This document shows, in pieces, positions 1 to 64,000 of a stretch of 64,000 bases of DNA (position 1 is the first letter of the stretch; each line of letters opens with the position of its first letter). The notes under the pieces were generated by a model. That model did no database searches and was not told the origin of the DNA. It saw only the letters and a program-made list of their open reading frames with translations. The translations under genes and the position numbers were made by a program. This stretch comes from Gordonia crocea (GTDB taxonomy: Bacteria > Actinomycetota > Actinomycetes > Mycobacteriales > Mycobacteriaceae), in NCBI RefSeq assembly GCF_009932435.1, contig NZ_BJOU01000001.1, forward strand, positions 2,356,001-2,420,000, written 5' to 3'.

Positions 1-126
1 GACCAGTTCGCGGTTGCTCCAGTCGGCGCAGCCGGACGGGGCGCCCAGATCCGCGGCCCCGACCCGCTCGAGGACTCCCGTCCACAGCAGCACCGCCTCA
101 TCGATGGCCTCGGTGTGGCCGAGCAC
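1..126 (-). CDS. Maleylpyruvate isomerase/DinB-like mycothiol-dependent protein, N-terminal part
   Basis: The gene is cut by the left window edge, so only about 42 N-terminal residues are visible. They read from a GTG at 126 as M-L-G-H-T-E-A-I-D-E-A-V-L-L-W, followed by an A-P-S-G-C-A-D-W-S-N-R-E-L-V stretch. A short helix followed by a W-x-N-R-E-L-V motif is typical of the N-terminal four-helix domain of the maleylpyruvate isomerase/DinB-like family, whose actinobacterial members often use mycothiol or bind metal. The start lies only a few bases past the stop of the membrane protein gene at 132-623, so the two are probably one transcript with dapB. The substrate cannot be told. The GTG start is the best visible choice but is uncertain. 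Confidence 0.55.
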   Translation of the reverse strand, partial: MLGHTEAIDEAVLLWTGVLERVGAADLGAPSGCADWSNRELV

Positions 127-131
127 GCCGA

Positions 132-623
132 CTACCCGGCCTTCTCGTCCGCGCCCGCCCGGTATTGGGTGATGGCGGCCTTCATCATCTCCCGTGCCCG
201 CGTGCGGTCTCCGGCGTAGTCGTAGGCGCGGGCGATCCGGTACGTGTTGCACCAATCGTCGGGATCGGCCTCCCATTCGGCACGGACCTGCTCGAACAGC
301 TCGTCGGCCGCGGCGCGCTCCAGGCGACCGGAGGGGCGCCGGGGCAGCGACGACACGTCGAGGTCCCGCCCCAGTGCGTCGGCCGCCGCGCCGAGGCGCT
401 GGTGCCAGAGTCCGGCCGACAGCGTCGAATAGATCATCCACGCCCCGAGGACGGGCAGGATCAGCACGCCCAGGCCCACCCCGACGCCGACGGGGGTCCC
501 AGCCGCGATGAGCTGCACCCCGCGCCATCCGAGGATGGCCATGTACATGATCAGGCCGATGACGAGGAAGCCGATCATCAGCAGGGTCGGCAGCGCGCTG
601 CGCTTGTCCGCGTCGGCGCTCAT
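132..623 (-). CDS. Conserved two-helix membrane protein downstream of dapB
   Basis: A 163-residue protein with two predicted transmembrane helices, at about residues 12-32 and 45-66. A soluble C-terminal part follows, ending in a single TPR-like stretch (Y-R-I-A-R-A-Y-D-Y-A-G-D) near residues 127-150. Its position directly after dapB (9 nt gap) and its layout match the conserved membrane protein that follows dapB in mycobacteria (Rv2772c in M. tuberculosis, from memory of gene order). The ATG at 623 is preceded by a GGAG ribosome-binding site. No enzymatic motif is visible. The location suggests co-transcription with dapB, but a link to lysine or diaminopimelate synthesis is not shown by the sequence. 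Confidence 0.8.
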   Translation of the reverse strand: MSADADKRSALPTLLMIGFLVIGLIMYMAILGWRGVQLIAAGTPVGVGVGLGVLILPVLGAWMIYSTLSAGLWHQRLGAAADALGRDLDVSSLPRRPSGRLERAAADELFEQVRAEWEADPDDWCNTYRIARAYDYAGDRTRAREMMKAAITQYRAGADEKAG

Positions 624-632
624 GGCGTTCTC

Positions 633-1403
<771 letters not shown>

Positions 1404-1458
1404 TCACTGGTCGTATCGAGTCTAGTGACCGCCGGTCGCCGGCCGGTGCGGCGGCCGC

Positions 1459-2958
1459 TCAGGACGCGAGGTGGTGCTTCGGCTCCGCCGGGAAGCGCTG
1501 GATCCAGGGCGCCGCCTCCTCCATCTGGGCCGCCAGTTGCAAGAGGGTGCCGTCGGAACCGAGCGTGCCGTTGAACTGCACGCCGAGCGGCAGCCCGGCG
1601 TCGGTCCAATAGACGGGGACGGTGATCGCCGGACGCCCGGTCATGTTGGCCAGCTGGGTGTAGGGGACCCAGCCGAGGTTCTCGTTGATCATCTGGTCGA
1701 TCACCCCGGTGCGCACGAGTGCCTTGCCGGCGTGGACCCGGTGCACCACCCGAGCGGCCACCTGCAGTGGGGCCGGGGTGTCGAGTTGGCCGATCGGGAT
1801 CGGCGGGCGCGACATCGTCGGGGTGAGGAAGAAGTCGTAGTCGGCGTAAAACGCCTCCATCTGCTGCGTGTACTCGGTGACCTTGTGCAATGCCCGCATC
1901 AGTGCGGCCACCCCGTTGGCCCGCCCGATCTCCGCGACGGCCAGGGTGTCCGGCTCGAAGTCGCCGTCCTTGGCACCGGTGGTCGCCTTGATCTCGGCGA
2001 TCTGACCCTCGAGCTGGGCGAACCAGATGGTCAAGAACGTTTCGGCCAACGCCTTGTCGTCGTAGGGCGGCCGGACCTCTTCGACCTTGTGGCCGAGGTC
2101 GGCGAGCAGTTCGGCGGTGCTCGTCACCGCGTTGACCGCCTCCGGGTCGGGCCGCTCGATGATCGACGAGCGTGCCGAGTAGCCGATCTTGAGCTTGCGC
2201 GGCTGCTTCTTGATGACCTCGGCGAACTTGCGGGACGGCAGTGCCGCCTGGAAGTCCGCCGCCCGGTTGCGGCCGATGACGGCGTCGAGCAGTCCGGCGG
2301 TGTCGCGCACCGTCCGCGACACCACACCGTCGGTGGCCAACCCAAACAACGGCTCACCGGTCTGTGGGCCGTACGGCGCCAAACCGCGGGTCATCTTCAG
2401 CCCGACCAACCCGGTGCAACCCGCTGGAATGCGGATCGAACCGCCGCCGTCGTTGGCCCCGGCGGCGGGGACGACCCCGGCCGCGACTGCCGACGCCGAC
2501 CCGCCCGACGATCCGCCCGGGGTGCGGGAGGTGTCCCACGGGTTGCGGCACGGCCCCCACAGCGTCGACTCGGTGATCCCCTTGGACCCCAGTTCCGGGG
2601 TGTTGGTCTTACCGAAGACGACCAGGCCCGCCTCGAGGAAGCGGTCGGTGATCAAGGCGTTCTCGGCGGCGACGAAGTCCCGCAGCGCCCGCGAGCCGGA
2701 AGTCGTCGGATAGCCCTTGTATTCCTGGTGCAAGTCTTTGATGAGAAAGGGCACCCCGGCAAACGGGCCGGAGAGATCACCGGCGACCTGCGCGTCGGCC
2801 TCGATGTCGACGTTGATGACGATCGCGTTGAGCTTCCCGTTGACCTGCTGGGCGCGTTTGCGCGCCAGGTCCAACAGCTCGGCCGGCGTCACCTCCTTGG
2901 CCGCCACCAACTCCGCCAACCCGGTTGCGTCATGGCTCATGTACTCGTCCACGTTCAT
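1459..2958 (-). CDS. Amidase signature family hydrolase
   Basis: A 499-residue amidase of the Ser-cisSer-Lys family (amidase signature), which hydrolyses amide bonds; its substrate is not predictable. The catalytic Lys is K74 in F-L-I-K-D-L. The cis-Ser lies in the glycine/serine motif G-G-S-S-G-G-S at 148-154. The likely nucleophile is S174 in G-G-G-S-I-R-I-P-A-G. The open frame runs far upstream without a stop, but the amidase homology begins at the ATG at 2958 (M-N-V-D-E-Y), so this start is chosen over much longer ones. It resembles mycobacterial AmiB-type and cyclic-dimer hydrolase-like amidases. It stands alone, 67 nt upstream of dapB on the same strand. No signal peptide is visible, so it is probably cytoplasmic. 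Confidence 0.92.
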   Translation of the reverse strand: MNVDEYMSHDATGLAELVAAKEVTPAELLDLARKRAQQVNGKLNAIVINVDIEADAQVAGDLSGPFAGVPFLIKDLHQEYKGYPTTSGSRALRDFVAAENALITDRFLEAGLVVFGKTNTPELGSKGITESTLWGPCRNPWDTSRTPGGSSGGSASAVAAGVVPAAGANDGGGSIRIPAGCTGLVGLKMTRGLAPYGPQTGEPLFGLATDGVVSRTVRDTAGLLDAVIGRNRAADFQAALPSRKFAEVIKKQPRKLKIGYSARSSIIERPDPEAVNAVTSTAELLADLGHKVEEVRPPYDDKALAETFLTIWFAQLEGQIAEIKATTGAKDGDFEPDTLAVAEIGRANGVAALMRALHKVTEYTQQMEAFYADYDFFLTPTMSRPPIPIGQLDTPAPLQVAARVVHRVHAGKALVRTGVIDQMINENLGWVPYTQLANMTGRPAITVPVYWTDAGLPLGVQFNGTLGSDGTLLQLAAQMEEAAPWIQRFPAEPKHHLAS

Positions 2959-3122
2959 GGGCTCGAGCGTATCGGTATCGCGGCCCCGACAAGGCCGATG
3001 CGGCACCACAATTGCCAACCGGCGTCGCCGATTCCACCCGTCGTGCGCGCAATCCGCCCATAACTGGCACGCCACGACGTGAACGAGGGCCTGTCCCAGG
3101 TCACCCGCGCCCAGCTGGGCGG

Positions 3123-3593
3123 CTAACCGATCGCGGCCCGACGCGCCCCGGTCAGCGCGACGAGGTCGTCGGGGGCGATTTCGACGTCCAGACCGCGACG
3201 GCCCCCGGAGACGAACACGGTGTCCCACAGGTCGGCGGTCTCGTCGAGCACCGTGCGGTGCGCATGCTTCTGCCCGATCGGCGAGATCCCGCCGAGAACG
3301 TAGCCGGTGGCCCGTTGTGCCGCCGCCGCCTCGGCCATCCGTGCCCGCTTCCCGCCGAGCGCCGCCGCCACCGCCTTGAGGTCGAGCTCGGTGGTTACCG
3401 GCACGATCCCGACGCACAACTCGCCGTCGACGTCGACGAGCAGTGTCTTGAACACCCGCTCAGCCGCCACGCCCAACGCCTCGGCCGCCTCCAAACCGAA
3501 GGACTTCGCCCGCGGGTCATGGACGTAGGCGTGGATCTCAAACGGCACGCCGGCCGCGCGCAACGCCGTCGTCGCAGGGGTTCCGGTAGCCAC
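3123..3593 (-). CDS. ybaK: YbaK/EbsC-type aminoacyl-tRNA deacylase
   Basis: A 156-residue single-domain protein of the YbaK/ProX editing family. Known members hydrolyse mischarged Cys-tRNA(Pro) or related mis-acylated tRNAs in trans. Family landmarks are visible: an N-terminal T-x-A-x-x-x-L-x-x-x-G-V-P-F-E-I-H segment, the catalytic-site lysine in V-F-K-T-L-L-V near residue 50, and the glycine-rich G-G-I-S-P-I-G-Q motif near 100-107. The start is a GTG at 3593. A stretch of about 165 bp to the next gene (amidase) holds nothing recognisable. Substrate specificity within the family is inferred only from similarity. Confidence 0.9.
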   Translation of the reverse strand: MATGTPATTALRAAGVPFEIHAYVHDPRAKSFGLEAAEALGVAAERVFKTLLVDVDGELCVGIVPVTTELDLKAVAAALGGKRARMAEAAAAQRATGYVLGGISPIGQKHAHRTVLDETADLWDTVFVSGGRRGLDVEIAPDDLVALTGARRAAIG

Positions 3594-3683
3594 ACCGAAA
3601 CCCTATCCGGCGGGCTGTGACAGGACGGAAACACCGTCCGGATACCCTTCGTCTCAATGCGAAACGAACCACTCGGGGGTGTC

Positions 3684-5723
3684 ATGACCGCAATCTCACG
3701 GCGCGGATTCCTACAGGCGTCGGCCGCCACCGCGGTCGGCGCGGGTCTGGCGGGGGTCGCGGGTACCGCGGGCACCGCGGCGGCCGAGCCCGGCGGCTAC
3801 CTCGTCGGCGCCGGCAAGGGTGATCTGACCGGGGCGATCGCCGGTCAGGGCATGATGGGCTACTCCGACATGGACCAGGTCGCCAACGGGCTGTTGCAGC
3901 GCACCTGGGCCCGGGCGTTCATCATCGCCGACGCCGCGACGGGCCGCCGCGTCCTGTTCATCACCGCCGACCTGGCGTGCGTGTTCACCTCGCACCACTC
4001 GACCCTGCTCGCCGAGCTCGCCAAACGGTACGGCTCGACCTACAACGTCCACAACGTCAACATCAACGCGACGCACAACCACAACTCCTGCGGCGGCACG
4101 TCGTGGGACTACGCGTATGTCCTCGCCGCCAAGGGACACCGCCGCAACTCGTTCGCCGCCGAGCTGGCCGGCCTGCTCGACGCCGTCGCCCAGGCGCACG
4201 ACAGCCTCGCCCCGGGCACCGTCGAACTCGGGCACGGCGAGCTCCACAACGCCAGTGCCAACCGATCCGCCCAGGCCTTCGTCCTCAACCCGCGCGCCGA
4301 TCAGCGCCACTTCCCCGAACGTATCGACCCGCAGGTCACCGCGGTGCGCCTGCGCCAGGGTGGTCGGGTGATCGGCGAGATCACCTGGTTCGCCACTCAC
4401 GGCACCTCGTTGACCGACGCCAATTTCCTCATCTCCTCCGACAACAAGGGCTACGCCGCCTATCTCGCCGAGCAGCGCGATCCCGGCCTGGTCAGCGCCC
4501 ACGCGCAGACCAACGCCGGCGACATGTCGCCGAACCTGTGGCTGCGCAAGATGCACCCCGGCGGCCCCACCCACGACCACCGGGCCAACCGGGTCATCAT
4601 CGGCCGCCGCCAGGACCGTGCCGCACAGGAGGCCCTCGGCTCGGCTCGGCCGATGTCGCGCGGCGGCGTCGACTCCGCGACCCGGTACGTCGACCTCTCG
4701 AACGTGGTCGTGTCCGGCGACTTCACCCCGCACGGGAAGGCGGTGCGGACCTCGCCGGCCATGATGGGTGCGGCCGCGGCCGCCACCGCCCAAGAGGAGA
4801 ACACCCGCAGCCAGCTCTCCTTCCTCAACGAGGGGGTGCGCAACGAACTCGCGATGGCACTCGGCGCCGGCGCCACCCCGACGCCCGGTCCGTGGATCGT
4901 CGACTCCCAGGCCCCCAAGGCGATCCTGTTCCCGCTCGGCATCCTGCCGCCGCGCCCCTGGATCGAGCAGACTCTTCCGCTGCAGTTGCTCCGCGTCGGC
5001 GACCTGGTGCTCGCATCGGTGCCCGCCGAGGTGACGATCGTGGCCGGGTTGCGGATCCGCCGCGTCGTCGCCGATGCGCTGCACGTTCCGCTGGCCAACG
5101 TCCTGGTCCAGGGGTACGCCAACGGCTACAGCCAGTACGTGACCACCCCCGAGGAATATGTCTCCCAGCAGTATGAAGGCGGGGAAACCCTATTCGGCCG
5201 CTGGACGCTGTGCGCCTATCAACAGGAGTTCCACGCCATGGCCGCCGCGATGGCGCGCGGCACCCGACTGGGCCGCGGACCGCGCCCGGCCGACCACTCC
5301 GGTGCCCAGCCGGATTTGTTGGGCACCCAACCGGCCGACACCCCGATGCCCGGGCGCCGGTTCGGCGAGGTGGTTTCCGCGCCGCGCAGCCGCGCCCACG
5401 GCGGCGACACCGTCACCGCGGCCTTCTGCGGCGCCTTCCCCACCAACCGGATCCGCCGCGGCCGCCACACCGCCGGGTATTTCGCCGTCGAGAAGCGCAC
5501 GGCCACCGGGTGGACCACCGCCTACGACGACGACCACGAGTCGACGGAGCTGAAGTGGGAGCGCCCGGGCGCCAGCCCGTCGGCGTCGACGATCACCATC
5601 ACCTGGCGCATCCCCCGCGGCGCGTCGGGCGTCTACCGCATCCGCTATTTCGGCGACGCGAAGTCGGCGTCGGGGTCGCTGCGGTCGTTCACCGGCACCA
5701 CCGGCCCGATCACCGTCGGCTGA
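3684..5723 (+). CDS. Neutral/alkaline ceramidase, Tat-exported
   Basis: A neutral ceramidase, a Zn-dependent N-acylsphingosine amidohydrolase that splits ceramide into sphingosine and a fatty acid. From the ATG at 3684 the protein has 679 residues and a twin-arginine signal peptide (S-R-R-G-F-L-Q at about 5-11, then an alanine-rich h-region ending near A-A-A-E-P). Family motifs are the metal-binding I-N-A-T-H-N-H-N-S (127-135), F-A-T-H-G-T (236-241) and N-A-G-D-M-S-P-N with the catalytic Ser282. A C-terminal immunoglobulin-like domain with Y-x-Y-F-G-D-A-K closes the protein. An in-frame ATG at 3657 is an alternative start and would add nine residues. Export points to scavenging or modification of external sphingolipids, which the bacterium probably does not make itself. 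It ends 21 nt from a convergent gene. Confidence 0.93.
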   Translation: MTAISRRGFLQASAATAVGAGLAGVAGTAGTAAAEPGGYLVGAGKGDLTGAIAGQGMMGYSDMDQVANGLLQRTWARAFIIADAATGRRVLFITADLACVFTSHHSTLLAELAKRYGSTYNVHNVNINATHNHNSCGGTSWDYAYVLAAKGHRRNSFAAELAGLLDAVAQAHDSLAPGTVELGHGELHNASANRSAQAFVLNPRADQRHFPERIDPQVTAVRLRQGGRVIGEITWFATHGTSLTDANFLISSDNKGYAAYLAEQRDPGLVSAHAQTNAGDMSPNLWLRKMHPGGPTHDHRANRVIIGRRQDRAAQEALGSARPMSRGGVDSATRYVDLSNVVVSGDFTPHGKAVRTSPAMMGAAAAATAQEENTRSQLSFLNEGVRNELAMALGAGATPTPGPWIVDSQAPKAILFPLGILPPRPWIEQTLPLQLLRVGDLVLASVPAEVTIVAGLRIRRVVADALHVPLANVLVQGYANGYSQYVTTPEEYVSQQYEGGETLFGRWTLCAYQQEFHAMAAAMARGTRLGRGPRPADHSGAQPDLLGTQPADTPMPGRRFGEVVSAPRSRAHGGDTVTAAFCGAFPTNRIRRGRHTAGYFAVEKRTATGWTTAYDDDHESTELKWERPGASPSASTITITWRIPRGASGVYRIRYFGDAKSASGSLRSFTGTTGPITVG

Positions 5724-5744
5724 GCCCTACCCCCGCCCCGCGAT

Positions 5745-6929
5745 CTAGACGTCGGCGAGCGGTATCGACGCGTCGGCGAGCCGGGCCGGGTCGACGATGC
5801 GCTGCGACTGGACGAGGGCGGCGATGTCGTCGCCCTGGTCCCAGATGTTGACGTTCATCCCGGCCCGGACGACACCGTCGGCGAGCCAGAACGCGAGATA
5901 CTCCAAGTCGGCGACCGAGCCGCGCACCACCAACTCGTCGTCGCCGGCGGCGTGGCCGCGGTACTCCATGCCGAACTCGTACTGGTCGGTGTAGAAGTAC
6001 GGCAGCCGGGTGTAGGCTTCGTTGCCGCCCAGCAGATTGGCCACCGCGACGGCCGGCTGGTTGAGTGCGTTGGCCCAGTGCTCGATGCGGATCCGACCGA
6101 AGATCGGATGGTCGTGGTTGGCGATGTCGCCGACGGCGACGATATCGGGATCGGAGGTCCGCAACCGGGCGTCGACGTCGACCCCGTTGCCGACCGCCAG
6201 CCCGGCCTCGCGCGCCAACGCGACCTCGGGTTCGGCGCCGATGCCCACCAGGATGGGGTCGGCCCGCAGCGTCTCGCCGTCGTCGGTGGTCACCGCGCCG
6301 GATTCGATGGCCTTGACCCCCACCCCGAGTCGCAGGTCGACGCCGTGGCGGCGGTGCAGGTCGGCGATCACGCCCCCCTGCTCCGCACCGAGCACCCGGG
6401 CCAGCGGCACGTCTTCCGGTTCGACGACGGTGACCGCGGTGCCCAGGGTCCGCGCCGCGGCAGCCGCCTCCAGCCCGATCCAGCCGGCGCCGACGACGAG
6501 CAGCGACTTTCCCTCGCCGAGGCGTTCGCGCAGCAACTCCGAATCGTCGAGGGTGCGCAGGTATTGGACATCGGGATCGCCCGGGAAGTGCCGCGGCCGC
6601 GAGCCGGTGGCGAGCACCACCTTGTCGTAGTCGACCGCGGTGCCGTCGGACAGGTGGACCGCCTTGGCCTCTCGGTCGATTCGCGTGGCAGTGACATCGA
6701 TGCGCAGGTCGACGTTCTTGTCGTCGTACCACTCCCGGTCGTGGACGAAGACCGAGTCGCGGTCGTCGGAGCCGGCGAGATACCCCTTGGACAAGGGCGG
6801 CCGCTCATAGGGCAGGTGGGCCTCGGCCCCGATCAGCACCACCGTGCCGTCGTATCCCTTGTCCCGCAATGCCTCGGCGGCCTTTGCTCCCGCAAGCCCG
6901 CCGCCGATGATGACCGTCGTCGCACCCAT
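5745..6929 (-). CDS. NAD(P)/FAD-dependent oxidoreductase, ferredoxin/rubredoxin reductase type
   Basis: A 394-residue flavoprotein with two Rossmann folds. The N-terminal FAD site is G-G-G-L-A-G (8-13) followed by E-R-P-P-L-S-K-G (about 42-49), a signature of ferredoxin reductases that serve cytochrome P450 or ring-hydroxylating dioxygenase systems (rhodocoxin reductase/BphA4 type). The second nucleotide-binding motif V-V-G-A-G-W-I-G-L-E lies near residue 150. The FAD-closing motif A-V-G-D-I-A-N is near 268, and a C-terminal dimerisation domain follows. No ferredoxin, P450 or oxygenase gene lies nearby, so the electron acceptor is unknown. It is transcribed divergently from the MerR-ABC operon across a 65-bp gap that contains a perfect palindrome. 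Confidence 0.9.
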   Translation of the reverse strand: MGATTVIIGGGLAGAKAAEALRDKGYDGTVVLIGAEAHLPYERPPLSKGYLAGSDDRDSVFVHDREWYDDKNVDLRIDVTATRIDREAKAVHLSDGTAVDYDKVVLATGSRPRHFPGDPDVQYLRTLDDSELLRERLGEGKSLLVVGAGWIGLEAAAAARTLGTAVTVVEPEDVPLARVLGAEQGGVIADLHRRHGVDLRLGVGVKAIESGAVTTDDGETLRADPILVGIGAEPEVALAREAGLAVGNGVDVDARLRTSDPDIVAVGDIANHDHPIFGRIRIEHWANALNQPAVAVANLLGGNEAYTRLPYFYTDQYEFGMEYRGHAAGDDELVVRGSVADLEYLAFWLADGVVRAGMNVNIWDQGDDIAALVQSQRIVDPARLADASIPLADV

Positions 6930-6963
6930 GTCCTCACCGTACGCCCCGGCGCAACCCCTGACT

Positions 6964-6978
6964 GTGACGTAACGTCAC
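6964..6978. promoter_or_regulatory. Perfect dyad, probable MerR-type operator
   Basis: The arms GTGACG and CGTCAC flank a TAA centre, giving a perfect 6-bp inverted repeat 16 bp upstream of the MerR gene and 35 bp from the divergent flavoprotein gene. Dyads of the form TGACGT-ACGTCA are typical autoregulatory operators of MerR proteins that control exporters. The assignment to this MerR protein is inferred from position. Confidence 0.55.
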
Positions 6979-6994
6979 GGCGCACGATGGAGGT

Positions 6995-7516
6995 ATGAAG
7001 GTCTCCGAGGTCGCCGACCTGGCCGACACCACCGTCCGCACGGTCCGCCACTACCACCAACTCGGGCTGCTCGAGATTCCGCCGGTCATCGGCGAGTTGA
7101 CCGATGTGTTGTCCGATATCGATCAACACATCGAGATCCTGCAGACCAAGCGGACCCGCGTCTCCGCGTTGATCGAGCGTGCGCGGCGCGGCGCGGATGT
7201 GTCGCCGCTGCCTGCCGAACTCTCCAGCCTCTATCGGCGCCTCGTGGACCGCATGCCCGACGCGGCCTCCCGCCGGGCCGTCGAATCCGAGCGGGCGATG
7301 GCCATCGTGCTCGCCGTGCGCGGGATGCTTCCACCCGCGGTTGCCGATCTGGCCGCGGCATTCGACGAGGTCGACGAAATCGATACCGCCGGCGATCTGC
7401 TGCGCCGACTGGCCGCTGTCGGCTTCCCCGAGCTCGACGCGGAGACCGTCGTCGCCGACTGGCTCGACCGGTTCCGGGCCGGGACCGATCCCAACGCGTC
7501 AGGAGGCACTCGATGA
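6995..7516 (+). CDS. MerR-family regulator with internally deleted DNA-binding wing
   Basis: A 173-residue regulator. Residues 1-27 form a normal MerR helix-turn-helix start (K-V-S-E-V-A-D-L-A, then T-V-R-T-V-R-H-Y-H-Q-L-G-L-L-E). The usual R-x-x-x-G-Y-R-x-Y wing and the following helices of about 35 residues are missing. The chain jumps from I-P-P straight to I-G-E-L-T-D-V-L, which normally opens the linker to the dimerisation coiled coil. The rest resembles the effector part of MerR proteins that act beside ABC exporters. The frame is intact, so this looks like an in-frame deletion of about 100 nt. A GGAGG lies only one base before the ATG. The stop overlaps the next start (ATGA), so the gene is translationally coupled to the exporter. 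DNA-binding ability is doubtful. Confidence 0.82.
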   Translation: MKVSEVADLADTTVRTVRHYHQLGLLEIPPVIGELTDVLSDIDQHIEILQTKRTRVSALIERARRGADVSPLPAELSSLYRRLVDRMPDAASRRAVESERAMAIVLAVRGMLPPAVADLAAAFDEVDEIDTAGDLLRRLAAVGFPELDAETVVADWLDRFRAGTDPNASGGTR

Positions 7517-8412
7517 ACCAGATCGATGTCACGGGGCTGGTGAAGCGCTTCGGCGGGTTCACCGCCGTCGCCGGCCTGGACCTCGCGGTCACCCCCGGCC
7601 AGGTGCACGGCTTCCTCGGGCCGAACGGCGCCGGGAAGTCGACCACGATCCGCACCCTTCTGGGCCTTTACCGCGCCGACGCCGGCTCGGTCAGCGTGCT
7701 CGGTGCCGATCCGGCCCGCAACGCGGCCGCCATCAACCGCCGTCTGTCCTACATCGCCGGCGATGTCGCCTTCTGGCCGAATCTGACCGGGGCGGAAGTC
7801 CTCGACGCCCTGGCCGGCCTGCGCGGTGCCCGTCGGCCCGGCGTCGAGGCCGAGCTGATCGAGCGCTTCGGTTTCGACCCGGGCAAGAAGGTGCGCGCCT
7901 ATTCCAAAGGCAACCGACAGAAACTCGCGCTCATCGCGGCGTTCGCCGCCCCCACCGAGCTGCTGATCCTCGACGAGCCGACCTCGGGCCTCGATCCGCT
8001 GATGGAGCGGGTGTTCGGTTCGCTGGTGGCGCAGGCGGCCGCGGACGGGCGTGGGGTCCTGTTGTCCAGTCACATCCTCGCCGAGGTCGATCGGCTCTGT
8101 GACTACGTGACCATCATCAAGGACGGCCGGCAGGTCGAGTCGGCACCGCTCGACGCGCTGCGACACCTGTCCGCGACGACGATTCGCGTCGGAGGGGCCC
8201 GCATTCCCGACGTGATCGACGACGTCGCCGCGCTCGGCCTGACCCCCTCGGCACCGGAATCGGGGTCCGATGGAATCGGGTGGGATGTTCCGCGAGCCGA
8301 TGTTCCCCGCGTCCTCGGCATTCTTGCCGCACACGGGGTCATGGACGTGACCTGCGCGCCGGCGAGTCTGGAGGAGCTCTTCCTGCGCCACTACCGGACG
8401 CAGGCGCCATGA
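7513..8412 (+). CDS. ABC exporter ATP-binding protein
   Basis: A 299-residue nucleotide-binding subunit of an ABC-2 type exporter. It has the Walker A motif G-P-N-G-A-G-K-S-T-T (about 37-46), the signature region Y-S-K-G-N-R-Q-K-L-A, Walker B L-L-I-L-D-E-P-T-S-G-L-D, and the switch H-loop L-S-S-H-I-L-A-E-V. A C-terminal extension of about 80 residues is typical of drug-exporter NBDs. Both ends overlap neighbours by four bases, the MerR gene upstream and the permease downstream, indicating one translationally coupled operon. The pair resembles the tetronasin-type exporter of mycobacteria (Rv1218c/Rv1217c) in size and order, so multidrug or antibiotic efflux is a reasonable but unproven role. 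Confidence 0.93.
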   Translation: MNQIDVTGLVKRFGGFTAVAGLDLAVTPGQVHGFLGPNGAGKSTTIRTLLGLYRADAGSVSVLGADPARNAAAINRRLSYIAGDVAFWPNLTGAEVLDALAGLRGARRPGVEAELIERFGFDPGKKVRAYSKGNRQKLALIAAFAAPTELLILDEPTSGLDPLMERVFGSLVAQAAADGRGVLLSSHILAEVDRLCDYVTIIKDGRQVESAPLDALRHLSATTIRVGGARIPDVIDDVAALGLTPSAPESGSDGIGWDVPRADVPRVLGILAAHGVMDVTCAPASLEELFLRHYRTQAP

Positions 8413-10067
8413 CGACCCACTCCGCGACGGCGGCCGCCGTCCCTCTCGCCGGTTCGGGTGTGCGCGGTCTCGGTCCGCTCCTGCGCCTGACGCTTCGCCG
8501 CTATCGCCTGCGGCTCGCGTGCTGGATGGTGCCGATCATCGCGCTGGTCGCGGTAACCGCACCGAGCTACGCCACCACCTACCCCGACCTCGCCTCCCGC
8601 GGCCCCCTGGTCGAGAGTCTCCGCGACAACGACGCGACCAAGGTCCTCTACGGTCACCTCCCGCGGCCCGGGACACTCGGCCAGCTGGCGCAGTGGGAGA
8701 TGGGTACCTATGTGATCGTGTTGACCAGCGTCATGATGCTCACCCTCGTCGTGGCGATGACCCGGGTCGACGAGGATCTGGGCCGATCCGAGACGGTGGC
8801 CGCCGCGGGATTGGGCCGGTGGACCCCGACGGCGGCGGTCACCGCCGTGGTCGTGGCGGCCAGCGCGCTGCTCGGCATCGGCGCGGGAGGCGTGTTGGCC
8901 CTGCAGGCCATCGGCTCCACCGAGCTGACCCTTGCCGGTGCAACGGTATTCGGCCTGGTCGTCACTCTGACCGGAATCGGCATCGGCGCCACCACCCTGG
9001 TGGTGTCCGAGCTGTTCTGGGACGCGTCGTCGACGCGGCGCGCGGCATGGGCGGTGGTCGCGACCGGGTTCGCCGCGCGCGTCGGCGCGGATCTGACGCC
9101 CTGGCACTGGTTGCGGGCGATCAGCTGGTTCGGCCTCAAGGACGCCGCGGCGCCGTACACGACGAACGACCCGGCGCCGCTGGTGGGCGCGGCGCTCGTC
9201 GCGGCGGCGCTGTTCGCCGCCGCCTTCGCCTTGCATGCCCGCCGCGAATTCGGTGCCGGGCTGCTTGCCCCGCCACCGCACCGCCCGCACCGGCTGGCGT
9301 CGGTCTCGTCGTGGGGGCTGGCGTGGCGACTCGGCCGCGATTCGCTGATCCTGTGGTGTGTGCCGGTAGTCGGAATAGCGGCGCTGTTCGGCGGGATGAG
9401 CCACGCGCTCATCACCCTGGCCGGGAGCGATTCGGCCACCGGTTCGATGTTCGACGACTTGTCCTCGGCGACGGACCCGGAGCGCCAGTACTTCTCGTTC
9501 AGCTATGTCTTCATCGCGGTGCTTCCCATGGTCTACGGCGTGCAGACGATCCTCGGTTCCGTCGCCGACGAGCGGGACGGCCTCCTCGACACCGAGCTGG
9601 CCACCGGGGTTCGGCGCACCGCCCCCCTGATGGCGAGGCTGCTCCTCGCCGCCGCAGGCTCGACGGTGCTCCTCGCTGTCGGATCGGCGGTCCAGGCGGT
9701 GGTGACCCTCGCGGTCGCCGACGCCGAGGCCGCCCGATGGGCCCTCGCCTATCCCCTGGCCCAACTGCCCGGGGTGGTGGCGGCGGTCGGCCTCGCCGCC
9801 GCCGCGGTCGGGTCGCTGCGGCGGCTCCCCGCGCTGGTGTGGGCCGTGGTCGCGTGGAGCGGATTCGTCGCCGTCTTCGCCGACCTGGTCAAACTGCCCG
9901 ACTGGCTGCGCAGCGCCGCGCTGTTCGGCCACGGTCCCCACGCGGTCAGCGGTGACGTCGGCGGTTGGATGCCGTGGGGCGCAGCGGCCGTACTCGTCGC
10001 CATCGCCGTCGGTGGTGCCGCATTCGGCCTGGCGCGCATGACCCGGCGTGACATCGTCGTCGGATAG
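8409..10067 (+). CDS. ABC exporter permease, ABC-2 type
   Basis: A 552-residue polytopic membrane protein with about twelve hydrophobic segments arranged as two similar halves. Each half opens with a polar segment and a first helix (L-R-L-A-C-W-M-V-P near 40 and D-S-L-I-L-W-C-V-P near 305). This doubled layout fits the large permease of tetronasin/multidrug-type ABC exporters. The ATG at 8409 overlaps the stop of the ATP-binding gene, so an earlier open-frame start at 8280 is rejected. Together with the NBD it should form an efflux pump in the cytoplasmic membrane. A strong bidirectional hairpin follows 24 bp after the stop. Confidence 0.9.
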   Translation: MTTHSATAAAVPLAGSGVRGLGPLLRLTLRRYRLRLACWMVPIIALVAVTAPSYATTYPDLASRGPLVESLRDNDATKVLYGHLPRPGTLGQLAQWEMGTYVIVLTSVMMLTLVVAMTRVDEDLGRSETVAAAGLGRWTPTAAVTAVVVAASALLGIGAGGVLALQAIGSTELTLAGATVFGLVVTLTGIGIGATTLVVSELFWDASSTRRAAWAVVATGFAARVGADLTPWHWLRAISWFGLKDAAAPYTTNDPAPLVGAALVAAALFAAAFALHARREFGAGLLAPPPHRPHRLASVSSWGLAWRLGRDSLILWCVPVVGIAALFGGMSHALITLAGSDSATGSMFDDLSSATDPERQYFSFSYVFIAVLPMVYGVQTILGSVADERDGLLDTELATGVRRTAPLMARLLLAAAGSTVLLAVGSAVQAVVTLAVADAEAARWALAYPLAQLPGVVAAVGLAAAAVGSLRRLPALVWAVVAWSGFVAVFADLVKLPDWLRSAALFGHGPHAVSGDVGGWMPWGAAAVLVAIAVGGAAFGLARMTRRDIVVG

Positions 10068-10090
10068 CCGGGCTGCGGCAGGTAGAACGA

Positions 10091-10126
10091 CTCCGGCCCG
10101 CACCACCGAGGTGGTGCGGGCCGGAG
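10091..10126. terminator. Perfect 17-bp inverted repeat between convergent genes
   Basis: A 17-bp arm starting CTCCGGCCCG is followed after two bases by its exact complement. With the closing pair open this is a 16-bp GC-rich stem with a CGAG loop. It sits between the ends of the exporter operon (plus strand) and pnp (minus strand), where a bidirectional terminator is expected. No run of T follows on either strand, as is common in high-GC actinobacteria. Confidence 0.75.
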
Positions 10127-10159
10127 GTTGCTCACGCGTACGGGCCGAAGCCCGGGCTA

Positions 10160-12418
10160 TCAGGCGTCAGCCGGCTCCGACGAGGCATCGTCGGCGACCG
10201 GGACGAGGCTGATCTTGCCGCGCTCGTCGATGTCGGTGATCTCCACGCGCAGCTTCGAACCGACGTTGACGACGTCCTCGACCTTGTCGATGCGCTTGCC
10301 GTTGCCCAGCTTGGAGATGTGCACCAGCCCGTCGCGACCCGGCAGCAGCGAGACGAAGGCACCGAAGGCGGTGGTCTTGACGACCGTGCCCAGGAAGCGC
10401 TCGCCGACCTTCGGCAGCTGCGGGTTGGCGATGGCGTTGATCTTGTCGATCGCGGCCTGGGCCGACGGGCCGTCGGTCGCGCCGACGAACACGGTGCCGT
10501 CGTCCTCGATCGAGATGTTGGCGCCGGTCTCCTCGGTGATGCCGTTGATCGTCTTGCCCTTGGGGCCGATCAGCTCGCCGATCTTGTCCATCGGGATCTT
10601 GACGGTGGTGATCCGCGGCGCGTACGGGCTCATCTCATCCGGCTCGTCGATGGCCTCGGCCATCACGTCGAGGATGGTGAGACGCGCGTCGCGGGCCTGG
10701 CTCAGCGCACCGGCCAGCACCTTCGACGGGATGCCGTCGAGCTTCGTGTCGAGCTGCAGCGCGGTGACGAAGTCCTTGGTGCCGGCGACCTTGAAGTCCA
10801 TGTCGCCGAAGGCGTCCTCGGCTCCGAGGATGTCGGTCAGGGCGACGTAGCGGGTCTCGGTCTTGCCGTCGATGCTGACCTCGTCGGAGACCAGGCCCAT
10901 CGCGATGCCGGCAACCGGCGCCTTCAGCGGCACGCCGGCGTTGAGCAGCGACAGCGTCGAAGCACACACCGAGCCCATCGAGGTCGAGCCGTTGGAGCCC
11001 AACGCCTCGGACACCTGGCGGATCGAGTACGGGAACTCCTCGACGCTGGGCAGCACCGGCACCAGGGCACGCTCGGCGAGCGCGCCGTGGCCGATCTCGC
11101 GGCGCTTGGGCGAGCCGACGCGGCCGGTCTCACCGGTCGAGTACGGCGGGAAGTTGTAGTGGTGCATGTAGCGCTTGGAGGTCTCCGGTCCCAGCGAGTC
11201 GATCTGCTGGGCCATCTTCATCATGTCCAGCGTGGTGACACCCATGATCTGGGTCTCGCCGCGCTCGAACAGGGCGCTGCCGTGGGCACGCGGGATGACC
11301 GCGACCTCGGCCGACAGCGCACGGATGTCGGTGATGCCGCGGCCGTCGATGCGGAAGTGGTCGGTCAGGATGCGCTGGCGGACGAGCTTCTTGGTCAGCG
11401 ACCGGTACGCGGCGCCGATCTCCTTCTCGCGGCCCTCGAACTGGGCACCGAGCTGCTCGAGCAGTTCGGCCTTGAGCTCGTCGGTCGAGTTGTCGCGCTC
11501 CTGCTTGCCGGCGATCGTGAGGATCTGGGCGAGCTTGTCCGACCCGGCGGCCTCGACGGCCTCGTACACGTCGCTCTCGTACGGCGGGAACAGCGGGAAC
11601 TCGCCGGTCTCCTTCGACGCGGCGTCGGCCAGGCGCTTCTGCGCCTCGCACAGCCGGGCGATGAACGGCTTGGCGGCCTCGAGGCCCTCGGCGACGATCT
11701 CCTCGGTCGGCGCCTGCGCGCCACCGGCGATGATTTCGAGGACGTTCTCGGTGGCCTCGGCCTCGACCATCATGATCGCGACGTCGGCGGTGTCCCCCGA
11801 GCCCGAGGTGATGCGACCGGCGACGACCATGTCGAAGACGGCGCCGCCGAGCTGCTCGACGGTCGGGAAGGCGACCCACTGGCCGGCCTTGTTCTCGTCG
11901 GTCGGGATCAGCGCGACGCGCACACCGCCGACGGGGCCGGAGAACGGCAGGCCCGCGATCTGGGTCGACGCGGAGGCGGCGTTGATCGCGACGACGTCGT
12001 ACAGGTCGTTCGGGTTGAGCGAGAGGATGGTCTCGATGACCTGGATCTCGTTGCGCAGGCCGTCGACGAAGGACGGGCGCAGCGGGCGGTCGATGAGGCG
12101 GCAGGTCAGGATCGCGTCGGTCGACGGGCGGCCCTCGCGGCGGAAGAACGATCCGGGGATACGTCCCGCGGCGTACATCCGCTCCTCGACGTCGACGGTC
12201 AGCGGGAAGAAGTCGAAGTGGTCCTTCGGCGCCTTCGACGCCGACGTCGTCGACAGGATCATGGTCTCCTCGTCGAGGTAGGCCACGACGGCGCCGGCGG
12301 CCTGCTGGGCCAGGCGGCCCGTCTCGAAGCGGATGGTGCGGGTGCCGAAGCTGCCGTTGTCGATGATCGCGGTTGCTTCGGTGACGTCGTCTTCGTAGAC
12401 GTCGGTGGTGTCAGACAT
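10160..12418 (-). CDS. pnp: Polyribonucleotide nucleotidyltransferase (PNPase)
   Basis: A phosphorolytic 3'-to-5' exoribonuclease, also known as GpsI in actinobacteria, which acts in mRNA turnover. From the ATG at 2418 of the 10-kb block (position 12418) it has 752 residues, the usual mycobacterial length. The order is: first RNase PH domain, alpha-helical linker (about 260-340), second RNase PH domain with F-R-x-x-G-R-P-S-T-D-type elements, KH domain ([15 protein letters not shown], about 600-660) and S1 domain ([13 protein letters not shown], about 670-740). An earlier in-frame start would add an unrelated arginine-rich leader and is rejected. pnp normally follows rpsO closely; here an accessory block of about 3.2 kb lies between them. 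Confidence 0.97.
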
Positions 12419-12792
12419 GTGTTGGGGTGTTTCCCTTCGATTCGGCGCGCCGGTTCTAGCGGCGCCGTTGGATATGCGTAACGGCACCGACGGTGCGCGC
12501 AAGCGCGGCTCGGTGCCGGGAGGCAGGCGCAGAGAATGCACGAGAATCGCCACGGTTAGCTGGGCGGGCATGCGACGCATGCGGTGCAGACGGCCTTCGA
12601 TCGAAGCAGCCGGAAGGTGAGGATGATTCCGCTCGTTCCGGCGGCCACTACCGAGGACCGATCTGATTCGATCTGTCCAGCAGTTCGGGGTGACATCGGC
12701 ATTGTGCGATGCTCCGCCGTGCAGTTTATCACCCGCAATGGATAAAACTCCTGCCCAGCGCTCGGGGCGCGTCGGATGGGCACGGCGGGTGG
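12419..12792. other. 374-bp intergenic region upstream of pnp
   Basis: No gene was found here. It lies between the DUF222/HNH gene and pnp, both on the minus strand. An AT-richer patch at about 12721-12749 contains imperfect arms (GTTTATC and GATAAAAC). Read on the minus strand it contains TGATAAACT, which fits an extended -10 box (TGNTANNNT) and could be a promoter for pnp independent of rpsO. A weak GC-rich inverted repeat (CGGCGC/GCGCCG) lies at about 12443-12467 in what would be the pnp leader. All of these are weak single-sequence readings. Confidence 0.3.
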
Positions 12793-14367
12793 TCAGAGTT
12801 CGGTGTAGCCCAGGCGGCTGCAGTACCGGGTTTCGATCGGCGAGGCAGCGGTATCGGTGGGCGGGTCGGCGTGGGCGGACCCTTTGCCCCGGCTGCCGCG
12901 GATCCGGCGGATGGTGTCGCGGGCCAGATCGTCGGGGTGATGGGCGCCGTTGACGCGCAACACTCCCGGCGGGCCGGGATGGTCACGCAGCCGCCAGCCG
13001 ACGCAGCCGGTGTGGGGGCCGCTGGTCCGGTAGACCGTCTCCCACTGGCGCGGCTGGTCGCCGACGGCCCGGTTGTTGCGGCCGCTGGTTGCGGTGAGTT
13101 TGTCGATGTCGGTTTGCCCGCCCTTGGCCCAATCGGGCAGATGGTGGGCCTGCGTATAGATGAACGGGGTATCCGAATCGGGATGGGAATCACCTCGGTC
13201 ACGGGCGAACAACGCGCAACGCTGGGCGAATGTCGCCGACCGCCGCGCCCGTCCGTAGTAGAGGACCTCGCGGGTGTGATCGCGAAACACCACCAGCGAC
13301 GGATCCAACCGGGCGGCCACCTCGACCAGCTCGCCGACCGGGATCAGTGTTCCCGTCGAGGTCAGGGCGGTACCGCAGCCGGCCTTCAAATCCGCGATGC
13401 TCGCAGTCACAATGAACTGTCCGGGAATCTTCTTCCCCATGCCCAAACCACCGCGGCTGGTGATGAAATCACACATCGCCTCCAAGGCGTCATGATTGCG
13501 CTGCTCGGGACTGCGATGATCACGCCGCCGCGCCTGCGCCACCCGCTCGGCAACCACCTCATCGGCGGTGTCGAGGTCGGCGGCCGAACCGGTCAGCCGC
13601 AGCGAGGGGTCATCGTCGGGATTGTTCATTCCCGGCGCGGCCCAGTTCGCCAGGATCAACTCGAACTTCGCCCGCACCGTCGGCGTGAGGTTCGCGGTCA
13701 GCTTCGACATCAACCGGATGTCCTGCGCCCCGATCGACAGGCTCCGATTCCGACTGCGATCCCGTTCCTCCGACAACGCCCCGTCGGGGTCCAGATAGTT
13801 CAACAAGGCGATTCCCGCCTTGCGCAGTTCTTGCGGGGTCAGCGTCGTCGCCATCGCGGCCAGGTCTTCCTCAACACGGGCGACCACGTCTTCCGGCACG
13901 ACACAAGGCACCCGGCGCATCACGTCGGCGATCTCGTCGACATGGGCACCCGAGATCGTTCCGGCGGCCACCGCCGCCGCGGTCGCCGGAAACTTCGGCG
14001 CCATCGTCTCACCGGTCATCCCGGTCAGCCGGGCAATCTTCTCCGCCCGCCGGGCACGCCGCTTGGCCTCGCTGCGCCCCAACCGCAGCCCCTTGGCCAA
14101 CCACAGAATCGGATGGGTGAATCCATCCCGGGCATACGCGCTGCGGTCGCTGATCTCGGTGAACAACTGCGCATCCACCCCAAGCTGGGCACGACGAGCC
14201 GACTCGAGACCACGGGCGGCGACCAGCAAATCATCCTCGGTCTCCGCGGCCCACACCGCCGACCCCAACCGCTGCACCGTCGCACCCAGCAACGCCACCA
14301 ACTCCACCGGCGACTCGGGCAGATCAAAACCCGGCGAATCAAGACTCGGAAGGTCAAGGTCGTTCAT
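12793..14367 (-). CDS. DUF222 / HNH-family protein (13E12-repeat type) with degenerate HNH site
   Basis: A 524-residue member of the multi-copy actinobacterial family that pairs a helical DUF222 domain (about 15-330) with a C-terminal HNH nuclease domain (about 375-455). The HNH part is recognisable from A-L-F-A-R-D-R-G and [16 protein letters not shown]. The usual zinc cysteines are gone: the G-C-x-x-x-x-C segment is G-D-S-H-P-D-S. The closing C-x-x-H-H is S-G-R-N-N. The first His pair is kept. A classical zinc-supported nuclease is therefore unlikely, unless this subfamily works differently. The family behaves like a dispersed repeat, and this copy interrupts the conserved rpsO-pnp order. 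Its function in the cell is unknown. Confidence 0.88.
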
Positions 14368-14471
14368 CGGATTTCACCGCCTCTCACCTGCCATGATACC
14401 ACAGAACTCGCATGCCTGTTCGAAGGAACGAAGGTGGACGCCGACCACACAACCCGCCAATCGAGGAATAT

Positions 14472-14491
14472 AACCGGACCTCAGTCCGGTT
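14472..14491. promoter_or_regulatory. Perfect palindrome upstream of LLM oxidoreductase gene
   Basis: The arms AACCGGAC and GTCCGGTT flank the four bases CTCA, ending nine bases before the ATG at 14501. A perfect 8-bp dyad so close to the start would cover the core promoter or leader, and it resembles the operators of TetR- or MarR-type repressors that control flavin reductases. No regulator gene lies next to it, so the protein that binds would be encoded elsewhere. Confidence 0.5.
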
Positions 14492-14500
14492 AAGTGGAGT

Positions 14501-15517
14501 ATGAAGAAGATTGGATTCTTGTCCTTCGGACACTGGTCGGCCGCCCCTGGCTCGCAGGTCCGCACCGCATCGGACGCACTGCTGCAGTCGATCGACTTGG
14601 CGGTGGCCGCCGAGGAGCTCGGCGCGGACGGCGCCTACTTCCGCGTCCACCACTTCGCCCGCCAACTCGCCTCGCCCTTCCCCCTGCTCTCGGCGATCGG
14701 CGCCAAGACGAGCACCATCGAAATCGGCACCGGCGTCATCGACATGCGCTACGAGAACCCCCTCTACATGGCCGAAGACGCGGGAGCGGCCGACCTCATC
14801 GCCGGGGGGCGCCTACAGTTGGGCGTCAGCCGAGGCTCCCCCGAGCAGGTCATCGACGGCTACAAGTACTTCGGCTACGTCCCGGGCGACGACGAGAGCG
14901 ACGCCGATATGGCCCGCCAACACACCGACGTGTTCCTCAAAGTGCTCGAGGGCGAGGGATTCGCCCGGCCAAATCCGCAACCGATGTTCCCCAATCCCCC
15001 TGGTCTACTCCGACTCGAACCCCACTCCGCGGGGCTGCGCGATCGGATCTGGTGGGGTGCGGGCAGCCGCGCCACCGCAGAGTGGACCGCCGAGCAGGGC
15101 ATGAACCTGATGAGTTCCACCCTGTTGACCGAGGCGACCGGCGTGCCCTTCCACCAATTGCAGGCCGAACAGATTCAGCGCTACCGCGACGCCTGGACCG
15201 AGGCCGGACACGAGCGCGAACCCCGGGTATCGGTGAGCCGCAGCATCTTCGCCCTGGTCAACGACACGGACCGCGCCTACTTCGGCGGCCGGCCCGACGA
15301 CGACCACGTCGGCATCATCGACAACATCCGCTCGACCTTCGGTCGCACCTACGCCGCCGAACCCGACGTCCTCGTCGAACAGCTCCGCCAAGACGAGGCC
15401 ATCGCCGCCGCCGACACCCTGCTCCTGACGGTGCCCAACCAACTCGGCGTCGACTACAACGCCCACGTCATCGAGTCGATTCTGACCCACGTCGCACCCG
15501 AGCTCGGCTGGCGCTGA
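14501..15517 (+). CDS. LLM-class flavin-dependent oxidoreductase
   Basis: A 338-residue luciferase-like monooxygenase-type TIM-barrel protein. It has the N-terminal I-G-F-L-S-F-G-H-W strand, a F-R-V-H-H-F-A-R segment near 50 and G-T-G-V-I-D-M-R-Y near 78-86. The flavin/F420 region L-I-A-G-G-R-L-Q-L-G-V-S-R-G-S-P (about 100-115) is a standard LLM motif. Such enzymes use FMN or F420 to oxidise or reduce diverse substrates; this substrate is unknown. A GGAG precedes the ATG, and a perfect palindrome overlaps the promoter, so transcription is probably inducible. It converges with a tautomerase gene only 6 bp away. The gene belongs to the accessory island between rpsO and pnp. Confidence 0.9.
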   Translation: MKKIGFLSFGHWSAAPGSQVRTASDALLQSIDLAVAAEELGADGAYFRVHHFARQLASPFPLLSAIGAKTSTIEIGTGVIDMRYENPLYMAEDAGAADLIAGGRLQLGVSRGSPEQVIDGYKYFGYVPGDDESDADMARQHTDVFLKVLEGEGFARPNPQPMFPNPPGLLRLEPHSAGLRDRIWWGAGSRATAEWTAEQGMNLMSSTLLTEATGVPFHQLQAEQIQRYRDAWTEAGHEREPRVSVSRSIFALVNDTDRAYFGGRPDDDHVGIIDNIRSTFGRTYAAEPDVLVEQLRQDEAIAAADTLLLTVPNQLGVDYNAHVIESILTHVAPELGWR

Positions 15518-15523
15518 CGACAC

Positions 15524-15919
15524 CTACACGTTGACGTCGAACCCGACGTTGACATCGCACCCGGCTTGACCGCCGCGAATACCCCAATTCTCCATCGGCA
15601 CATCGCGCACGGTGATGGTGATGTGGTCGGCAGGGATGCCGCATGCCGACAAGCGCCGGACGATCTCCCGATACAGGATCCGCTTCGCGTCTACCGAACG
15701 GCCGGCGAAGCAGTCAATCGTGACCAGCGTCATCAAGTCGGGTTGGGCGAGCGACGGTGGATACGCGAGACGGTGCGGGAGATGTTCGACCAATCGAACG
15801 TGCTTGTCGTTCTCGGGAATATGAAAGGCTGCCACGAGCGCGGCGTGAACCGCGTCGATGATGGCGACCACGTCGTCGTCAGACCACCGTTTGCGAACGT
15901 CGATTGTTGTTGACGGCAT
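15524..15919 (-). CDS. Tautomerase superfamily protein
   Basis: A 131-residue protein starting M-P-S-T-T-I-D-V. Tautomerases use the N-terminal proline exposed after removal of Met as catalytic base, so the ATG at 15919, which gives Pro2, is chosen over the open frame that begins 12 codons earlier. Residues A-K-R-I-L-Y-R-E-I-V (about 80-90) and H-I-T-I-T-V-R-D-V-P-M-E-N-W-G (about 101-115) match the beta-alpha-beta tail of longer tautomerase-family members (Tautomerase_2 type). The substrate is unknown. It lies 6 bp from the convergent LLM oxidoreductase gene and about 70 bp downstream of the rpsO terminator on the same strand. Confidence 0.82.
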   Translation of the reverse strand: MPSTTIDVRKRWSDDDVVAIIDAVHAALVAAFHIPENDKHVRLVEHLPHRLAYPPSLAQPDLMTLVTIDCFAGRSVDAKRILYREIVRRLSACGIPADHITITVRDVPMENWGIRGGQAGCDVNVGFDVNV

Positions 15920-15990
15920 GCGGCCATTCTTCAGTTGGCGTGGTGATGAAGGCAACGCATTTCTGCTGGTCGGTCCCTGACCCGCCCACG

Positions 15991-16037
15991 CAAAAACGGA
16001 CCGGCTGCACCACCTTTCGGGGATGCGGCCGGTCCGT
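15991..16037 (-). terminator. Rho-independent terminator of rpsO
   Basis: On the minus strand ACGGACCGGC and GCCGGTCCGT form a 10-bp stem (15996-16005 with 16028-16037) around a 22-nt loop, and TTTTTG follows directly. A stem with a T run is rare in this genome, so it is a convincing intrinsic terminator 30 bp after the rpsO stop. It should separate rpsO from the accessory genes downstream. Confidence 0.8.
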
Positions 16038-16071
16038 GTGAACTGAAAGCCTAGTGTGAACTGAAAGCCTA
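16036..16071. repeat. Perfect 18-bp tandem duplication covering the rpsO stop codon
   Basis: Two identical 18-bp units lie at 16036-16053 and 16054-16071, each beginning GTGTGAACTG. The second unit contains the rpsO stop triplet, so the stop TAG occurs twice 18 bp apart. The duplication lengthens the gap between stop codon and terminator and does not change the S15 protein. Confidence 0.9.
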
Positions 16072-16338
16072 GCGGCGCAGGCCGAGGCGCTCGATCAGCG
16101 AGCGGTAGCGCTCGACGTCGACCTTGGCGACGTACTTGAGCAGACGACGGCGACGGCCGACCAGCAGCAACAGGCCGCGGCGGCTGTGGTGGTCGTGCTT
16201 GTGCTCCTTCAGGTGCTCGGTGAGGTCCTGGATGCGCTTGGTCAACAGCGCGACCTGGGCCTCCGGCGACCCGGTGTCGGTCTCGTGCAGGCCGTACTCG
16301 GCCAGAATGGTCTTCTTCTCGTCAGCGGTCAGCGACAT
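16069..16338 (-). CDS. rpsO: 30S ribosomal protein S15
   Basis: An 89-residue primary 16S rRNA-binding protein of the small subunit platform. Conserved S15 features are visible: the [14 protein letters not shown] segment (about 21-34), [12 protein letters not shown] (about 46-57) and the basic [10 protein letters not shown] tail. The ATG at 16338 has an AGGAG-type site close upstream (AAAGGAGCGCAGCC before ATG), so the longer open frame is not coding. It is followed by a strong terminator, and unlike in most relatives it is not adjacent to pnp. The 195 bp upstream, towards the divergent membrane-protein gene, should carry its promoter; no clear box was picked out there. Confidence 0.98.
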
Positions 16339-16521
16339 GGCTGCGCTCCTTTGTATTCCAGTGCCGTGTCCAGTGAATCCCGCCGGAACCATCCGCCGGG
16401 TGGTGCGCCGCCACGGACTGCAGCAGCACCGAGCAGACAATCTACCAGCGCCGCAGGTCGCGCCCCAAATCCCCGGACGGGATCAACGGGCCTTCGTCCG
16501 ACGCGCCCGCGGCGCGGGCGC

Positions 16522-16527
16522 TAGCAT
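16522..16527 (+). promoter_or_regulatory. -10 box of a leaderless promoter
   Basis: TAGCAT lies six bases before the GTG at 16534. In actinobacteria a TANNNT box at this distance usually starts transcription at the first base of the start codon. This supports the GTG choice for the downstream membrane protein. Confidence 0.5.
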
Positions 16528-16533
16528 GGCCCC

Positions 16534-17070
16534 GTGAAAGCTCTCCTGTACCTCGTCCTCGGCCTCGTCTTCGGAATCTTCCTCGTCGTGATCGGCGTCG
16601 GGGAAACCTCTAAGACCACTCCGACGTGTGGTGGTCGCACCATGAGCCAGGGGGATCACTGCGTCTCGTCGAAGGGCGGGCGCAAGGACTTCGACCAGCA
16701 GTTGAGTTCCGATCGCCGCGGCGGGTATTTCATGATCGGCTTCGGAGCGCTCGTGATCCTGGGCGCCGCGGGTGTGGCGGTGGCGTCGCTGGCCACCTCG
16801 GACAAGAAGCCCGCACCCGGAAACCTGACGCCGCAGGCCCGGTCGGGCCCACCCTACGGCCAGCCGCTGCCCGGGCAGCCCGGTCAACCGTTCCCCGGGC
16901 AACCCACGCCCGGACCATTCGGGGCTCAACCTCCTGGCGTGCAACCGTTCGGGGCGACCGCCCAGCAACCGGCAACCCCGCCCCCGTCGGCAAACCCCTC
17001 GCCTTTTGCCCCGCCGCAGACCTCGCCCCCGCCTCCCGGGCCGACGTCGCCCTACACGAAGGGCCAGTAG
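16534..17070 (+). CDS. Membrane protein with proline/glutamine-rich tail
   Basis: A 178-residue protein of unknown function. It has two transmembrane helices (about 3-23 and 66-87). Between them is a short loop carrying two cysteines (P-T-C-G-G and D-H-C-V), which could form a disulfide if outside the membrane. Residues 95-178 are low-complexity P-G-Q repeats such as G-Q-P-L-P-G-Q-P-G-Q, a pattern common in actinobacterial envelope proteins. The GTG start is supported by a TAGCAT box six bases upstream. The 3' half overlaps, on the opposite strand, the extended open frame of the gene at 16730-17779. The tandem proline codons and the start context suggest that this plus-strand reading is the real gene. 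Confidence 0.75.
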   Translation: MKALLYLVLGLVFGIFLVVIGVGETSKTTPTCGGRTMSQGDHCVSSKGGRKDFDQQLSSDRRGGYFMIGFGALVILGAAGVAVASLATSDKKPAPGNLTPQARSGPPYGQPLPGQPGQPFPGQPTPGPFGAQPPGVQPFGATAQQPATPPPSANPSPFAPPQTSPPPPGPTSPYTKGQ

Positions 17071-17779
17071 ACCGACGGGTCAGGCGTACGGCCCCGCACT
17101 GTTCAAGTCGGCGGTAGTACGCCAACCACGACCCGATGACTCCGGTCTGCCAGTGCTCCTCGAAGCAGCCGGGGAAGACGACCCCGTCGTCGATGAGCAA
17201 GGGCACCCCCTCGCTCAACCGGGCGCCCAGGCCGCGGAGGTTGCGGTCGTGCAATCGCTGCAGCCTCCGATACCCGCCGGGGATGGGTGACATCGTGACC
17301 TCGCCGACAAGCGCCAGCATCGGGGTGTTGCGCGCTGCGATCCGAGCGGCGTTCAACGGAACACCGAGCTGCCACGGGAGGCCCTCGACGAGTTCGGGCT
17401 TCATGGATCGATTGTGCTCGCCGATTCGCCGGATCGCCGACCACCGCATCGCGATGATGCACGCCCCGTCGGAGTGAACCAACCCGTCGGGGCTCACCGT
17501 CAAGGTCGTGTCGGCGAGGATGCGCTGATCGATGCGGTAGGACGTCCAGTAGCTGCCGCCCGCCCCCACCAGCCCGCCGGCAACGGCGATCCCGACGAGC
17601 AGTCCGCCGGGCACGTCGCTGTGCCCGGTGAAGCCGGCGATCATCCCGGCGACGATGAAGGTCAGCAGGCCGGCGAGGAAGAACATCGCCACCGTCGCTG
17701 GCATGACGCGGCGCTGTGTCAGCGCGGCGGTTTCGATAGTCGGCAGGGTCACGCTCGGTGATTGCCGCGCGGTGCTCAC
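16730..17779 (-). CDS. Membrane-anchored hypothetical protein; 3' end doubtful
   Basis: The gene starts at a GTG (17779) overlapping the previous stop by four bases, so it is coupled to the membrane protein gene at 17776-18369. Two transmembrane helices lie at about residues 27-50 and 55-77. A soluble domain follows with P-D-G-L-V-H-S-D-G, W-S-A-I-R-R-I-G-E-H and a C-terminal W-L-A-Y-Y-R-R-L-E-Q near residue 225. After that the frame runs on for about 120 arginine/alanine-rich residues of antisense character, over the neighbouring plus-strand gene. A TGA lies out of frame at 17080-17082. Removing one C from the CCCC run at 17092-17095 would end the protein there with Q-C-G-P-Y-A. The true end may therefore be near 17080. 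Function unknown. Confidence 0.6.
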   Translation of the reverse strand: MSTARQSPSVTLPTIETAALTQRRVMPATVAMFFLAGLLTFIVAGMIAGFTGHSDVPGGLLVGIAVAGGLVGAGGSYWTSYRIDQRILADTTLTVSPDGLVHSDGACIIAMRWSAIRRIGEHNRSMKPELVEGLPWQLGVPLNAARIAARNTPMLALVGEVTMSPIPGGYRRLQRLHDRNLRGLGARLSEGVPLLIDDGVVFPGCFEEHWQTGVIGSWLAYYRRLEQCGAVRLTRRSTGPSCRATSAREAGARSAAGQKARGLPTGAGLPVAGRSPRTVARQEVEPRMVRAWVARGTVDRAARAAAGRRVGPTGPAASGFRVRASCPRWPATPPPHPRRPGSRALRSRS

Positions 17780-18369
17780 CCGCCCACCTGGACGCCAGGC
17801 TGGCTGAACGACCACCACACGACGACGATCGCGACGACGGCAAGCACGACCCCGACGGCCGCCGCCACGGCGAGTGCGGGCACCGGGCGCCGGCCGGAAC
17901 CGTCGGAGAGCGCTTCGGCCAGCCCCACCCCCACCATCACGGTGCCGGCGATGATCAGCAGGGGCAGCGCCGGGGTCAGCGCGACGAAGCTGGAAATCTG
18001 CGACTCGACTCCCAACTGATGAAAATTCATGACCAGACTGCCACGGAAGACCGCGGCACCCGCCGATGCGACGAGCGTCGCAACGCCGGCACCGGTGACC
18101 AATGCGGCGCCGAGGTGCCGCCCGGTCAACGCCAGTACCCCGGCGAGAACCGCCACCAACCCGAACAGAATGGTCGCCCAGCCGAGCCCGACTGAGACAG
18201 TCAACCGACTGGCACCGCCGTAATACCAACCGATTCCGCTGGGCTTGATCACCGCCATCCCGAGCTCGGAGAGATCCAGCCACGGAACCGCGCTGAGGCC
18301 GATCACCGCAAGACCGGACACGATCGCCACCACACCGCAGATCACCTGCGTCAGACGAGCCCCCGACAC
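17776..18369 (-). CDS. Polytopic membrane protein of unknown function
   Basis: A 197-residue hydrophobic protein with about four transmembrane segments (roughly 6-28, 58-80, 86-108 and 128-150, plus a final one at 165-187). The G-I-G-W-Y-Y-G-G motif after the first helix may be an extracytoplasmic loop. No known domain is recognised. The GTG at 18369 lies 6 nt after the ribF stop, and its own stop overlaps the next start (GTGA), so ribF and the two membrane genes appear to form one operon. Nothing links it directly to flavin metabolism. Confidence 0.75.
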   Translation of the reverse strand: MSGARLTQVICGVVAIVSGLAVIGLSAVPWLDLSELGMAVIKPSGIGWYYGGASRLTVSVGLGWATILFGLVAVLAGVLALTGRHLGAALVTGAGVATLVASAGAAVFRGSLVMNFHQLGVESQISSFVALTPALPLLIIAGTVMVGVGLAEALSDGSGRRPVPALAVAAAVGVVLAVVAIVVVWWSFSQPGVQVGG

Positions 18370-18375
18370 CCTCGG

Positions 18376-19353
18376 CTACCCCACCTGCTTGGCGAGGATG
18401 ACCCGCGTCTGGTCGACGTCCTCGGCAATCGCCTTCACCAACTCGTCGATCGAGTCGAACCGGGTCATCGGACGGATGCGGTCGACAAAGTCGACCGCGA
18501 CGTACTGGCCGTAGAGGTCGGCCTCGGTGTCGAGGACGAAGGCCTCGACGGTGCGCGCCCGGCCGGAGAAGGTGGGGTTGGTCCCCACCGAGACGGCGGC
18601 CTCGTAGCGTTTGCCGTGCTCGACCTGCCCCAGGGTCGCGCCGGGTCCGATCACGGTGAACCAGCACGCGTACACCCCGTCGGCGGGGATCGCCGCATGC
18701 ATCGGCGGGGCGACGTTGGCCGTCGGGAAGCCCAGTTCCCGCCCTCGGCCGTCGCCGCGCACCACCACGCCCTCCACGCGATGCGGGCGGCCGAGCGCCT
18801 CCGCGGCCGAAGCCACGTCGCCGGCGGCCACACACGAGCGGATGTACGTCGATGAGAAGGTCACCGCGTGCTCGCCGAACAACGACACCGCCTGGACTTC
18901 GAACCCGAAACGCTCCCCGAAGTCGCGCAGCTTCTCCACGTTTCCCGCGGCCTTGTGGCCGAAGGTGAAGTTGTCCCCGACGACGACGTCGGCGGCGTGC
19001 AGCGTCTCGACCAAAATGCTGTGCGCGAAGTCCTTCGGGGACCGGGCGGCCAGCGCGGGCGTGAACGGCATCACGCAGAACACGTCGATCCCCATCTGCT
19101 CGGCGAGTTCGGCCCGGCGCGTCAGCGTCGTCAACTGCGGCGGGTGCGTACCCGGCCGCACCACCTCGGCCGGGTGCGGGTCGAACGTCATCAGGACCGA
19201 GGGCAGGCCGCGAGCGGCGGCCGCCGTCGTCGCCGCTTTGATCAACTGCGCATGTCCCCGGTGAACACCGTCGAATACGCCGATGGTGACGACGCATCGC
19301 CCCCAGTCGGCAGGTATGTCATCGAGACCTCGCCATCGCAACACGCCGCTCAC
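18376..19353 (-). CDS. ribF: Bifunctional riboflavin kinase / FAD synthetase RibF
   Basis: A 325-residue cytoplasmic enzyme that phosphorylates riboflavin to FMN and adenylates FMN to FAD. The N-terminal FMN adenylyltransferase half carries the nucleotidyltransferase motif G-V-F-D-G-V-H-R-G-H (about 26-35) and the S-S-T-Y-I-R motif near 165. The C-terminal kinase half has G-R-G-R-E-L-G-F-P-T-A-N (about 200-211) and G-V-Y-A-C-W. Length and order are standard. The start is a GTG at 19353, divergent from the SirR/MntR regulator gene, an arrangement conserved in mycobacteria. No FMN riboswitch-like structure is evident in the short 56-bp gap. Confidence 0.96.
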   Translation of the reverse strand: MSGVLRWRGLDDIPADWGRCVVTIGVFDGVHRGHAQLIKAATTAAAARGLPSVLMTFDPHPAEVVRPGTHPPQLTTLTRRAELAEQMGIDVFCVMPFTPALAARSPKDFAHSILVETLHAADVVVGDNFTFGHKAAGNVEKLRDFGERFGFEVQAVSLFGEHAVTFSSTYIRSCVAAGDVASAAEALGRPHRVEGVVVRGDGRGRELGFPTANVAPPMHAAIPADGVYACWFTVIGPGATLGQVEHGKRYEAAVSVGTNPTFSGRARTVEAFVLDTEADLYGQYVAVDFVDRIRPMTRFDSIDELVKAIAEDVDQTRVILAKQVG

Positions 19354-19396
19354 CTTACCCGCCGCCGTGTCTGCGGAACCGACGGCGCGGCATCAC

Positions 19397-19402
19397 TAGA
19401 CT
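19397..19402 (+). promoter_or_regulatory. -10 box of a leaderless promoter for the SirR/MntR gene
   Basis: TAGACT lies seven bases before the ATG at 19410, the usual distance for leaderless actinobacterial transcripts. No clear -35 box is seen. Confidence 0.45.
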
Positions 19403-19409
19403 GAACGCC

Positions 19410-20096
19410 ATGCCACGCGGGAACGAACGGTCCGAACTGACCTCGGTCGCCCAGGACTACCTCAAGGTCATCTGGGCCGCCCGGGAGTGGGACGACGTCA
19501 AGGTGACCACCTCGATGATCGCCGAGAAACTGGAAATCTCCCCGTCGACCGCGTCGGAGGGGATCCGCAAGCTCGCCGAACAGGGGTTGCTCGAGCACGA
19601 GAAGTACGGCGCCATCACCCTCACCGAGGCCGGCCGACTGGCGGCGATCGGCATGGTGCGCCGCCACCGGCTGTTGGAGACCTACCTGGTCTCCGAACTG
19701 GGCTACGGGTGGGACGAGGTTCACGACGAGGCCGAAGTGCTCGAACACGCGGTGAGCGACCGGCTCATGGAGCGGATCGACGCCAAACTCGGCTACCCGC
19801 GGCGCGACCCGCACGGCGACCCGATCCCCTCCCCCGACGGCGATATCGCCAGCCCGGACGTCTGCCTGCTCGCCGACCTCGACGACGGCGAGTCCGGCGT
19901 CATCGCCCGCATCTCCGACACCGACCCGGCGATGCTGCGCTACTTCGACGAAGTCGGCATCGCCCTGGACCGCCGGGTGCGGGTGGCGGGCAAGCGGCCC
20001 TTCGCCGGCACCATGACGGTCGCCGTCGACGGCGGCGAACCCTCGGTCACCCTCGGCGACGTCGCCACCCGGGCGATCTTCATCGTCGCGGGCTGA
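19410..20096 (+). CDS. sirR: DtxR-family metalloregulator, SirR/MntR type
   Basis: A 228-residue metal-dependent repressor. The N-terminal winged helix (about 8-70) contains the recognition part I-S-P-S-T-A-S-E-G-I-R-K-L. The dimerisation/metal domain follows, with R-R-H-R-L-L-E-T-Y-L near 85 and E-V-H-D-E-A-E-V-L-E-H near 106-116. A C-terminal SH3-like (FeoA) domain covers about 150-228. Its size and its position divergent from ribF match mycobacterial SirR/MntR (Rv2788), a manganese-responsive regulator, rather than IdeR, but metal identity is inferred. The ATG at 19410 fits a leaderless transcript. It converges with pyk, and a hairpin lies between them. Confidence 0.9.
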   Translation: MPRGNERSELTSVAQDYLKVIWAAREWDDVKVTTSMIAEKLEISPSTASEGIRKLAEQGLLEHEKYGAITLTEAGRLAAIGMVRRHRLLETYLVSELGYGWDEVHDEAEVLEHAVSDRLMERIDAKLGYPRRDPHGDPIPSPDGDIASPDVCLLADLDDGESGVIARISDTDPAMLRYFDEVGIALDRRVRVAGKRPFAGTMTVAVDGGEPSVTLGDVATRAIFIVAG

Positions 20097-20107
20097 ATCC
20101 GCCCGAT

Positions 20108-20129
20108 CGGCCGCATCGCGACGCGGCCG
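20108..20129. terminator. GC-rich hairpin between convergent sirR and pyk
   Basis: The arms CGGCCGC and GCGGCCG enclose an 8-nt loop in the 62-bp gap between the two converging genes. No T run is present. It could act as a bidirectional terminator, but a stem of this size also occurs by chance in DNA this GC-rich. Confidence 0.35.
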
Positions 20130-20158
20130 GCGACACCCTCGCCCCGCGGCACCGCCGC

Positions 20159-21580
20159 CTAGTGGTCCTGCTCGCCGATGCGGTGGACGTGGATGAAGTT
20201 GGTCGACCCGACGATCCCCGGAGGAGCCCCGGCGACGATCACGACGGTGTCGCCCGCGGTCATCCGCCCGCTGTCCAGCAGGATTCGGTCGACCTCGTCG
20301 ATCATCTCGTCGGTGTTGCCGATCCGGTCGACGATGAAGGACTCGGTGCCCCAGCTCAAGGCCAACTGGTTGCGGATCTCCGGGATCGGGGTGAACGCCA
20401 GGAGCGGCAGCGGCGAGTGCAACCGGGCCAGTCGTCGCACGGTGTCGCCCGATTGGGTGAAGGCGACCAGCGCCTTCGCCGACAACCGCTCGCCGATGTC
20501 GCGGGCCGCATAGGAGATGACGCCGCGCCGGGTGCGCGGCAAGTGGTCGAGCGGCGGCACCGAACGCGAACCGCTCTCGACCGCCTGACAGATGCGGTTC
20601 ATCGTCGCCACCGACTGGACCGCGTACTTGCCGACCGACGTCTCGCCGGAGAGCATCACCGCGTCGGCACCGTCGAGCACGGCATTGGCGACGTCGGAGG
20701 CCTCGGCGCGCGTCGGACGGGAGTTCTCGATCATCGAGTCGAGCATCTGGGTGGCGACGATGACCGGCTTGGCGTTCTCCCGGGCCATCTGGATGGCGCG
20801 CTTCTGCACCAGCGGAACCTCTTCGAGCGGGACCTCGACGCCCAGGTCGCCACGGGCGACCATGATGGCGTCAAAGGCCAAGACGATGGCCTCGAGATTC
20901 TCAACCGCCTCGGGCTTTTCCAGCTTGGCGATCACCGGGACCCGGCGCCCCACCCGGTCCATCACCTCGTGGACCAACTCGATGTCCGACGGGGAGCGCA
21001 CGAAGGAGAGCGCGACGAGGTCGGCACCGAGGCCCAACGCAAACTCCAAGTCCGCGATGTCCTTCTCCGACAGCGCGGGGACCGAGACGTTCATCCCGGG
21101 GACCGACAGGCCCTTGTTGTTGCTCACCGGCCCACCCTCGGTGACGGTGCACACGACGTCGGTGTCCTCGATGTCGGTCACCACCAGGCCGACCTTGCCG
21201 TCGTCGACGAGGAGCCGGTCGCCGACCCGGGCATCCCGGGCGAGCTGGGTGTAGGTCGTTCCCACGCGCTTGTCCTCACCGACGATGTCGTCGACGGTGA
21301 TCCGGACGGTGTCGCCGGTCTCCCAGTTCGCCTTGCCGTCGCCGCCGAACTTGCCCAACCGGATCTTGGGTCCCTGCAAGTCCGCCAGCACGCCGACCGC
21401 CTTGCCGCTGGCCACCGCCGCGTCGCGCACGTTGCCGTACATCGTGGCGTGGTCGTCATGGGTGCCGTGGCTGAAGTTCAGCCGCGCCACGTCCATGCCG
21501 GCCTCGATCAACGCCTGAATCCGCTCGACGGAAGCGGTGGCGGGACCCATGGTGCAGACAATCTTTGTTCGACGGTTCAC
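20159..21580 (-). CDS. pyk: Pyruvate kinase
   Basis: The last step of glycolysis: phosphoenolpyruvate plus ADP to pyruvate plus ATP. From the GTG at 21580 (M-N-R-R-T-K-I-V-C-T-M-G-P-A-T) the protein has 473 residues, matching mycobacterial Pyk. The frame extends upstream, but residues there are unrelated. Motifs include N-F-S-H-G-T-H near 35, the catalytic lysine region P-V-I-A-K-L-E-K-P-E-A, the metal/substrate motif M-V-A-R-G-D-L-G-V-E, and V-A-T-Q-M-L-D-S-M. The C-terminal allosteric domain ends with V-A-G-A-P-P-G-I-V-G-S-T-N-F-I-H-V-H-R-I-G. It is a single gene about 110 bp downstream of the lgt stop on the same strand. Confidence 0.97.
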   Translation of the reverse strand: MNRRTKIVCTMGPATASVERIQALIEAGMDVARLNFSHGTHDDHATMYGNVRDAAVASGKAVGVLADLQGPKIRLGKFGGDGKANWETGDTVRITVDDIVGEDKRVGTTYTQLARDARVGDRLLVDDGKVGLVVTDIEDTDVVCTVTEGGPVSNNKGLSVPGMNVSVPALSEKDIADLEFALGLGADLVALSFVRSPSDIELVHEVMDRVGRRVPVIAKLEKPEAVENLEAIVLAFDAIMVARGDLGVEVPLEEVPLVQKRAIQMARENAKPVIVATQMLDSMIENSRPTRAEASDVANAVLDGADAVMLSGETSVGKYAVQSVATMNRICQAVESGSRSVPPLDHLPRTRRGVISYAARDIGERLSAKALVAFTQSGDTVRRLARLHSPLPLLAFTPIPEIRNQLALSWGTESFIVDRIGNTDEMIDEVDRILLDSGRMTAGDTVVIVAGAPPGIVGSTNFIHVHRIGEQDH

Positions 21581-21690
21581 CTGCACCAGCGTAGTGGGCG
21601 CCCGATCCACCGCCACCGCTGGCAGGCCCTGGCGGCGGCCCGTCACAAAGCGTTCACGCGAACGTCATGAAAAGCACTGCACAAGCCCCG

Positions 21691-23586
21691 TCAGGCGTTG
21701 TCCGGGTCCTCGTCTGCGTCGGCCGCGTCGTCCGCGTCTGCATCGTCGTCCGCGTCGGCATCGGCTTCGGCGTCCTCCTCGGCTTCCGCTTCCGATTCGG
21801 CGTCGTCGTCACCTTCCGACTCGGCTTCCTCGTCAGCCTCGGATTCGGGTTCCTCCGCCGCGACATCATCGTCGTCGTCGGTGTCCGCAGTCTCGGCTGC
21901 CTCGCTGCGCCGCACGATGTTCGGCGCCTCGTCCTCCGCATCGGCGACGGCGTCATCAGCGCCAGCCTCGTCAGCGCCAGCCTCATCAGCGTCGGCGTCA
22001 TCAGCGTCGGCAACCTGGACGAACTCGTCGGCCTCCTCGGTCTCGTCCGCCCCGAAGAGTGCCGCCATCCGGTCGAGCGACGCGAGCAACGACTCGGCCG
22101 TCGTGGCGCGGGCGCGCTCGTTGCGCTTGGCGTCGTCGGGGTCGAGACCGGTCCAGTCGTAGGTGTGGGTCACGAGGGTGACCCGGTCGTCGAGCGGTTC
22201 GAGCTCCCAGCGCCACAGGTGACCCGGCTGCGGGCCGCCCACCTCCGAGGGCTTCCACGCAATGAGCCGGTCGGTCTCGAACTCGACAATGGTGTTCTCC
22301 CGCACCCGACCGCTGGTGTTGGTCATCTGGAAGACGTCGCCGACGGCGCTGACCCGCTGGCCGTCCTCCGCCTCCGCCAGGTTCTCGTTGCCGTCGAACC
22401 GCGGTTGCTGCGCCGGATCGGCGATCAGGGCGAAGATCTCCGCCGCCGGTGCGTCAATTTCCCGCGTCGCGCTGACCACGCGGAGCTCGTCGTCGGGCCC
22501 AGTCGACGAGATCGAGGGCCCACTCGACGAGATCGAGGGCCCACTCGACGAGATTGAGGGCCCACTCGGCGAATCGGGGGCGTCGGTTTCGTCGGTTTCG
22601 TCGGTGGCGTCGACCTCGGAGGCGTCGACATCGGAGGCGTCGTCGGCGTCGTCGTCGGCCCACGGATCGATATAGCCGACCTTGCCCTCCGCCTCCAGCT
22701 CCGCGGCCCGCTTCGGGCGGTACATCGACAGCCCCAGTTCCCGACCGCGCGGGGCGGCGAGGAAGTAGGCCAACGCGCAACCGAACACCACGACCGCGAC
22801 GATCGAGTTCACCCGGATACCCATGCCGAAAGGCTCCGAAGCGGGGTCGTCACGCACCAGCTCGACGAAGAACCGGCCGAAGCAGTACCCCATCACGTAG
22901 AGCGCGAACAGGCGCCCGTGGCCGACCCGGTAGTAGCGGTCCACGGCGACGAGCACCAGGACGAACAAGACGTTCCACAACGCCTCATACAGGAACGTCG
23001 GGTGCACAATGGCCGTCCGGACCCCGGTCGACACCCCGGTCAGGTTGTCCGGAACCCGCTGGAAGATCTCCAGCCCCCACGGCAGGTCGGTGGCCCGCCC
23101 GTAGACCTCCTGGTTGAAGTAGTTGCCGAATCGGCCGATCGCTTGGGCCAGCAGGATCGCCGGCGCGATCGCGTCGCCGAACGCCGGCAACCTGATCCCG
23201 TAGACCTTGCAGCCGATCCAGGCGCCCACCGCACCGAGGGCCACCGCACCCCAGATGCCCAGACCGCCGTCCCAGATCTTGAACGCGTCCATCGCGCTCC
23301 GCGGCGGATTGAGGGTCTGCCCGAGGTCGGTGAAGTAGTACCGCCAGTCGGTGAGCACGTGGTAGGCCCGGCCACCGATCAATCCGAAGGGCACGGCGAA
23401 CAGCGCGACGTCGAGCACCTCGCCGGGCTGACCACCGCGCGCGATCCAGCGGCGCGACCCCCACCAGAGGGCGACGAGGATGCCGGCGACAATGCAGAGC
23501 GCATAGGCGCGGATCGGGATGGGACCCAGATGCCAGACGCCCTGCGACGGGCTCGGGATGTAGGCGAGGACCTGCGCGGAATTCAC
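21691..23586 (-). CDS. lgt: Prolipoprotein diacylglyceryl transferase fused to SRPBCC-like domain and acidic tail
   Basis: Residues 1-285 are Lgt, the membrane enzyme that adds diacylglycerol to the lipobox Cys of prelipoproteins. Seven hydrophobic segments and the signature G-R-F-G-N-Y-F-N-Q-E-V-Y-G (151-163) are present. Residues 300-340 are a D/E/T-rich linker. Residues 342-364 are three G-P-S-I-S-S-S/T repeats. Residues about 365-512 resemble an SRPBCC/START-like domain (I-D-A-P-A-A-E-I-F-A-L-I-A-D start, H-T-Y-D-W-T-G strand, and a C-terminal helix L-L-A-S-L-D-R-M-A-A-L-F). Residues 513-631 are almost entirely D/E/A. Mycobacterial Lgt also has a long tail, but an embedded lipid- or ligand-binding-type domain is unusual. 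It starts at a GTG 27 nt after trpA. Both extra parts should face the cytoplasm or the periplasm depending on the last helix; this was not resolved. Confidence 0.93.
   Translation of the reverse strand: MNSAQVLAYIPSPSQGVWHLGPIPIRAYALCIVAGILVALWWGSRRWIARGGQPGEVLDVALFAVPFGLIGGRAYHVLTDWRYYFTDLGQTLNPPRSAMDAFKIWDGGLGIWGAVALGAVGAWIGCKVYGIRLPAFGDAIAPAILLAQAIGRFGNYFNQEVYGRATDLPWGLEIFQRVPDNLTGVSTGVRTAIVHPTFLYEALWNVLFVLVLVAVDRYYRVGHGRLFALYVMGYCFGRFFVELVRDDPASEPFGMGIRVNSIVAVVVFGCALAYFLAAPRGRELGLSMYRPKRAAELEAEGKVGYIDPWADDDADDASDVDASEVDATDETDETDAPDSPSGPSISSSGPSISSSGPSISSTGPDDELRVVSATREIDAPAAEIFALIADPAQQPRFDGNENLAEAEDGQRVSAVGDVFQMTNTSGRVRENTIVEFETDRLIAWKPSEVGGPQPGHLWRWELEPLDDRVTLVTHTYDWTGLDPDDAKRNERARATTAESLLASLDRMAALFGADETEEADEFVQVADADDADADEAGADEAGADDAVADAEDEAPNIVRRSEAAETADTDDDDDVAAEEPESEADEEAESEGDDDAESEAEAEEDAEADADADDDADADDAADADEDPDNA
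22495..22578. repeat. Four in-frame 21-bp GGGCCC repeats inside lgt
   Basis: Units start at 22495, 22516, 22537 and 22558, each opening with GGGCCCA(G/C)TCG and continuing with ACGAGAT-type sequence; the last unit differs at its end. Because 21 bp equals seven codons they read G-P-S-I-S-S-S in the minus-strand lgt frame. The same core and the same period occur in the array upstream of hisD (36037-36370). The repeats lie at the junction between the Lgt part and the extra domain. Confidence 0.9.
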
Positions 23587-23613
23587 GCGGTCAACACTAA
23601 CGGACGGCCGGGG

Positions 23614-24414
23614 TCAGGACTTCCCGCGCGCACCATCGGCGAGTTCGCCGACCAGTGCCGCCACGGCGGCGGGCCCCTCGTCGACCGCCGACACGATCGC
23701 CGACCCGACGATCACACCGTCGGCGTACTGCGCGATCTCCGCGGCCTGGGCGCCGCTGCGCACGCCGAGCCCCACGCCGATCGGGATCTCGGAGTACTCG
23801 CGCACCCGGGCGCACAGCTCCGGCGCCAGGTTCGAGACGGTGTCGCGCGCGCCGGTGACGCCCATCGTCGACGAGGCGTAGACGAATCCGCGGCAGTGGT
23901 CCAGCGTCATCGCCAGGCGTTCCGGCGTCGACGACGGGGCGACCAGGTAGATCCGGTCGAGGTCGTGCGCATCGGAGGCCGCCTCCCACTCCGCCCCCTC
24001 ATCCGGGATGAGGTTGGGGGTGATGATTCCGAGGCCGCCGGCCGCGGCCAGGTCGCGGGCAAAGGCGTCGACGCCGTAGCGCAGGACGAGGTTCCAATAG
24101 ACCATCACGACGGGCTTGCCACCGGCCTTCGCCACCATCTCGGCGGCGGCGAAAACGTCGCGGACGCGGGTACCGGCGGCCAGTGCGCGCTGTGTCGCCT
24201 TGGCGATCGTCGGGCCGTCCATCACCGGGTCCGAATAGGGAATGCCGATCTCGACGATGTCGCAACCCGACTCGACCATCGTCGTCATGGTGTCGAGGGA
24301 GCCGGCCACCGTCGGATAGCCCACCGGGAGATAGCCGATGAGGGCGGCACGGTCCTCGGCGCGGCAAGCGGCGAAAGTCTCGCCCAGCCGAGAGGCGGGG
24401 GCGGGCTTGCTCAT
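23614..24414 (-). CDS. trpA: Tryptophan synthase alpha subunit
   Basis: TrpA (266 residues) cleaves indole-3-glycerol phosphate to indole and glyceraldehyde 3-phosphate and passes indole to TrpB. The TIM barrel shows the catalytic Glu in [10 protein letters not shown] and the second acidic residue in V-M-D-G-P-T-I (about 48-63), with phosphate-binding G-V-G-L-G-V-R-S-G and G-V-I-V-G-S-A near the end. The ATG at 24414 overlaps the trpB stop (ATGA), so the two subunits are translationally coupled, as expected for a 1:1 complex. Confidence 0.97.
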
Positions 24415-25733
24415 CGACCGCTCTCCTTCTCCCGTTGGGCCTGTTGTGCGGCGTACTCGAATTCTGACGGCGGCTTGTCGAACAACCCGAACCATTTCGC
24501 CGCGGTGTCCACGTCTTTGTCGCCGCGGCCGGAGAGGTTCACCACGACGATCGCACCGTCGCCCAGTTCGGCCCCGAGCTTGAGCGCGCCGGCCACCGCG
24601 TGTGCCGACTCGATGGCCGGGATGATCCCCTCGCGGCGCGAGAGCAGGCTCAGCGCATCCATCGCCTCGACATCGGTGACCGGCCGGTATTCGGCTCGGC
24701 CGACGTCCTTGAGGTAGGCGTGTTCGGGACCCACCCCCGGGTAGTCCAGCCCGGCCGAGATCGAGTGCGACTCGATGGTCTGCCCGTCCTCGTCCTGCAG
24801 GAGGTAGGAGTAAGCGCCCTGGAAGGCTCCGGGCGAACCGCCGGCGAAGGTGGCCGCGTGCCGACCGGTTTCCACACCGTCCCCGGCGGCTTCGAAGCCG
24901 ACCAGGCGCACCCCCTCGTCGTCGATGAAGGGGTGGAAGATCCCGATCGCGTTGGAACCGCCGCCGACGCAGGCGGTCACCGCGTCGGGCAACCGGCCGA
25001 CCTGCTCGAGGATCTGGGCCCGCGCCTCCAGTCCGACGACGCGCTGCAAGTCGCGGACCATCATCGGGAACGGGTGCGGACCGGCCGCGGTGCCGAAGCA
25101 GTAGTAGGTGTTGTGCGCGTTGGTGACCCAGTCGCGCATGGCCTCGTTGATCGCGTCCTTGAGGGTCGCCGAGCCGGTTTCCACGGCCACCACGTCGGCG
25201 CCCAGCAGGCGCATCCGGGCGACGTTGAGTGCTTGGCGCTCGGTGTCGACGCGGCCCATGTAGATCAGGCACTCCAAGCCGAGCAGCGCGCAGGCCGTAG
25301 CCGTGGCGACACCGTGCTGACCGGCGCCGGTCTCGGCGATGACCCGGGTCTTGCCCATCCGCTTGGCCAGCAACGCCTGGCCCAACACGTTGTTGATCTT
25401 GTGTGAGCCGGTGTGGTTGAGGTCCTCACGCTTGAGGAACAGCCGGGCACCGCCGGCCGCCTCGCGCAGCCGGGCCGCCTCGTATAGCGGCGACGGACGC
25501 CCCGTGTAGTCGCGCTGCAGCCGGTCGAGCTCGGTCAGGTACTCCTCGTCGCTGCGCATCTTCTCGTAGGTCACGGTGACCTCGTCGACGACCGCCATCA
25601 ACGCCTCGGGCATGTGGCGACCGCCGTACACGCCGAAGTGGCCGCCCGCATCGGGCTCCACGGAGGTGCGGTTGACGATGCCCGCGCTGGCCGGCGGGTA
25701 CGCCCGTGCGCCGGTCGCGTCTGATTGCGCCAT
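24411..25733 (-). CDS. trpB: Tryptophan synthase beta subunit
   Basis: TrpB (440 residues) condenses indole and serine to tryptophan on pyridoxal phosphate. The PLP lysine is in H-T-G-S-H-K-I-N-N (about 110). The E-T-G-A-G-Q-H-G-V motif holds the catalytic Glu, and the phosphate loop is [14 protein letters not shown] at 25757 inside trpC is an alternative start that would add eight residues. The ATG at 25733, two bases after the trpC stop, is preferred because it directly precedes family-like sequence. Neither has a strong ribosome-binding site, suggesting re-initiation after trpC. Confidence 0.96.
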
Positions 25734-25735
25734 GG

Positions 25736-26554
25736 CTATCGGACGGGCTTGGGGCACGACGGGTGCGTGCCCGCGGTGACGAGTTCGGCCAGCGCCGTGC
25801 GCGGGTCGCCGCTGGTGACCAGGCCCTCGCCGACGAGGACCGCGTCTGCGCCGGCCCCCGCGTAGGCGAGCAGGTCGGCGGTGCCACGGACACCAGACTC
25901 GGCGATCTTGATCACCTCGGTGGGCAATCCGGGGGCGATGCGGGCGAAGGAATCCCGGTCCACCTCAAGGGTTTTCAGGTTTCGCGCGTTGATGCCGACA
26001 ACTTTCGCGCCGGCCTGCAGCGCCCGATCAGCCTCTTCCTCGGTATGCGCCTCGACGAGGGCGGTCATGCCCAGCGACTCGGTGCGGTCCAGCAGGGCCT
26101 CGAGGACGTTCTGCTCGAGCGCGGCGACGATCAGCAGGATCACGTCGGCGCCGTGCGCCCGGGCCTCGTGGATCTGGTAGGGCCCGACGATGAAGTCCTT
26201 GCGCAGGATCGGCAGGTCGACGGCGGCGCGCACCGCGTCCAGATCGGCGAGCGAACCGCGGAAGCGCCGCTCCTCGGTGAGCACGCTGATGATCCGCGCC
26301 CCGCCCTCGGCGTAGATGCGGGCCAGGTCGGCCGGATCGGCGATGTCGGCCAGCTCGCCGCGGGACGGGCTCGCCCGCTTCACCTCGGCGATGACCCCGA
26401 TGCCGGGCTGGCGCAGGGCGGCCATGGCATCGCGCGGCGGCGCGGCCTGCTCCGAGGCCCTCTTGATGGCTTGGTAGTCGATGGCCGCCTCACGGACGGC
26501 AACGTCGGCTTTGACGCCCTCGATGATCGACTCGAGCACGGTCTGCTCTGCCAT
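25736..26554 (-). CDS. trpC: Indole-3-glycerol phosphate synthase
   Basis: A 272-residue TIM-barrel enzyme that closes the ring of CdRP to indole-3-glycerol phosphate. Conserved segments are [14 protein letters not shown] (about 52-65, catalytic Lys and Glu), L-R-K-D-F-I-V (Lys) near 115, and G-I-N-A-R-N-L with S-G-V for phosphate binding. It is monofunctional: no TrpF domain is attached, and TrpF activity is expected from the HisA/PriA protein at 31152-31898. It is followed at once by trpB. The 152 bp upstream, towards the membrane protein gene, holds no recognisable gene. Confidence 0.97.
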
Positions 26555-26706
26555 GGCGTCTCACCTCCTCGGCGTTGCCCGCGCGGCGGGCCCCGTTCGC
26601 GTCGCGGTCGGGTTCGGCGAATCCTCCGGCGCGCCCGACTTGTTGGTATCTCACAGGGTAGCCGCGAGTGGCGACACACCCGCGCCCGGGTGGGGTGTGC
26701 TCGGTT

Positions 26707-27417
26707 TCACTCGGTGGGGTCGACGCCGGTGTCGAGGCTGTCCCACAGCAGGCGCTCGCTGGTCCCCGCATCCGACGATGCACCGTCACGCTGCTCCGAT
26801 GCGGTGACCGTTCCAGAACCCTGCGCCTGGGCCCGCTTGCGGCGTTCGTAGTCGTCGAACACCTTGCGCTCGAGTTCTTCCCGGCGCGCGGCCGGGGAAC
26901 GGTACTTCGACGACATCCCGGCTCCCCGTGCGGCTCGCATCGCCAACGCGGCGCCGACCGCGATGAGGGCGACCGCGACGAGCACGATCGCCGGCGCCCA
27001 GTCGTTCACCGTCGTCAGCAACACCCGGAACCGGGGTGGCAGATCGATCGCGCGGGCCGCGTAGTCGCTGTCGACCGACGTGGTCATCAGTGAGACCGCC
27101 GGAATCGCAATGACGATGGCCCCGATGCCGAGCACCACGGCCACGATGCGCAGGGCGATCCCGCGCAGCGCCCACACGACGGCGACGGCGGCGAGCAGGA
27201 CCAGCGCCGCCGGGGTCAGCCACGGGCTCCAGTCCGATCCGTGGACGGTGAAGCTGCGCATCGGCGAGAGTCCGTCCTCGGCGTCGACCCGGGCCCAGGT
27301 CACCCGCGAGGCGACCCACAGCACCAATGCGCCGGCGGCGAGGGCCACCGAGGCCATCGCCTTCTCTCGGATCCGGTTCGGCGACGCGGTGGGCTCGCCG
27401 TCCTCGTCGACGGTCAT
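26707..27417 (-). CDS. Trp-operon-associated conserved membrane protein (TIGR02234 type)
   Basis: A 236-residue protein with four transmembrane helices (about 20-40, 65-85, 88-110 and 142-162). It has a charged cytoplasmic tail with [22 protein letters not shown]. This family sits between trpE and trpC in mycolata (Rv1610 position), and its role is not established. The ATG overlaps the trpE stop by four bases, so it is co-translated with trpE. The last 40 residues are low-complexity and less conserved-looking. A role as membrane partner or transporter for tryptophan synthesis would be guesswork. Confidence 0.88.
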
Positions 27418-28964
27418 TCCTCCTGCGCCTTCTCCCCCAGCCTCGTCATGGTGGCCGCGGCCGCGACCGCGTTGAGGACCGCCGTCGCCTTGTTGCGCGC
27501 CTCGCGGTACTCGTAGGCGGGATCGGAGTCGGCCACCACCCCGGCACCGGCCTGCACGTAGGCCTTGCCGTCGGCGAGCAGCGCCGTGCGGATGGCGATG
27601 GCGGTGTCGGCGTCACCGGCGAAGTCGAGGTAGCCCACCACCCCACCGTAGAGCCCGCGGCGGGTGATCTCGTGCTCCTCGATGAGTTCCATCGCGCGCA
27701 CCTTCGGGGCGCCCGAGAGCGTCCCGGCGGGGAAACACGCCGCCACCGCGTCGAGGGCGGTCTGGTCGTCGCGCAGTCGCCCCGACACGGTCGAGACCAG
27801 GTGCATCACGTGGCTGTAGCGCTCGATGTGGCTGTAGTCGCTGACCTTCACCGAGCCGGGCTCGCAGACCCGGCCGAGATCGTTGCGCGACAGGTCGACG
27901 AGCATCAGGTGCTCGGCCCGCTCCTTCTCGTCGCCGAGGAGGTCCTTGCCGAGCAGGATGTCCTCCTCGTCGCTCTTGCCCCGCCACCGCGTGCCGGCGA
28001 TCGGGTGCGTCGTCGCCACGCCGTCGGAGACGGTCACCAGCGCCTCGGGGGAACTGCCCACGATCGCGACCGGGTGACCGCCGGTGCCGACCGATTCGGG
28101 GATGCGCAGCAGATACATGTAGGGACTCGGGTTGGACGCGCGCAACACGCGGTACACGTCGAGCGGGTCGGCCTCGGTATCCATCTCGAAGCGCACCGAC
28201 GGGACCACCTGGAAGGCCTCGCCGGCCTCGATGTCGCCGACCAGCGTGGTGACGACCTCGCTGAACTCCGCCAGGTCGCGCTGCGCGGTGAAGACCGGCT
28301 CCAGCCGGTCGTACACCGCCACCGTGGAGGGGGCCGGCGCGGCCAGCGCCGCGGTCATCCGGTCCAGGCGGGAAACGGCGTCGGCGTAGGCCTCGTCGAC
28401 ATTCTCGTCGCTGCCGTTCCAGTTGACCGCGTTGGCGATCAGCGTGATCGTGCCCTCGTGGTGGTCGACGGCGGCGAGGTCGGTGGCCAGCATCAGGAAC
28501 AGGTCGGGCAGGCCCAGATCGTCGACGGTGGACTCCGGCAGCCGCTCGAGGCGCCGGACCAGGTCGTAGGCCATGAACCCGACGAACCCGCCGGTCAACG
28601 GCGGCATGTCGGGCAACGGGTCGGTGGCCAGCAACTCCAGCGACGCCGCGAGCGCCGCCAACGGATCGCCACCGCTGGGCGCCCCGGCCGGGGCGGTGCC
28701 CCACCAGGCGGCCTCGCCGTCGACCACGGTCAGCGCGGCCGGCGCCCCGGCCCCGATGAAGGACCAGCGCGACCACGACTGTCCGTTGTCGGCCGACTCG
28801 AGCAGAAACGTGCCCGGGCGGTCGCCGGCCAGTTTCGCGTACGTCGACAGCGGCGTCTCCGCGTCGGCGAGGACCCGGCGGGTGACCGGGACGACGCGGT
28901 GGTCGACGGCCAGGTCGCGGAACTGTTCGAGGGTCGTCGTCGTGAGATGGGCGTGTCCGGTCAT
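27414..28964 (-). CDS. trpE: Anthranilate synthase component I
   Basis: TrpE (516 residues) converts chorismate and ammonia to anthranilate; its glutaminase partner TrpG is not in this window. The N-terminal domain contains the feedback-site motif L-L-E-S (about 51-54), which binds tryptophan in known enzymes. The chorismate-binding half contains [29 protein letters not shown] and G-G-V-V-G-Y-L-D. The ATG at 28964 overlaps the stop of a small tautomerase gene (ATGA), which fixes the start. Regulation is therefore probably by feedback inhibition plus whatever controls the long his-trp transcript; no leader peptide is seen. Confidence 0.96.
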
Positions 28965-29140
28965 CCGAGCGGCTCGCCCCCGACGCCCCACTGGCTGCGC
29001 GGTACCTCGGTGATGGTGACCCAGACCGAATCCGGGTTCTTCCCCGTCGCCTTGGCGTACGCCTCGGTGACCGCGGCAATCGTCTCGCGCTTGATCGCGT
29101 CGGAGAGTCCCGGGGTCTGGGAGATCTGGATCAGCGGCAT
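28961..29140 (-). CDS. 4-oxalocrotonate tautomerase-like small protein
   Basis: A 59-residue protein beginning [13 protein letters not shown] and ending V-G-G-E-P-L-G. The Pro after Met, the P-x-I-x-I strand, the [12 protein letters not shown] helix and the V-W-V-T-I-T-E-V strand followed by W-G-V-G-G are the standard short 4-oxalocrotonate tautomerase fold, with Pro2 as catalytic base and hexamers of about 60 residues. It is 7 nt from the hisI stop and overlaps the trpE start by four bases, so it is a full member of the his-trp supraoperon. A tautomerase has no known step in either pathway. Its role here is open. Confidence 0.85.
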
Positions 29141-29147
29141 CGCAGCC

Positions 29148-29537
29148 TCATTTCTGCGCTGCGGACTGCTGCGCGTCGGGGTGGAAGAGTTCGGCGGTGT
29201 CGAAACAGCTGTGGTTGCCGGTGTGGCAGGCCGGACCGGTCTGTTCCACGACGAGCAGCACCGTGTCGCCGTCGCAGTCCAGGCGCACCGACTTCACCCG
29301 CTGGGTGTGTCCGCTGGTCTCGCCCTTGACCCAGTACTGCTGGCGCGACCGCGAATAGTAGGTCGCGGCGCCGGTCGCCAGCGTCCGCGCCAGCGCGACG
29401 TCGTCCATCCAGGCCTGCATCAGGACGATACCGGTGCCCTCCTCCTGCGCCACCGCGGCCACCAGGCCGTCGGCGTTGCGCTTGAGGCGATCCGCGATCG
29501 CCGGGTCCAACGCGTCCGGTCCGTCGGGGGTGCTCAT
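29148..29537 (-). CDS. hisI: Phosphoribosyl-AMP cyclohydrolase
   Basis: HisI (129 residues) opens the adenine ring of phosphoribosyl-AMP, the third step of histidine synthesis. Metal-binding motifs are visible: [11 protein letters not shown] (about 74-84), D-C-D-G-D near 92 (Mg site with Cys) and C-H-T-G-N-H-S-C (about 108-115, zinc ligands). It is a single-function protein; the HisE pyrophosphohydrolase is not fused and not in the window. The ATG at 29537 overlaps the hisF stop by four bases, so the earlier open-frame starts inside hisF are rejected. Confidence 0.96.
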
Positions 29538-30331
29538 GCGCTCACCTCCATTCCGGCGGTGCGCACGGTGATGCCTTCGTCGGCCATCGCCCGCTTCACC
29601 TCGCCGATGGTGAGTTCGCCGAAGTGGAACACCGAGGCCGCCAGCACCGCGTCGGCGCCGGCCCGTACCGCGGGCGCGAAGTCGGCGGCGCCACCCGCAC
29701 CGCCACTGGCGATCACCGGGACATCGACGACGGCGCGCACCGCGGTGAGCATCGCCAGGTCGAAACCGGCCTTGGTCCCGTCGGCATCCATCGAATTGAG
29801 CAGGATCTCCCCCACGCCCAGGTCTTGGCCGCGGCGCGCCCATTCCAGCGCGTCGATGCCCGTGCCGCGGCGGCCGCCGTGGGTGGTGACCTCCCACCCC
29901 GACGCGGTGGGTTGCTGGCCGGCCGGAACGGTGCGCGCGTCGACCGACAGGACGATGCACTGCGACCCGAACCGGCGGCTCATCTCGCTGAGCACCTCGG
30001 GCCGCGCGATCGCGGCGGTGTTGACGCTGACCTTGTCCGCGCCGGCCCGGAGCATGACGTCGACGTCGGTGACCTCGCGGATCCCGCCGCCGACGGTGAG
30101 CGGGATGAAGATCTCGTCGGCGGTGCGCTTGACCACGTCGACCATGGTGGCCCGACCCGAACTCGACGCGGTCACGTCGAGGAAGGTCAACTCGTCGGCG
30201 CCCTCGGCGTTGTACCGGGCGGCCAGCTCGACCGGGTCGCCGGCGTCGCGCAGATTCTCGAAGTTCACCCCCTTGACCACCCGGCCGTCGTCGACGTCGA
30301 GGCAGGGGATCACGCGTACCGCCACACTCAT
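29534..30331 (-). CDS. hisF: Imidazole glycerol phosphate synthase, cyclase subunit
   Basis: HisF (265 residues) joins ammonia from HisH to PRFAR, giving imidazole glycerol phosphate and AICAR. The beta/alpha barrel starts [12 protein letters not shown] (catalytic Asp about 12) with G-R-V-V-K-G-V-N-F. The second catalytic Asp is in [10 protein letters not shown]. Phosphate-binding loops are V-G-G-G-I-R and A-S-G-G-A-G. The ATG at 30331 overlaps the impA stop (TGATG). HisH lies four genes upstream in the same operon. Confidence 0.97.
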
Positions 30332-31152
30332 CAGCTCTCCCAGTCCTGTCCGGTCACCGTGTTGATCAGGTCGATCAGTTCGCCGTGGACGCCGCGGGCC
30401 GCCGCGACGATCGACGGCGACGAGGCGCGATACGGCTTGCCGGCGACGTCGGTGACCACGCCGCCGGCGGCACGGACCAGGGCCGCGCCGGCCACGTTGT
30501 CCCAGGCGTGTCGGCCGAAGCTGATCGCACCGCTGTAGGTGCCCGCCGCGGTGAACGCCAGATCGACGCCAATGCTTCCCGACATCCGCAACCGCGACGC
30601 CCGGCCCGACAGGGCGGAGAGCACCTCGATGCGCCGCCGGCCCGGGTAGTGGCCCCGGGACCGTTCGTTGAAGGCGCCGAATCCGATGACCGATTCGCGC
30701 AGCGGAACCGGCCCCAGCGGGTCGAGCAGCCGGCCGTTGCAGCGCACCCCGCCGTCGAGGTGGCCCACATAGCGCAGGTCCAACAGCGGGAGCCAGGTCA
30801 GGCCGAGGACCGGCTCGCCGTCGGCGCACAGCCCGACGAGCATGCCGGTCATCGGCGAACCGGTGGAGTAGTTGAACGTCCCGTCGACCGGGTCGACGAC
30901 CCAGACCAACCCGTCGTCGACGGGCGGGCCGCCGAATTCCTCGCCGTGGCACGGCAGTCCCGTTTGGGCGGTGAGTTCGCCGCAGATGAACCGCTCGAGG
31001 TCGAGGTCGACCTGGGTGGCGAAGTCGCGGTCGCCCTTGCGGACCACGCCCGGCGCGCCCCGGTCGGCGGTGAACCGCGGGGTCGCCGCATCGAGGATCG
31101 TGCTGGCCGTGTGCGCCAGCGCAGCCAGGTCGAGGGTGGTCGGGTCAGCCAT
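30331..31152 (-). CDS. impA: Inositol monophosphatase family protein (ImpA/HisN type)
   Basis: A 273-residue Mg-dependent phosphatase. The signature D-P-V-D-G-T-F-N-Y (about 88-96), H-G-E-E-F-G-G (metal Glu, near 68) and W-D-N-V-A-G-A (about 217-223) are all present. Members in this operon position are annotated in mycobacteria as ImpA. In corynebacteria a relative is the histidinol-phosphate phosphatase HisN, so this protein could supply that missing histidine step, which no HisB phosphatase domain provides here. Both ends overlap neighbours in TGATG junctions. Which substrate it uses cannot be told from sequence alone. Confidence 0.9.
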
Positions 31153-31898
31153 CAGAGCTCCTCGCGCACCGCCGCCAGGGCCTCGGGCAGAGTGAACCGG
31201 CCGGCGTAGAGCGCCTTGCCGATGATCGCCCCCTCCACCCCCAGGTCGCACAGTCCGGCGATGGCGGTGAGGTCGGCCAGTTCGGAGATCCCGCCGGAGG
31301 CGACGACCGGCGACGCGGTGCGCTGGGCGACCTGTCGCAACAGATCCAGGTTCGGCCCGCTCAGCGTGCCGTCCTTGGAGACGTCGGTGACGACGTACCG
31401 GGCGCAGCCGTCGGCGTCGAGCCGGCTCAAGGTTTCCCACAGGTCGCCGCCCTCGGTGACCCAGCCGCGGCCCCGCAGCTTCCACGACTCCCCGTCGGCG
31501 GTGACGTCGAGCCCGACGGCGATCTTGTCGCCGTACTCGGCGATCGCCTCGGCACACCACGTCGGGTTCTCGATCGCGGCGGTGCCCAGGTTCACCCGGG
31601 CGCAGCCGGTGGCCAGGGCGGCCGCCAACGACGCGTCGTCACGAATGCCGCCGGACAACTCCACCGCGACGTCGAGCTCGGCGATCACGTCCGCCAGCAG
31701 CGCACGGTTGTCGCCCCGGCCGAAGGCCGCATCGAGATCGACCATGTGCACCCATTCCGCGCCGTCGCGCTGCCAGGCCAGGGCCGCCTCGCGCGGCGAC
31801 CCGTACGAGGTCTCGGTACCGGCCGCGCCGCGCAGCAGGCGGACGGCCTGGCCGTCGGCGACGTCGACGGCGGGCAGCAGTTCCAGAACGGTGGCCAT
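31152..31898 (-). CDS. priA: Phosphoribosyl isomerase A (bifunctional HisA/TrpF)
   Basis: A 248-residue barrel that isomerises ProFAR in histidine synthesis. In actinobacteria it also isomerises phosphoribosyl anthranilate in tryptophan synthesis. Catalytic acids lie in [10 protein letters not shown] (about 8-17) and [13 protein letters not shown] (about 170-182). Phosphate loops are L-S-G-G-I-R-D and A-S-G-G-I-S. The absence of trpF from the trp cluster supports the dual role, and its place in a joined his-trp operon would suit both. The ATG at 31898 is clear. The stop overlaps impA (TGATG). Confidence 0.95.
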
Positions 31899-31912
31899 GG
31901 GTGGCGGTTTTC

Positions 31913-32176
31913 CTAACGGTCGGAGGGGGTGCCCGGGTTCGGACGGGTGCGTTTGGCCTCGCGCAGCTGCTCGGCCGCCTTGTCGACGACCCGGTTGGCG
32001 ACGAAGCCGATGGCCGCGATCATCGCGACCAGGGCCAGGACCGTCACCGCAAGGGCGAGCCACGGATGGACCTGGGAGGCGGCCCAGATCACCGGCAGCG
32101 ACACGACGAGCACGGCGAAACCGGAACCCAGCGAGGCCAGGGCCAGCCGGACGAACGAGAAGCCGGAACCGCTCAT
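31913..32176 (-). CDS. Small membrane protein between hisH and priA
   Basis: An 87-residue protein with two transmembrane helices (about 10-32 and 39-62) and a basic C-terminal tail ([14 protein letters not shown]). The ATG at 32176 overlaps the hisH stop by four bases, and the gene ends 14 nt before priA, so it is certainly co-transcribed. Mycobacterial his operons also carry a small hydrophobic gene here (Rv1602-Rv1603 region), whose role is unknown to me. No functional motif is visible. Confidence 0.8.
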
Positions 32177-32817
32177 GACAGTCCTCCACACCAGTTGTCG
32201 AGCAGGTGCAATCCGACGTCGCCGGATTTCTCCGGGTGGAACTGGGTGGCGCTGAGCGCACCATTCTCGACCGCGGCCAGGAACCGCGAACCGTGGGTGG
32301 CCCACGTCAGCTTCGCCGCCGCGATAGGCGACGATTCGTCCGATTCGAGTTCCCAGGTCTGCGCGGCGTAGGAGTGCACGAAGTAGAACCGCTCGTCGGC
32401 GCCGACACCGTCGAACAGCACCGAATCCGGTGCCGACTCGACGGTGTTCCAGCCCATGTGCGGCAGCACCGGCGCGTCGAGGCGGGTGACCGTGCCCGGC
32501 CACTCGTCGCAGCCGTCGGTCTGCACGCCGAACTCGACGCCGGAGCTGAACATGATCTGCATCCCGACGCAGATCCCCAGGACCGGTCTCCCGCCGGCCA
32601 ACCGCCGGCCGACGATCTGCGGGCCGCCCACCGCGGTGAACCCGGCCATACAGGCCGCGTACGCCCCGACACCGGGGACGACGAGTCCGTCGCAGTCGGC
32701 CGCAGCCGCCTTGTCCGACGTCACGGTGACACGGGCGCCGACGTGTTCGAGGGCGCGCTGGGCCGAGCGCAGGTTGCCCGATCCGTAGTCCAGGATGGTC
32801 ACCGACGGTTGGCTCAC
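32173..32817 (-). CDS. hisH: Imidazole glycerol phosphate synthase, glutaminase subunit
   Basis: HisH (214 residues) is a class I glutamine amidotransferase that delivers ammonia to HisF. The nucleophile elbow is L-G-I-C-V-G-M-Q (Cys near 81), and the His-Glu pair is in Q-F-H-P-E-K-S-G-D near the C-terminus (about 195-203). The N-terminal strand [11 protein letters not shown] is typical. The GTG start at 32817 overlaps the hisB stop (GTGA). It acts as a heterodimer with HisF, encoded downstream. Confidence 0.96.
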
Positions 32818-33451
32818 AGACTGCCCTTCGTCGACGGGACGCCGCTGACCCGCGGATCCGGCTCGCAGGCCGCCCGCAACGCGCGGGCGACAGCCTTGTA
32901 CTCCGCCTCGGTGATGTGGTGCTGGTCGCGGCCATACTCCACCCGCACGTGCAGGGCGATGCGCGCGTTGAGCGCCAACGACTCGAACACGTGGCGGTTG
33001 ATGACCGTCGAATACGGGGCACCGGCCTTCCCGCCCTGGGCCGCACCCGGGATCACCGCGGTCAGCAGGTGGTCGGGCTCGCCGGTGTGCACGAAGTACG
33101 GGCGGCCCGACACGTCGACGGCCGCGTGCGCCAGTGTCTCGTCCATCGGGATCCAGGCATCACCGAACCGGCGGATGCCCTTCTTGTCCCCGAGGGCCTG
33201 GGCAAACGCCTGCCCCAGCACGATGGCGGTGTCCTCCACCGTGTGGTGTGCCTCGATCTCGATGTCGCCGCGCGCATCGACGGTGAGGTCGAAGCTTCCG
33301 TGCTGTCCGAAGGCGGTCAGCATGTGGTCGTAGAACGGCACGCCGGTGGCGATCTGCGTCTGGCCGGTGCCGTCGAGGTTCAACTCGACAACGATCGACG
33401 ACTCGCGCGTCGTACGCTCCACCCGGGCGGTGCGCGGGGCTTGGTCGCTCA

Positions 33452-33452
<1 letters not shown>
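32814..33452 (-). CDS. hisB: Imidazoleglycerol-phosphate dehydratase
   Basis: A 212-residue monofunctional dehydratase acting on imidazole glycerol phosphate; the phosphatase domain found in enteric HisB is absent. Metal-binding motifs include [10 protein letters not shown] (about 43-52), I-E-A-H-H-T-V-E-D (about 68-76) and the related second set [10 protein letters not shown] near 182. The residues R-x-x-R-E-S-S-I at the start are typical. The start overlaps the hisC stop (TGATG), and the stop overlaps hisH. Confidence 0.97.
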
Positions 33453-35931
<2,479 letters not shown>

Positions 35932-36036
35932 CAAGACTCCTGGTTCGATGGATGGGCTCCTATCAGGATATGCGGTCGACGGAAACGGTTTTCGCCACGT
36001 CCGCCCGGGTGTCACCCCGATGTGACCCGCGCCACC

Positions 36037-36140
36037 GCCGACTGGGCCCTCCTTCCGCCGACTGGGCCCTACTTTTCGCCGACTGGGCCCTACTTTTCGC
36101 CGACTGGGCCCTACTTTTCATCGACTGGGCCCTCCGCCCG
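36037..36140. repeat. Left array: five 21-bp GGGCCC repeats
   Basis: Units start at 36037, 36057, 36078, 36099 and 36120, reading GCCGACTGGGCCCT followed by ACTTTTC in the three middle units and by C-rich ends in the outer two. The middle three are identical. On the minus strand each is the same core (AGGGCCCAGTCGGC) as in the right array, so the two arrays are inverted relative to each other. No gene is present. The array lies in the leader of hisD. Confidence 0.95.
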
Positions 36141-36150
36141 CTTCCTGGGC

Positions 36151-36185
36151 GCCCGAGGAACTTGTGTGGCGACAAGCCCTCGGGC
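36151..36185. other. Two-step hairpin at the centre of the inverted repeat arrays
   Basis: The arms GCCCGAG (36151-36157) and CTCGGGC (36179-36185) enclose a second perfect stem, CTTGT (36161-36165) with ACAAG (36172-36176), around the loop GTGGCG. The hairpin lies in the unique spacer that separates the left and right arrays, at their axis of symmetry. In DNA it could seed a cruciform. In RNA it would nucleate pairing of the two arrays. Confidence 0.75.
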
Positions 36186-36370
36186 CCAGTCGGCAGGAAT
36201 GAGGGCCCAGTCGGCAGGAATGAGGGCCCACTCGGCAGGAATGAGGGCCCACTCGGCAGGAATGAGGGCCCACTCGGCAGGAATGAGGGCCCACTCGGCA
36301 GGAATGAGGGCCCACTCGGCAGGAATGAGGGCCCAGTCGACGGAAATGAGGGCCCAGTCGGCGGAGGGCG
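36182..36370. repeat. Right array: nine 21-bp GGGCCC repeats
   Basis: Nine head-to-tail units of exactly 21 bp start at 36182 and repeat every 21 bp, opening GGGCCCA(G/C)TCGGC and continuing AGGAATGA in the first seven. Units 1, 2, 8 and 9 have G at the variable base and units 3-7 have C, with units 3-7 identical. Unit 8 has TCGACGGAAATGA and unit 9 merges into GGCGGAGGGC. The array ends 5 bp before the stop of the aldehyde dehydrogenase gene. There are no spacers, so it is not a CRISPR. Confidence 0.95.
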
Positions 36371-36374
36371 GGAG

Positions 36375-37754
36375 CTAGGAACTCTTCGCGACCCGGCGCA
36401 GGCGGACGTTCGCGAACTCGCCCAGGCCCCACGGACCCAGCTCCCGGCCATAACCGGAGGCCTTCACACCCCCGAACGGCAGACCGGGCAGCGACGTGCC
36501 GTGCTCGTTGATCATCGCCATCCCGACATCGAGACGGTCGGCGACCTCACCGGCCTTCACGACATCGCTGCTCCACACCGACCCGGACAGGCCGTAGTCG
36601 ACGTCGTTGGCCAGCTGAACCGCCTCGTCGACGTCGGCGAAGGAGTACACCACTGCCACCGGACCGAAGATCTCCTCGCGGTAGGCCGCCATCTCCGGGG
36701 TGACCCCGGTCAGCACCGCCGGCGCCATGAACGCGCCCGGACCGTCGAGCGCCTGGCCGCCGGTGTGCAGCACCGCCCCCGCCGCGACGGCATCGGCGAC
36801 CTGCTCGACGACGTGGTCGCGCGCGGCGATCGACGACAGCGGACCTACCCGGGTGGCGGGATCGGCGGGATCGCCGACCGCCATCGCGGACACCGCCGCG
36901 GTCAGATTCGCCACGAAGTCGTCGTAGACCTCCTCGTGCACGATGAACCGCTTCGGCGAGTTGCACGCCTGGCCGCAGTTCATCATCCGGCCAGCGGCCG
37001 CACCGGCGGCAGCGGCGCCGACGTCGGGGCTGTCGAGCAGGATGAAGGCATCCGAGCCGCCCAATTCGAGGACCGACTTCTTCAGATGCCGGGCGGCGGT
37101 CTGCGCCACCGCGGCCCCGGCCCGGCCGCTGCCGGTCAACGACACGCCCTGCACCCGACGGTCCCCGATCATGTCGGCCGCCTGCTCGTTGCTCGCGTAG
37201 ACGTTGAGGTAGGCGTCGGCCGGCACCCCGGCGGCGTGGGCGATCTCGGCCATCACCGCGGAACTCGCGGCACAGATCGGCGCATGCTTGAGGATGATGG
37301 TGTTGCCCAGCAGCAGGTTCGGCGCCGCGAAGCGGGCCACCTGGTAGTACGGGAAGTTCCACGGCATGATCCCGAGGATCGGCCCGATCGGCTCCCGGGT
37401 CACCGTCGACTCGGCCGCGCCCTGCGGATCGAGTTGCTCGGTTTCCAGGAGTACCGGACCGTGCTCGGCATACCAGTCGTAGATCATCGCGGTGAGCGCG
37501 AGCTCCCCCTTGGCCTGGGCCAACGGCTTGCCCATCTCCTTGCTCACCAATGCCGCGAGCTCGTCGGCACGGTCGCGGTAGGCCTGCGCCGTCGCGCGCA
37601 GCATCGCCACGCGGTCATCGACGGAACTGCGCCGCCACTGCTGATAGGCCTCCGACGACCGGGCCAGGACGTCCTGGACGTCGGCGTCGCTCATGGTGTC
37701 GAAGGTTTGCTCGACGACGCCGGTGGTCGGGTTCTGAGTCACATAGTCGGTCAT
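36375..37754 (-). CDS. NAD(P)-dependent aldehyde dehydrogenase, succinate-semialdehyde dehydrogenase-like
   Basis: A 459-residue aldehyde dehydrogenase. Visible are M-P-W-N-F-P-Y-Y-Q (about 131-139), the cofactor motif L-T-G-S-G-R-A-G, the general-base Glu in L-E-L-G-G-S-D-A-F and the nucleophile Cys in G-Q-A-C-N-S-P-K-R-F (about 260-269). The length and the short N-terminus fit the GabD1-like succinate-semialdehyde dehydrogenases of mycobacteria, so succinate semialdehyde is a fair guess for the substrate. The ATG at 37754 is preferred over an upstream TTG. The gene lies on the same strand between nadC and hisD but is separated from each by repeats, so it is probably its own unit. Confidence 0.9.
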   Translation of the reverse strand: MTDYVTQNPTTGVVEQTFDTMSDADVQDVLARSSEAYQQWRRSSVDDRVAMLRATAQAYRDRADELAALVSKEMGKPLAQAKGELALTAMIYDWYAEHGPVLLETEQLDPQGAAESTVTREPIGPILGIMPWNFPYYQVARFAAPNLLLGNTIILKHAPICAASSAVMAEIAHAAGVPADAYLNVYASNEQAADMIGDRRVQGVSLTGSGRAGAAVAQTAARHLKKSVLELGGSDAFILLDSPDVGAAAAGAAAGRMMNCGQACNSPKRFIVHEEVYDDFVANLTAAVSAMAVGDPADPATRVGPLSSIAARDHVVEQVADAVAAGAVLHTGGQALDGPGAFMAPAVLTGVTPEMAAYREEIFGPVAVVYSFADVDEAVQLANDVDYGLSGSVWSSDVVKAGEVADRLDVGMAMINEHGTSLPGLPFGGVKASGYGRELGPWGLGEFANVRLRRVAKSS

Positions 37755-37788
37755 GTCCGCCAACGTACGCGCCCGCCCCGGCGACCGA

Positions 37789-37830
37789 GCCGAATTCCCC
37801 AGGCCGAATTCCCCAGGCCGAATTCCCCAG
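37789..37830. repeat. Three tandem 14-bp repeats
   Basis: Three perfect copies of GCCGAATTCCCCAG lie at 37789, 37803 and 37817, followed by a related fourth unit that turns into the adjacent hairpin. They are in the 123-bp gap between nadC and the aldehyde dehydrogenase gene, both on the minus strand, so they are in the promoter region of the latter. The sequence is unrelated to the 21-bp repeat. Confidence 0.9.
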
Positions 37831-37847
37831 GCCGGGTTATCCCGGCC
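37830..37847 (-). terminator. Hairpin after nadC
   Basis: The arms GGCCGGG and CCCGGCC with the loop TTAT form a perfect 7-bp stem 31 bp after the nadC stop. No T run follows. Its position suggests termination of the nadA-nadC transcript. Confidence 0.45.
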
Positions 37848-37877
37848 GGACTCCCCGACCCGCGCACGTCTTCGCCG

Positions 37878-38738
37878 CTACATGTCCAAGCCGAGGTCGA
37901 GCACGGCGACCGAATGGGTCAGCGCCCCCACCGCGAGGTAGTCGACACCGGTCTTCGCGTAGTCCGCGGCGACCTCGAGGGTCAGGCCGCCCGAGCTTTC
38001 GAGTTTCGTCGACGGCGAGCGGGCATCGCGGCGCGAGACCGCCATCTGGGTGGCCCACAGGGGGAAGTTGTCGAGCAGGACCAGGCTCGGCGCCAGGGCC
38101 AGCACCTCGTCGAGCTGGTCGAGCGAGTCGACCTCGACCTCCACGGGGATATCGGGTGCGGTCGCGCGCACCGCCTGCAGCGCGGCGGCCACCGATCCGA
38201 CGGCGGCGACGTGGTTGTCCTTGATGAGCGCCTCGTCGCCCAGGCCCATCCGGTGGTTGACTCCCCCGCCGGCGCGGACCGCCGCCTTCTGCAACGACCG
38301 CAGGCCCGGCAGCGTCTTGCGCGAGTCCCGAATCTCGGCCTTGGTCCCGTCGACCGCGTCCACCCATGCGGCGGTGGCGGTGGCGATGCCGGACAGGTGG
38401 CACAGCAGGTTCAACGCGGTGCGCTCGGCGGTCAACAGCTCGCGCGTCGGGGCGCGCAGCGCCAGCACCGTGTCCCCGGGGGCGACCCGGGTCCCGTCGG
38501 CCAACTCGGTGGCAACCTCGTAGCGCCCGGCGCCGATCACCGCGTCGAACACCGCCCGTGCCACCGGCACGCCGGCCACGACGCCGTGGGCCCGGCTGAC
38601 GATGGCCGCGTCGGCGACCGCGTCGGCCGGCACCGTCGCCATCGTGGTGATGTCGGGCCCGTAGCGCAGGTCCTCGTCGAGCGCGAGCGCGATGAGCGCC
38701 CGCACCTCGTCGGTGACGAGGTCGGCCGATCCGGTCAT
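37878..38738 (-). CDS. nadC: Nicotinate-nucleotide pyrophosphorylase (quinolinate phosphoribosyltransferase)
   Basis: NadC (286 residues) converts quinolinate and PRPP to nicotinate mononucleotide. Motifs include [10 protein letters not shown] (about 109-118), [11 protein letters not shown] near 138, [15 protein letters not shown] (about 160-174) and V-E-V-D-S-L-D. A C-terminal phosphate loop region S-S-G-G-L-T also fits. The ATG at 38738 overlaps the nadA stop (ATGA), so the earlier open-frame start is rejected. It is directly coupled to nadA; nadB, usually between the two in mycobacteria, is missing. Confidence 0.96.
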
Positions 38739-39769
38739 TCGCCCGAGCCGGGGTTGCCGATCGAGATCATCTTCTCCACGCTCGCGCGCGCCCGCTCGGC
38801 GACGGCCGGCTCGACGTCGACCTCGTCGCTGCCCGTGACCAGGCAGCGCAGCAGCGCGGCCGGGGTGATCATCTTCATGTAGGGGCACGACGCCCGGCCG
38901 TTGACCGGCTGGAAGTCGACGTCGGGAGCCGCGCGCCGCAACTGGTGCAGCATGCCGATCTCGGTGGCGACGAGTACCTGGGAGGCCTTGGTCTCCCGGG
39001 CGGCGTCGAGCATGCCGCCGGTGGACAGGATCTTCACCTTCTCCTCCGGCACGGCACCCTCACCGGCCAGGTAGAGGGCCGAGGTCGCACAGCCGCACTC
39101 CGGGTGGATGAACAGGTCGGCATCCGGGTGCGCCGACGCCTGGTCGGCGAGTTCGTCGCCGTTGATGCCGGCGTGCACGTGGCATTCCCCGGCCCAGATG
39201 TGGATGTTGTCGCGGCCGGTCTCGCGCTTGACGTGCGCACCGAGGAACTGGTCGGGCAGGAACAGCACGTCGCGGTCGGGGTCGATCGACGCGACGACGT
39301 CGACGGCGTTGCTCGACGTACAGCAGATGTCGGTGAGTCCCTTCACCTCGGCGGTGGTGTTGACGTAGGAGACGACCACCGCGTCGGGGAACTCGGCCTT
39401 CCACGCCCGCAGGTCCTCGGCGGTGATCGAGTCGGCCAGCGAGCACCCGGCCCGGGCGTCGGGGATCATGACCCGCTTGTCCGGGCTGAGGATCTTCGCG
39501 GTCTCGGCCATGAAGTGGACGCCGCAGAAGATGATCTCGTCGGCGTCGGCTTCGGCCGCGATCCGCGAGAGGGCCAGCGAGTCGCCGGTGTGATGGGCGA
39601 TGTCCTGGATCGACGGCAGCTGGTAGTTGTGGGCCAAGATCGTGGCGTTGCGCGCCTTGGCCAGGCGGTGCACCTCGTCGGCCCACTCCTGGGTGGGCTC
39701 GACTCCGGTGTACCCCTCGGGACCCTCGGTCCACGTGAGGGTGCTCGTGAAGTCTGCGGTAATGCTCAT
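38735..39769 (-). CDS. nadA: Quinolinate synthase A
   Basis: NadA (344 residues) condenses iminoaspartate and dihydroxyacetone phosphate to quinolinate using a [4Fe-4S] cluster. Cysteines expected to hold the cluster are in [16 protein letters not shown] and A-S-C-P-Y-M-K-M. The N-terminal L-A-H-N-Y-Q-L-P motif is also typical. The start at 39769 (M-S-I-T-A-D-F) agrees with family length. It is divergent from the NrtR gene. A perfect palindrome lies 41 bp upstream, so repression by NrtR is likely. The iminoaspartate source is not encoded here. Confidence 0.96.
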
Positions 39770-39809
39770 GTGACTGTCCTCCTTCGCCACCGGGCTGGGC
39801 GATTCAGGT

Positions 39810-39832
39810 GTTTTCGACTCCAAGTCGAAAAC
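39810..39832. promoter_or_regulatory. Perfect palindrome between nadA and nrtR, probable NrtR operator
   Basis: The arms GTTTTCGACT and AGTCGAAAAC (10 bp, perfect) flank CCA at 820-822 of this block (39820-39822). It is AT-richer than its surroundings and lies 41 bp from the nadA start and 84 bp from the nrtR start. The divergent regulator of NAD synthesis makes NrtR the obvious binder. That is inferred from position. Confidence 0.75.
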
Positions 39833-39904
39833 CTCGTTGATCGTAACACCCACCGTCGGCCGACCATTCCCGCGCGCCACGCCGGGCTCCGCGCGGGCGC
39901 CCCC

Positions 39905-39910
39905 TATGAT
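39905..39910 (+). promoter_or_regulatory. -10 box of a leaderless promoter for nrtR
   Basis: TATGAT ends six bases before the GTG at 39917, matching the leaderless pattern seen for several other genes in the window. It also supports this GTG as the nrtR start over the long open frame upstream. Confidence 0.6.
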
Positions 39911-39916
39911 CGGCTC

Positions 39917-40606
39917 GTGACCTCCCCCGACGACTCGCCCGCCGCCGTGCGCCTCGAGGTCCGCGCGGCCGCACTGCGAGTCGGCAGCGGCGACCCCGGC
40001 GCGGCGCCCCACCTGCAGGTGCTGCTGGTACCGACCGCCGACGACGAGGTGTGGGCATTGCCAGGCGGGCCGATCACCGGCGACGCCGAGCTGGCCGACA
40101 CCGCCCTGACCGGACTGCGCGACCGGGCCGGGGTCACCGAGGTGGCGCACATCGAGCAGTTGGAGGTGTTCTCCGCCCCGCACCGGGTACCGGGACCCCG
40201 CACCGTGGCCTCGACCTACCTCGCCCTGGTCCGGCCGCAGACGCGGGCGCACCGCGCCCGGTGGCACGACGTCAACGCCGCTCCCCCGCTGGTCGCCGAC
40301 CACGCCGCCATCGTCGCCGCGGCCCGCCACCGCCTCGCCGGCAAACTCTCCTATACGAACATCGCGTTCGCCCTGGCCCCCGACGAGTTCCCGATGTCCG
40401 AGTTGTCGGAGATCTACGGCGCCGCACTGGGCTATCCGGTGGACACCACGAACCTGTTGCGCATCCTCTCGCGGCGCGCGGTGATCACCGCCACCGGCGG
40501 CGTCCGGCGCACCCGCGGCGGCGGACGCCCGCCGGCGCTGTACCGCTTCACCGAGTCCTCGCTGCGCGTGACCGACGAGTTCGCCACGCTGCGTCCCCCG
40601 ATGTGA
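39917..40606 (+). CDS. nrtR: NrtR-family regulator of NAD synthesis (Nudix-like sensor plus winged helix)
   Basis: A 229-residue protein with an N-terminal Nudix-like domain (about 10-140) and a C-terminal winged helix (about 150-229; [20 protein letters not shown]). The Nudix box begins G-G-P-I-T-G-D-A-E but ends L-R-D-R-A-G-V, lacking the R-E-x-x-E-E core. It should therefore bind rather than hydrolyse a nucleotide, as in NrtR repressors that sense ADP-ribose or NAD metabolites. It is divergent from nadA with a palindromic operator between. The GTG start is supported by a TATGAT box six bases upstream. Confidence 0.88.
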
Positions 40607-40624
40607 CCTGTCGGGCGGGGTCGG

Positions 40625-41281
40625 CTACACCGACTCCGAACCACCCTCGACGACGAGCTCGCCGGGGACCGCGGCGTCGGCCCCCAGGGCCGGATCGGAG
40701 GCCAGCAGCACGTGGAACAGGTACACCAGCAGCGCCATCACCGGCATCAGGATGAGCAGGATGCCCGGCGCGCCGACGGCACCCTCGGCCGGCGCGGCCA
40801 TCCACAGTTTCGGCCCATGGGCGAAGGTCGTCCCCTGCGGCAGCGTGGTCGGGTCGGGCAGGCGGATCCGCAGCGCGCTCTGCGCCACTTCGATGGCGAG
40901 CCCGGAGGCCACCACCGTCGTCGCCAGCAGGGCGATCGCCCCGATCGGCCCGCGCCACGAGCGGGCCACCCACCAGAACGCCAGCCCGGCGACGACGCCG
41001 ATCACCAGCAGGCCCAGGCAAAACCAGCCGATTCCGTCGAAGTAGCGGCTCAACTGCTCCGACGGGACACTGCCCGTGCCCGGCCGGATGACGATCCCGG
41101 TCGGCATCGGCGCCGTGTAGGCCCACACCACCGCACCGATCAGACTCACCACGACGACGCCGACGAGGAACACGATCAGCTGCGCGGGAACGAGGACATT
41201 CGCCCGCCAACCGGTCGCCCGCCCGCCCCGCACCACCGGCAGCCCGTCGGGCCCGGGGGCGAGCATCACCGGTTCACTCAT
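40625..41281 (-). CDS. DUF2567-type membrane protein in the biotin cluster
   Basis: A 218-residue protein with four transmembrane helices (about 28-52, 80-102, 107-127 and 165-187). A long loop (about 52-80) is likely outside. It corresponds in position and size to the conserved membrane protein beside bioB and Rv1590 in mycobacteria (Rv1591). The ATG at 41281 overlaps the bsaP stop by four bases, so it is the last gene of the bio operon. No enzymatic motif is seen. A transport or assembly role in biotin synthesis would be a guess. Confidence 0.82.
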
Positions 41282-41517
41282 CGCTGCTCCAGTTCCGTCG
41301 AATCCACCTCGCCGTGTCGCGAGCAGCGCGCCCACCAGCCGTCCGGGCGCACCTGAACGACCATACGGCGCCCACACTGCCCGCAGTAGCGCGGCGGCTC
41401 CAGACCCAGACGGGCGGTCGTCGGGATCGCGGCGTCGTCCTGGAGCTCGGTCTCGATTCCGGTGTACACCCCAAATCGGTGCGGGGCGGTCAACGGCCCC
41501 GGAATGTCTGCTGTCAC
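41278..41517 (-). CDS. bsaP: Biotin synthase auxiliary protein BsaP
   Basis: A 79-residue protein with a central Y-C-G-Q-C-G motif (about 44-49) and a further Cys in W-A-R-C-S-R-H-G (about 62-69), which could bind an Fe-S cluster or zinc. It is the equivalent of Rv1590, which follows bioB in mycobacteria. That protein has been described as a small partner needed for biotin synthase activity. Its GTG start lies four bases after the bioB stop, giving tight co-expression. The short length and cysteine pattern fit the family, and no other domain is visible. Confidence 0.85.
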
Positions 41518-41521
41518 CGGG

Positions 41522-42559
41522 TCAGAGCGTGTCGTTGAGCGCTTTGATCGGCATCGACAGGTTGTCCAGCAGGTCCAGGTCGGCCTCGGCCGGACGTCCC
41601 AGCGTGGTCAGGTAGTTGCCGACGATGACGGCGTTGATGCCGCCCAGGATGCCCTGCTGGGCGCCGAGATCGCCCAGGGTGATCTCGCGGCCGCCGGCGA
41701 ACCGCAGGATGGTGCGCGGCAAGGCCAGACGGAAGGCGGCGACGGCCTTGAGGGCCTCGCTCGCCGGGAGCACCTCGAGATCGCCGAACGGCGTCCCCGG
41801 ACGTGGGTTGAGGAAGTTCAGCGGCACCTCGTCGGGTTCCAGCTCGGCCAGGTTCGCGGCGAACTCGGCACGCTGCTCGAGGCTCTCGCCCATCCCGAGG
41901 ATGCCGCCGCAGCAGACCTCCATACCGGCGTCGCGCACCATGCGCAGGGTGCCCCAGCGCTCCTCCCACGAGTGGGTGGTGACGACGTTGGGAAAGTGTG
42001 AGCGGGCGGTCTCCAGGTTGTGGTTGTAGCGGTGCACGCCCATCGCGGCGAGCTCGTCGACCTGCTCCTGCGTGAGCATGCCGAGGCTGCAGGCGATCTG
42101 GATGTCCACCTCGTTGCGGATGGCCTCGATGCCGGCCGCGACCTGGCTCATCAGGCGCTTGTCCGGACCGCGCACGGCCGCGACGATGCAGAACTCGGTG
42201 GCACCGGTCTTGGCGGTCTGCTTGGCCGCCTCCACCAGCGACGGGATGTCGATCCACGCACTGCGCACCGGCGACGCGAACAAGCCCGACTGCGAGCAGA
42301 AGTGGCAGTCCTCGGGGCAGCCGCCGGTCTTCAGCGAGATGATGCCCTCGACCTCGACCTCCGGCCCGCACCAGCGCATCCGCACGTCGTGGGCGAGGGC
42401 CAGCAGCTCTTCGAGCCGCTCGTCGGGCAGCTGCAGGACGGTCAGCACCTGGTCCTGCGACAGCCCCTGGCCGCCCTCGAGGACCTGCTCGCGGGCGATG
42501 GCCAGAATGTCGGCCGCCCCCGTGTCGACTGCTTCGGTGGTGGTGGACGCTGAGGTCAC
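41522..42559 (-). CDS. bioB: Biotin synthase
   Basis: BioB (345 residues from the GTG at 42559) is a radical SAM enzyme that inserts sulfur into dethiobiotin. The [4Fe-4S] motif is [11 protein letters not shown] (about 78-88). A second set of conserved cysteines is in E-V-C-C-G-G-I. The C-terminal region N-P-R-P-G-T-P and R-F-A-G-G-R-E is typical. An AAGGAG site lies eight bases before the GTG, inside the end of bioD, whose stop overlaps the start (GTGA). A longer reading from 42643 is rejected for this reason. Confidence 0.97.
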
Positions 42560-43308
42560 GATCGGACTCCTTCGTGTGGCCGGCGGGATTGTCCGCCGGA
42601 TCGGTCGGTGGGAGGGGTGGGCGACCAGTTCGGGTCGAACCACCCGGGGGCGGATTCAACGAACCGGTCGCGGGTCATCGCGCCGACGCCTTCGGGCAGC
42701 GTACCGATCAGCGGCACCCCGGTGACGCGCGGCAAGTCGTCGGCGTTGCAGCGCATCGCCAGATCCGGCACGACGGGCCACGACCCGACGACCAGTCCGG
42801 CGGGGGTCAACCCGCGGGCCCGGATCGCGGCGACGGTCAGTTCGGCGTGGTTGAGCGCGCCCAGCGCGGGCGAGCAGACCACGACGATCGGCGCGCCCGC
42901 ATCGGCGGCGACGTCGAGGATCGTCAGCGGTCCGGCGTCGCCGCCGTGCGCGGCGAGCCGCACCAGGACTCCGCCGGCGCCCTCGACGATGGTCACGTCG
43001 TGGGCGGCGGCCGCCTCGGCAATCGCGGCGGCCACCCGGTCCCGGCTCAGCGGCGCGAGGCCGGCGCGGGCCGCGGCGACGTCGGGCGCAAGCGGTTCGG
43101 GATAGCGGGCGCATTCCACGACGGTGACCGGTCCGGCCAGCCGTTGGACATGGGCGAGGTCGCCCGGCTCGGTCGGGGCAATACCGGTCTGGGCCGGTTT
43201 GACCACGGCGATGCGCTGCGCGCCGCGGGATCGCGCCCGGGCGACGAGGGCGGCGGTGGCCACCGTCTTCCCGACGTCGGTGGAGGTCCCGGTCACGGCG
43301 AGGATCAT
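42556..43308 (-). CDS. bioD: Dethiobiotin synthetase
   Basis: BioD (250 residues) carboxylates diaminopelargonic acid to dethiobiotin with ATP. The P-loop is [11 protein letters not shown] (about 5-15). The substrate lysine is in V-V-K-P-A-Q-T-G, and E-G-A-G-G-V-L-V is the second conserved loop. The C-terminal 25 residues are proline/serine-rich and probably not part of the fold. They carry the ribosome-binding site of bioB in the DNA. The ATG overlaps the bioF stop. Confidence 0.95.
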
Positions 43309-44435
43309 GCGGTCACCTCCTGGCGGTGGCGGTTGACGACGGCGGCGACCCGCTCGATCGCCGACTCGTCGAGGTCGGCCCGCGCGGTGATGCGCAGCCG
43401 CGACGTCCCGGCGGGAACCGACGGGGGGCGGAAGCAGCCGACGAGTACGCCGTCGGCGCGGCAGCGGGCGGCCCAGTCCACCGCGCGATGCGGATCGCCG
43501 ACGATGAGGGAGACCACCGCCGCGCGCGGCTCCTCGCCGCCGCACTCGCGCGCGATCATCGCCGCGTTGGCCCGGACCCGGTCGGGCAGGCCGGGGTCGT
43601 GGCGCAGGATGCGCAGCGCCGCGTGGGCGCCGCCCACCGCCGCCGGGTTCAGGCCGGTGTCGAAGATGAAGGGCCGAGCCGTATCGATGAGATGGGTGCG
43701 CAACGACCGGCTGCCCAGCACCACGCCGCCCTGGGTGCCCAGCGATTTGGACATCACCGTGGTCATGACGAGGTCCGGCGCCCCGGACAGCCCGGCCTCG
43801 GCGATCACCCCGGCGCCGCCGGGGCCGCGCACCCCGAGGGCGTGCGCCTCGTCGACGAGCAGGGCCGCCCCCCGCGCCCGCGCCACCGCGTACAACTCGG
43901 CGACCGGCGCGACCTCGCCGTCGATGCTGTAGACCGAGTCGGTGACGACCAGCGCGCGCCGGCCCGCGGCCCCCGCCAGCGCCGCGTCCACCGCGGCGAC
44001 GTCGCCCCGGTCGACGACGACCACCTCGGCGCGCGACAACCGACATCCGTCGATCAGCGACGCGTGGGCGCCGGCGTCGCTGACGATGAGGTCGCCCCGG
44101 CCCACGAGCGAGCTGATCGCCCCGACGTTGGCCAAATAGCCCGACGAGAAGCACAGTCCGGCGGCGAAGCCGGTGAAGTCGGCGAGGTCATCCTCGAAAT
44201 CGATGTGCAGACTCGTCGTGCCGACGACCAGGCGCGACGCGGTCGATCCCGCCCCGAAGGCCGTCAAGGCGGCCCGGGCGCCGTCGACGACCCGCGGATC
44301 GGCCGACAGGCCCAGATAGTCGTTGGAGGCGAGGTTCAGCAGGTCGGCGTCGGGGCGGCGAACGATCGGATCGCGGTGCAATCCGGCGCGCTCGCGTTCG
44401 GCCGCGGCGGTCTCGAGCCAGTCGAGTGCGCTCAT
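43305..44435 (-). CDS. bioF: 8-amino-7-oxononanoate synthase
   Basis: BioF (376 residues) is a PLP-dependent enzyme condensing pimeloyl thioester with alanine. Features: N-D-Y-L-G-L-S near 38-44, G-S-T-A-S-R-L-V near 64-71, V-D-E-A-H-A-L-G-V near 192-200 and the PLP lysine in [11 protein letters not shown] (about 227-237). The ATG at 44435 overlaps the bioA stop (ATGA). Genes for making the pimeloyl precursor are not in the window. Confidence 0.96.
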
Positions 44436-45703
44436 GCCCGGACCACCGCCCCGATACCGCGGCAGATCGTCGCGACGTCGTCGTCGGTGCTGATGTAGGG
44501 CGGCATCGTGTAGACCAAATCGCGGAACGGGCGCAGCCAGACACCGGCCGCGATGGCGGCCTCGGTCGCGGCGGCCATGTCGACCGGGGCGTCGAGCTGG
44601 ACCACGCCGATCGCACCGAACACCCGCACGTCGCGGACCCTGTCGAGGCCGGCCAGGGGCGCCAACCCGGCGCGCAACCCGGCGCCGATCGCGGCGACCC
44701 GCTCGCGCCAGGGCCCGTCGAGGAGCAGGTTGGTCGACGCCAGCGCCACGGCGCAGGCCAGCGGATTGGCCATGAAGGTGGGGCCGTGCGCAAGCCCGCC
44801 GGCCTCCCCGGCGCTGATCGTCTCGGCGATCGTCGGGGTGCACAGCGTTGCGGCAAGGGTGAGGTACCCGCCGGTCAGCGCTTTGCCGAGACACATGATG
44901 TCCGGTGCCACACCGGCATGGTCCGCGGCGAACAACTCGCCGGTCCGGCCGAACCCGGTGGCGATCTCGTCGAAGACGAGCAGGACGTCGGCCGCGTCGC
45001 AGGCCTCCCGCAACACGGTCAGGTAGCGCGGGTCGTGGAACCGCATCCCGCCGGCGCCCTGCACGACCGGTTCGACGATGACCGCGGCGAGCTCGTGGGC
45101 GTGCTCGGCGATGGCCCCGCGCAGGGTGCGGGCGTACTCCTCGTCGAACTGCGCCGGCGGCGCGTCGACGAAGACCTGGTGGGCCAGCACGTCGGTCCAC
45201 ATCGCGTGCATGCCGCCCTCGGGGTCGCAGACGCTCATCGGGGTGAAGGTGTCCCCGTGGTAGCCGCCGCGCCAGGTGAGCAGGCGGGTCCGCTCCGGTG
45301 CGCCGCGCCCGCGCCAGTACTGCAGCGCCATCTTGACGGCGACCTCGATGGAGACCGAACCGGAGTCGGAGAAGAACACCTTCTCCAATCCCGGCGGGGT
45401 GATCTCGACGAGCCGTGCGGCGAGGTCGACCGCCGGCCGATGGGTCAGGCCGCCGAACATGACGTGGCTCATCGCGCCGAGTTGCTCGGTGGCGGCACGG
45501 TCGAGAACCGGGTGGCGGTAACCGTGGATCGCCGCCCACCAGGAACTCATCCCGTCGACCAGGCGCCCGGCCTCGGTCTCCAAGTACACGCCGTCGGCGG
45601 AGTGCACCAGCAGCGAGGGAACCGCCGCGGGCAGCGCGCCGTACGGGTGCCACACGTGGTCGGCGTCGATCTGCGCCAAGGACGGGGCGATGGGTGAGGC
45701 CAT
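44432..45703 (-). CDS. bioA: Adenosylmethionine-8-amino-7-oxononanoate aminotransferase
   Basis: BioA (423 residues) transfers the SAM amino group to KAPA, giving DAPA. It shows H-V-W-H-P-Y-G (about 16-22), [12 protein letters not shown] (about 51-62), V-V-Q-G-A-G-G-M and the PLP lysine in [18 protein letters not shown] site precedes the ATG at 45703. It is the first gene of the operon bioA-F-D-B-bsaP-membrane gene, divergent from the TetR regulator. A perfect palindrome lies 68 bp upstream. Confidence 0.96.
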
Positions 45704-45770
45704 GGGCTCGATCCTCCTCGACCGGTCGGTTGTCGTTCTGCGCTGAATCGTTCGTCCGCTGGTGACGCGT

Positions 45771-45787
45771 CCTGTACACCGTACAGG
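45771..45787. promoter_or_regulatory. Perfect palindrome between bioA and the TetR gene, probable BioQ operator
   Basis: The arms CCTGTAC and GTACAGG flank ACC. The site is in the 126-bp divergent region, 43 bp from the regulator start. A TGTAC-N3-GTACA dyad is the kind of operator expected for BioQ-type TetR repressors of biotin genes. Binding is inferred. Confidence 0.65.
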
Positions 45788-45817
45788 GCCGGTGTGACCG
45801 GGATAACGGGCACCCGC

Positions 45818-45823
45818 TACGGT
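45818..45823 (+). promoter_or_regulatory. -10 box of a leaderless promoter for the TetR gene
   Basis: TACGGT ends six bases before the GTG at 45830. It supports this start over the more upstream open-frame start at 45794. Confidence 0.5.
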
Positions 45824-45829
45824 GAACCC

Positions 45830-46444
45830 GTGGCGATCAACCGGAGCGACGTACTGGCGGCCGCGCGCGCCATCTTGGCCCAGCACAGCCTCGCCGACCT
45901 GTCGATGCGCCGCCTCGCCACCGAGCTGGGCGTTTCCCCCAACGCCCTCTACTGGCACTACCCGGACAAGCAGACGCTGCTCGCCGCGCTCGGCGACGAC
46001 ATCCTGGCCGGCGTCGTCCCACCGGACGCCGACCTTCCCTGGGATGAGCGGATCGAGGCCCTGGCCCGATCCATGCGCGCCTGCCTGTGCGCCGTCCCCG
46101 ACAGCGCCGAACTCGTCTCGTCGAGCTGGTCGAGCGGCCTGTCGTCGATGGCGGTGCTGGACCACCTCACCGCGGCGGCGCGCGCCGCCGACCTGCCCGA
46201 GCGCGAGCGGCGCGGCTTGGTGACGGCGATCGCCCAGCTCGTCATCGGCCTGACCATCGAGGAACAGACCCGACGGCAGATGACGCGGTTGGGGGTGACC
46301 AACCCGACGACGAGGGACTACGACGAGGAGTTCGCCGACGCCCTGGCGATCGTGCTCGCCGGCGCCCGGCAGGCCGCCGCGGGGTCCCGGTCCGACGTAT
46401 CGGCACAACCCCGACGAAACGCCCCGGCAAGCGCTCTGGCCTGA
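45830..46444 (+). CDS. bioQ: TetR-family repressor, BioQ-like
   Basis: A 204-residue TetR-type protein. The helix-turn-helix covers about 5-50, with [19 protein letters not shown] (about 24-42), a very typical recognition helix. The ligand domain has no obvious motif. Its place divergent from bioA, with a palindrome between, matches BioQ, the biotin-gene repressor of actinobacteria that lack a BirA DNA-binding domain. The exact identity is inferred from context. The last 20 residues are low-complexity. Confidence 0.82.
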
Positions 46445-46467
46445 GTCTTCTCTCAGGTTGCCCGTGG

Positions 46468-46473
46468 TAAATT
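46468..46473 (+). promoter_or_regulatory. -10 box of a leaderless promoter for the acyltransferase gene
   Basis: TAAATT, close to the consensus, ends eight bases before the GTG at 46482. This is the reason that GTG is chosen over the in-frame TTG (46458) and GTG (46464). Confidence 0.5.
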
Positions 46474-46481
46474 CCCACATC

Positions 46482-48737
46482 GTGGTCGACCCCGGCAAGA
46501 CAATCAGCGGCAGCCCGTCCGCCCCGGTCGCCGACAGTAAAGCCGCCCCGGCATACCGCTGGGACCTCGACGGTCTGCGCGGCGTCGCGATTCTGTTGGT
46601 GGCCTGCTTCCACGTGTGGTTCGGCCGTGTATCCGGCGGCGTCGACGTCTTCCTCACGCTCTCCGGTTACTTCTTCATCGGGTCGCTGCTGCGGCACGCC
46701 ATCGCCGCCCAATCCCCGATCATCGGCTACCGCGACACGATCAACCCGTGGCCGCGGCTCAAACGGCTCCTCAAGCGCCTCCTGCCCGCGCTGTACACGA
46801 TGCTCATCGGCGTCGCGATCCTCACCGTCACCACCAACGCCATCCCCCAGGCGCGGTGGATCGAAATCGGCCGCGAGATCGTGGCGTCCGCGCTGTATTA
46901 CCAAAACTGGTTCCTCGCCAAGAACTCGCAGGACTACCTGGCCGCCAGCGCCACCAACAGCCCGCTCCAGCACATCTGGTCGATGTCGATGCAGGGGCAG
47001 TTCTTCCTCGGCATGCTGATCCTCGCGCTGATCGTCGCCGCGCTGCTCAAGCTCGCCGCCAAGCCGTTGGCCCGGCTGGGCACCGAGCGCAGCATCCGCG
47101 CCATCGTCGGCGTGATGGTCCTGGGCCTCGCCGCCCTGTCCTTCTACTGGGCGTGGATGCGCCACGGCGTCGACCAGCCGTTCAACTACTACGACACCTT
47201 TTCCCGCCTGTGGGAGCCGCTGGCCGGCGGCCTGCTCGCGGTGTGGATGCCGCGCACCCGGGTGCCGAACTGGATCCGCAACATCGTGGGGCTGGCGGCG
47301 CTGGGCCTGATCCTTTCCTGCGGCTGGTGGATCGACGGCGTCAAGGAGTATCCGGGACCGCTCGCCCTGGTCCCCGTCGGTTCCACCGTCGCACTGATCT
47401 GGGTCGGGGCCACCGCCCTCTCACGCCCGCGGCCCGACGGGACGGTTGCGCCGCAGCCGATCGTGTCGCGGGTCCTCGCCACGCCGCAGGGGATCTGGCT
47501 GGGCAATATCGCCTACTCCCTGTACCTGATCCACTGGCCGCTGCTGATCTTCTACCTCGCGTGGCGCGACAAGAACCACGCCAGCATCGTGGAGGGAACG
47601 GCGATCCTGACCGTCTCGGTCCTGCTGGCCTGGCTGTGCAAACGCTTCATCGAAGACCCGGTCCGCCACTCCCGGCGACCGGTACCGCTGTGGCGCAAAC
47701 CCGACGAAGTGGTCGAGGTCACCGCCCACCACGATCGACGCGAGAGCAATCGCCGCCGCTTGTCGCTGTCCTACGGCAGCGTGCTCACCGTGTTGCTGAT
47801 CCTCGGTGTCGTCGGCATCGGCGTGGGCAACCGCGTCTGGACCTGGCACGTCATGTCGCAGAAGGTCGACACCACCACCCTGGATCCGCACGACTACCCC
47901 GGTGCGCGCGCCCTGCTGAACGGCTGGCCGGTGCCCGATCGGCCGCCGCGTCCCGCGCCGAATGTCGCGGAATTCGACTTCCCCGAGACGAGCACCGACG
48001 GATTCATGTCGAACTTCCTCGACAACGAGATCCACGTCGGCGTCTACGGCGACAAGAAGGCCAAGCGCACCATCGCGCTGGCCGGCGGGTCGCATGCCGA
48101 GATGTGGATCACCGCGATGAACATCCTCGGCAAGCAGTACGGCTTCAAGGTCAAGACCTACCTCAAGATGGGCTGCGCACTGACGACCGAGCGCGTCCCG
48201 AAGAAGTCCGGTACCGACAACCCGTACCCGGAGTGCTACGACTGGGGCCAGCGCGTGGTGAAGGCGATCATCGCCGACCGCCCCGACGCCGTCATGACGA
48301 CGTCGACGCGGCCCCGCGACCGCCAGCCGGGCGACTGGATGCCCGACGCGTACAAGCCGATCTTCACCGCTTTCATGGATGCCGGCATCCCGGTGATCGG
48401 CATGCGCGACACCCCGTGGCCGCGGGACCGCCACGGCGAGGGTTTCGTCACGCCGCAATGCCTGTCGCAGGGCGGCGACGCCATCAGCTGCGGCACCGTG
48501 CGGGCCTCGGCCCTCATGCCCGACGACCCGTCGATCCCCTTCGCGCAGGCCCACCCGCTGTTCCACCGGATCGACATGACCGCCGGGGTCTGTGAGCCGG
48601 TGATCTGCCCGGCGATCGTGGGCAACATCGTGGTTTACAAGGACTACCACCACCTGTCGGCGACCTACGTCCGCAGCCTCGTCGACGAACTCGGCCGCCA
48701 GCTCGGCGAACAGATCGACTGGATCCGTCGAACCTGA
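46482..48737 (+). CDS. Membrane acyltransferase (acyltransferase-3/OafA type) with C-terminal SGNH-like domain
   Basis: A protein of about 751 residues. The first half (about 25-400) is an acyltransferase-3 domain with about ten transmembrane helices, opening [14 protein letters not shown] with the conserved H in A-C-F-H-V-W-F. The C-terminal half after a further helix (about 440-460) is an SGNH-like domain: L-A-G-G-S-H-A-E-M carries the Ser block, and D-Y-H-H-L-S-A-T-Y the Asp-His block. This fusion O-acylates surface glycans or trehalose-type lipids in other bacteria; the acceptor here is unknown. Mycobacteria carry a relative near the treX-Y-Z genes (Rv1565c). It is followed after 17 bp by treY. 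Confidence 0.88.
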
Positions 48738-48741
48738 CCGG

Positions 48742-48747
48742 TAAGGT
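48742..48747 (+). promoter_or_regulatory. -10 box of a leaderless promoter for treY
   Basis: TAAGGT ends seven bases before the GTG at 48755 in the 17-bp gap after the acyltransferase gene, so treY may have its own leaderless promoter. Confidence 0.4.
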
Positions 48748-48754
48748 TGGCATT

Positions 48755-51073
48755 GTGGCGAAAAACGTTGCGCCCGTTGCGACCTACCGCGTCCAACTGA
48801 GCCCTGACTTCGGCTTCGCCGAGCTGCGTCGCGTGCTCAAGCCCATCGTGGCCCTCGGCGTGAGCCATCTGTACCTCTCGCCGATCCTCGCCGCCATGCC
48901 GGGATCGACGCACGGATACGACTGGGCCCCGCCCGCCCGGATCAACCCCGAACTCGGCGGCTTCGACGAATTCGCCCGGCTCCGCGCGTCGGCGGCCAGG
49001 CGCGGCCTCGGTCTGATCCTCGACATCGTCCCGCACCACGTCGGCATCGCCGACCCGGCCTCGAATCCGTGGTGGGCCGACATTCTGCGCCACGGACTCG
49101 ACTCCCCCTACGCCTCCTGGTTCGACCTGCTCCCCACCCCCGACGGGATCATCGAGCTACCGGTGCTCGGTGCGGACGGCATCGAGGCGGTGCGCCTCGA
49201 CGACGACGGCAACCTCGTCTACCACGACCGCGTCTTTCCCACCGCGGACGGCACCGCCGGGCCCGGCGCCACCGCCGCCGAGGTCGCCGACCGGCAGCAC
49301 TACCGCCTGGTCCCCCACGCGAGCGGGCGCTACGGGTACCGCCGCTTCACCGATGTCACCGACCTCGCGGCGCTGCGGCTCGACGTCGCCGAGGTGTACG
49401 ACGCCACCCACGGCTGGTTGCGCGACCTCGTCGCCGACGACCTGGTCGACGGGGTGCGCGTGGACAACCTGGACGGCATCGCCTATCCCGCCGACTACCT
49501 GCGACGGCTGCGCACCGACCTCGGCCCCGACCGCCTCGTCTACGTCGAGAAGATGCTCGCCCCGCTCGAACGGCTCAGCCCCGACTTCGCCTGCGACGGG
49601 ACCACCGGCTACGAGCAGCTGGCGGTTCTCGGCATGTCCTTCACCTCGCACGCCGGCCTGCGCGAGCTGTCCGAATTGTCGGAGATGACCACCGGCATCA
49701 ACGGCGACGCCACCTGGACCCTGCTGGAGCAGCAGAAGCTCAAGCGCGATGCGTTGGCCCGCCACTATTCGGCCGAGCACGCCAGGATGGCGGTGACCCT
49801 CTCCGCCGCGATCGGCGAGGACGCGCCGGCCATCGCCGAGCTGTGCGACGCCACCGCCGAGATGATCGCACTGATGCCCGTCACCCGCCCCGACCACCAC
49901 CTCGAGTCCGGACTGATCCGCGAGATCGGCGATGTGGTCGCCGACGGCAATCCGCTTATGCGCGAGTCGATTCCATTGGTCCTCGACGCTTTCGAGGCCA
50001 CCCCGGCGGCCGCCGCCCAACTGGGCCAACTCTGCGCCTCGGTGTACACCACCGCCGTGGAGAACACCTTGTTCTACCGGAATCCGCGGCTGGTCTCGCT
50101 CAACGAGTTGGGCTGCCAGGCGTGGCTCGGACTACCGAGCCTGACGCGGTTCCATGCCGCCAATGCCGAGCGGGCCGCGCGCCACCCCCTGGCGCTGACC
50201 GCCGTGACGACGCACGACACCAAGCGCAGCGAGGACGTGCGCCGCCGAATCAGCATGCTGTCGCAGGTGCCCCAGCGCTGGGCGCTGGCCGTCGCACAGA
50301 TCACCCGGTCGGCCCCGTTCCCCGAACCCGTGATCGGCATGTTCGTGCTGCAGAACATCTTTGGCGCCTGGCCGGTCGACGACGAGGGTGCCGTCGCCCC
50401 CGACGAGCAGTGGCGCGAACGGATGCGCGGCTACGCGGTCAAAGCGGTCCGCGAGTCCGGACAGGACTCGTCGTGGTCGGACCCGGACGCGGCCTTCGAA
50501 GCGCGGTTGACCGAGTGGGTCGACACCGTCACCGGCCCCGACGTCAGCTCCCCCCTCGTCGAGCTGGTCGACCTGACCTTCGACGCGTGGCGCGACGACG
50601 CCACCGCGCACAAGGTGGTCAGTCTGTTGTGCCCGGGCGTCGGCGACATCTACCAGGGCACCCAGTGGTGGACCGACTCGCTGACCGACCCGGACAACCG
50701 CCGGCCCGTCGACTACGAGCAGAGCCTCAACCACCCCAAGGCCCGGGCCATCATCCATGCCCTGTCGGTTCGGCGGCGCCACCCCGATGCCTTCGGCCCC
50801 GGGTCGGCCTATTTCCCGCTGACCGCGCAGCGCGACGGGGTCGAACGGATACTGGCCTTCGGGCGAGGGCCGTCGGCCGACGCCGACCCGCGCGTCATCG
50901 TCGTATGCGCGCGCTTCACCTACAGCTTCACCGAGCAGCTCCAGCAGAGCACCAGCCTCCCGCTTCCACCGGGGACGTGGCACGACCGTCTCGCCCACCG
51001 CCGATTCACCGGCGAGGCGGCGGTCGACGCCTTGCTCGACGGCCAGGCTTTCGCGGTTCTCGAGCGCCGCTGA
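48755..51073 (+). CDS. treY: Maltooligosyltrehalose synthase
   Basis: TreY (772 residues) is a GH13 enzyme that turns the reducing end of malto-oligosaccharides into an alpha,alpha-1,1 linkage, the first step of the TreY-TreZ trehalose route. Typical elements: T-Y-R-V-Q-L (about 9-14), H-L-Y-L-S-P-I-L near 38, H-G-Y-D near 54, the catalytic Asp region D-G-V-R-V-D-N-L-D-G (about 229-238), the Glu in Y-V-E-K-M-L and T-T-H-D-T-K-R-S-E-D near 490. TreZ and TreX, usually adjacent in mycobacteria, are not in the window. It converges with the mce operon after only 7 bp. Confidence 0.96.
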   Translation: MAKNVAPVATYRVQLSPDFGFAELRRVLKPIVALGVSHLYLSPILAAMPGSTHGYDWAPPARINPELGGFDEFARLRASAARRGLGLILDIVPHHVGIADPASNPWWADILRHGLDSPYASWFDLLPTPDGIIELPVLGADGIEAVRLDDDGNLVYHDRVFPTADGTAGPGATAAEVADRQHYRLVPHASGRYGYRRFTDVTDLAALRLDVAEVYDATHGWLRDLVADDLVDGVRVDNLDGIAYPADYLRRLRTDLGPDRLVYVEKMLAPLERLSPDFACDGTTGYEQLAVLGMSFTSHAGLRELSELSEMTTGINGDATWTLLEQQKLKRDALARHYSAEHARMAVTLSAAIGEDAPAIAELCDATAEMIALMPVTRPDHHLESGLIREIGDVVADGNPLMRESIPLVLDAFEATPAAAAQLGQLCASVYTTAVENTLFYRNPRLVSLNELGCQAWLGLPSLTRFHAANAERAARHPLALTAVTTHDTKRSEDVRRRISMLSQVPQRWALAVAQITRSAPFPEPVIGMFVLQNIFGAWPVDDEGAVAPDEQWRERMRGYAVKAVRESGQDSSWSDPDAAFEARLTEWVDTVTGPDVSSPLVELVDLTFDAWRDDATAHKVVSLLCPGVGDIYQGTQWWTDSLTDPDNRRPVDYEQSLNHPKARAIIHALSVRRRHPDAFGPGSAYFPLTAQRDGVERILAFGRGPSADADPRVIVVCARFTYSFTEQLQQSTSLPLPPGTWHDRLAHRRFTGEAAVDALLDGQAFAVLERR

Positions 51074-51080
51074 CGAGCCG

Positions 51081-51908
51081 CTAGTTCGGCGCGGGTGCCG
51101 GCGCGGGGGCGCCCGGAGTGCCGGGCTGGGGATTCACGCCGGTGGGACTGAAGTCGCCGACGCCCTTGGACTCCGAGACCAGCCACTTGCCGTCTTCGCG
51201 CCTCAAGTGCAGGCGAAGCGCCACCGTGCGCTTCTGCGGAGTCGGCGAGAGGTTCGACGTGCCGGTCGCGGTCACGATCATCAGCGTCGTGGCCTCGTCA
51301 CCGCTGATGCTCTCCACGGCCGCGGAGTCGACCTTTGCGGTGGCCTTGATGCCCTCGGACCGCATCGCCTTGGTCGCCTCGGATCGGTCCTGGCTCAGTT
51401 CGTCGCGCATCTTCCCGGTGACGAGCGGCCCTTGGGCGTCCTTGGCCTGGTCGACCTTGTCCGAGCTGGTGTATTCGATGCTCGTCACGATGAAGCGGCT
51501 GGCCGCGGCCTTCACCTCGTCGAAGGCCCGCAGCTTCTGATTCGCCGAATGCCACTGCCACCCGCAGAACGCCAGGGCGGCCACGACGACCACGGCTCCG
51601 AGCGCCAACGCCGCCTTGCGCAGGCTCGCGGCATTGACGGTGACCGAGAAGGTCTTTCCGCCGTCGGACGCGCGGGCGGCCGCCTTGACGGCACCGGAGG
51701 AGTCTTCCGCATCGCTGCCACCGTCGGAGTCCTCCGACACCGGGCCACCAGCGCCGGAGTCACCGTCGCCCGAGGTATCCCGGGCCGGCGCGGACTTCTT
51801 CGCCAGGGAAGGCGGCTCCGTGCGCGCCTTGCGCTTCACCGTCGACAGATCATCCGACTCGGTGACCTCGTCGTCACGGTCATCATCGGGCTGGGCAGAC
51901 TTCGCCAT
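51081..51908 (-). CDS. Mce-associated membrane protein (Mam)
   Basis: A 275-residue protein encoded after mceF. The first 90 residues are a charged, low-complexity cytoplasmic region rich in D, S and G. A transmembrane helix lies at about 97-117. An extracytoplasmic domain follows (W-H-S-A-N-Q-K-L start, then about 120 residues of mixed alpha/beta with V-T-A-T-G-T) and a proline/alanine tail ends the chain. This layout is that of Mce-associated proteins, thought to stabilise or support Mce transporters. Only one such gene follows the operon, where many mce loci have two or more. It starts 35 bp after mceF on the same strand. Confidence 0.85.
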   Translation of the reverse strand: MAKSAQPDDDRDDEVTESDDLSTVKRKARTEPPSLAKKSAPARDTSGDGDSGAGGPVSEDSDGGSDAEDSSGAVKAAARASDGGKTFSVTVNAASLRKAALALGAVVVVAALAFCGWQWHSANQKLRAFDEVKAAASRFIVTSIEYTSSDKVDQAKDAQGPLVTGKMRDELSQDRSEATKAMRSEGIKATAKVDSAAVESISGDEATTLMIVTATGTSNLSPTPQKRTVALRLHLRREDGKWLVSESKGVGDFSPTGVNPQPGTPGAPAPAPAPN

Positions 51909-51943
51909 TCATCCTTCTTCAAGTCGTCGAACAACCGCGAGAC

Positions 51944-53107
51944 CTAGCGGTCGAGCGGCACGGTTCGCGCGTTCGGATCGAAATTCGGCGGCGGACCGGC
52001 CGTGTCGTCCCCGGGGGGACGCGGCGCATTGGCAGAGCCGCGGATCTGCAGATCCGGATTCTCGGTGACACAGTACAGGTTCAACGGGATCGTCAGTTCC
52101 TGGATCTTCGTCGGCCGGGTCGGCGTCACCGGGTAGGTGCACGACGGGCGCGGGAACAGCGAGCCCATGGTCCACCACGCGCCGTGGTGGAACATCGCCA
52201 TCGACTTGCCACTCGCATCGCGGATGGCCGGCAGCAGGGCGGCGATCGCCGGCGCGCGCAGCGAACCCTGGCGGGCCACCTCGCGGAACTGCTTGAGGAC
52301 CTCGGTGACCGGGTCGCGGATCTCGTTGAGCGAGCCGGTCAGGCTGCTGACCTGGTTCGCACCGTTGCCCAGCAGGGTCCGCAACTCCTTGTCCGCGGCC
52401 ATCGCGGAGTTGATGATCGAGCTGCCACCCGACACCAACCGCTGCAGGTCCGGCTGGATCCCGCTGGTCGTGTTAAGGATCTCGCCGATGTTGCCGATCA
52501 GGTTCTGCGTCTGCGGCAACACCTTGTAGAGGTCGGCGAAGATCGTGCCGGCCGAGTCGAGCAGGACCCGCAGGTCGTTGCCGTCGCGCCCGCGGCCCAA
52601 CGCGATGTCGAGTTGCTCCACGGTCGAGGCGAGGCGCTTCGGGTCGATCTGCTTGACCACGTCGAGCGTCGTCTCCAGCATCTTCGGGAACGGCACCGCG
52701 TAGGACGTCTGACGGCTGTCGATGCGATCGCCGTTGCGCAGGTACGGCCCCTCGGAGGTCGGCGGCCGGAAGTCGACGAACTGCTCGCCGACCGCAGACA
52801 GCCCACTGGCGCGCACCAGCGTGTTCCGGTTGATCTTCACCCTGCCGTCGATGCGGACCTTCACCTCGACGTCGTCGGGGTGGACCTGGATGTTCTCGAT
52901 GGCACCGATGCGGGCACCGCGCAGGTTGACGTCGGAGGTGGTCTGGATTCCGCCGGAGTTCTTGAAGGCGATCGTCAACGAGTAAGTGTCGTTGAACGGC
53001 CGCCAACCCAGCGAACCGAAGCTCAGGTACGCGAGACCGACCAGCATGACGAGCACCAACGCGACGTTGCCGACGAGAACCGAGTGCTTCTTACCCCAGG
53101 CGATCAT
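51944..53107 (-). CDS. mceF: Mce family protein F
   Basis: A 387-residue substrate-binding subunit of an Mce lipid importer. It has one N-terminal transmembrane helix (about 11-33), an MlaD/MCE domain (about 40-120; S-D-V-N-L-R-G-A-R-I-G, V-R-A-S-G-L-S-A-V-G-E-Q-F-V-D), a long helical region and a proline-rich tail. Six such subunits are thought to form a channel across the envelope. The ATG at 53107 overlaps the mceE stop (ATGA). It is the last of the six mce genes. Confidence 0.93.
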   Translation of the reverse strand: MIAWGKKHSVLVGNVALVLVMLVGLAYLSFGSLGWRPFNDTYSLTIAFKNSGGIQTTSDVNLRGARIGAIENIQVHPDDVEVKVRIDGRVKINRNTLVRASGLSAVGEQFVDFRPPTSEGPYLRNGDRIDSRQTSYAVPFPKMLETTLDVVKQIDPKRLASTVEQLDIALGRGRDGNDLRVLLDSAGTIFADLYKVLPQTQNLIGNIGEILNTTSGIQPDLQRLVSGGSSIINSAMAADKELRTLLGNGANQVSSLTGSLNEIRDPVTEVLKQFREVARQGSLRAPAIAALLPAIRDASGKSMAMFHHGAWWTMGSLFPRPSCTYPVTPTRPTKIQELTIPLNLYCVTENPDLQIRGSANAPRPPGDDTAGPPPNFDPNARTVPLDR

Positions 53108-54219
53108 CCGCAGCACCCCTTCGTCCCGGTGAGCATGGCGAGCAGGCGGGTCAGCGTCTGCTGCAGCGCCTTGGAGCCCATGTCCAGGTCCTTCAGCTCG
53201 GGGAACCGCGACGCCGCGTCGAATCCCGTGCCCGGCGTCAGGTAGTAGACGCGGGTGGCGACCGAGGCCGCCGAGGTCTTGGTCGACTTGGCCCACTTCG
53301 GCAACAGCAGGTGCAGGTTGTCCACGAGCGGCCCGAGGGTGTTGGTCGCCTCGTTCAGCCCCGCCAGCGCCACCGACAGCGAACTCACCAGGTCGATGGC
53401 GTTCTGCTGGTTGGTGTTGAGGAAGTCGGTCGTGGCGGCGGTGACCTTGTGGGTCTTCTCCATCGTCGCCAGGATCATCGACATCTGGCTGTTGACGGCA
53501 TTGACCGCCGCCGGCAGTTTGGCGATCGCGGCCTGCAACTGCGGACGGCCGTTCGCGATCTTCGCGGTGAGGCTGCTGGTCAGCAGCATCGACTTGTCGA
53601 CCTGATCGGCCGTCGAGTTCAACCGGGTGATCGCGGTGGTGAAGCCGCGGATCACGCCCACCAGGTCGTTGTGGTCGGCCGGCGTGGTGCCGACTGCCGC
53701 GGACAATTCGGTGATGATGGTCTGCAGCGAGCCCAGCGACCCGCCGTCGACGGCGGCGGCCGCGGTGACCAGCAGGTCCTCCACCGTCGCGGCGGCGCCG
53801 GTCGGACCGGTCAGGTCGCCGCCGTCGGCGACCGGCGCTCCCCCGCTGCCGTCAGTCGGCGGCTGCAATGCGACGAACACGTCGCCCAGCGGTGTGGCCT
53901 GGCGCAATTCGGCGCCGGTGCCGACCGGGATGTTGGCGGCCTTGCTCACGGCCATCGTCACCACCGCCCGGTAGTCCTTGGCCTCGATCTTCTCCACCAC
54001 GCCCACGTCGGTGCCGCGCAGCTTCACCTTCGCCCGGGACGGCAGGTTCAGCGCGTTGTCGAACGAGGTGCGCACGGTGATGGAATCACCGATGCCGCCG
54101 GGAACCGGGAGCGGGATCTGCTCGACCGTCAGACCGGGGAGCTTGCTGCACCCGGACAGCGTCAGCATGGCGGTGACACCGACGATCAGCGCCGCGCGTG
54201 TGCGTCTGCGGGTTGCCAT
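53104..54219 (-). CDS. mceE: Mce family lipoprotein E
   Basis: A 371-residue Mce protein with a lipoprotein signal: a basic start (R-R-R-T-R), a hydrophobic stretch and the lipobox L-T-L-S-G-C with the lipidated Cys at 24. The E subunit of mce operons is typically a lipoprotein (LprK/LprN type). The MCE domain (about 40-125) has K-L-R-G-T-D-V-G and L-R-Q-A-T-P-L-G-D-V-F-V. A helical part follows. The stop overlaps mceF, and the start at 54219 overlaps the mceD stop in TGATG. The Lgt enzyme encoded at 21691-23586 would lipidate it. Confidence 0.93.
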   Translation of the reverse strand: MATRRRTRAALIVGVTAMLTLSGCSKLPGLTVEQIPLPVPGGIGDSITVRTSFDNALNLPSRAKVKLRGTDVGVVEKIEAKDYRAVVTMAVSKAANIPVGTGAELRQATPLGDVFVALQPPTDGSGGAPVADGGDLTGPTGAAATVEDLLVTAAAAVDGGSLGSLQTIITELSAAVGTTPADHNDLVGVIRGFTTAITRLNSTADQVDKSMLLTSSLTAKIANGRPQLQAAIAKLPAAVNAVNSQMSMILATMEKTHKVTAATTDFLNTNQQNAIDLVSSLSVALAGLNEATNTLGPLVDNLHLLLPKWAKSTKTSAASVATRVYYLTPGTGFDAASRFPELKDLDMGSKALQQTLTRLLAMLTGTKGCCG

Positions 54220-55349
54220 CAGCGCCCACCCCCGAGCTTTTGCAGGATTGCCGAGAAGATGCCCATATCCGGTCCGAAATCCTTCAACTGTCCGGTGCGG
54301 CAGCCGTTCTTCTGCAGGTTGATCGATTCGCAGAACCGGTTCAACATCTGCGTCTCCAGCAGCGACTTGTCCAGAAAAACCCCGGCGCGCCACGCCCCCT
54401 GCTCTTCCGACACCGAATTCGACAGGTTCTGGAACAGCAGCGGACCCAGGTCGATGGCCTCGACCACCTGCCGGGAGTAGTCACCGAGGTTCTCTGCCAG
54501 CGCGGCCAGCTTCGCGGTCGACACCCCGATGGTGCCGGAGTTGTTGGCGAGGAACTCGGTCGTGTTGCGCAGCATCACGTTGAGGTCGCTCATCGCGGCG
54601 AGCAATCCCGGGGATTGCCGGTCCAGCGTCGCGGCCACGTCGGTCACCGCCGACGAGAAGGAGCGCATCTTCGGGTAGTTCGCAACCAGCTTCGAGGTCA
54701 GGTCGTTGATCATCTTGATGACCTCGACCAGGGTGTCGCCGTTGTCGGCGGCGAGCTTTCCGGCCTGGCTCATCTTGGTCACCGCTTCGGCGAAGCGCTG
54801 ACCGTTCTGATCGGTGATCCCGTCGGCCAGTCCGAGGAAGTCCGCCAGCGGCCCCTTGCCCTTGCTGTCGCCGGCCAGCGAATGCATCAGCTTGTCGACC
54901 GAGTCGAACAGATCGGCGATCTCCACCGGCGCCTTCGTGTGCGCGACGGTGTCGCCGTTGGTCAGCTTGTCGCCCTCGGCGTACACCGGGGACAGCTCGA
55001 TGTGGCGCGTGGTGACGATCGAGGTGTTGACGATGGCCGCCGTGGCGTCCTTCGGGATCGGCACCGACTTGTCGACGGTGAAGCGGACCTTCACCCGACG
55101 GCCCTCCGGCGAGATGTCGGTGATCCGCCCGACCGGCATGCCCAGCACCGCCACGTCGTTGCCCCGGTACAGGCCGGCCACGCTGTCGAAGTACGCGGTG
55201 ATCTCGATGGAGCGCCCCAGCGCGTTGTTCACCGAATTCGGCAGCATCGAGCACGACGAGGTGCCCACCACCGCGGCCACGGCCACGGCCGTCCCCGCGG
55301 TGATCCGCGCCAGTCGCGTCGAGCCGCGCCCGCCCATCGCGGTCAGCAT
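54219..55349 (-). CDS. mceD: Mce family protein D
   Basis: A 376-residue Mce subunit. The N-terminal hydrophobic segment (about 15-32) ends in T-S-S-C, which resembles but does not fully match a lipobox, so lipidation is doubtful. The MCE domain (about 43-125) contains Y-R-G-N-D-V-A-V-L-G-M-P-V-G, and a helical region follows. The ATG at 55349 overlaps the mceC end by seven bases (ATGCTGA); an ATG four codons later is possible. The last residues overlap mceE. Confidence 0.92.
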   Translation of the reverse strand: MLTAMGGRGSTRLARITAGTAVAVAAVVGTSSCSMLPNSVNNALGRSIEITAYFDSVAGLYRGNDVAVLGMPVGRITDISPEGRRVKVRFTVDKSVPIPKDATAAIVNTSIVTTRHIELSPVYAEGDKLTNGDTVAHTKAPVEIADLFDSVDKLMHSLAGDSKGKGPLADFLGLADGITDQNGQRFAEAVTKMSQAGKLAADNGDTLVEVIKMINDLTSKLVANYPKMRSFSSAVTDVAATLDRQSPGLLAAMSDLNVMLRNTTEFLANNSGTIGVSTAKLAALAENLGDYSRQVVEAIDLGPLLFQNLSNSVSEEQGAWRAGVFLDKSLLETQMLNRFCESINLQKNGCRTGQLKDFGPDMGIFSAILQKLGGGR

Positions 55350-56335
55350 CCGTCCACCACCCGGGCCGTGCACAGCCAGTTGTCGGGGAACAGCCCCCAC
55401 GGCAGGTAACCGTTCGCATACGGCCCGTCGGCCATGATGTTCACCGTCGCCCTCGCCGTGATCGGCAGGATCTCCAACAGCTTGCGGAGGTTGGCGCGGT
55501 TCTTCTCCAGGCCCTGCGAGATGGTCTGAATGTTGGCGAGCATCGGCGCGAACTGCCCGGCGTTCTGGGCCCCGATCGCCTGTGCGTGGCGGGTGAGTGC
55601 GGCCAAGCCGTCGAGCAGCCTGGTGACCAGTGCCTCACGCGTCGAGATCTTGGTCGCCAACTGCTGCCCCTGTCCGATGATCATCGCGAGCTGGACCTGG
55701 CTGTCGTCGACCACCGCGGTCACCGTCTTGGTGTCCTTGATCAGCTGGTTCAGCTGGTCCTTGCGGCTGGTGATCACCTCCGACATGCGGGCGAGGCCGT
55801 CGATGGCGGGTCGGGCCAGCGCCGGCGTGCCGGCGAGCTGCCGGTTCAACTGGGTCAGACTGTTCGTCAGGTCGTTCGGGTTGATACCGGCGAGAATCGG
55901 CGTGCCGGCCTCAATCGTCTTCTGCAAGTCGTAGGGCACCCGGGTGTTGGCGATGCCGAACCGGTTGTCCTCGAGCTTGTCCGGCGCATCGCCGAGGACG
56001 ACGTCGACATAGCGCTGGCCCAGCAGCGTGGACATCTTGATCTCGGCGGTGCCGTTGGACCGGACGTCGACCTTGCGGTCGATCTTCATCGACACCTTGA
56101 CGTGGTCGCGCGCCAGTTTGGTACCGGTCACCTCGCCGACGTCGATGCCGGCGACCCGGACCTTGTCGCCGGGCCGGATGCCGCCCGCCTGGGCGAAATC
56201 GGCGTCGAAGCCCCGCTTGCCGATGTTGGCACCGGCCAACACGAACACGGCCACCAGGATCAGCACCAGGACCAGCGCGCCGATCACCCCGGTCACCAGC
56301 TGCGGCTTCTCCCGGTACATGGATTTCACGTTCAT
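55343..56335 (-). CDS. mceC: Mce family protein C
   Basis: A 330-residue Mce subunit with an N-terminal transmembrane helix (about 16-36). The MCE domain (about 40-120) has G-D-K-V-R-V-A-G-I-D-V-G and S-T-L-L-G-Q-R-Y-V-D-V. A helical domain and a short C-terminus follow. A GGAGG seven bases before the ATG at 56335 makes this start better than the ATG two codons upstream, and it overlaps the mceB stop (ATGA). The length is at the short end for MceC, lacking a long proline tail. Confidence 0.92.
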   Translation of the reverse strand: MNVKSMYREKPQLVTGVIGALVLVLILVAVFVLAGANIGKRGFDADFAQAGGIRPGDKVRVAGIDVGEVTGTKLARDHVKVSMKIDRKVDVRSNGTAEIKMSTLLGQRYVDVVLGDAPDKLEDNRFGIANTRVPYDLQKTIEAGTPILAGINPNDLTNSLTQLNRQLAGTPALARPAIDGLARMSEVITSRKDQLNQLIKDTKTVTAVVDDSQVQLAMIIGQGQQLATKISTREALVTRLLDGLAALTRHAQAIGAQNAGQFAPMLANIQTISQGLEKNRANLRKLLEILPITARATVNIMADGPYANGYLPWGLFPDNWLCTARVVDGC

Positions 56336-57351
56336 CGGCATGCCTCCGAGTGAGCCGTGCCACCGATCTTGTTCATGATCCCCGGGGGGAGCAGGACATC
56401 GCCGAAGGAGACGTCGAGATCGCAGGCGTAGATGTTGAGGTGGGCGCCCTGTCCAATGACCATCGGGAAGTGGCCGAGGAAGACCGGGACCTCGACGGCA
56501 GCGCGGTCGAGTTTGGCGCCGATCTTGATCAGGCGGTTCGTGGCCCGGGTGGCGTCACGGCCCGCGCTGTCCAGCGAACTCTGCGTCTGACCGAGGATGG
56601 CGCCGAAGCCGGCGGCGGTGCGCCCGACTTCGTCGACCACGCGGCCGAACGCCGCGGAGTTGCCGTTGAGGCTCGCCACGAGGTCGCCGGTCCCCTTCAC
56701 CAAGTCGCTCATCTGGCTGCCCTGCCGGGCGAGGTCGCGCAACACCCCGGACAGGTGGGTGACGATCGAACCGATCACCTGGTCGCGGTTGGCCATGTCG
56801 TTGGCGAGGGTGCTGATCTGCGCCACGGTGGTGGTCAGCGAGACCTTGTCACCCTGGAAGACCGCGATCAACCCCTCGGACAGTCCGTTGATCTGCTCGG
56901 AGGTCAGCGTGTCGAACAGCGGTTGGAAGCCGGCCAGCAACCGCGTCACGTCGAAGGAGTCCTCCGACGGCTGCTGCAGCCGCGACCCCTTGTCCAGCGG
57001 TGTGCGGGGCGCACCGTCGACGAGACTCAACTGGATGTATCGCTGACCGATCAGGTTCTGGTAGCGGATCGCGGCCTTGGTGGCCGTGTAAACCTGCTGG
57101 GAGGTGTCGACGGTGAAGTCCACCCGCGCCTTGCCGTTCTCCAACTCGACCGCACCGACGCGGCCGACGCGGACGCCGGCCATGCGGACGTCGTCACCGT
57201 CGGCCAACCCCGAGGCGTCGTTGAATACCGCGGTGTAGGTGTGGGTGTGTCGTGGACCGGTGCGCATCAGGGTCGACCAAATCGTGTAGGTCAACAACAG
57301 CGCGACGATCGCGAACAGGGAGAAGCCGATCAGCGGCTTGCGGATGCTCAT
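56332..57351 (-). CDS. mceB: Mce family protein B
   Basis: A 339-residue Mce subunit. The transmembrane helix is at about 8-28. The MCE domain (about 38-115) has G-D-D-V-R-M-A-G-V-R-V-G-R-V and Y-Q-N-L-I-G-Q-R-Y-I-Q. A helical barrel-forming part follows, and the end holds A-C-D-L-D-V. Both ends overlap neighbours by four bases (mceA upstream, mceC downstream). Length and order are as in mycobacterial mce operons. Confidence 0.93.
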   Translation of the reverse strand: MSIRKPLIGFSLFAIVALLLTYTIWSTLMRTGPRHTHTYTAVFNDASGLADGDDVRMAGVRVGRVGAVELENGKARVDFTVDTSQQVYTATKAAIRYQNLIGQRYIQLSLVDGAPRTPLDKGSRLQQPSEDSFDVTRLLAGFQPLFDTLTSEQINGLSEGLIAVFQGDKVSLTTTVAQISTLANDMANRDQVIGSIVTHLSGVLRDLARQGSQMSDLVKGTGDLVASLNGNSAAFGRVVDEVGRTAAGFGAILGQTQSSLDSAGRDATRATNRLIKIGAKLDRAAVEVPVFLGHFPMVIGQGAHLNIYACDLDVSFGDVLLPPGIMNKIGGTAHSEACR

Positions 57352-58733
57352 CGTCCTCCTTCCGATCGGTTCTGGGAGTCAGGCTGGTTCCGGCCCGGTG
57401 CCTGGTGGGGCGCCTTGCGCTGCGCGGGGGTGCGTTGGGCCGGCTTGCGATCCGGCTTGACGCGGGTGGAGGCGACGAGCGGCCCCAGCATCAGGATCTC
57501 TGCGGGCGACGGGGCGCGGCCCAGCATCCGGGTCAGCGTTCCCACGTCGGCACCCGTCGACACCGCACCCGCCGCCATGCGGCGCATGCTCGGCGGATAG
57601 ACCAACAGCGGGCCGGAACTGGTGGGGCCGGTCCCGGTCCCCGGTCCGACACACCCCGGGCCGCGCAGCTGGCCGTACTTGCCACCGTTGTAGACCGGGC
57701 AGTTCTGCCGCGTGTACAGCATGAACGCGCCGAAGCTGATTCCCAGGTTCAACCGTGCGTGGCCGTTGACGCCGGTGAACACCGTCTGCACCCGTGCCGC
57801 CAGGCGGTTCAGCGCGACGATCGCTTCGGGCAGCGCCCGGGGTTCGAGGACTGCTGCACCCACGACGCGGCTCAGGTCGTGGACCAGGTGCTTGCCGGTG
57901 TCGCCGTTCGCGGCGAACAGGGCCTGCGCCTCGTCGGTCACGCCCTGGGCGGCGGAGAGCAGTGCGGCGATGTTGCGCTGGTTCTCCGCGATCGTCGCGG
58001 CGGGGACCACGCTCTTGCCGAGGGCGTCGAAGAGTTGCGGCGCCGACCGGGACAGGCCGGTCACGGTCGCGTTGAAGTCGTCGAATCCGGGCGGTGCGCC
58101 GGCCGGGAACATCGCGTTGAGCTGCTCGAAGTACTCGCGCAGGGATTCGGAGAACATCGCGAAGGTGGTACCGCCGCCGCGCATCGCGTCGGCGATTGTG
58201 CCCAGCACCGCCGACAACTGCTCCGGCGGAACCGCGCGCATGATGTCGCGCAACTGGTTCTGCGCGTCCTGCAGGGCGAGGGTGGCCTTGCTGGTGTCGG
58301 CCATGATCTGCGTCCCGGCGACCATCTTGGTCGGGGCGGTCCCACTCGGCGGCGGGATCAGCTCGACGGAGTTGACGCCGAACAGGTTGGACGGCACGGT
58401 CCGCGCGGTGACGTTGCCCGGCACGCCGTTGGCCTGCTGGGGGTCGAGGTCGATGCGCACGAGGCGCGCCTCGGCGTCGGTACCCGCGTCCGCGACGTCG
58501 ACCGAACTGACCTGGCCGACGATGAGCCCGTTGTACCGGACATCCGCGGCGTTGATCAGACCGTCGCCGACGTCGCGGAGCTTGGCCGTGACCGCGACCG
58601 TCCGGTCGAAGAAGCCCGTGTAGCGCAGGCCCAGCACGGTGAAGATGAGCGCGAGTGCCACCAGGAAGGCCACGCCGCGCAGGACATAGCTCGTCAGGGA
58701 GGGGTTGCGCCCGGAAGTGTCGATGAATGGCAT
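57348..58733 (-). CDS. mceA: Mce family protein A
   Basis: A 461-residue Mce subunit with an N-terminal helix (about 17-38). The MCE domain (about 44-128) has A-D-V-R-Y-N-G-L-I-V-G-Q-V and N-L-F-G-V-N-S-V-E-L. A long helical region contains the typical Y-F-E-Q-L-N near 206. Residues 350-461 are proline/glycine/basic-rich and probably disordered. It begins three bases after yrbEB, and its stop overlaps mceB. The substrate (fatty acid, sterol or other lipid) cannot be told from the sequence. Confidence 0.93.
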   Translation of the reverse strand: MPFIDTSGRNPSLTSYVLRGVAFLVALALIFTVLGLRYTGFFDRTVAVTAKLRDVGDGLINAADVRYNGLIVGQVSSVDVADAGTDAEARLVRIDLDPQQANGVPGNVTARTVPSNLFGVNSVELIPPPSGTAPTKMVAGTQIMADTSKATLALQDAQNQLRDIMRAVPPEQLSAVLGTIADAMRGGGTTFAMFSESLREYFEQLNAMFPAGAPPGFDDFNATVTGLSRSAPQLFDALGKSVVPAATIAENQRNIAALLSAAQGVTDEAQALFAANGDTGKHLVHDLSRVVGAAVLEPRALPEAIVALNRLAARVQTVFTGVNGHARLNLGISFGAFMLYTRQNCPVYNGGKYGQLRGPGCVGPGTGTGPTSSGPLLVYPPSMRRMAAGAVSTGADVGTLTRMLGRAPSPAEILMLGPLVASTRVKPDRKPAQRTPAQRKAPHQAPGRNQPDSQNRSEGGR

Positions 58734-58736
58734 GGT

Positions 58737-59603
58737 CTACCCCGAAATCCTGATGCCGGCCGACGTGCCCCAGAACACCAGGGTCATGATCAGGTTCGCG
58801 AACACGATGACGATGATCGCCAGCCGGATGGCGTGTCCGGCCGCCACCCCGACGCCTTCGGGACCGCCGCTGGCGAAGTACCCGTAATAGCACTGGATGA
58901 AGGTCGTCAGCAGCACGAACACCACGACCTTGAGGAACGACTTCACCATGTCCCCGGACAGCAGGAACTGCTGGAAGTAGTACAGGTAGGTGCCGTCGCC
59001 CTGGCCGCTCTGCACGCGGAACATCATCTGTGCGGCGAGGTAGTTGGCCGACAGGGCCACCGCGTACAGCGGCACGATCGACAGGACCGCGGCGAGCATT
59101 CGGGTGGTGACCAGGTAGGGCATCGGGCGGATCGCGATCGACTCGAGTGCGTCGATCTCCTCACTGATCCGCATCGAACCCAACTGCGCGGTGAACCGGC
59201 AACCGGCCTGGGCGGTGAATGCCGTCGCCGCGAGCAGCGGTGCGATCTCGCGGGTCGTCGCGAACGAGGAGATGGCGCCGACCACCGGGTCCATGCCCAG
59301 CAGGTGCAGGGCCGTGTAGCCCTCGATACCGACGGTGGCGCCGCCCATGATGCCCAGGATGATCATGACGCCGACGGTGCCGCCGCCGACGACGATCGCG
59401 CCGTTGCCCCAGGCGATGTCGGCGAGGAGCCGCCACACCTCTTTGGAGTAGTGCTTGAACGTCAGCGGCACCGCCCCGAGGGACTTGAGCAGGAAGGTGA
59501 GTTGGTGGCCCATTCGGGCCAACACGTCGCGCGGGCCGCGGTAGGCGCCCTTGGCGATCTCGACCGGCCGAAGGGCCGGCGGGGTATACCGGGATGCGGT
59601 CAC
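58737..59603 (-). CDS. yrbEB: Mce-associated permease YrbEB
   Basis: A 288-residue MlaE-type permease of the Mce lipid importer, with five or six transmembrane helices. It carries the conserved cytoplasmic segment R-I-S-E-E-I-D-A-L-E-S-I-A-I-R-P-M-P-Y-L (about 143-162), the site where the ATPase (MceG, encoded elsewhere) docks. It has a GTG start one base after the yrbEA stop. It pairs with YrbEA to form the membrane channel. Confidence 0.94.
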   Translation of the reverse strand: MTASRYTPPALRPVEIAKGAYRGPRDVLARMGHQLTFLLKSLGAVPLTFKHYSKEVWRLLADIAWGNGAIVVGGGTVGVMIILGIMGGATVGIEGYTALHLLGMDPVVGAISSFATTREIAPLLAATAFTAQAGCRFTAQLGSMRISEEIDALESIAIRPMPYLVTTRMLAAVLSIVPLYAVALSANYLAAQMMFRVQSGQGDGTYLYYFQQFLLSGDMVKSFLKVVVFVLLTTFIQCYYGYFASGGPEGVGVAAGHAIRLAIIVIVFANLIMTLVFWGTSAGIRISG

Positions 59604-59604
59604 G

Positions 59605-60459
59605 TCACACCACCTTCGCCGGGATGATGAGCGCGAAGATCTGGGTCAGCGCGACGTTGACGGTGAACAGCAGGATCACCGAGTTGACGACTGCGGCGTT
59701 CACCGAGTTCGCCACGCCGGCCGGACCACCGCTGGTGGTCAACCCGCGGTCACACGCGACGATCGCCACGATCGCACCGAAGATCACCGCTTTGATCAGC
59801 GAGAACCAGAGGTCGGCCGGTCCCGCGAACGAGGCAAAGGTGCCGGTGTAGGAACCCGGCGTCCCCCCTTGCATATAGACGTTGAACACGTATCCGGTGA
59901 TGAAGCCGACGAAGCAGACGAACCCGCAGAGCAGGAAGCTCACCACCATCGTGGCGAGCAGCCGCGGCGAGATGAGGCGCTGGATCGGGTTGACGCCCAT
60001 CACCTTCATCGCGTCGATCTCGTCGCGGATGGTGCGCGAACCGAGGTCGGCGGCGATGGCCGAGCCGATCGCACCCGCCATGATCAGCGCGGTGACCAGT
60101 GGGGCGCCCTGGCGGATCACGCCGAGGCCGGTCGCGGCGCCGGAGAAGGCATTCGCGCCGATCTGGCCGGCGATGTTGGACACCTGGATCGACACGATCA
60201 CGCCGATCGGAATGGCGACGAGCAGGGTGGGGATCACCGAGGTGCTGGCCATGAAGGCGCACTGGCGGATGAACTCCCCGAACGGGAACTGGCGTTTGGC
60301 GATGTCGGTGAACAGGGTGCGGAAGACCTCGACGAACATGCCCAGTTGGCGACCGAAGGTGTCGAACGAGGCAACGATGTGCCCGTCCCACCACTTCCGC
60401 ACCGACGAGGCACGCGCTGGTTTGGGCGCCGCTCCCGTTTCCGGAGTACTTGTGACCAC
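59605..60459 (-). CDS. yrbEA: Mce-associated permease YrbEA
   Basis: The second MlaE-type permease, about 284 residues from the GTG at 60459. The conserved cytoplasmic loop T-I-R-D-E-I-D-A-M-K-V-M-G-V-N-P-I (about 145-161) is present along with five or six helices. The start is uncertain. An AAGG seven bases upstream favours the GTG at 60459, while ATGs at 60492 and 60546 extend the disordered N-terminus. It is the first gene of the mce operon; a promoter with palindromes lies upstream. Confidence 0.92.
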   Translation of the reverse strand: MVTSTPETGAAPKPARASSVRKWWDGHIVASFDTFGRQLGMFVEVFRTLFTDIAKRQFPFGEFIRQCAFMASTSVIPTLLVAIPIGVIVSIQVSNIAGQIGANAFSGAATGLGVIRQGAPLVTALIMAGAIGSAIAADLGSRTIRDEIDAMKVMGVNPIQRLISPRLLATMVVSFLLCGFVCFVGFITGYVFNVYMQGGTPGSYTGTFASFAGPADLWFSLIKAVIFGAIVAIVACDRGLTTSGGPAGVANSVNAAVVNSVILLFTVNVALTQIFALIIPAKVV

Positions 60460-60557
60460 TCCCCTGCCTTCGCTGGTCCGTTGCGCACCCATCTCCCCGG
60501 TGCAGCTGTCGGCCGATTTCACCCCGTCAAGCTCGGGATGCCCCACGACTCGTGAGT

Positions 60558-60604
60558 AATATACCGTGACCGGTCACCGACATTGCGATTTGGGTCACAT
60601 GACC
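60558..60604 (-). promoter_or_regulatory. Mce operon promoter with two palindromes
   Basis: On the minus strand a TATATT box lies at 60563-60558, about 66-100 bp before the yrbEA start. Just upstream of it is the perfect 12-bp palindrome GTGACCGGTCAC (60566-60577), placed where it would separate the -10 and -35 elements. A second dyad, GGTCA-CA-TGACC, is at 60593-60604. The -35 box (GCAATG at 17 bp) is poor. Such an arrangement suits repression by a TetR- or GntR-type mce regulator, none of which is encoded nearby. Confidence 0.5.
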
Positions 60605-60623
60605 ACCCCGTGTCAGGTTTCGG

Positions 60624-62048
60624 TCACGTCAAATAGCGGTACTCCGGCGAGTCCGGATCGAGCCGCTGGCAGCGCAGACGCGACTTCGCCATCCGCTCGA
60701 CCAGCGGTCCGAGCCCCTCGGGGGCGCCGAGCTCGACGCCGACGAGGGCCGCCCCGATTTCCCGGTTGTTGCGCTTCACGTACTCGAACAGGGTGATGTC
60801 GTCGTCGGGGCCGAGGACCTCGTCGAGGAATCGGCGCAGCGCGCCCGGTTCTTGGGGGAAGTCGACGAGGAAGTAATGCTTGAGGCCGCGGTGGACCAGT
60901 GACCGCTCGATGATCTCGCCGTAGCGAGAGACGTCGTTGTTCCCGCCCGACACCAACACGACGACCGTCGACGACTCGGTCAGCCCGGAACCGGCGAAGT
61001 CCAGGTCCGCCAGCGCGGTGGCGGCCAACGCCCCGGCGGGCTCGGCGATGAGCCCCTCGTTCTGGTAGAGCTCCAGCATCGTCGAGCAGATGGCGCCCTC
61101 GTCGACCTGGGTGATCCGCACCTCGCCGGCGGCCAGTGGGGCGTCGTGGCCGACGACGCGCTCCCGATCACCGGTCAATCCGCGGTACGCCTCGAGGTCC
61201 GGGTGGGCGACGACCGTCGGCGAGGTGGCGGCGATGGCCGCGTGCACCATCGCACCGGTCCGCCGCACCGCGGCGCCGTCGACGAAGGAATCGATTTCGG
61301 GAAGGGTGACCGGCTCCCCGGCCAGCAGGGCTGCGGCCAGGCACGGCGCGCCGCTCGGCTCGACGCCCAGGATGCGGGTTGACGGGTCGGTGGCGCGCAG
61401 GTAGGTCAGGACGCCGGTGAGGCACCCGCCACCGCCGACCGGAACGACCATCAGGTCCGGCGCGGCCCCCATCTGGTCGATGATCTCGCGGGCGATCGTG
61501 CCCTGGCCCGCGGCCGTGCGCGGATCGTCGAACGCGTGGATCCACACCGCGCCGGAGGAGGCGACATCCTCGCGGGCGGCCGCCGCCGCCGCGTCGTAGG
61601 TGTCGCCGGCCCGGACCAGTTCGACGAAGTCGCCGCCGTGCCACTCGATGCGGTCGCACTTCTGCTTGGGCGTGGTGGTGGGGACGTAGATGCGCCCGCG
61701 CACGCCCATGGTGCGGCATGCGAAGGCCACCCCCTGGGCGTGGTTGCCGGCGCTGGCGGCGACCACCCCGCGCGACAGGTCGGCCCGGCTCAACTGAGCC
61801 ATCACGTTGTAGGCGCCCCGGATCTTGTACGAGCGGACCGGTTGGAGGTCCTCGCGCTTGAGGTACACCTGCACGCCATACCGGGCAGACAGCCGCGGAC
61901 AGTACTCCAGCGGCGTGACGATCGCCGCGCCGTCGATCCGCTCGGCGGCCGCGGCGATATCGGCGACCGTGGGCAGCACCGGCCCCTCCGGGGCGGTGGT
62001 CGGCTGGTCGGCGGGCTGGTCGGCGGGGGCGTCGGTCACGACGCCCAT
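60624..62048 (-). CDS. ilvA: Threonine ammonia-lyase (threonine deaminase)
   Basis: IlvA (474 residues) deaminates threonine to 2-oxobutyrate, the first step to isoleucine. The PLP lysine is in V-R-S-Y-K-I-R-G-A-Y-N (about 71-81). The cofactor loop is P-V-G-G-G-G-C-L (about 203-210), and S-A-G-N-H-A-Q-G-V near 99-107 binds substrate. The C-terminal 95 residues form one ACT-like regulatory domain (L-V-D-F-P-Q-E-P-G-A-L-R-R-F-L), as in the short actinobacterial form. The first 25 residues contain an A-D-Q-P repeat. The start lies four bases after the dnaE1 stop. Confidence 0.96.
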   Translation of the reverse strand: MGVVTDAPADQPADQPTTAPEGPVLPTVADIAAAAERIDGAAIVTPLEYCPRLSARYGVQVYLKREDLQPVRSYKIRGAYNVMAQLSRADLSRGVVAASAGNHAQGVAFACRTMGVRGRIYVPTTTPKQKCDRIEWHGGDFVELVRAGDTYDAAAAAAREDVASSGAVWIHAFDDPRTAAGQGTIAREIIDQMGAAPDLMVVPVGGGGCLTGVLTYLRATDPSTRILGVEPSGAPCLAAALLAGEPVTLPEIDSFVDGAAVRRTGAMVHAAIAATSPTVVAHPDLEAYRGLTGDRERVVGHDAPLAAGEVRITQVDEGAICSTMLELYQNEGLIAEPAGALAATALADLDFAGSGLTESSTVVVLVSGGNNDVSRYGEIIERSLVHRGLKHYFLVDFPQEPGALRRFLDEVLGPDDDITLFEYVKRNNREIGAALVGVELGAPEGLGPLVERMAKSRLRCQRLDPDSPEYRYLT

Positions 62049-62052
62049 CGTC

Positions 62053-64000
62053 TCACGCCCCGAGACACGAGGGTCCCAGCAGTGCCTTGAGATCGCCCAT
62101 CAAGGCCGACGACGGGGTGACCCGCAGCGACTCGTTGAGGCGCAGCACCGTGGACCGGTTCTCGCTGACGAGGGTGACGTGGACGTCCGACGGCCCCGGA
62201 TGCCGGCTGAGGACCTGTTTGAGGTCGGTGACCCGGTCGGGGGTGCACAGCCGGGCACTGATCGTGAGGGCCACCGGCTTGGCGGCACCCACCGCGGACA
62301 GGTCGGGCACGGCCAGGTCGTTGGCCGCGATCATCAGCCCGTCGTCGCGGCGGCGGACCTGGGCGCGCACCAGCACGATGTTGTCCTGGGCGATGTCCAT
62401 GCCGAAGGCCGAGTACGCCCGCGGGAAGAAGTAGACCTCCACCCCACCGACGAGGTCCTCGATCGTGACCGCGGCCCACGACTCGCCCTTCTTGTTCACA
62501 CGGCGGTTGACGCTGGAGATGATGCCGCCGATGGTGATTTGCGCGCCGTCGGCCACCTCGCCCTCGAGCAGGCTGGTGATCGACGTGTCGGTCTCCGCGG
62601 CGATGGCGTGTTCGACGCCGGCCAGCGGGTGGCCGGAGACGTACAGCCCGAGCATCTCGCGTTCCAGCGCGAGCTTGTGCTTGGACTCCCACTCTTCGTC
62701 GGGCACCTTGACCGCGAACACCTCGGCGGCCGAGTCGTCGCCGCCGAGATCCCCGAACAGGTCGAACTGGCCCATCGCCTCGGCCTTCTTGGTGCCCAGC
62801 ACCGAGTCGACCGCGTCGGCGTGCACGAGGAACAGCCCCTTGCGAGGATGGTCGAGCGAGTCGAAGGCCCCGGCTTTGACCAGCGACTCGGTGACCTTCT
62901 TGTTGCAGGCACCGACGTCGATCTTCGCCAGGTAGTCGGAGAAGTTGGTGAACTTCCCCTTTGCCGTGCGCGAGGCGATGATCGAGTCGACCACCCCGGC
63001 GCCGACGTTGCGGATCGCCGCCAGCCCGAATCGGATATCGGTGCCGACCGCGGCGAAGTTCGGCTGTGACTCGTTGACGTCGGGCGGCAGGACGGTGATC
63101 CCGAGCTTGCGGCAGTCGGCGAGGTAGATCGCCGACTTGTCCTTGTCGTCGCCGACCGAGGTGAGCAGGCCGGCCATGTATTCCGCGGGGTAGTTCGCCT
63201 TGAGGTAGGCCGTCCAATAGGACACGAGGCCGTAGGCGGCGGCATGCGACTTGTTGAACGCGTAGCCGGCGAACGGCAGCACGGTGTCCCACAGGGCCTT
63301 GATCGCGGCCGAGGAGAACCCGTTGCCGGTCATCCCCGCGGCGAATCCGTCGTAGGCCTCGTCGAGGACTTCCTTCTTCTTCTTACCCATGGCGCGGCGC
63401 AGGTTGTCGGCCTGACCCATCGTGTACCCGGCCACCTTCTGGGCGATCTGCATGATCTGCTCTTGGTAGACGATCAGGCCGAAGGTCTCCGCGAGGATCT
63501 CCCGCAACGGTTCCTCGAGCTCGGGGTGGATGGGCTTGACGTCCTGGCGGGCGTTCTTGCGGTCGGCGTAGTCGTTGTGGGCGTTCATACCCATCGGCCC
63601 GGGCCGGTAGAGGGCGCCGACGGCGATGATGTCCTCGAAAACCGTGGGGCGCAGACGGCGCAGCAGGTCGCGCATCGGCCCGCCGTCGAGCTGGAACACG
63701 CCGAGGGTCTGTCCGCGGGACAGCAGGTCGAACGTGGCCGGGTCGTCGAGCGGCAGGGAGTCCATGTCCAGGTCGATGCCCCGGTTGAGCTTGATGTTCT
63801 CCAAGGCGTCGTTGATGACCGTCAGGTTGCGCAGACCGAGGAAGTCCATCTTCAGCAGGCCGATGGCCTCGCACGACGGGTAGTCCCAGCCGGTGATGAT
63901 GGCGCCGTCCTGGGCCCGCTTCCACACCGGGATGGCGTCGGTGAGCGGATCCTTCGACATGATGACGGCACAGGCGTGCACGCCCGCGTTGCGGATCAGC
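62053..64000 (-). CDS. dnaE1: DNA polymerase III alpha subunit DnaE1, C-terminal part
   Basis: About 649 C-terminal residues of the replicative polymerase; the N-terminal part lies beyond the right edge. Seen in order: the end of the palm with [13 protein letters not shown], a fingers region [11 protein letters not shown] and [25 protein letters not shown], a helix-hairpin-helix part ([10 protein letters not shown]) and an OB-fold near residues 450-550 ([10 protein letters not shown]). The frame is open to the edge. It is followed by ilvA, as in mycobacteria. Confidence 0.96.

What the first reader, a model, noticed from the sequence alone, without database searches (positions are those of the whole stretch)
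36037..36370. Inverted arrays of a 21-bp GGGCCC repeat upstream of the his-trp supraoperon
Five units in one orientation and nine in the other, all sharing AGGGCCCAGTCGGC at its core, face each other across a 41-bp spacer. Three left units are identical, and five right units are identical to each other. The arrays fill the gap between the aldehyde dehydrogenase gene and hisD, both on the minus strand, so any read-through transcript would carry them and could fold back over about 100 bp. They have no spacers and no nearby cas, so they are not CRISPR. They could be an insulator, attenuator, protein-binding array or mobile micro-repeat; I know no named family that matches. Near-perfect identity suggests recent expansion or gene conversion.
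Basis: partly seen in the sequence, partly recalled or inferred. Interest (0 to 1): 0.8.

Follow-up and report, generated by a model that had tools for sequence, protein, structure and literature searches.

The report
Species-specific repeat arrays after stop codons
Short DNA repeats spaced two helix turns apart sit in arrays just behind the stop codons of many genes in some Gordonia bacteria, spelled differently in different species and in one relative often at the same genes, which makes them an unusual spreading repeat and possibly a gene-boundary signal.

Summary
The inverted arrays are real but are one site of a genome-wide family of roughly 130 arrays. The core GGGCCCASTCG occurs 608 times in this 3.78-Mb Gordonia genome, against 24 for the reversed control; 447 of 449 neighbouring pairs are exactly 21 bp apart. 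In 864 kb sampled, 24 of 30 arrays lie behind a stop codon in sense, 13 with the core exactly 4 nt after it. Units are almost always in arrays. Forty of 59 Gordonia genomes lack the 21-bp pattern; others carry their own core (GGGCAC, GGGCTC, GGGCGC) or a 22-bp form. G043 (G. araii) has an array at 7 of 15 orthologous gene ends, never with the window's core, against 7 of 351 ends in general. Best reading: a MIRU-like dispersed minisatellite, homogenised within species, anchored at gene ends; whether a passenger or a boundary signal read by a species-specific factor is open. His attenuation and artefact are disfavoured; a CRISPR layout and general RNA hairpins are not met. All four copies of an IS30-type element sit in arrays. 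New variant of a known kind.

The parts
36182..36370 (-). Nine-unit array, sense orientation for the minus-strand aldehyde dehydrogenase gene; first core 14 nt after its stop codon
36037..36136 (+). Five-unit array in the opposite orientation (antisense to both neighbours), upstream of hisD; an exception to the stop-codon rule
   Evidence: a two-unit antisense array with another core (GGGCACGATCG) lies in the same gap in G014 / UBA5067 (L031, L191)
36133..36181 (.). 49 bp between the cores of the two facing arrays
22495..22581 (-). Second array of the family (four units), in sense orientation inside an ORF, in the linker between an LGT domain and a Polyketide_cyc2 domain
36375..37763 (-). Aldehyde dehydrogenase gene (PF00171) behind whose stop codon the nine-unit array lies
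34585..35931 (-). hisD, histidinol dehydrogenase (PF00815), downstream neighbour
35957..35985 (-). Block upstream of hisD shared with two relatives, with a -10-like TATCCT (promoter by inference); the arrays lie upstream of it

Best explanation
It is one site of a genome-wide, MIRU-like dispersed minisatellite. Unit, read along the gene: YCGYCGASTGGGCCC plus six more variable bases, 21 bp = two helix turns. Shown: arrays of 2-9 units, strict spacing, a nearly invariant core with variable spacers, lone units rare, sense orientation directly behind stop codons, species-specific cores, and frequent occupation of the same gene ends in G043 (G. araii) with a different core. Inferred: the family spreads as multi-unit blocks that become fixed behind stop codons because that site and orientation disturb neither genes nor promoters; unit amplification and exchange between loci spread one unit variant through the genome, so that a lineage changes its spelling at most of its sites while many sites stay occupied. 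Inferred and less sure: some arrays have been co-opted as boundaries between transcription units.
For: 608 cores, 447 of 449 pairs at 21 bp. 864-kb sample: 30 arrays; 11 convergent, 13 tandem-sense, 2 tandem-antisense, 3 divergent, 1 in an ORF; of the 24 in sense behind a stop, 13 have the core exactly 4 nt after it and 16 within 3-5 nt (two of the 24 are halves of one array split by an IS, and one overlaps the called gene end). Of 751 gene ends, 25 carry units in sense and the only single one is the far half of an IS-split array. Units shared between loci: 118 spacers, 48 types, 11 at two or more loci, up to 7 loci. Other species: 58 arrays and 28 of the 22-bp form; over the three samples tandem arrays are 35 sense to 12 antisense (p = 0.001) and arrays inside ORFs 12 to 2 (p = 0.013) (arrays in one gap are not independent). 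Patchy: the general 21-bp pattern is in 19 of 59 Gordonia genomes, many with few copies. Replacement: 7 of 15 orthologous ends in G043 hold sense arrays, none with the window's core, against 7 of 351 ends in 400 kb of G043 (Fisher p = 1e-7). The 22-bp form is in G043, G014 and G005, which group with G000 in an aldehyde dehydrogenase tree (86/81), while G000 keeps only 3 pairs. Resemblance to MIRUs, which a review calls apparently mobile repeats that insert at start codons (PMC12548453, one passage).
Against: No enzyme or intermediate that would move the arrays was found; the IS30-type element that lands in them is not seen (E <= 1e-60) in array-rich G043, G014, G005 and G059. The nearly invariant core and the near absence of spacing changes (2 of 449) despite 48 spacer types point to a constraint that a pure passenger would need for its own propagation. 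No orientation bias in tandem arrays of G059 (5 to 5). In G014, sister of G000 in the tree, only 2 of 15 ends hold a sense array, one of them with the window's core at 20 bp. The G043 background comes from three large contigs, which may be poor in arrays because draft assemblies break at repeats.
Confidence: 0.48

Rival explanations
1. Directional boundary element: a species-specific DNA-binding protein binds the 15-17 bp cores cooperatively on one face of the helix and stops RNA polymerase (or insulates) at the end of a transcription unit; the cores change in concert because the protein's specificity changes.
For: Spacing of two helix turns kept at 447 of 449 pairs and as 22 bp at 81 of 84 steps in the other form; units rarely alone; core far more constrained than spacer; sense orientation and stop-codon abutment; conserved positions with changed core in G043.
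Against: A first comparison of convergent gaps seemed to show that arrays replace native DNA and hairpins, but it had left out array-less gaps under 20 bp; with all gaps the remaining DNA is a median of 4 bp (n = 9) against 18.5 bp (n = 114), p = 0.06, and strong hairpins are 1 of 9 against 25 of 114, p = 0.68. Tandem ends show no hairpin difference (6 of 12 against 74 of 241). One array is followed by a hairpin with a T tail (C1:1089253, by eye). Sense arrays inside ORFs would block their own gene. Most congeners do without; no binding protein identified.
Confidence: 0.25
2. RNA-level element: the transcribed array (C-rich, in sense orientation, untranslated because it follows the stop codon) is a loading site for Rho or another RNA-binding protein, or forms terminator hairpins, GGGCCC of one unit pairing with the next.
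For: Sense bias; base composition C 0.40-0.49 against G 0.25-0.32 in seven genomes; sense arrays inside translated ORFs would be silent for a factor that needs free RNA; GGGCCC is self-complementary in this species and in some arrays of genus g26.
Against: Hairpins are not a general answer: the usual cores of G043, G063, G059 and G186 lack GGGCCC, and sense strands fold no better than shuffles in five of six other genomes (mean z +2.2, +0.2, +0.9, +1.3, +0.5, -1.0; 2-15 arrays each, mononucleotide shuffles); in this genome sense and antisense are alike (-1.9 and -2.1, dinucleotide shuffles). An RNA function would not obviously need the strict 21-bp spacing.
Confidence: 0.15
3. Uptake- or transfer-type signal: a species watermark like the DNA uptake sequences of Neisseriaceae, whose species variants are called dialects.
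For: Hundreds of copies near gene ends and species-specific spelling of a few positions in a fixed frame; dialects described in PMC3630211 (search listing and start of abstract only).
Against: Almost always tandem; not found in most congeners; no uptake machinery was looked for.
Confidence: 0.04
4. A local regulatory part of the his-trp region (attenuator or insulator).
For: Sits between aldehyde dehydrogenase and hisD; can fold back.
Against: The family fills about 130 sites (estimate); it lies upstream of the shared pre-hisD block; G. araii has no array in this gap but has two just upstream of the aldehyde dehydrogenase gene (L032).
Confidence: 0.02

Closest known systems
MIRU (mycobacterial interspersed repetitive units)
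   Same: Dispersed, in tandem copies, apparently mobile, tied to the edges of genes; found in related actinobacteria (partly recalled).
   Different: From recall MIRUs are about 46-101 bp; the review passage seen (PMC12548453) says they insert at start codons with a coupled ORF. Here 21 or 22 bp, behind stop codons, core different between species.
TAACTGA-type direct repeats (Beggiatoaceae, cyanobacteria, Bacteroidetes); STRR (recalled)
   Same: Sets of short direct repeats at well over 100 sites in one genome (169 sets of 2-6 copies; abstract of PMC4679880).
   Different: Heptamers, mostly just upstream of start codons, the same heptamer in distant lineages; here a 21-bp unit behind stop codons with a lineage-specific core.
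REP / REPIN elements
   Same: Short extragenic repeats in many copies (start of abstract of PMC3733652), targets of insertion sequences (title and start of abstract of PMC1525189).
   Different: REPs are palindromic; here the unit as a whole is not, although it holds a GGGCCC hexamer in some species; the arrays are strictly tandem and directional.
DNA uptake sequences of Neisseriaceae
   Same: Many copies, species dialects (PMC3630211, listing only).
   Different: Lone copies are rare here; no uptake known.
Plasmid iterons
   Same: Direct repeats about two helix turns apart that bind a protein (recalled).
   Different: Some 130 sites, mostly at gene ends; no match in the plasmid collection (low-complexity filter on).

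Membership tests
MIRU | Unit of about 46-101 bp (recalled) | tested here: not met
   21 bp in 117 of 118 sampled steps, 22 bp in the other form
MIRU | Dispersed tandem repeats in the direction of the adjacent gene, touching its edge | tested here: met
   24 of 30 arrays lie behind a stop codon in sense, 16 of 24 with the core within 3-5 nt
MIRU | Insertion at a start codon with an ORF coupled to the next gene (PMC12548453) | tested here: not met
   Arrays abut stop codons; in tandem-sense cases the next called gene starts 20 bp or more away; 11 of 30 arrays are in convergent gaps with no start codon. Coupled ORFs as such were not looked for
CRISPR | Unique spacers of roughly repeat length | tested here: not met
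   10 nt between 11-nt cores, many identical within and between loci
CRISPR | cas genes nearby | not tested
   No cas search was run
REP / REPIN | Palindromic unit | tested here: not met
   Consensus YCGYCGASTGGGCCCTC is directional; only its GGGCCC hexamer is palindromic, and G043, G063 and G059 lack it
Intrinsic terminator | Stable RNA hairpin specific to the sense strand | tested here: not met
   Sense and antisense alike in G000; no excess stability in five of six other genomes; no Rfam family near its gathering score
Rho-dependent terminator | C-rich, G-poor untranslated RNA that Rho loads on | tested here: inconclusive
   C exceeds G 1.3- to 1.9-fold in seven genomes; Rho dependence cannot be tested here
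DNA uptake sequence | Enhances uptake of homologous DNA | not testable with these tools
   Needs transformation assays
Protein-binding array (iteron-like) | Helically phased sites bound by a protein | tested here: inconclusive
   Phasing met; binding not testable, apart from the siting of an IS30-type element in the arrays

The most novel reading that the evidence does not exclude
A directional gene-end code with species dialects: arrays of helically phased sites behind stop codons, read by a trans-acting factor that marks or enforces the ends of transcription units, whose recognition sequence is rewritten genome-wide, largely in place, when a lineage diverges.
Probability: 0.25. Interest if true: 0.88.

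Novelty: new variant of a known kind. Interest (0 to 1): 0.64.

Why it matters
Well-known dispersed bacterial repeats are palindromic or longer. A short, directional repeat that keeps helical phase, sits right behind stop codons, and is found with a different spelling at the same gene ends in a related species gives a natural experiment on how repeats at a hundred unlinked sites change together in a bacterium. If a factor reads it, it is a new way to end or separate genes; if not, it is a clean case of concerted evolution of a spreading minisatellite. It also offers candidate variable-number markers and a marked landing site for an insertion sequence.

Tried and rejected
Disfavoured as a his attenuator: same arrays genome-wide. 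RNA hairpins as a general mechanism: folds. Not found on phages or plasmids: no match in 50,697 phage and 72,556 plasmid records (low-complexity filter on), and no exact two-unit match in viral contigs. Rfam: two weak hits far below their gathering scores. The IS30-type element as maker of the arrays: not seen in several array-rich genomes. Other arrays in array-less congeners: in 200 kb of G004 four intergenic arrays of other kinds, one of them (24 bp x 6.6) starting 2 bp behind a called gene; none in 100 kb of G066. Assembly artefact: disfavoured because independent assemblies of many species show the same anatomy; raw reads were not available. Papers: searches for Gordonia with tandem or intergenic repeats listed nothing on these repeats; the library lacks most subscription journals and only the listed rows were seen.

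Withdrawn on checking: that arrays replace native terminators in convergent gaps. One search had excluded array-less gaps under 20 bp; with all gaps the difference is weak or absent. The odds of the boundary reading were lowered slightly for this and held up by the now measured background for position conservation.

Not done: search for a correlated trans-acting gene, cas search, strain-level comparison, cores of G058, G064 and G069 (counts only). Limits: gene calls come from my own simple codon-usage caller trained on this genome; arrays and one search were chosen by their hits; pieces of one higher-order array (L103) and arrays sharing a gap are counted apart. Estimate of 130 arrays: 608 cores minus about 24-30 lone ones minus 447 steps. 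Lone exact cores in the 864 kb: 8, of which six lie inside ORFs like background, one is an IS-split array end, and one (C1:433296) is a genuine lone intergenic unit, antisense to its neighbours. Antisense matches at 751 gene ends: 9, by my reading from arrays of neighbouring genes.

Full report
Observation. The facing arrays are present as described: five units (cores 36039-36132) and nine units (cores 36182-36360) with a 21-bp period and one 20-bp step. Not every unit has the quoted core: five right units read GGGCCCACTCGG and one GGGCCCAGTCGAC. The window has 26 matches to GGGCCCASTCG with up to one mismatch, against a mean of 9.5, and none of 100 shuffles reaches 26. A second array, four units, lies at 22495-22581.

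Genome-wide family. The window lies in a 3,782,613-base genome whose nearest named records found are Gordonia sp. UBA5067 and G. araii (aldehyde dehydrogenase 89% and 86% identical; records of the genome itself may be left out there). The core occurs 317 + 291 times, against 12 + 12 for the reversed pattern. Two cores at exactly 21 bp: 447; at any gap of 6-14 bases: 449. Units in arrays minus steps gives about 130 arrays (inference).

Placement. I read 864 kb (and the window) and called genes with a codon-usage caller of my own. Thirty arrays of 2-9 units were found: 13 tandem-sense, 11 convergent, 3 divergent, 2 tandem-antisense, 1 inside an ORF. The sample has 494 tandem, 128 divergent and 127 convergent gene junctions of any gap. 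Of the 24 arrays in sense behind a stop codon, 13 have the core exactly 4 nt after it and 16 within 3-5 nt; the others range from -14 (overlap with the called gene end) to 60 nt, and two of the 24 are halves of one array split by an insertion sequence. Scoring 751 gene ends with a unit matrix finds sense units at 25, only one of them single, and that one is the far half of another IS-split array. Eight lone exact cores exist in the sample: six inside ORFs, one IS-split, and one intergenic unit at C1:433296. The family thus exists almost wholly as arrays.

A claim that I dropped. One search suggested that arrays take the place of native DNA and hairpins in convergent gaps, but its control had left out gaps under 20 bp. 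With all gaps: median 4 bp of other DNA (n = 9) against 18.5 bp (n = 114), p = 0.06; strong hairpins 1 of 9 against 25 of 114, p = 0.68. There is no sound evidence here that arrays stand in for hairpin terminators.

Anatomy of the unit. Read along the gene the consensus is YCGYCGASTGGGCCCTCRWTC. Most core positions are 97-100% conserved while spacer positions fall to about 50% (detection itself used the 11-nt core with at most one mismatch). The 118 sampled spacers fall in 48 types, 11 of which recur at two or more loci, one at seven, which indicates exchange between loci. In the window the arrays lie between the aldehyde dehydrogenase stop and a pre-hisD block shared with L031 and L032, that is, between two likely transcription units rather than in a his leader.

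Other species. With the general frame GGGCNCNNTCG at 21 bp, 19 of 59 Gordonia genomes have matches. Cores differ: G043 mostly GGGCACGGTCG (342 pairs), G063 GGGCTCGSTCG (115), G059 and G001 GGGCGCTGTCG (69 and 58); G064, G069 and G058 have 86, 46 and 31 pairs whose letters I did not see. In a draw of 301 genomes of the family, eight of nine genomes of one other genus (g26) carry them (2-71 pairs; GGGCACGCTCG common, GGGCCC cores also seen), other genera 0-5 pairs. A 22-bp relative, CGASTGGGCACC, is in G043 (192 pairs), G005 (115), G014 (44), with 3 in G000 and none in the 55 others. These four genomes group together in an aldehyde dehydrogenase tree (86/81; G000 with G014 99/96; G043 with G005 84/84). 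G043 and G014 give the same letters as the named G. araii and UBA5067 records in the aldehyde dehydrogenase-hisD gap. The most economical story (inference) is that the 22-bp form is older in this clade and the 21-bp GGGCCC form took over in the lineage of G000.

Same places, different spelling. I took the last 240 bases of 20 array-bearing genes and looked up G014 and G043 (44 matches, 30 loci examined, 15 gene ends in each genome). In G043, 7 of 15 ends carry a sense array, five of the 22-bp form and two with CGACCGTGCCC; two of the seven face each other in one gap. At two of them (220513, 307931) the core again starts 4 nt after the stop codon, although the stop codon differs at the second. 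The background, measured in 400 kb of G043, is 7 of 351 gene ends (5 of 116 with an opposite-strand neighbour), so 7 of 15 is far above it (Fisher p = 1e-7; counting gaps, 6 of 14 against the convergent rate, p = 1e-5). The 400 kb come from three large contigs, which may be array-poor; with an assumed 10% the p-value is 3e-4. In G014 it is 2 of 15 in sense, one of them with the window's own core at 20 bp, and one antisense pair in front of hisD; there is no background for G014, and draft assembly may have lost arrays.

Generality of the rule. The 58 arrays of six other genomes and 28 arrays of the 22-bp form were classed in the same way. Adding the three samples: 49 convergent, 35 tandem-sense, 12 tandem-antisense, 5 divergent, 12 inside ORFs in sense and 2 antisense, 1 at a contig edge. 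Tandem 35:12 has p = 0.001; inside ORFs 12:2 has p = 0.013; arrays sharing a gap are counted apart. G059 alone shows no bias (5:5). The exact 4-nt distance is less strict outside G000: in the 22-bp sample 3-6 nt at 8 of the 21 tandem-sense and convergent arrays.

How it works. RNA hairpins fail as a general mechanism: the usual cores of G043, G063, G059 and G186 lack GGGCCC and the sense RNA is no more stable than shuffles in five of six other genomes, while in this genome both strands fold equally. The sense strand is C-rich, which leaves a Rho-type role open. The strict two-turn spacing with variable spacers and the rarity of lone units speak for a protein on DNA. In-ORF arrays, patchy presence and coexistence of two families in G043 speak for a spreading repeat that is mostly tolerated; occupation of the same ends with a new core fits both, by exchange between loci or by co-evolution with a binder. 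I rate a MIRU-like minisatellite with concerted evolution highest (0.48), a DNA-bound boundary next (0.25), an RNA-level element third (0.15).

An insertion sequence that lands in the arrays. A 1.3-kb element with an rve-type transposase of IS30 type (Pfam rve above and HTH_38 just below its cutoff; the family name is recalled) has four copies in the genome. All four sit inside arrays at the same place, after the last C of the core, with CCC apparently duplicated, including one array of the G043 type. It is unlikely to be the maker of the arrays, since no copy at E <= 1e-60 was found in G043, G014, G005 and G059.

Known kinds. MIRUs are the nearest: dispersed, tandem, at gene edges (one passage of PMC12548453; other features recalled). 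Unit length and insertion at start codons differ. TAACTGA repeats (abstract of PMC4679880) resemble it in number and tandem form but lie before start codons. Species dialects are known for DNA uptake sequences (listing and start of abstract of PMC3630211). No paper on these Gordonia repeats was seen in the held library.

Noticed in passing
L219, L220, L221, L222 (G000 C1:414194, 1967547, 1175540, 1105316): All four copies of an IS30-type insertion sequence lie inside the repeat arrays at the same base, with CCC apparently duplicated; a fifth place (C1:817557) has only about 20 bases like its left end, also right after an array.
   Followed up: yes
G000 C1:1175462-1175539 and 1176883-1177029 (L097): Two neighbouring arrays with cores typical of other species (CGACCGTGCCC, 21 bp; CGASTGGGCACC, 22 bp), on either side of an IS copy; relics or transferred DNA.
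   Followed up: partly
window 37789-37834: A different tandem repeat, GCCGAATTCCCCAG x 3.3, just upstream of the aldehyde dehydrogenase gene, where G. araii (L032) has two facing arrays; its 12-base core was seen nowhere else in the 864 kb sampled (exact match).
   Followed up: partly
window 21691-23586 (-): LGT (prolipoprotein diacylglyceryl transferase) domain joined to a Polyketide_cyc2 domain with a long acidic tail; a repeat array codes the linker.
   Followed up: partly
L103 7209-7631 (G043); also L105 and L119: A higher-order repeat of about 102 bp in which pieces of array alternate with GGCACTCGACCACC; a like motif precedes an array in another species (G063, L119).
   Followed up: no
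L034 9108-9194; L035 7430-7493; L037 after 7371: Other Gordonia have other repeats: GCTAATCGGGCTCGGG x 5.4 (L034), and CTTGAGCGAGC...GAGTCGAAAGG elements downstream of the same aldehyde dehydrogenase gene (L035, L037).
   Followed up: no
G000, G014, G043, G005, G063: These array-rich genomes are among the smaller Gordonia genomes (3.0-3.9 Mb; G014 is 90% complete), though other small ones lack arrays and larger ones (G059, G064) have some.
   Followed up: no
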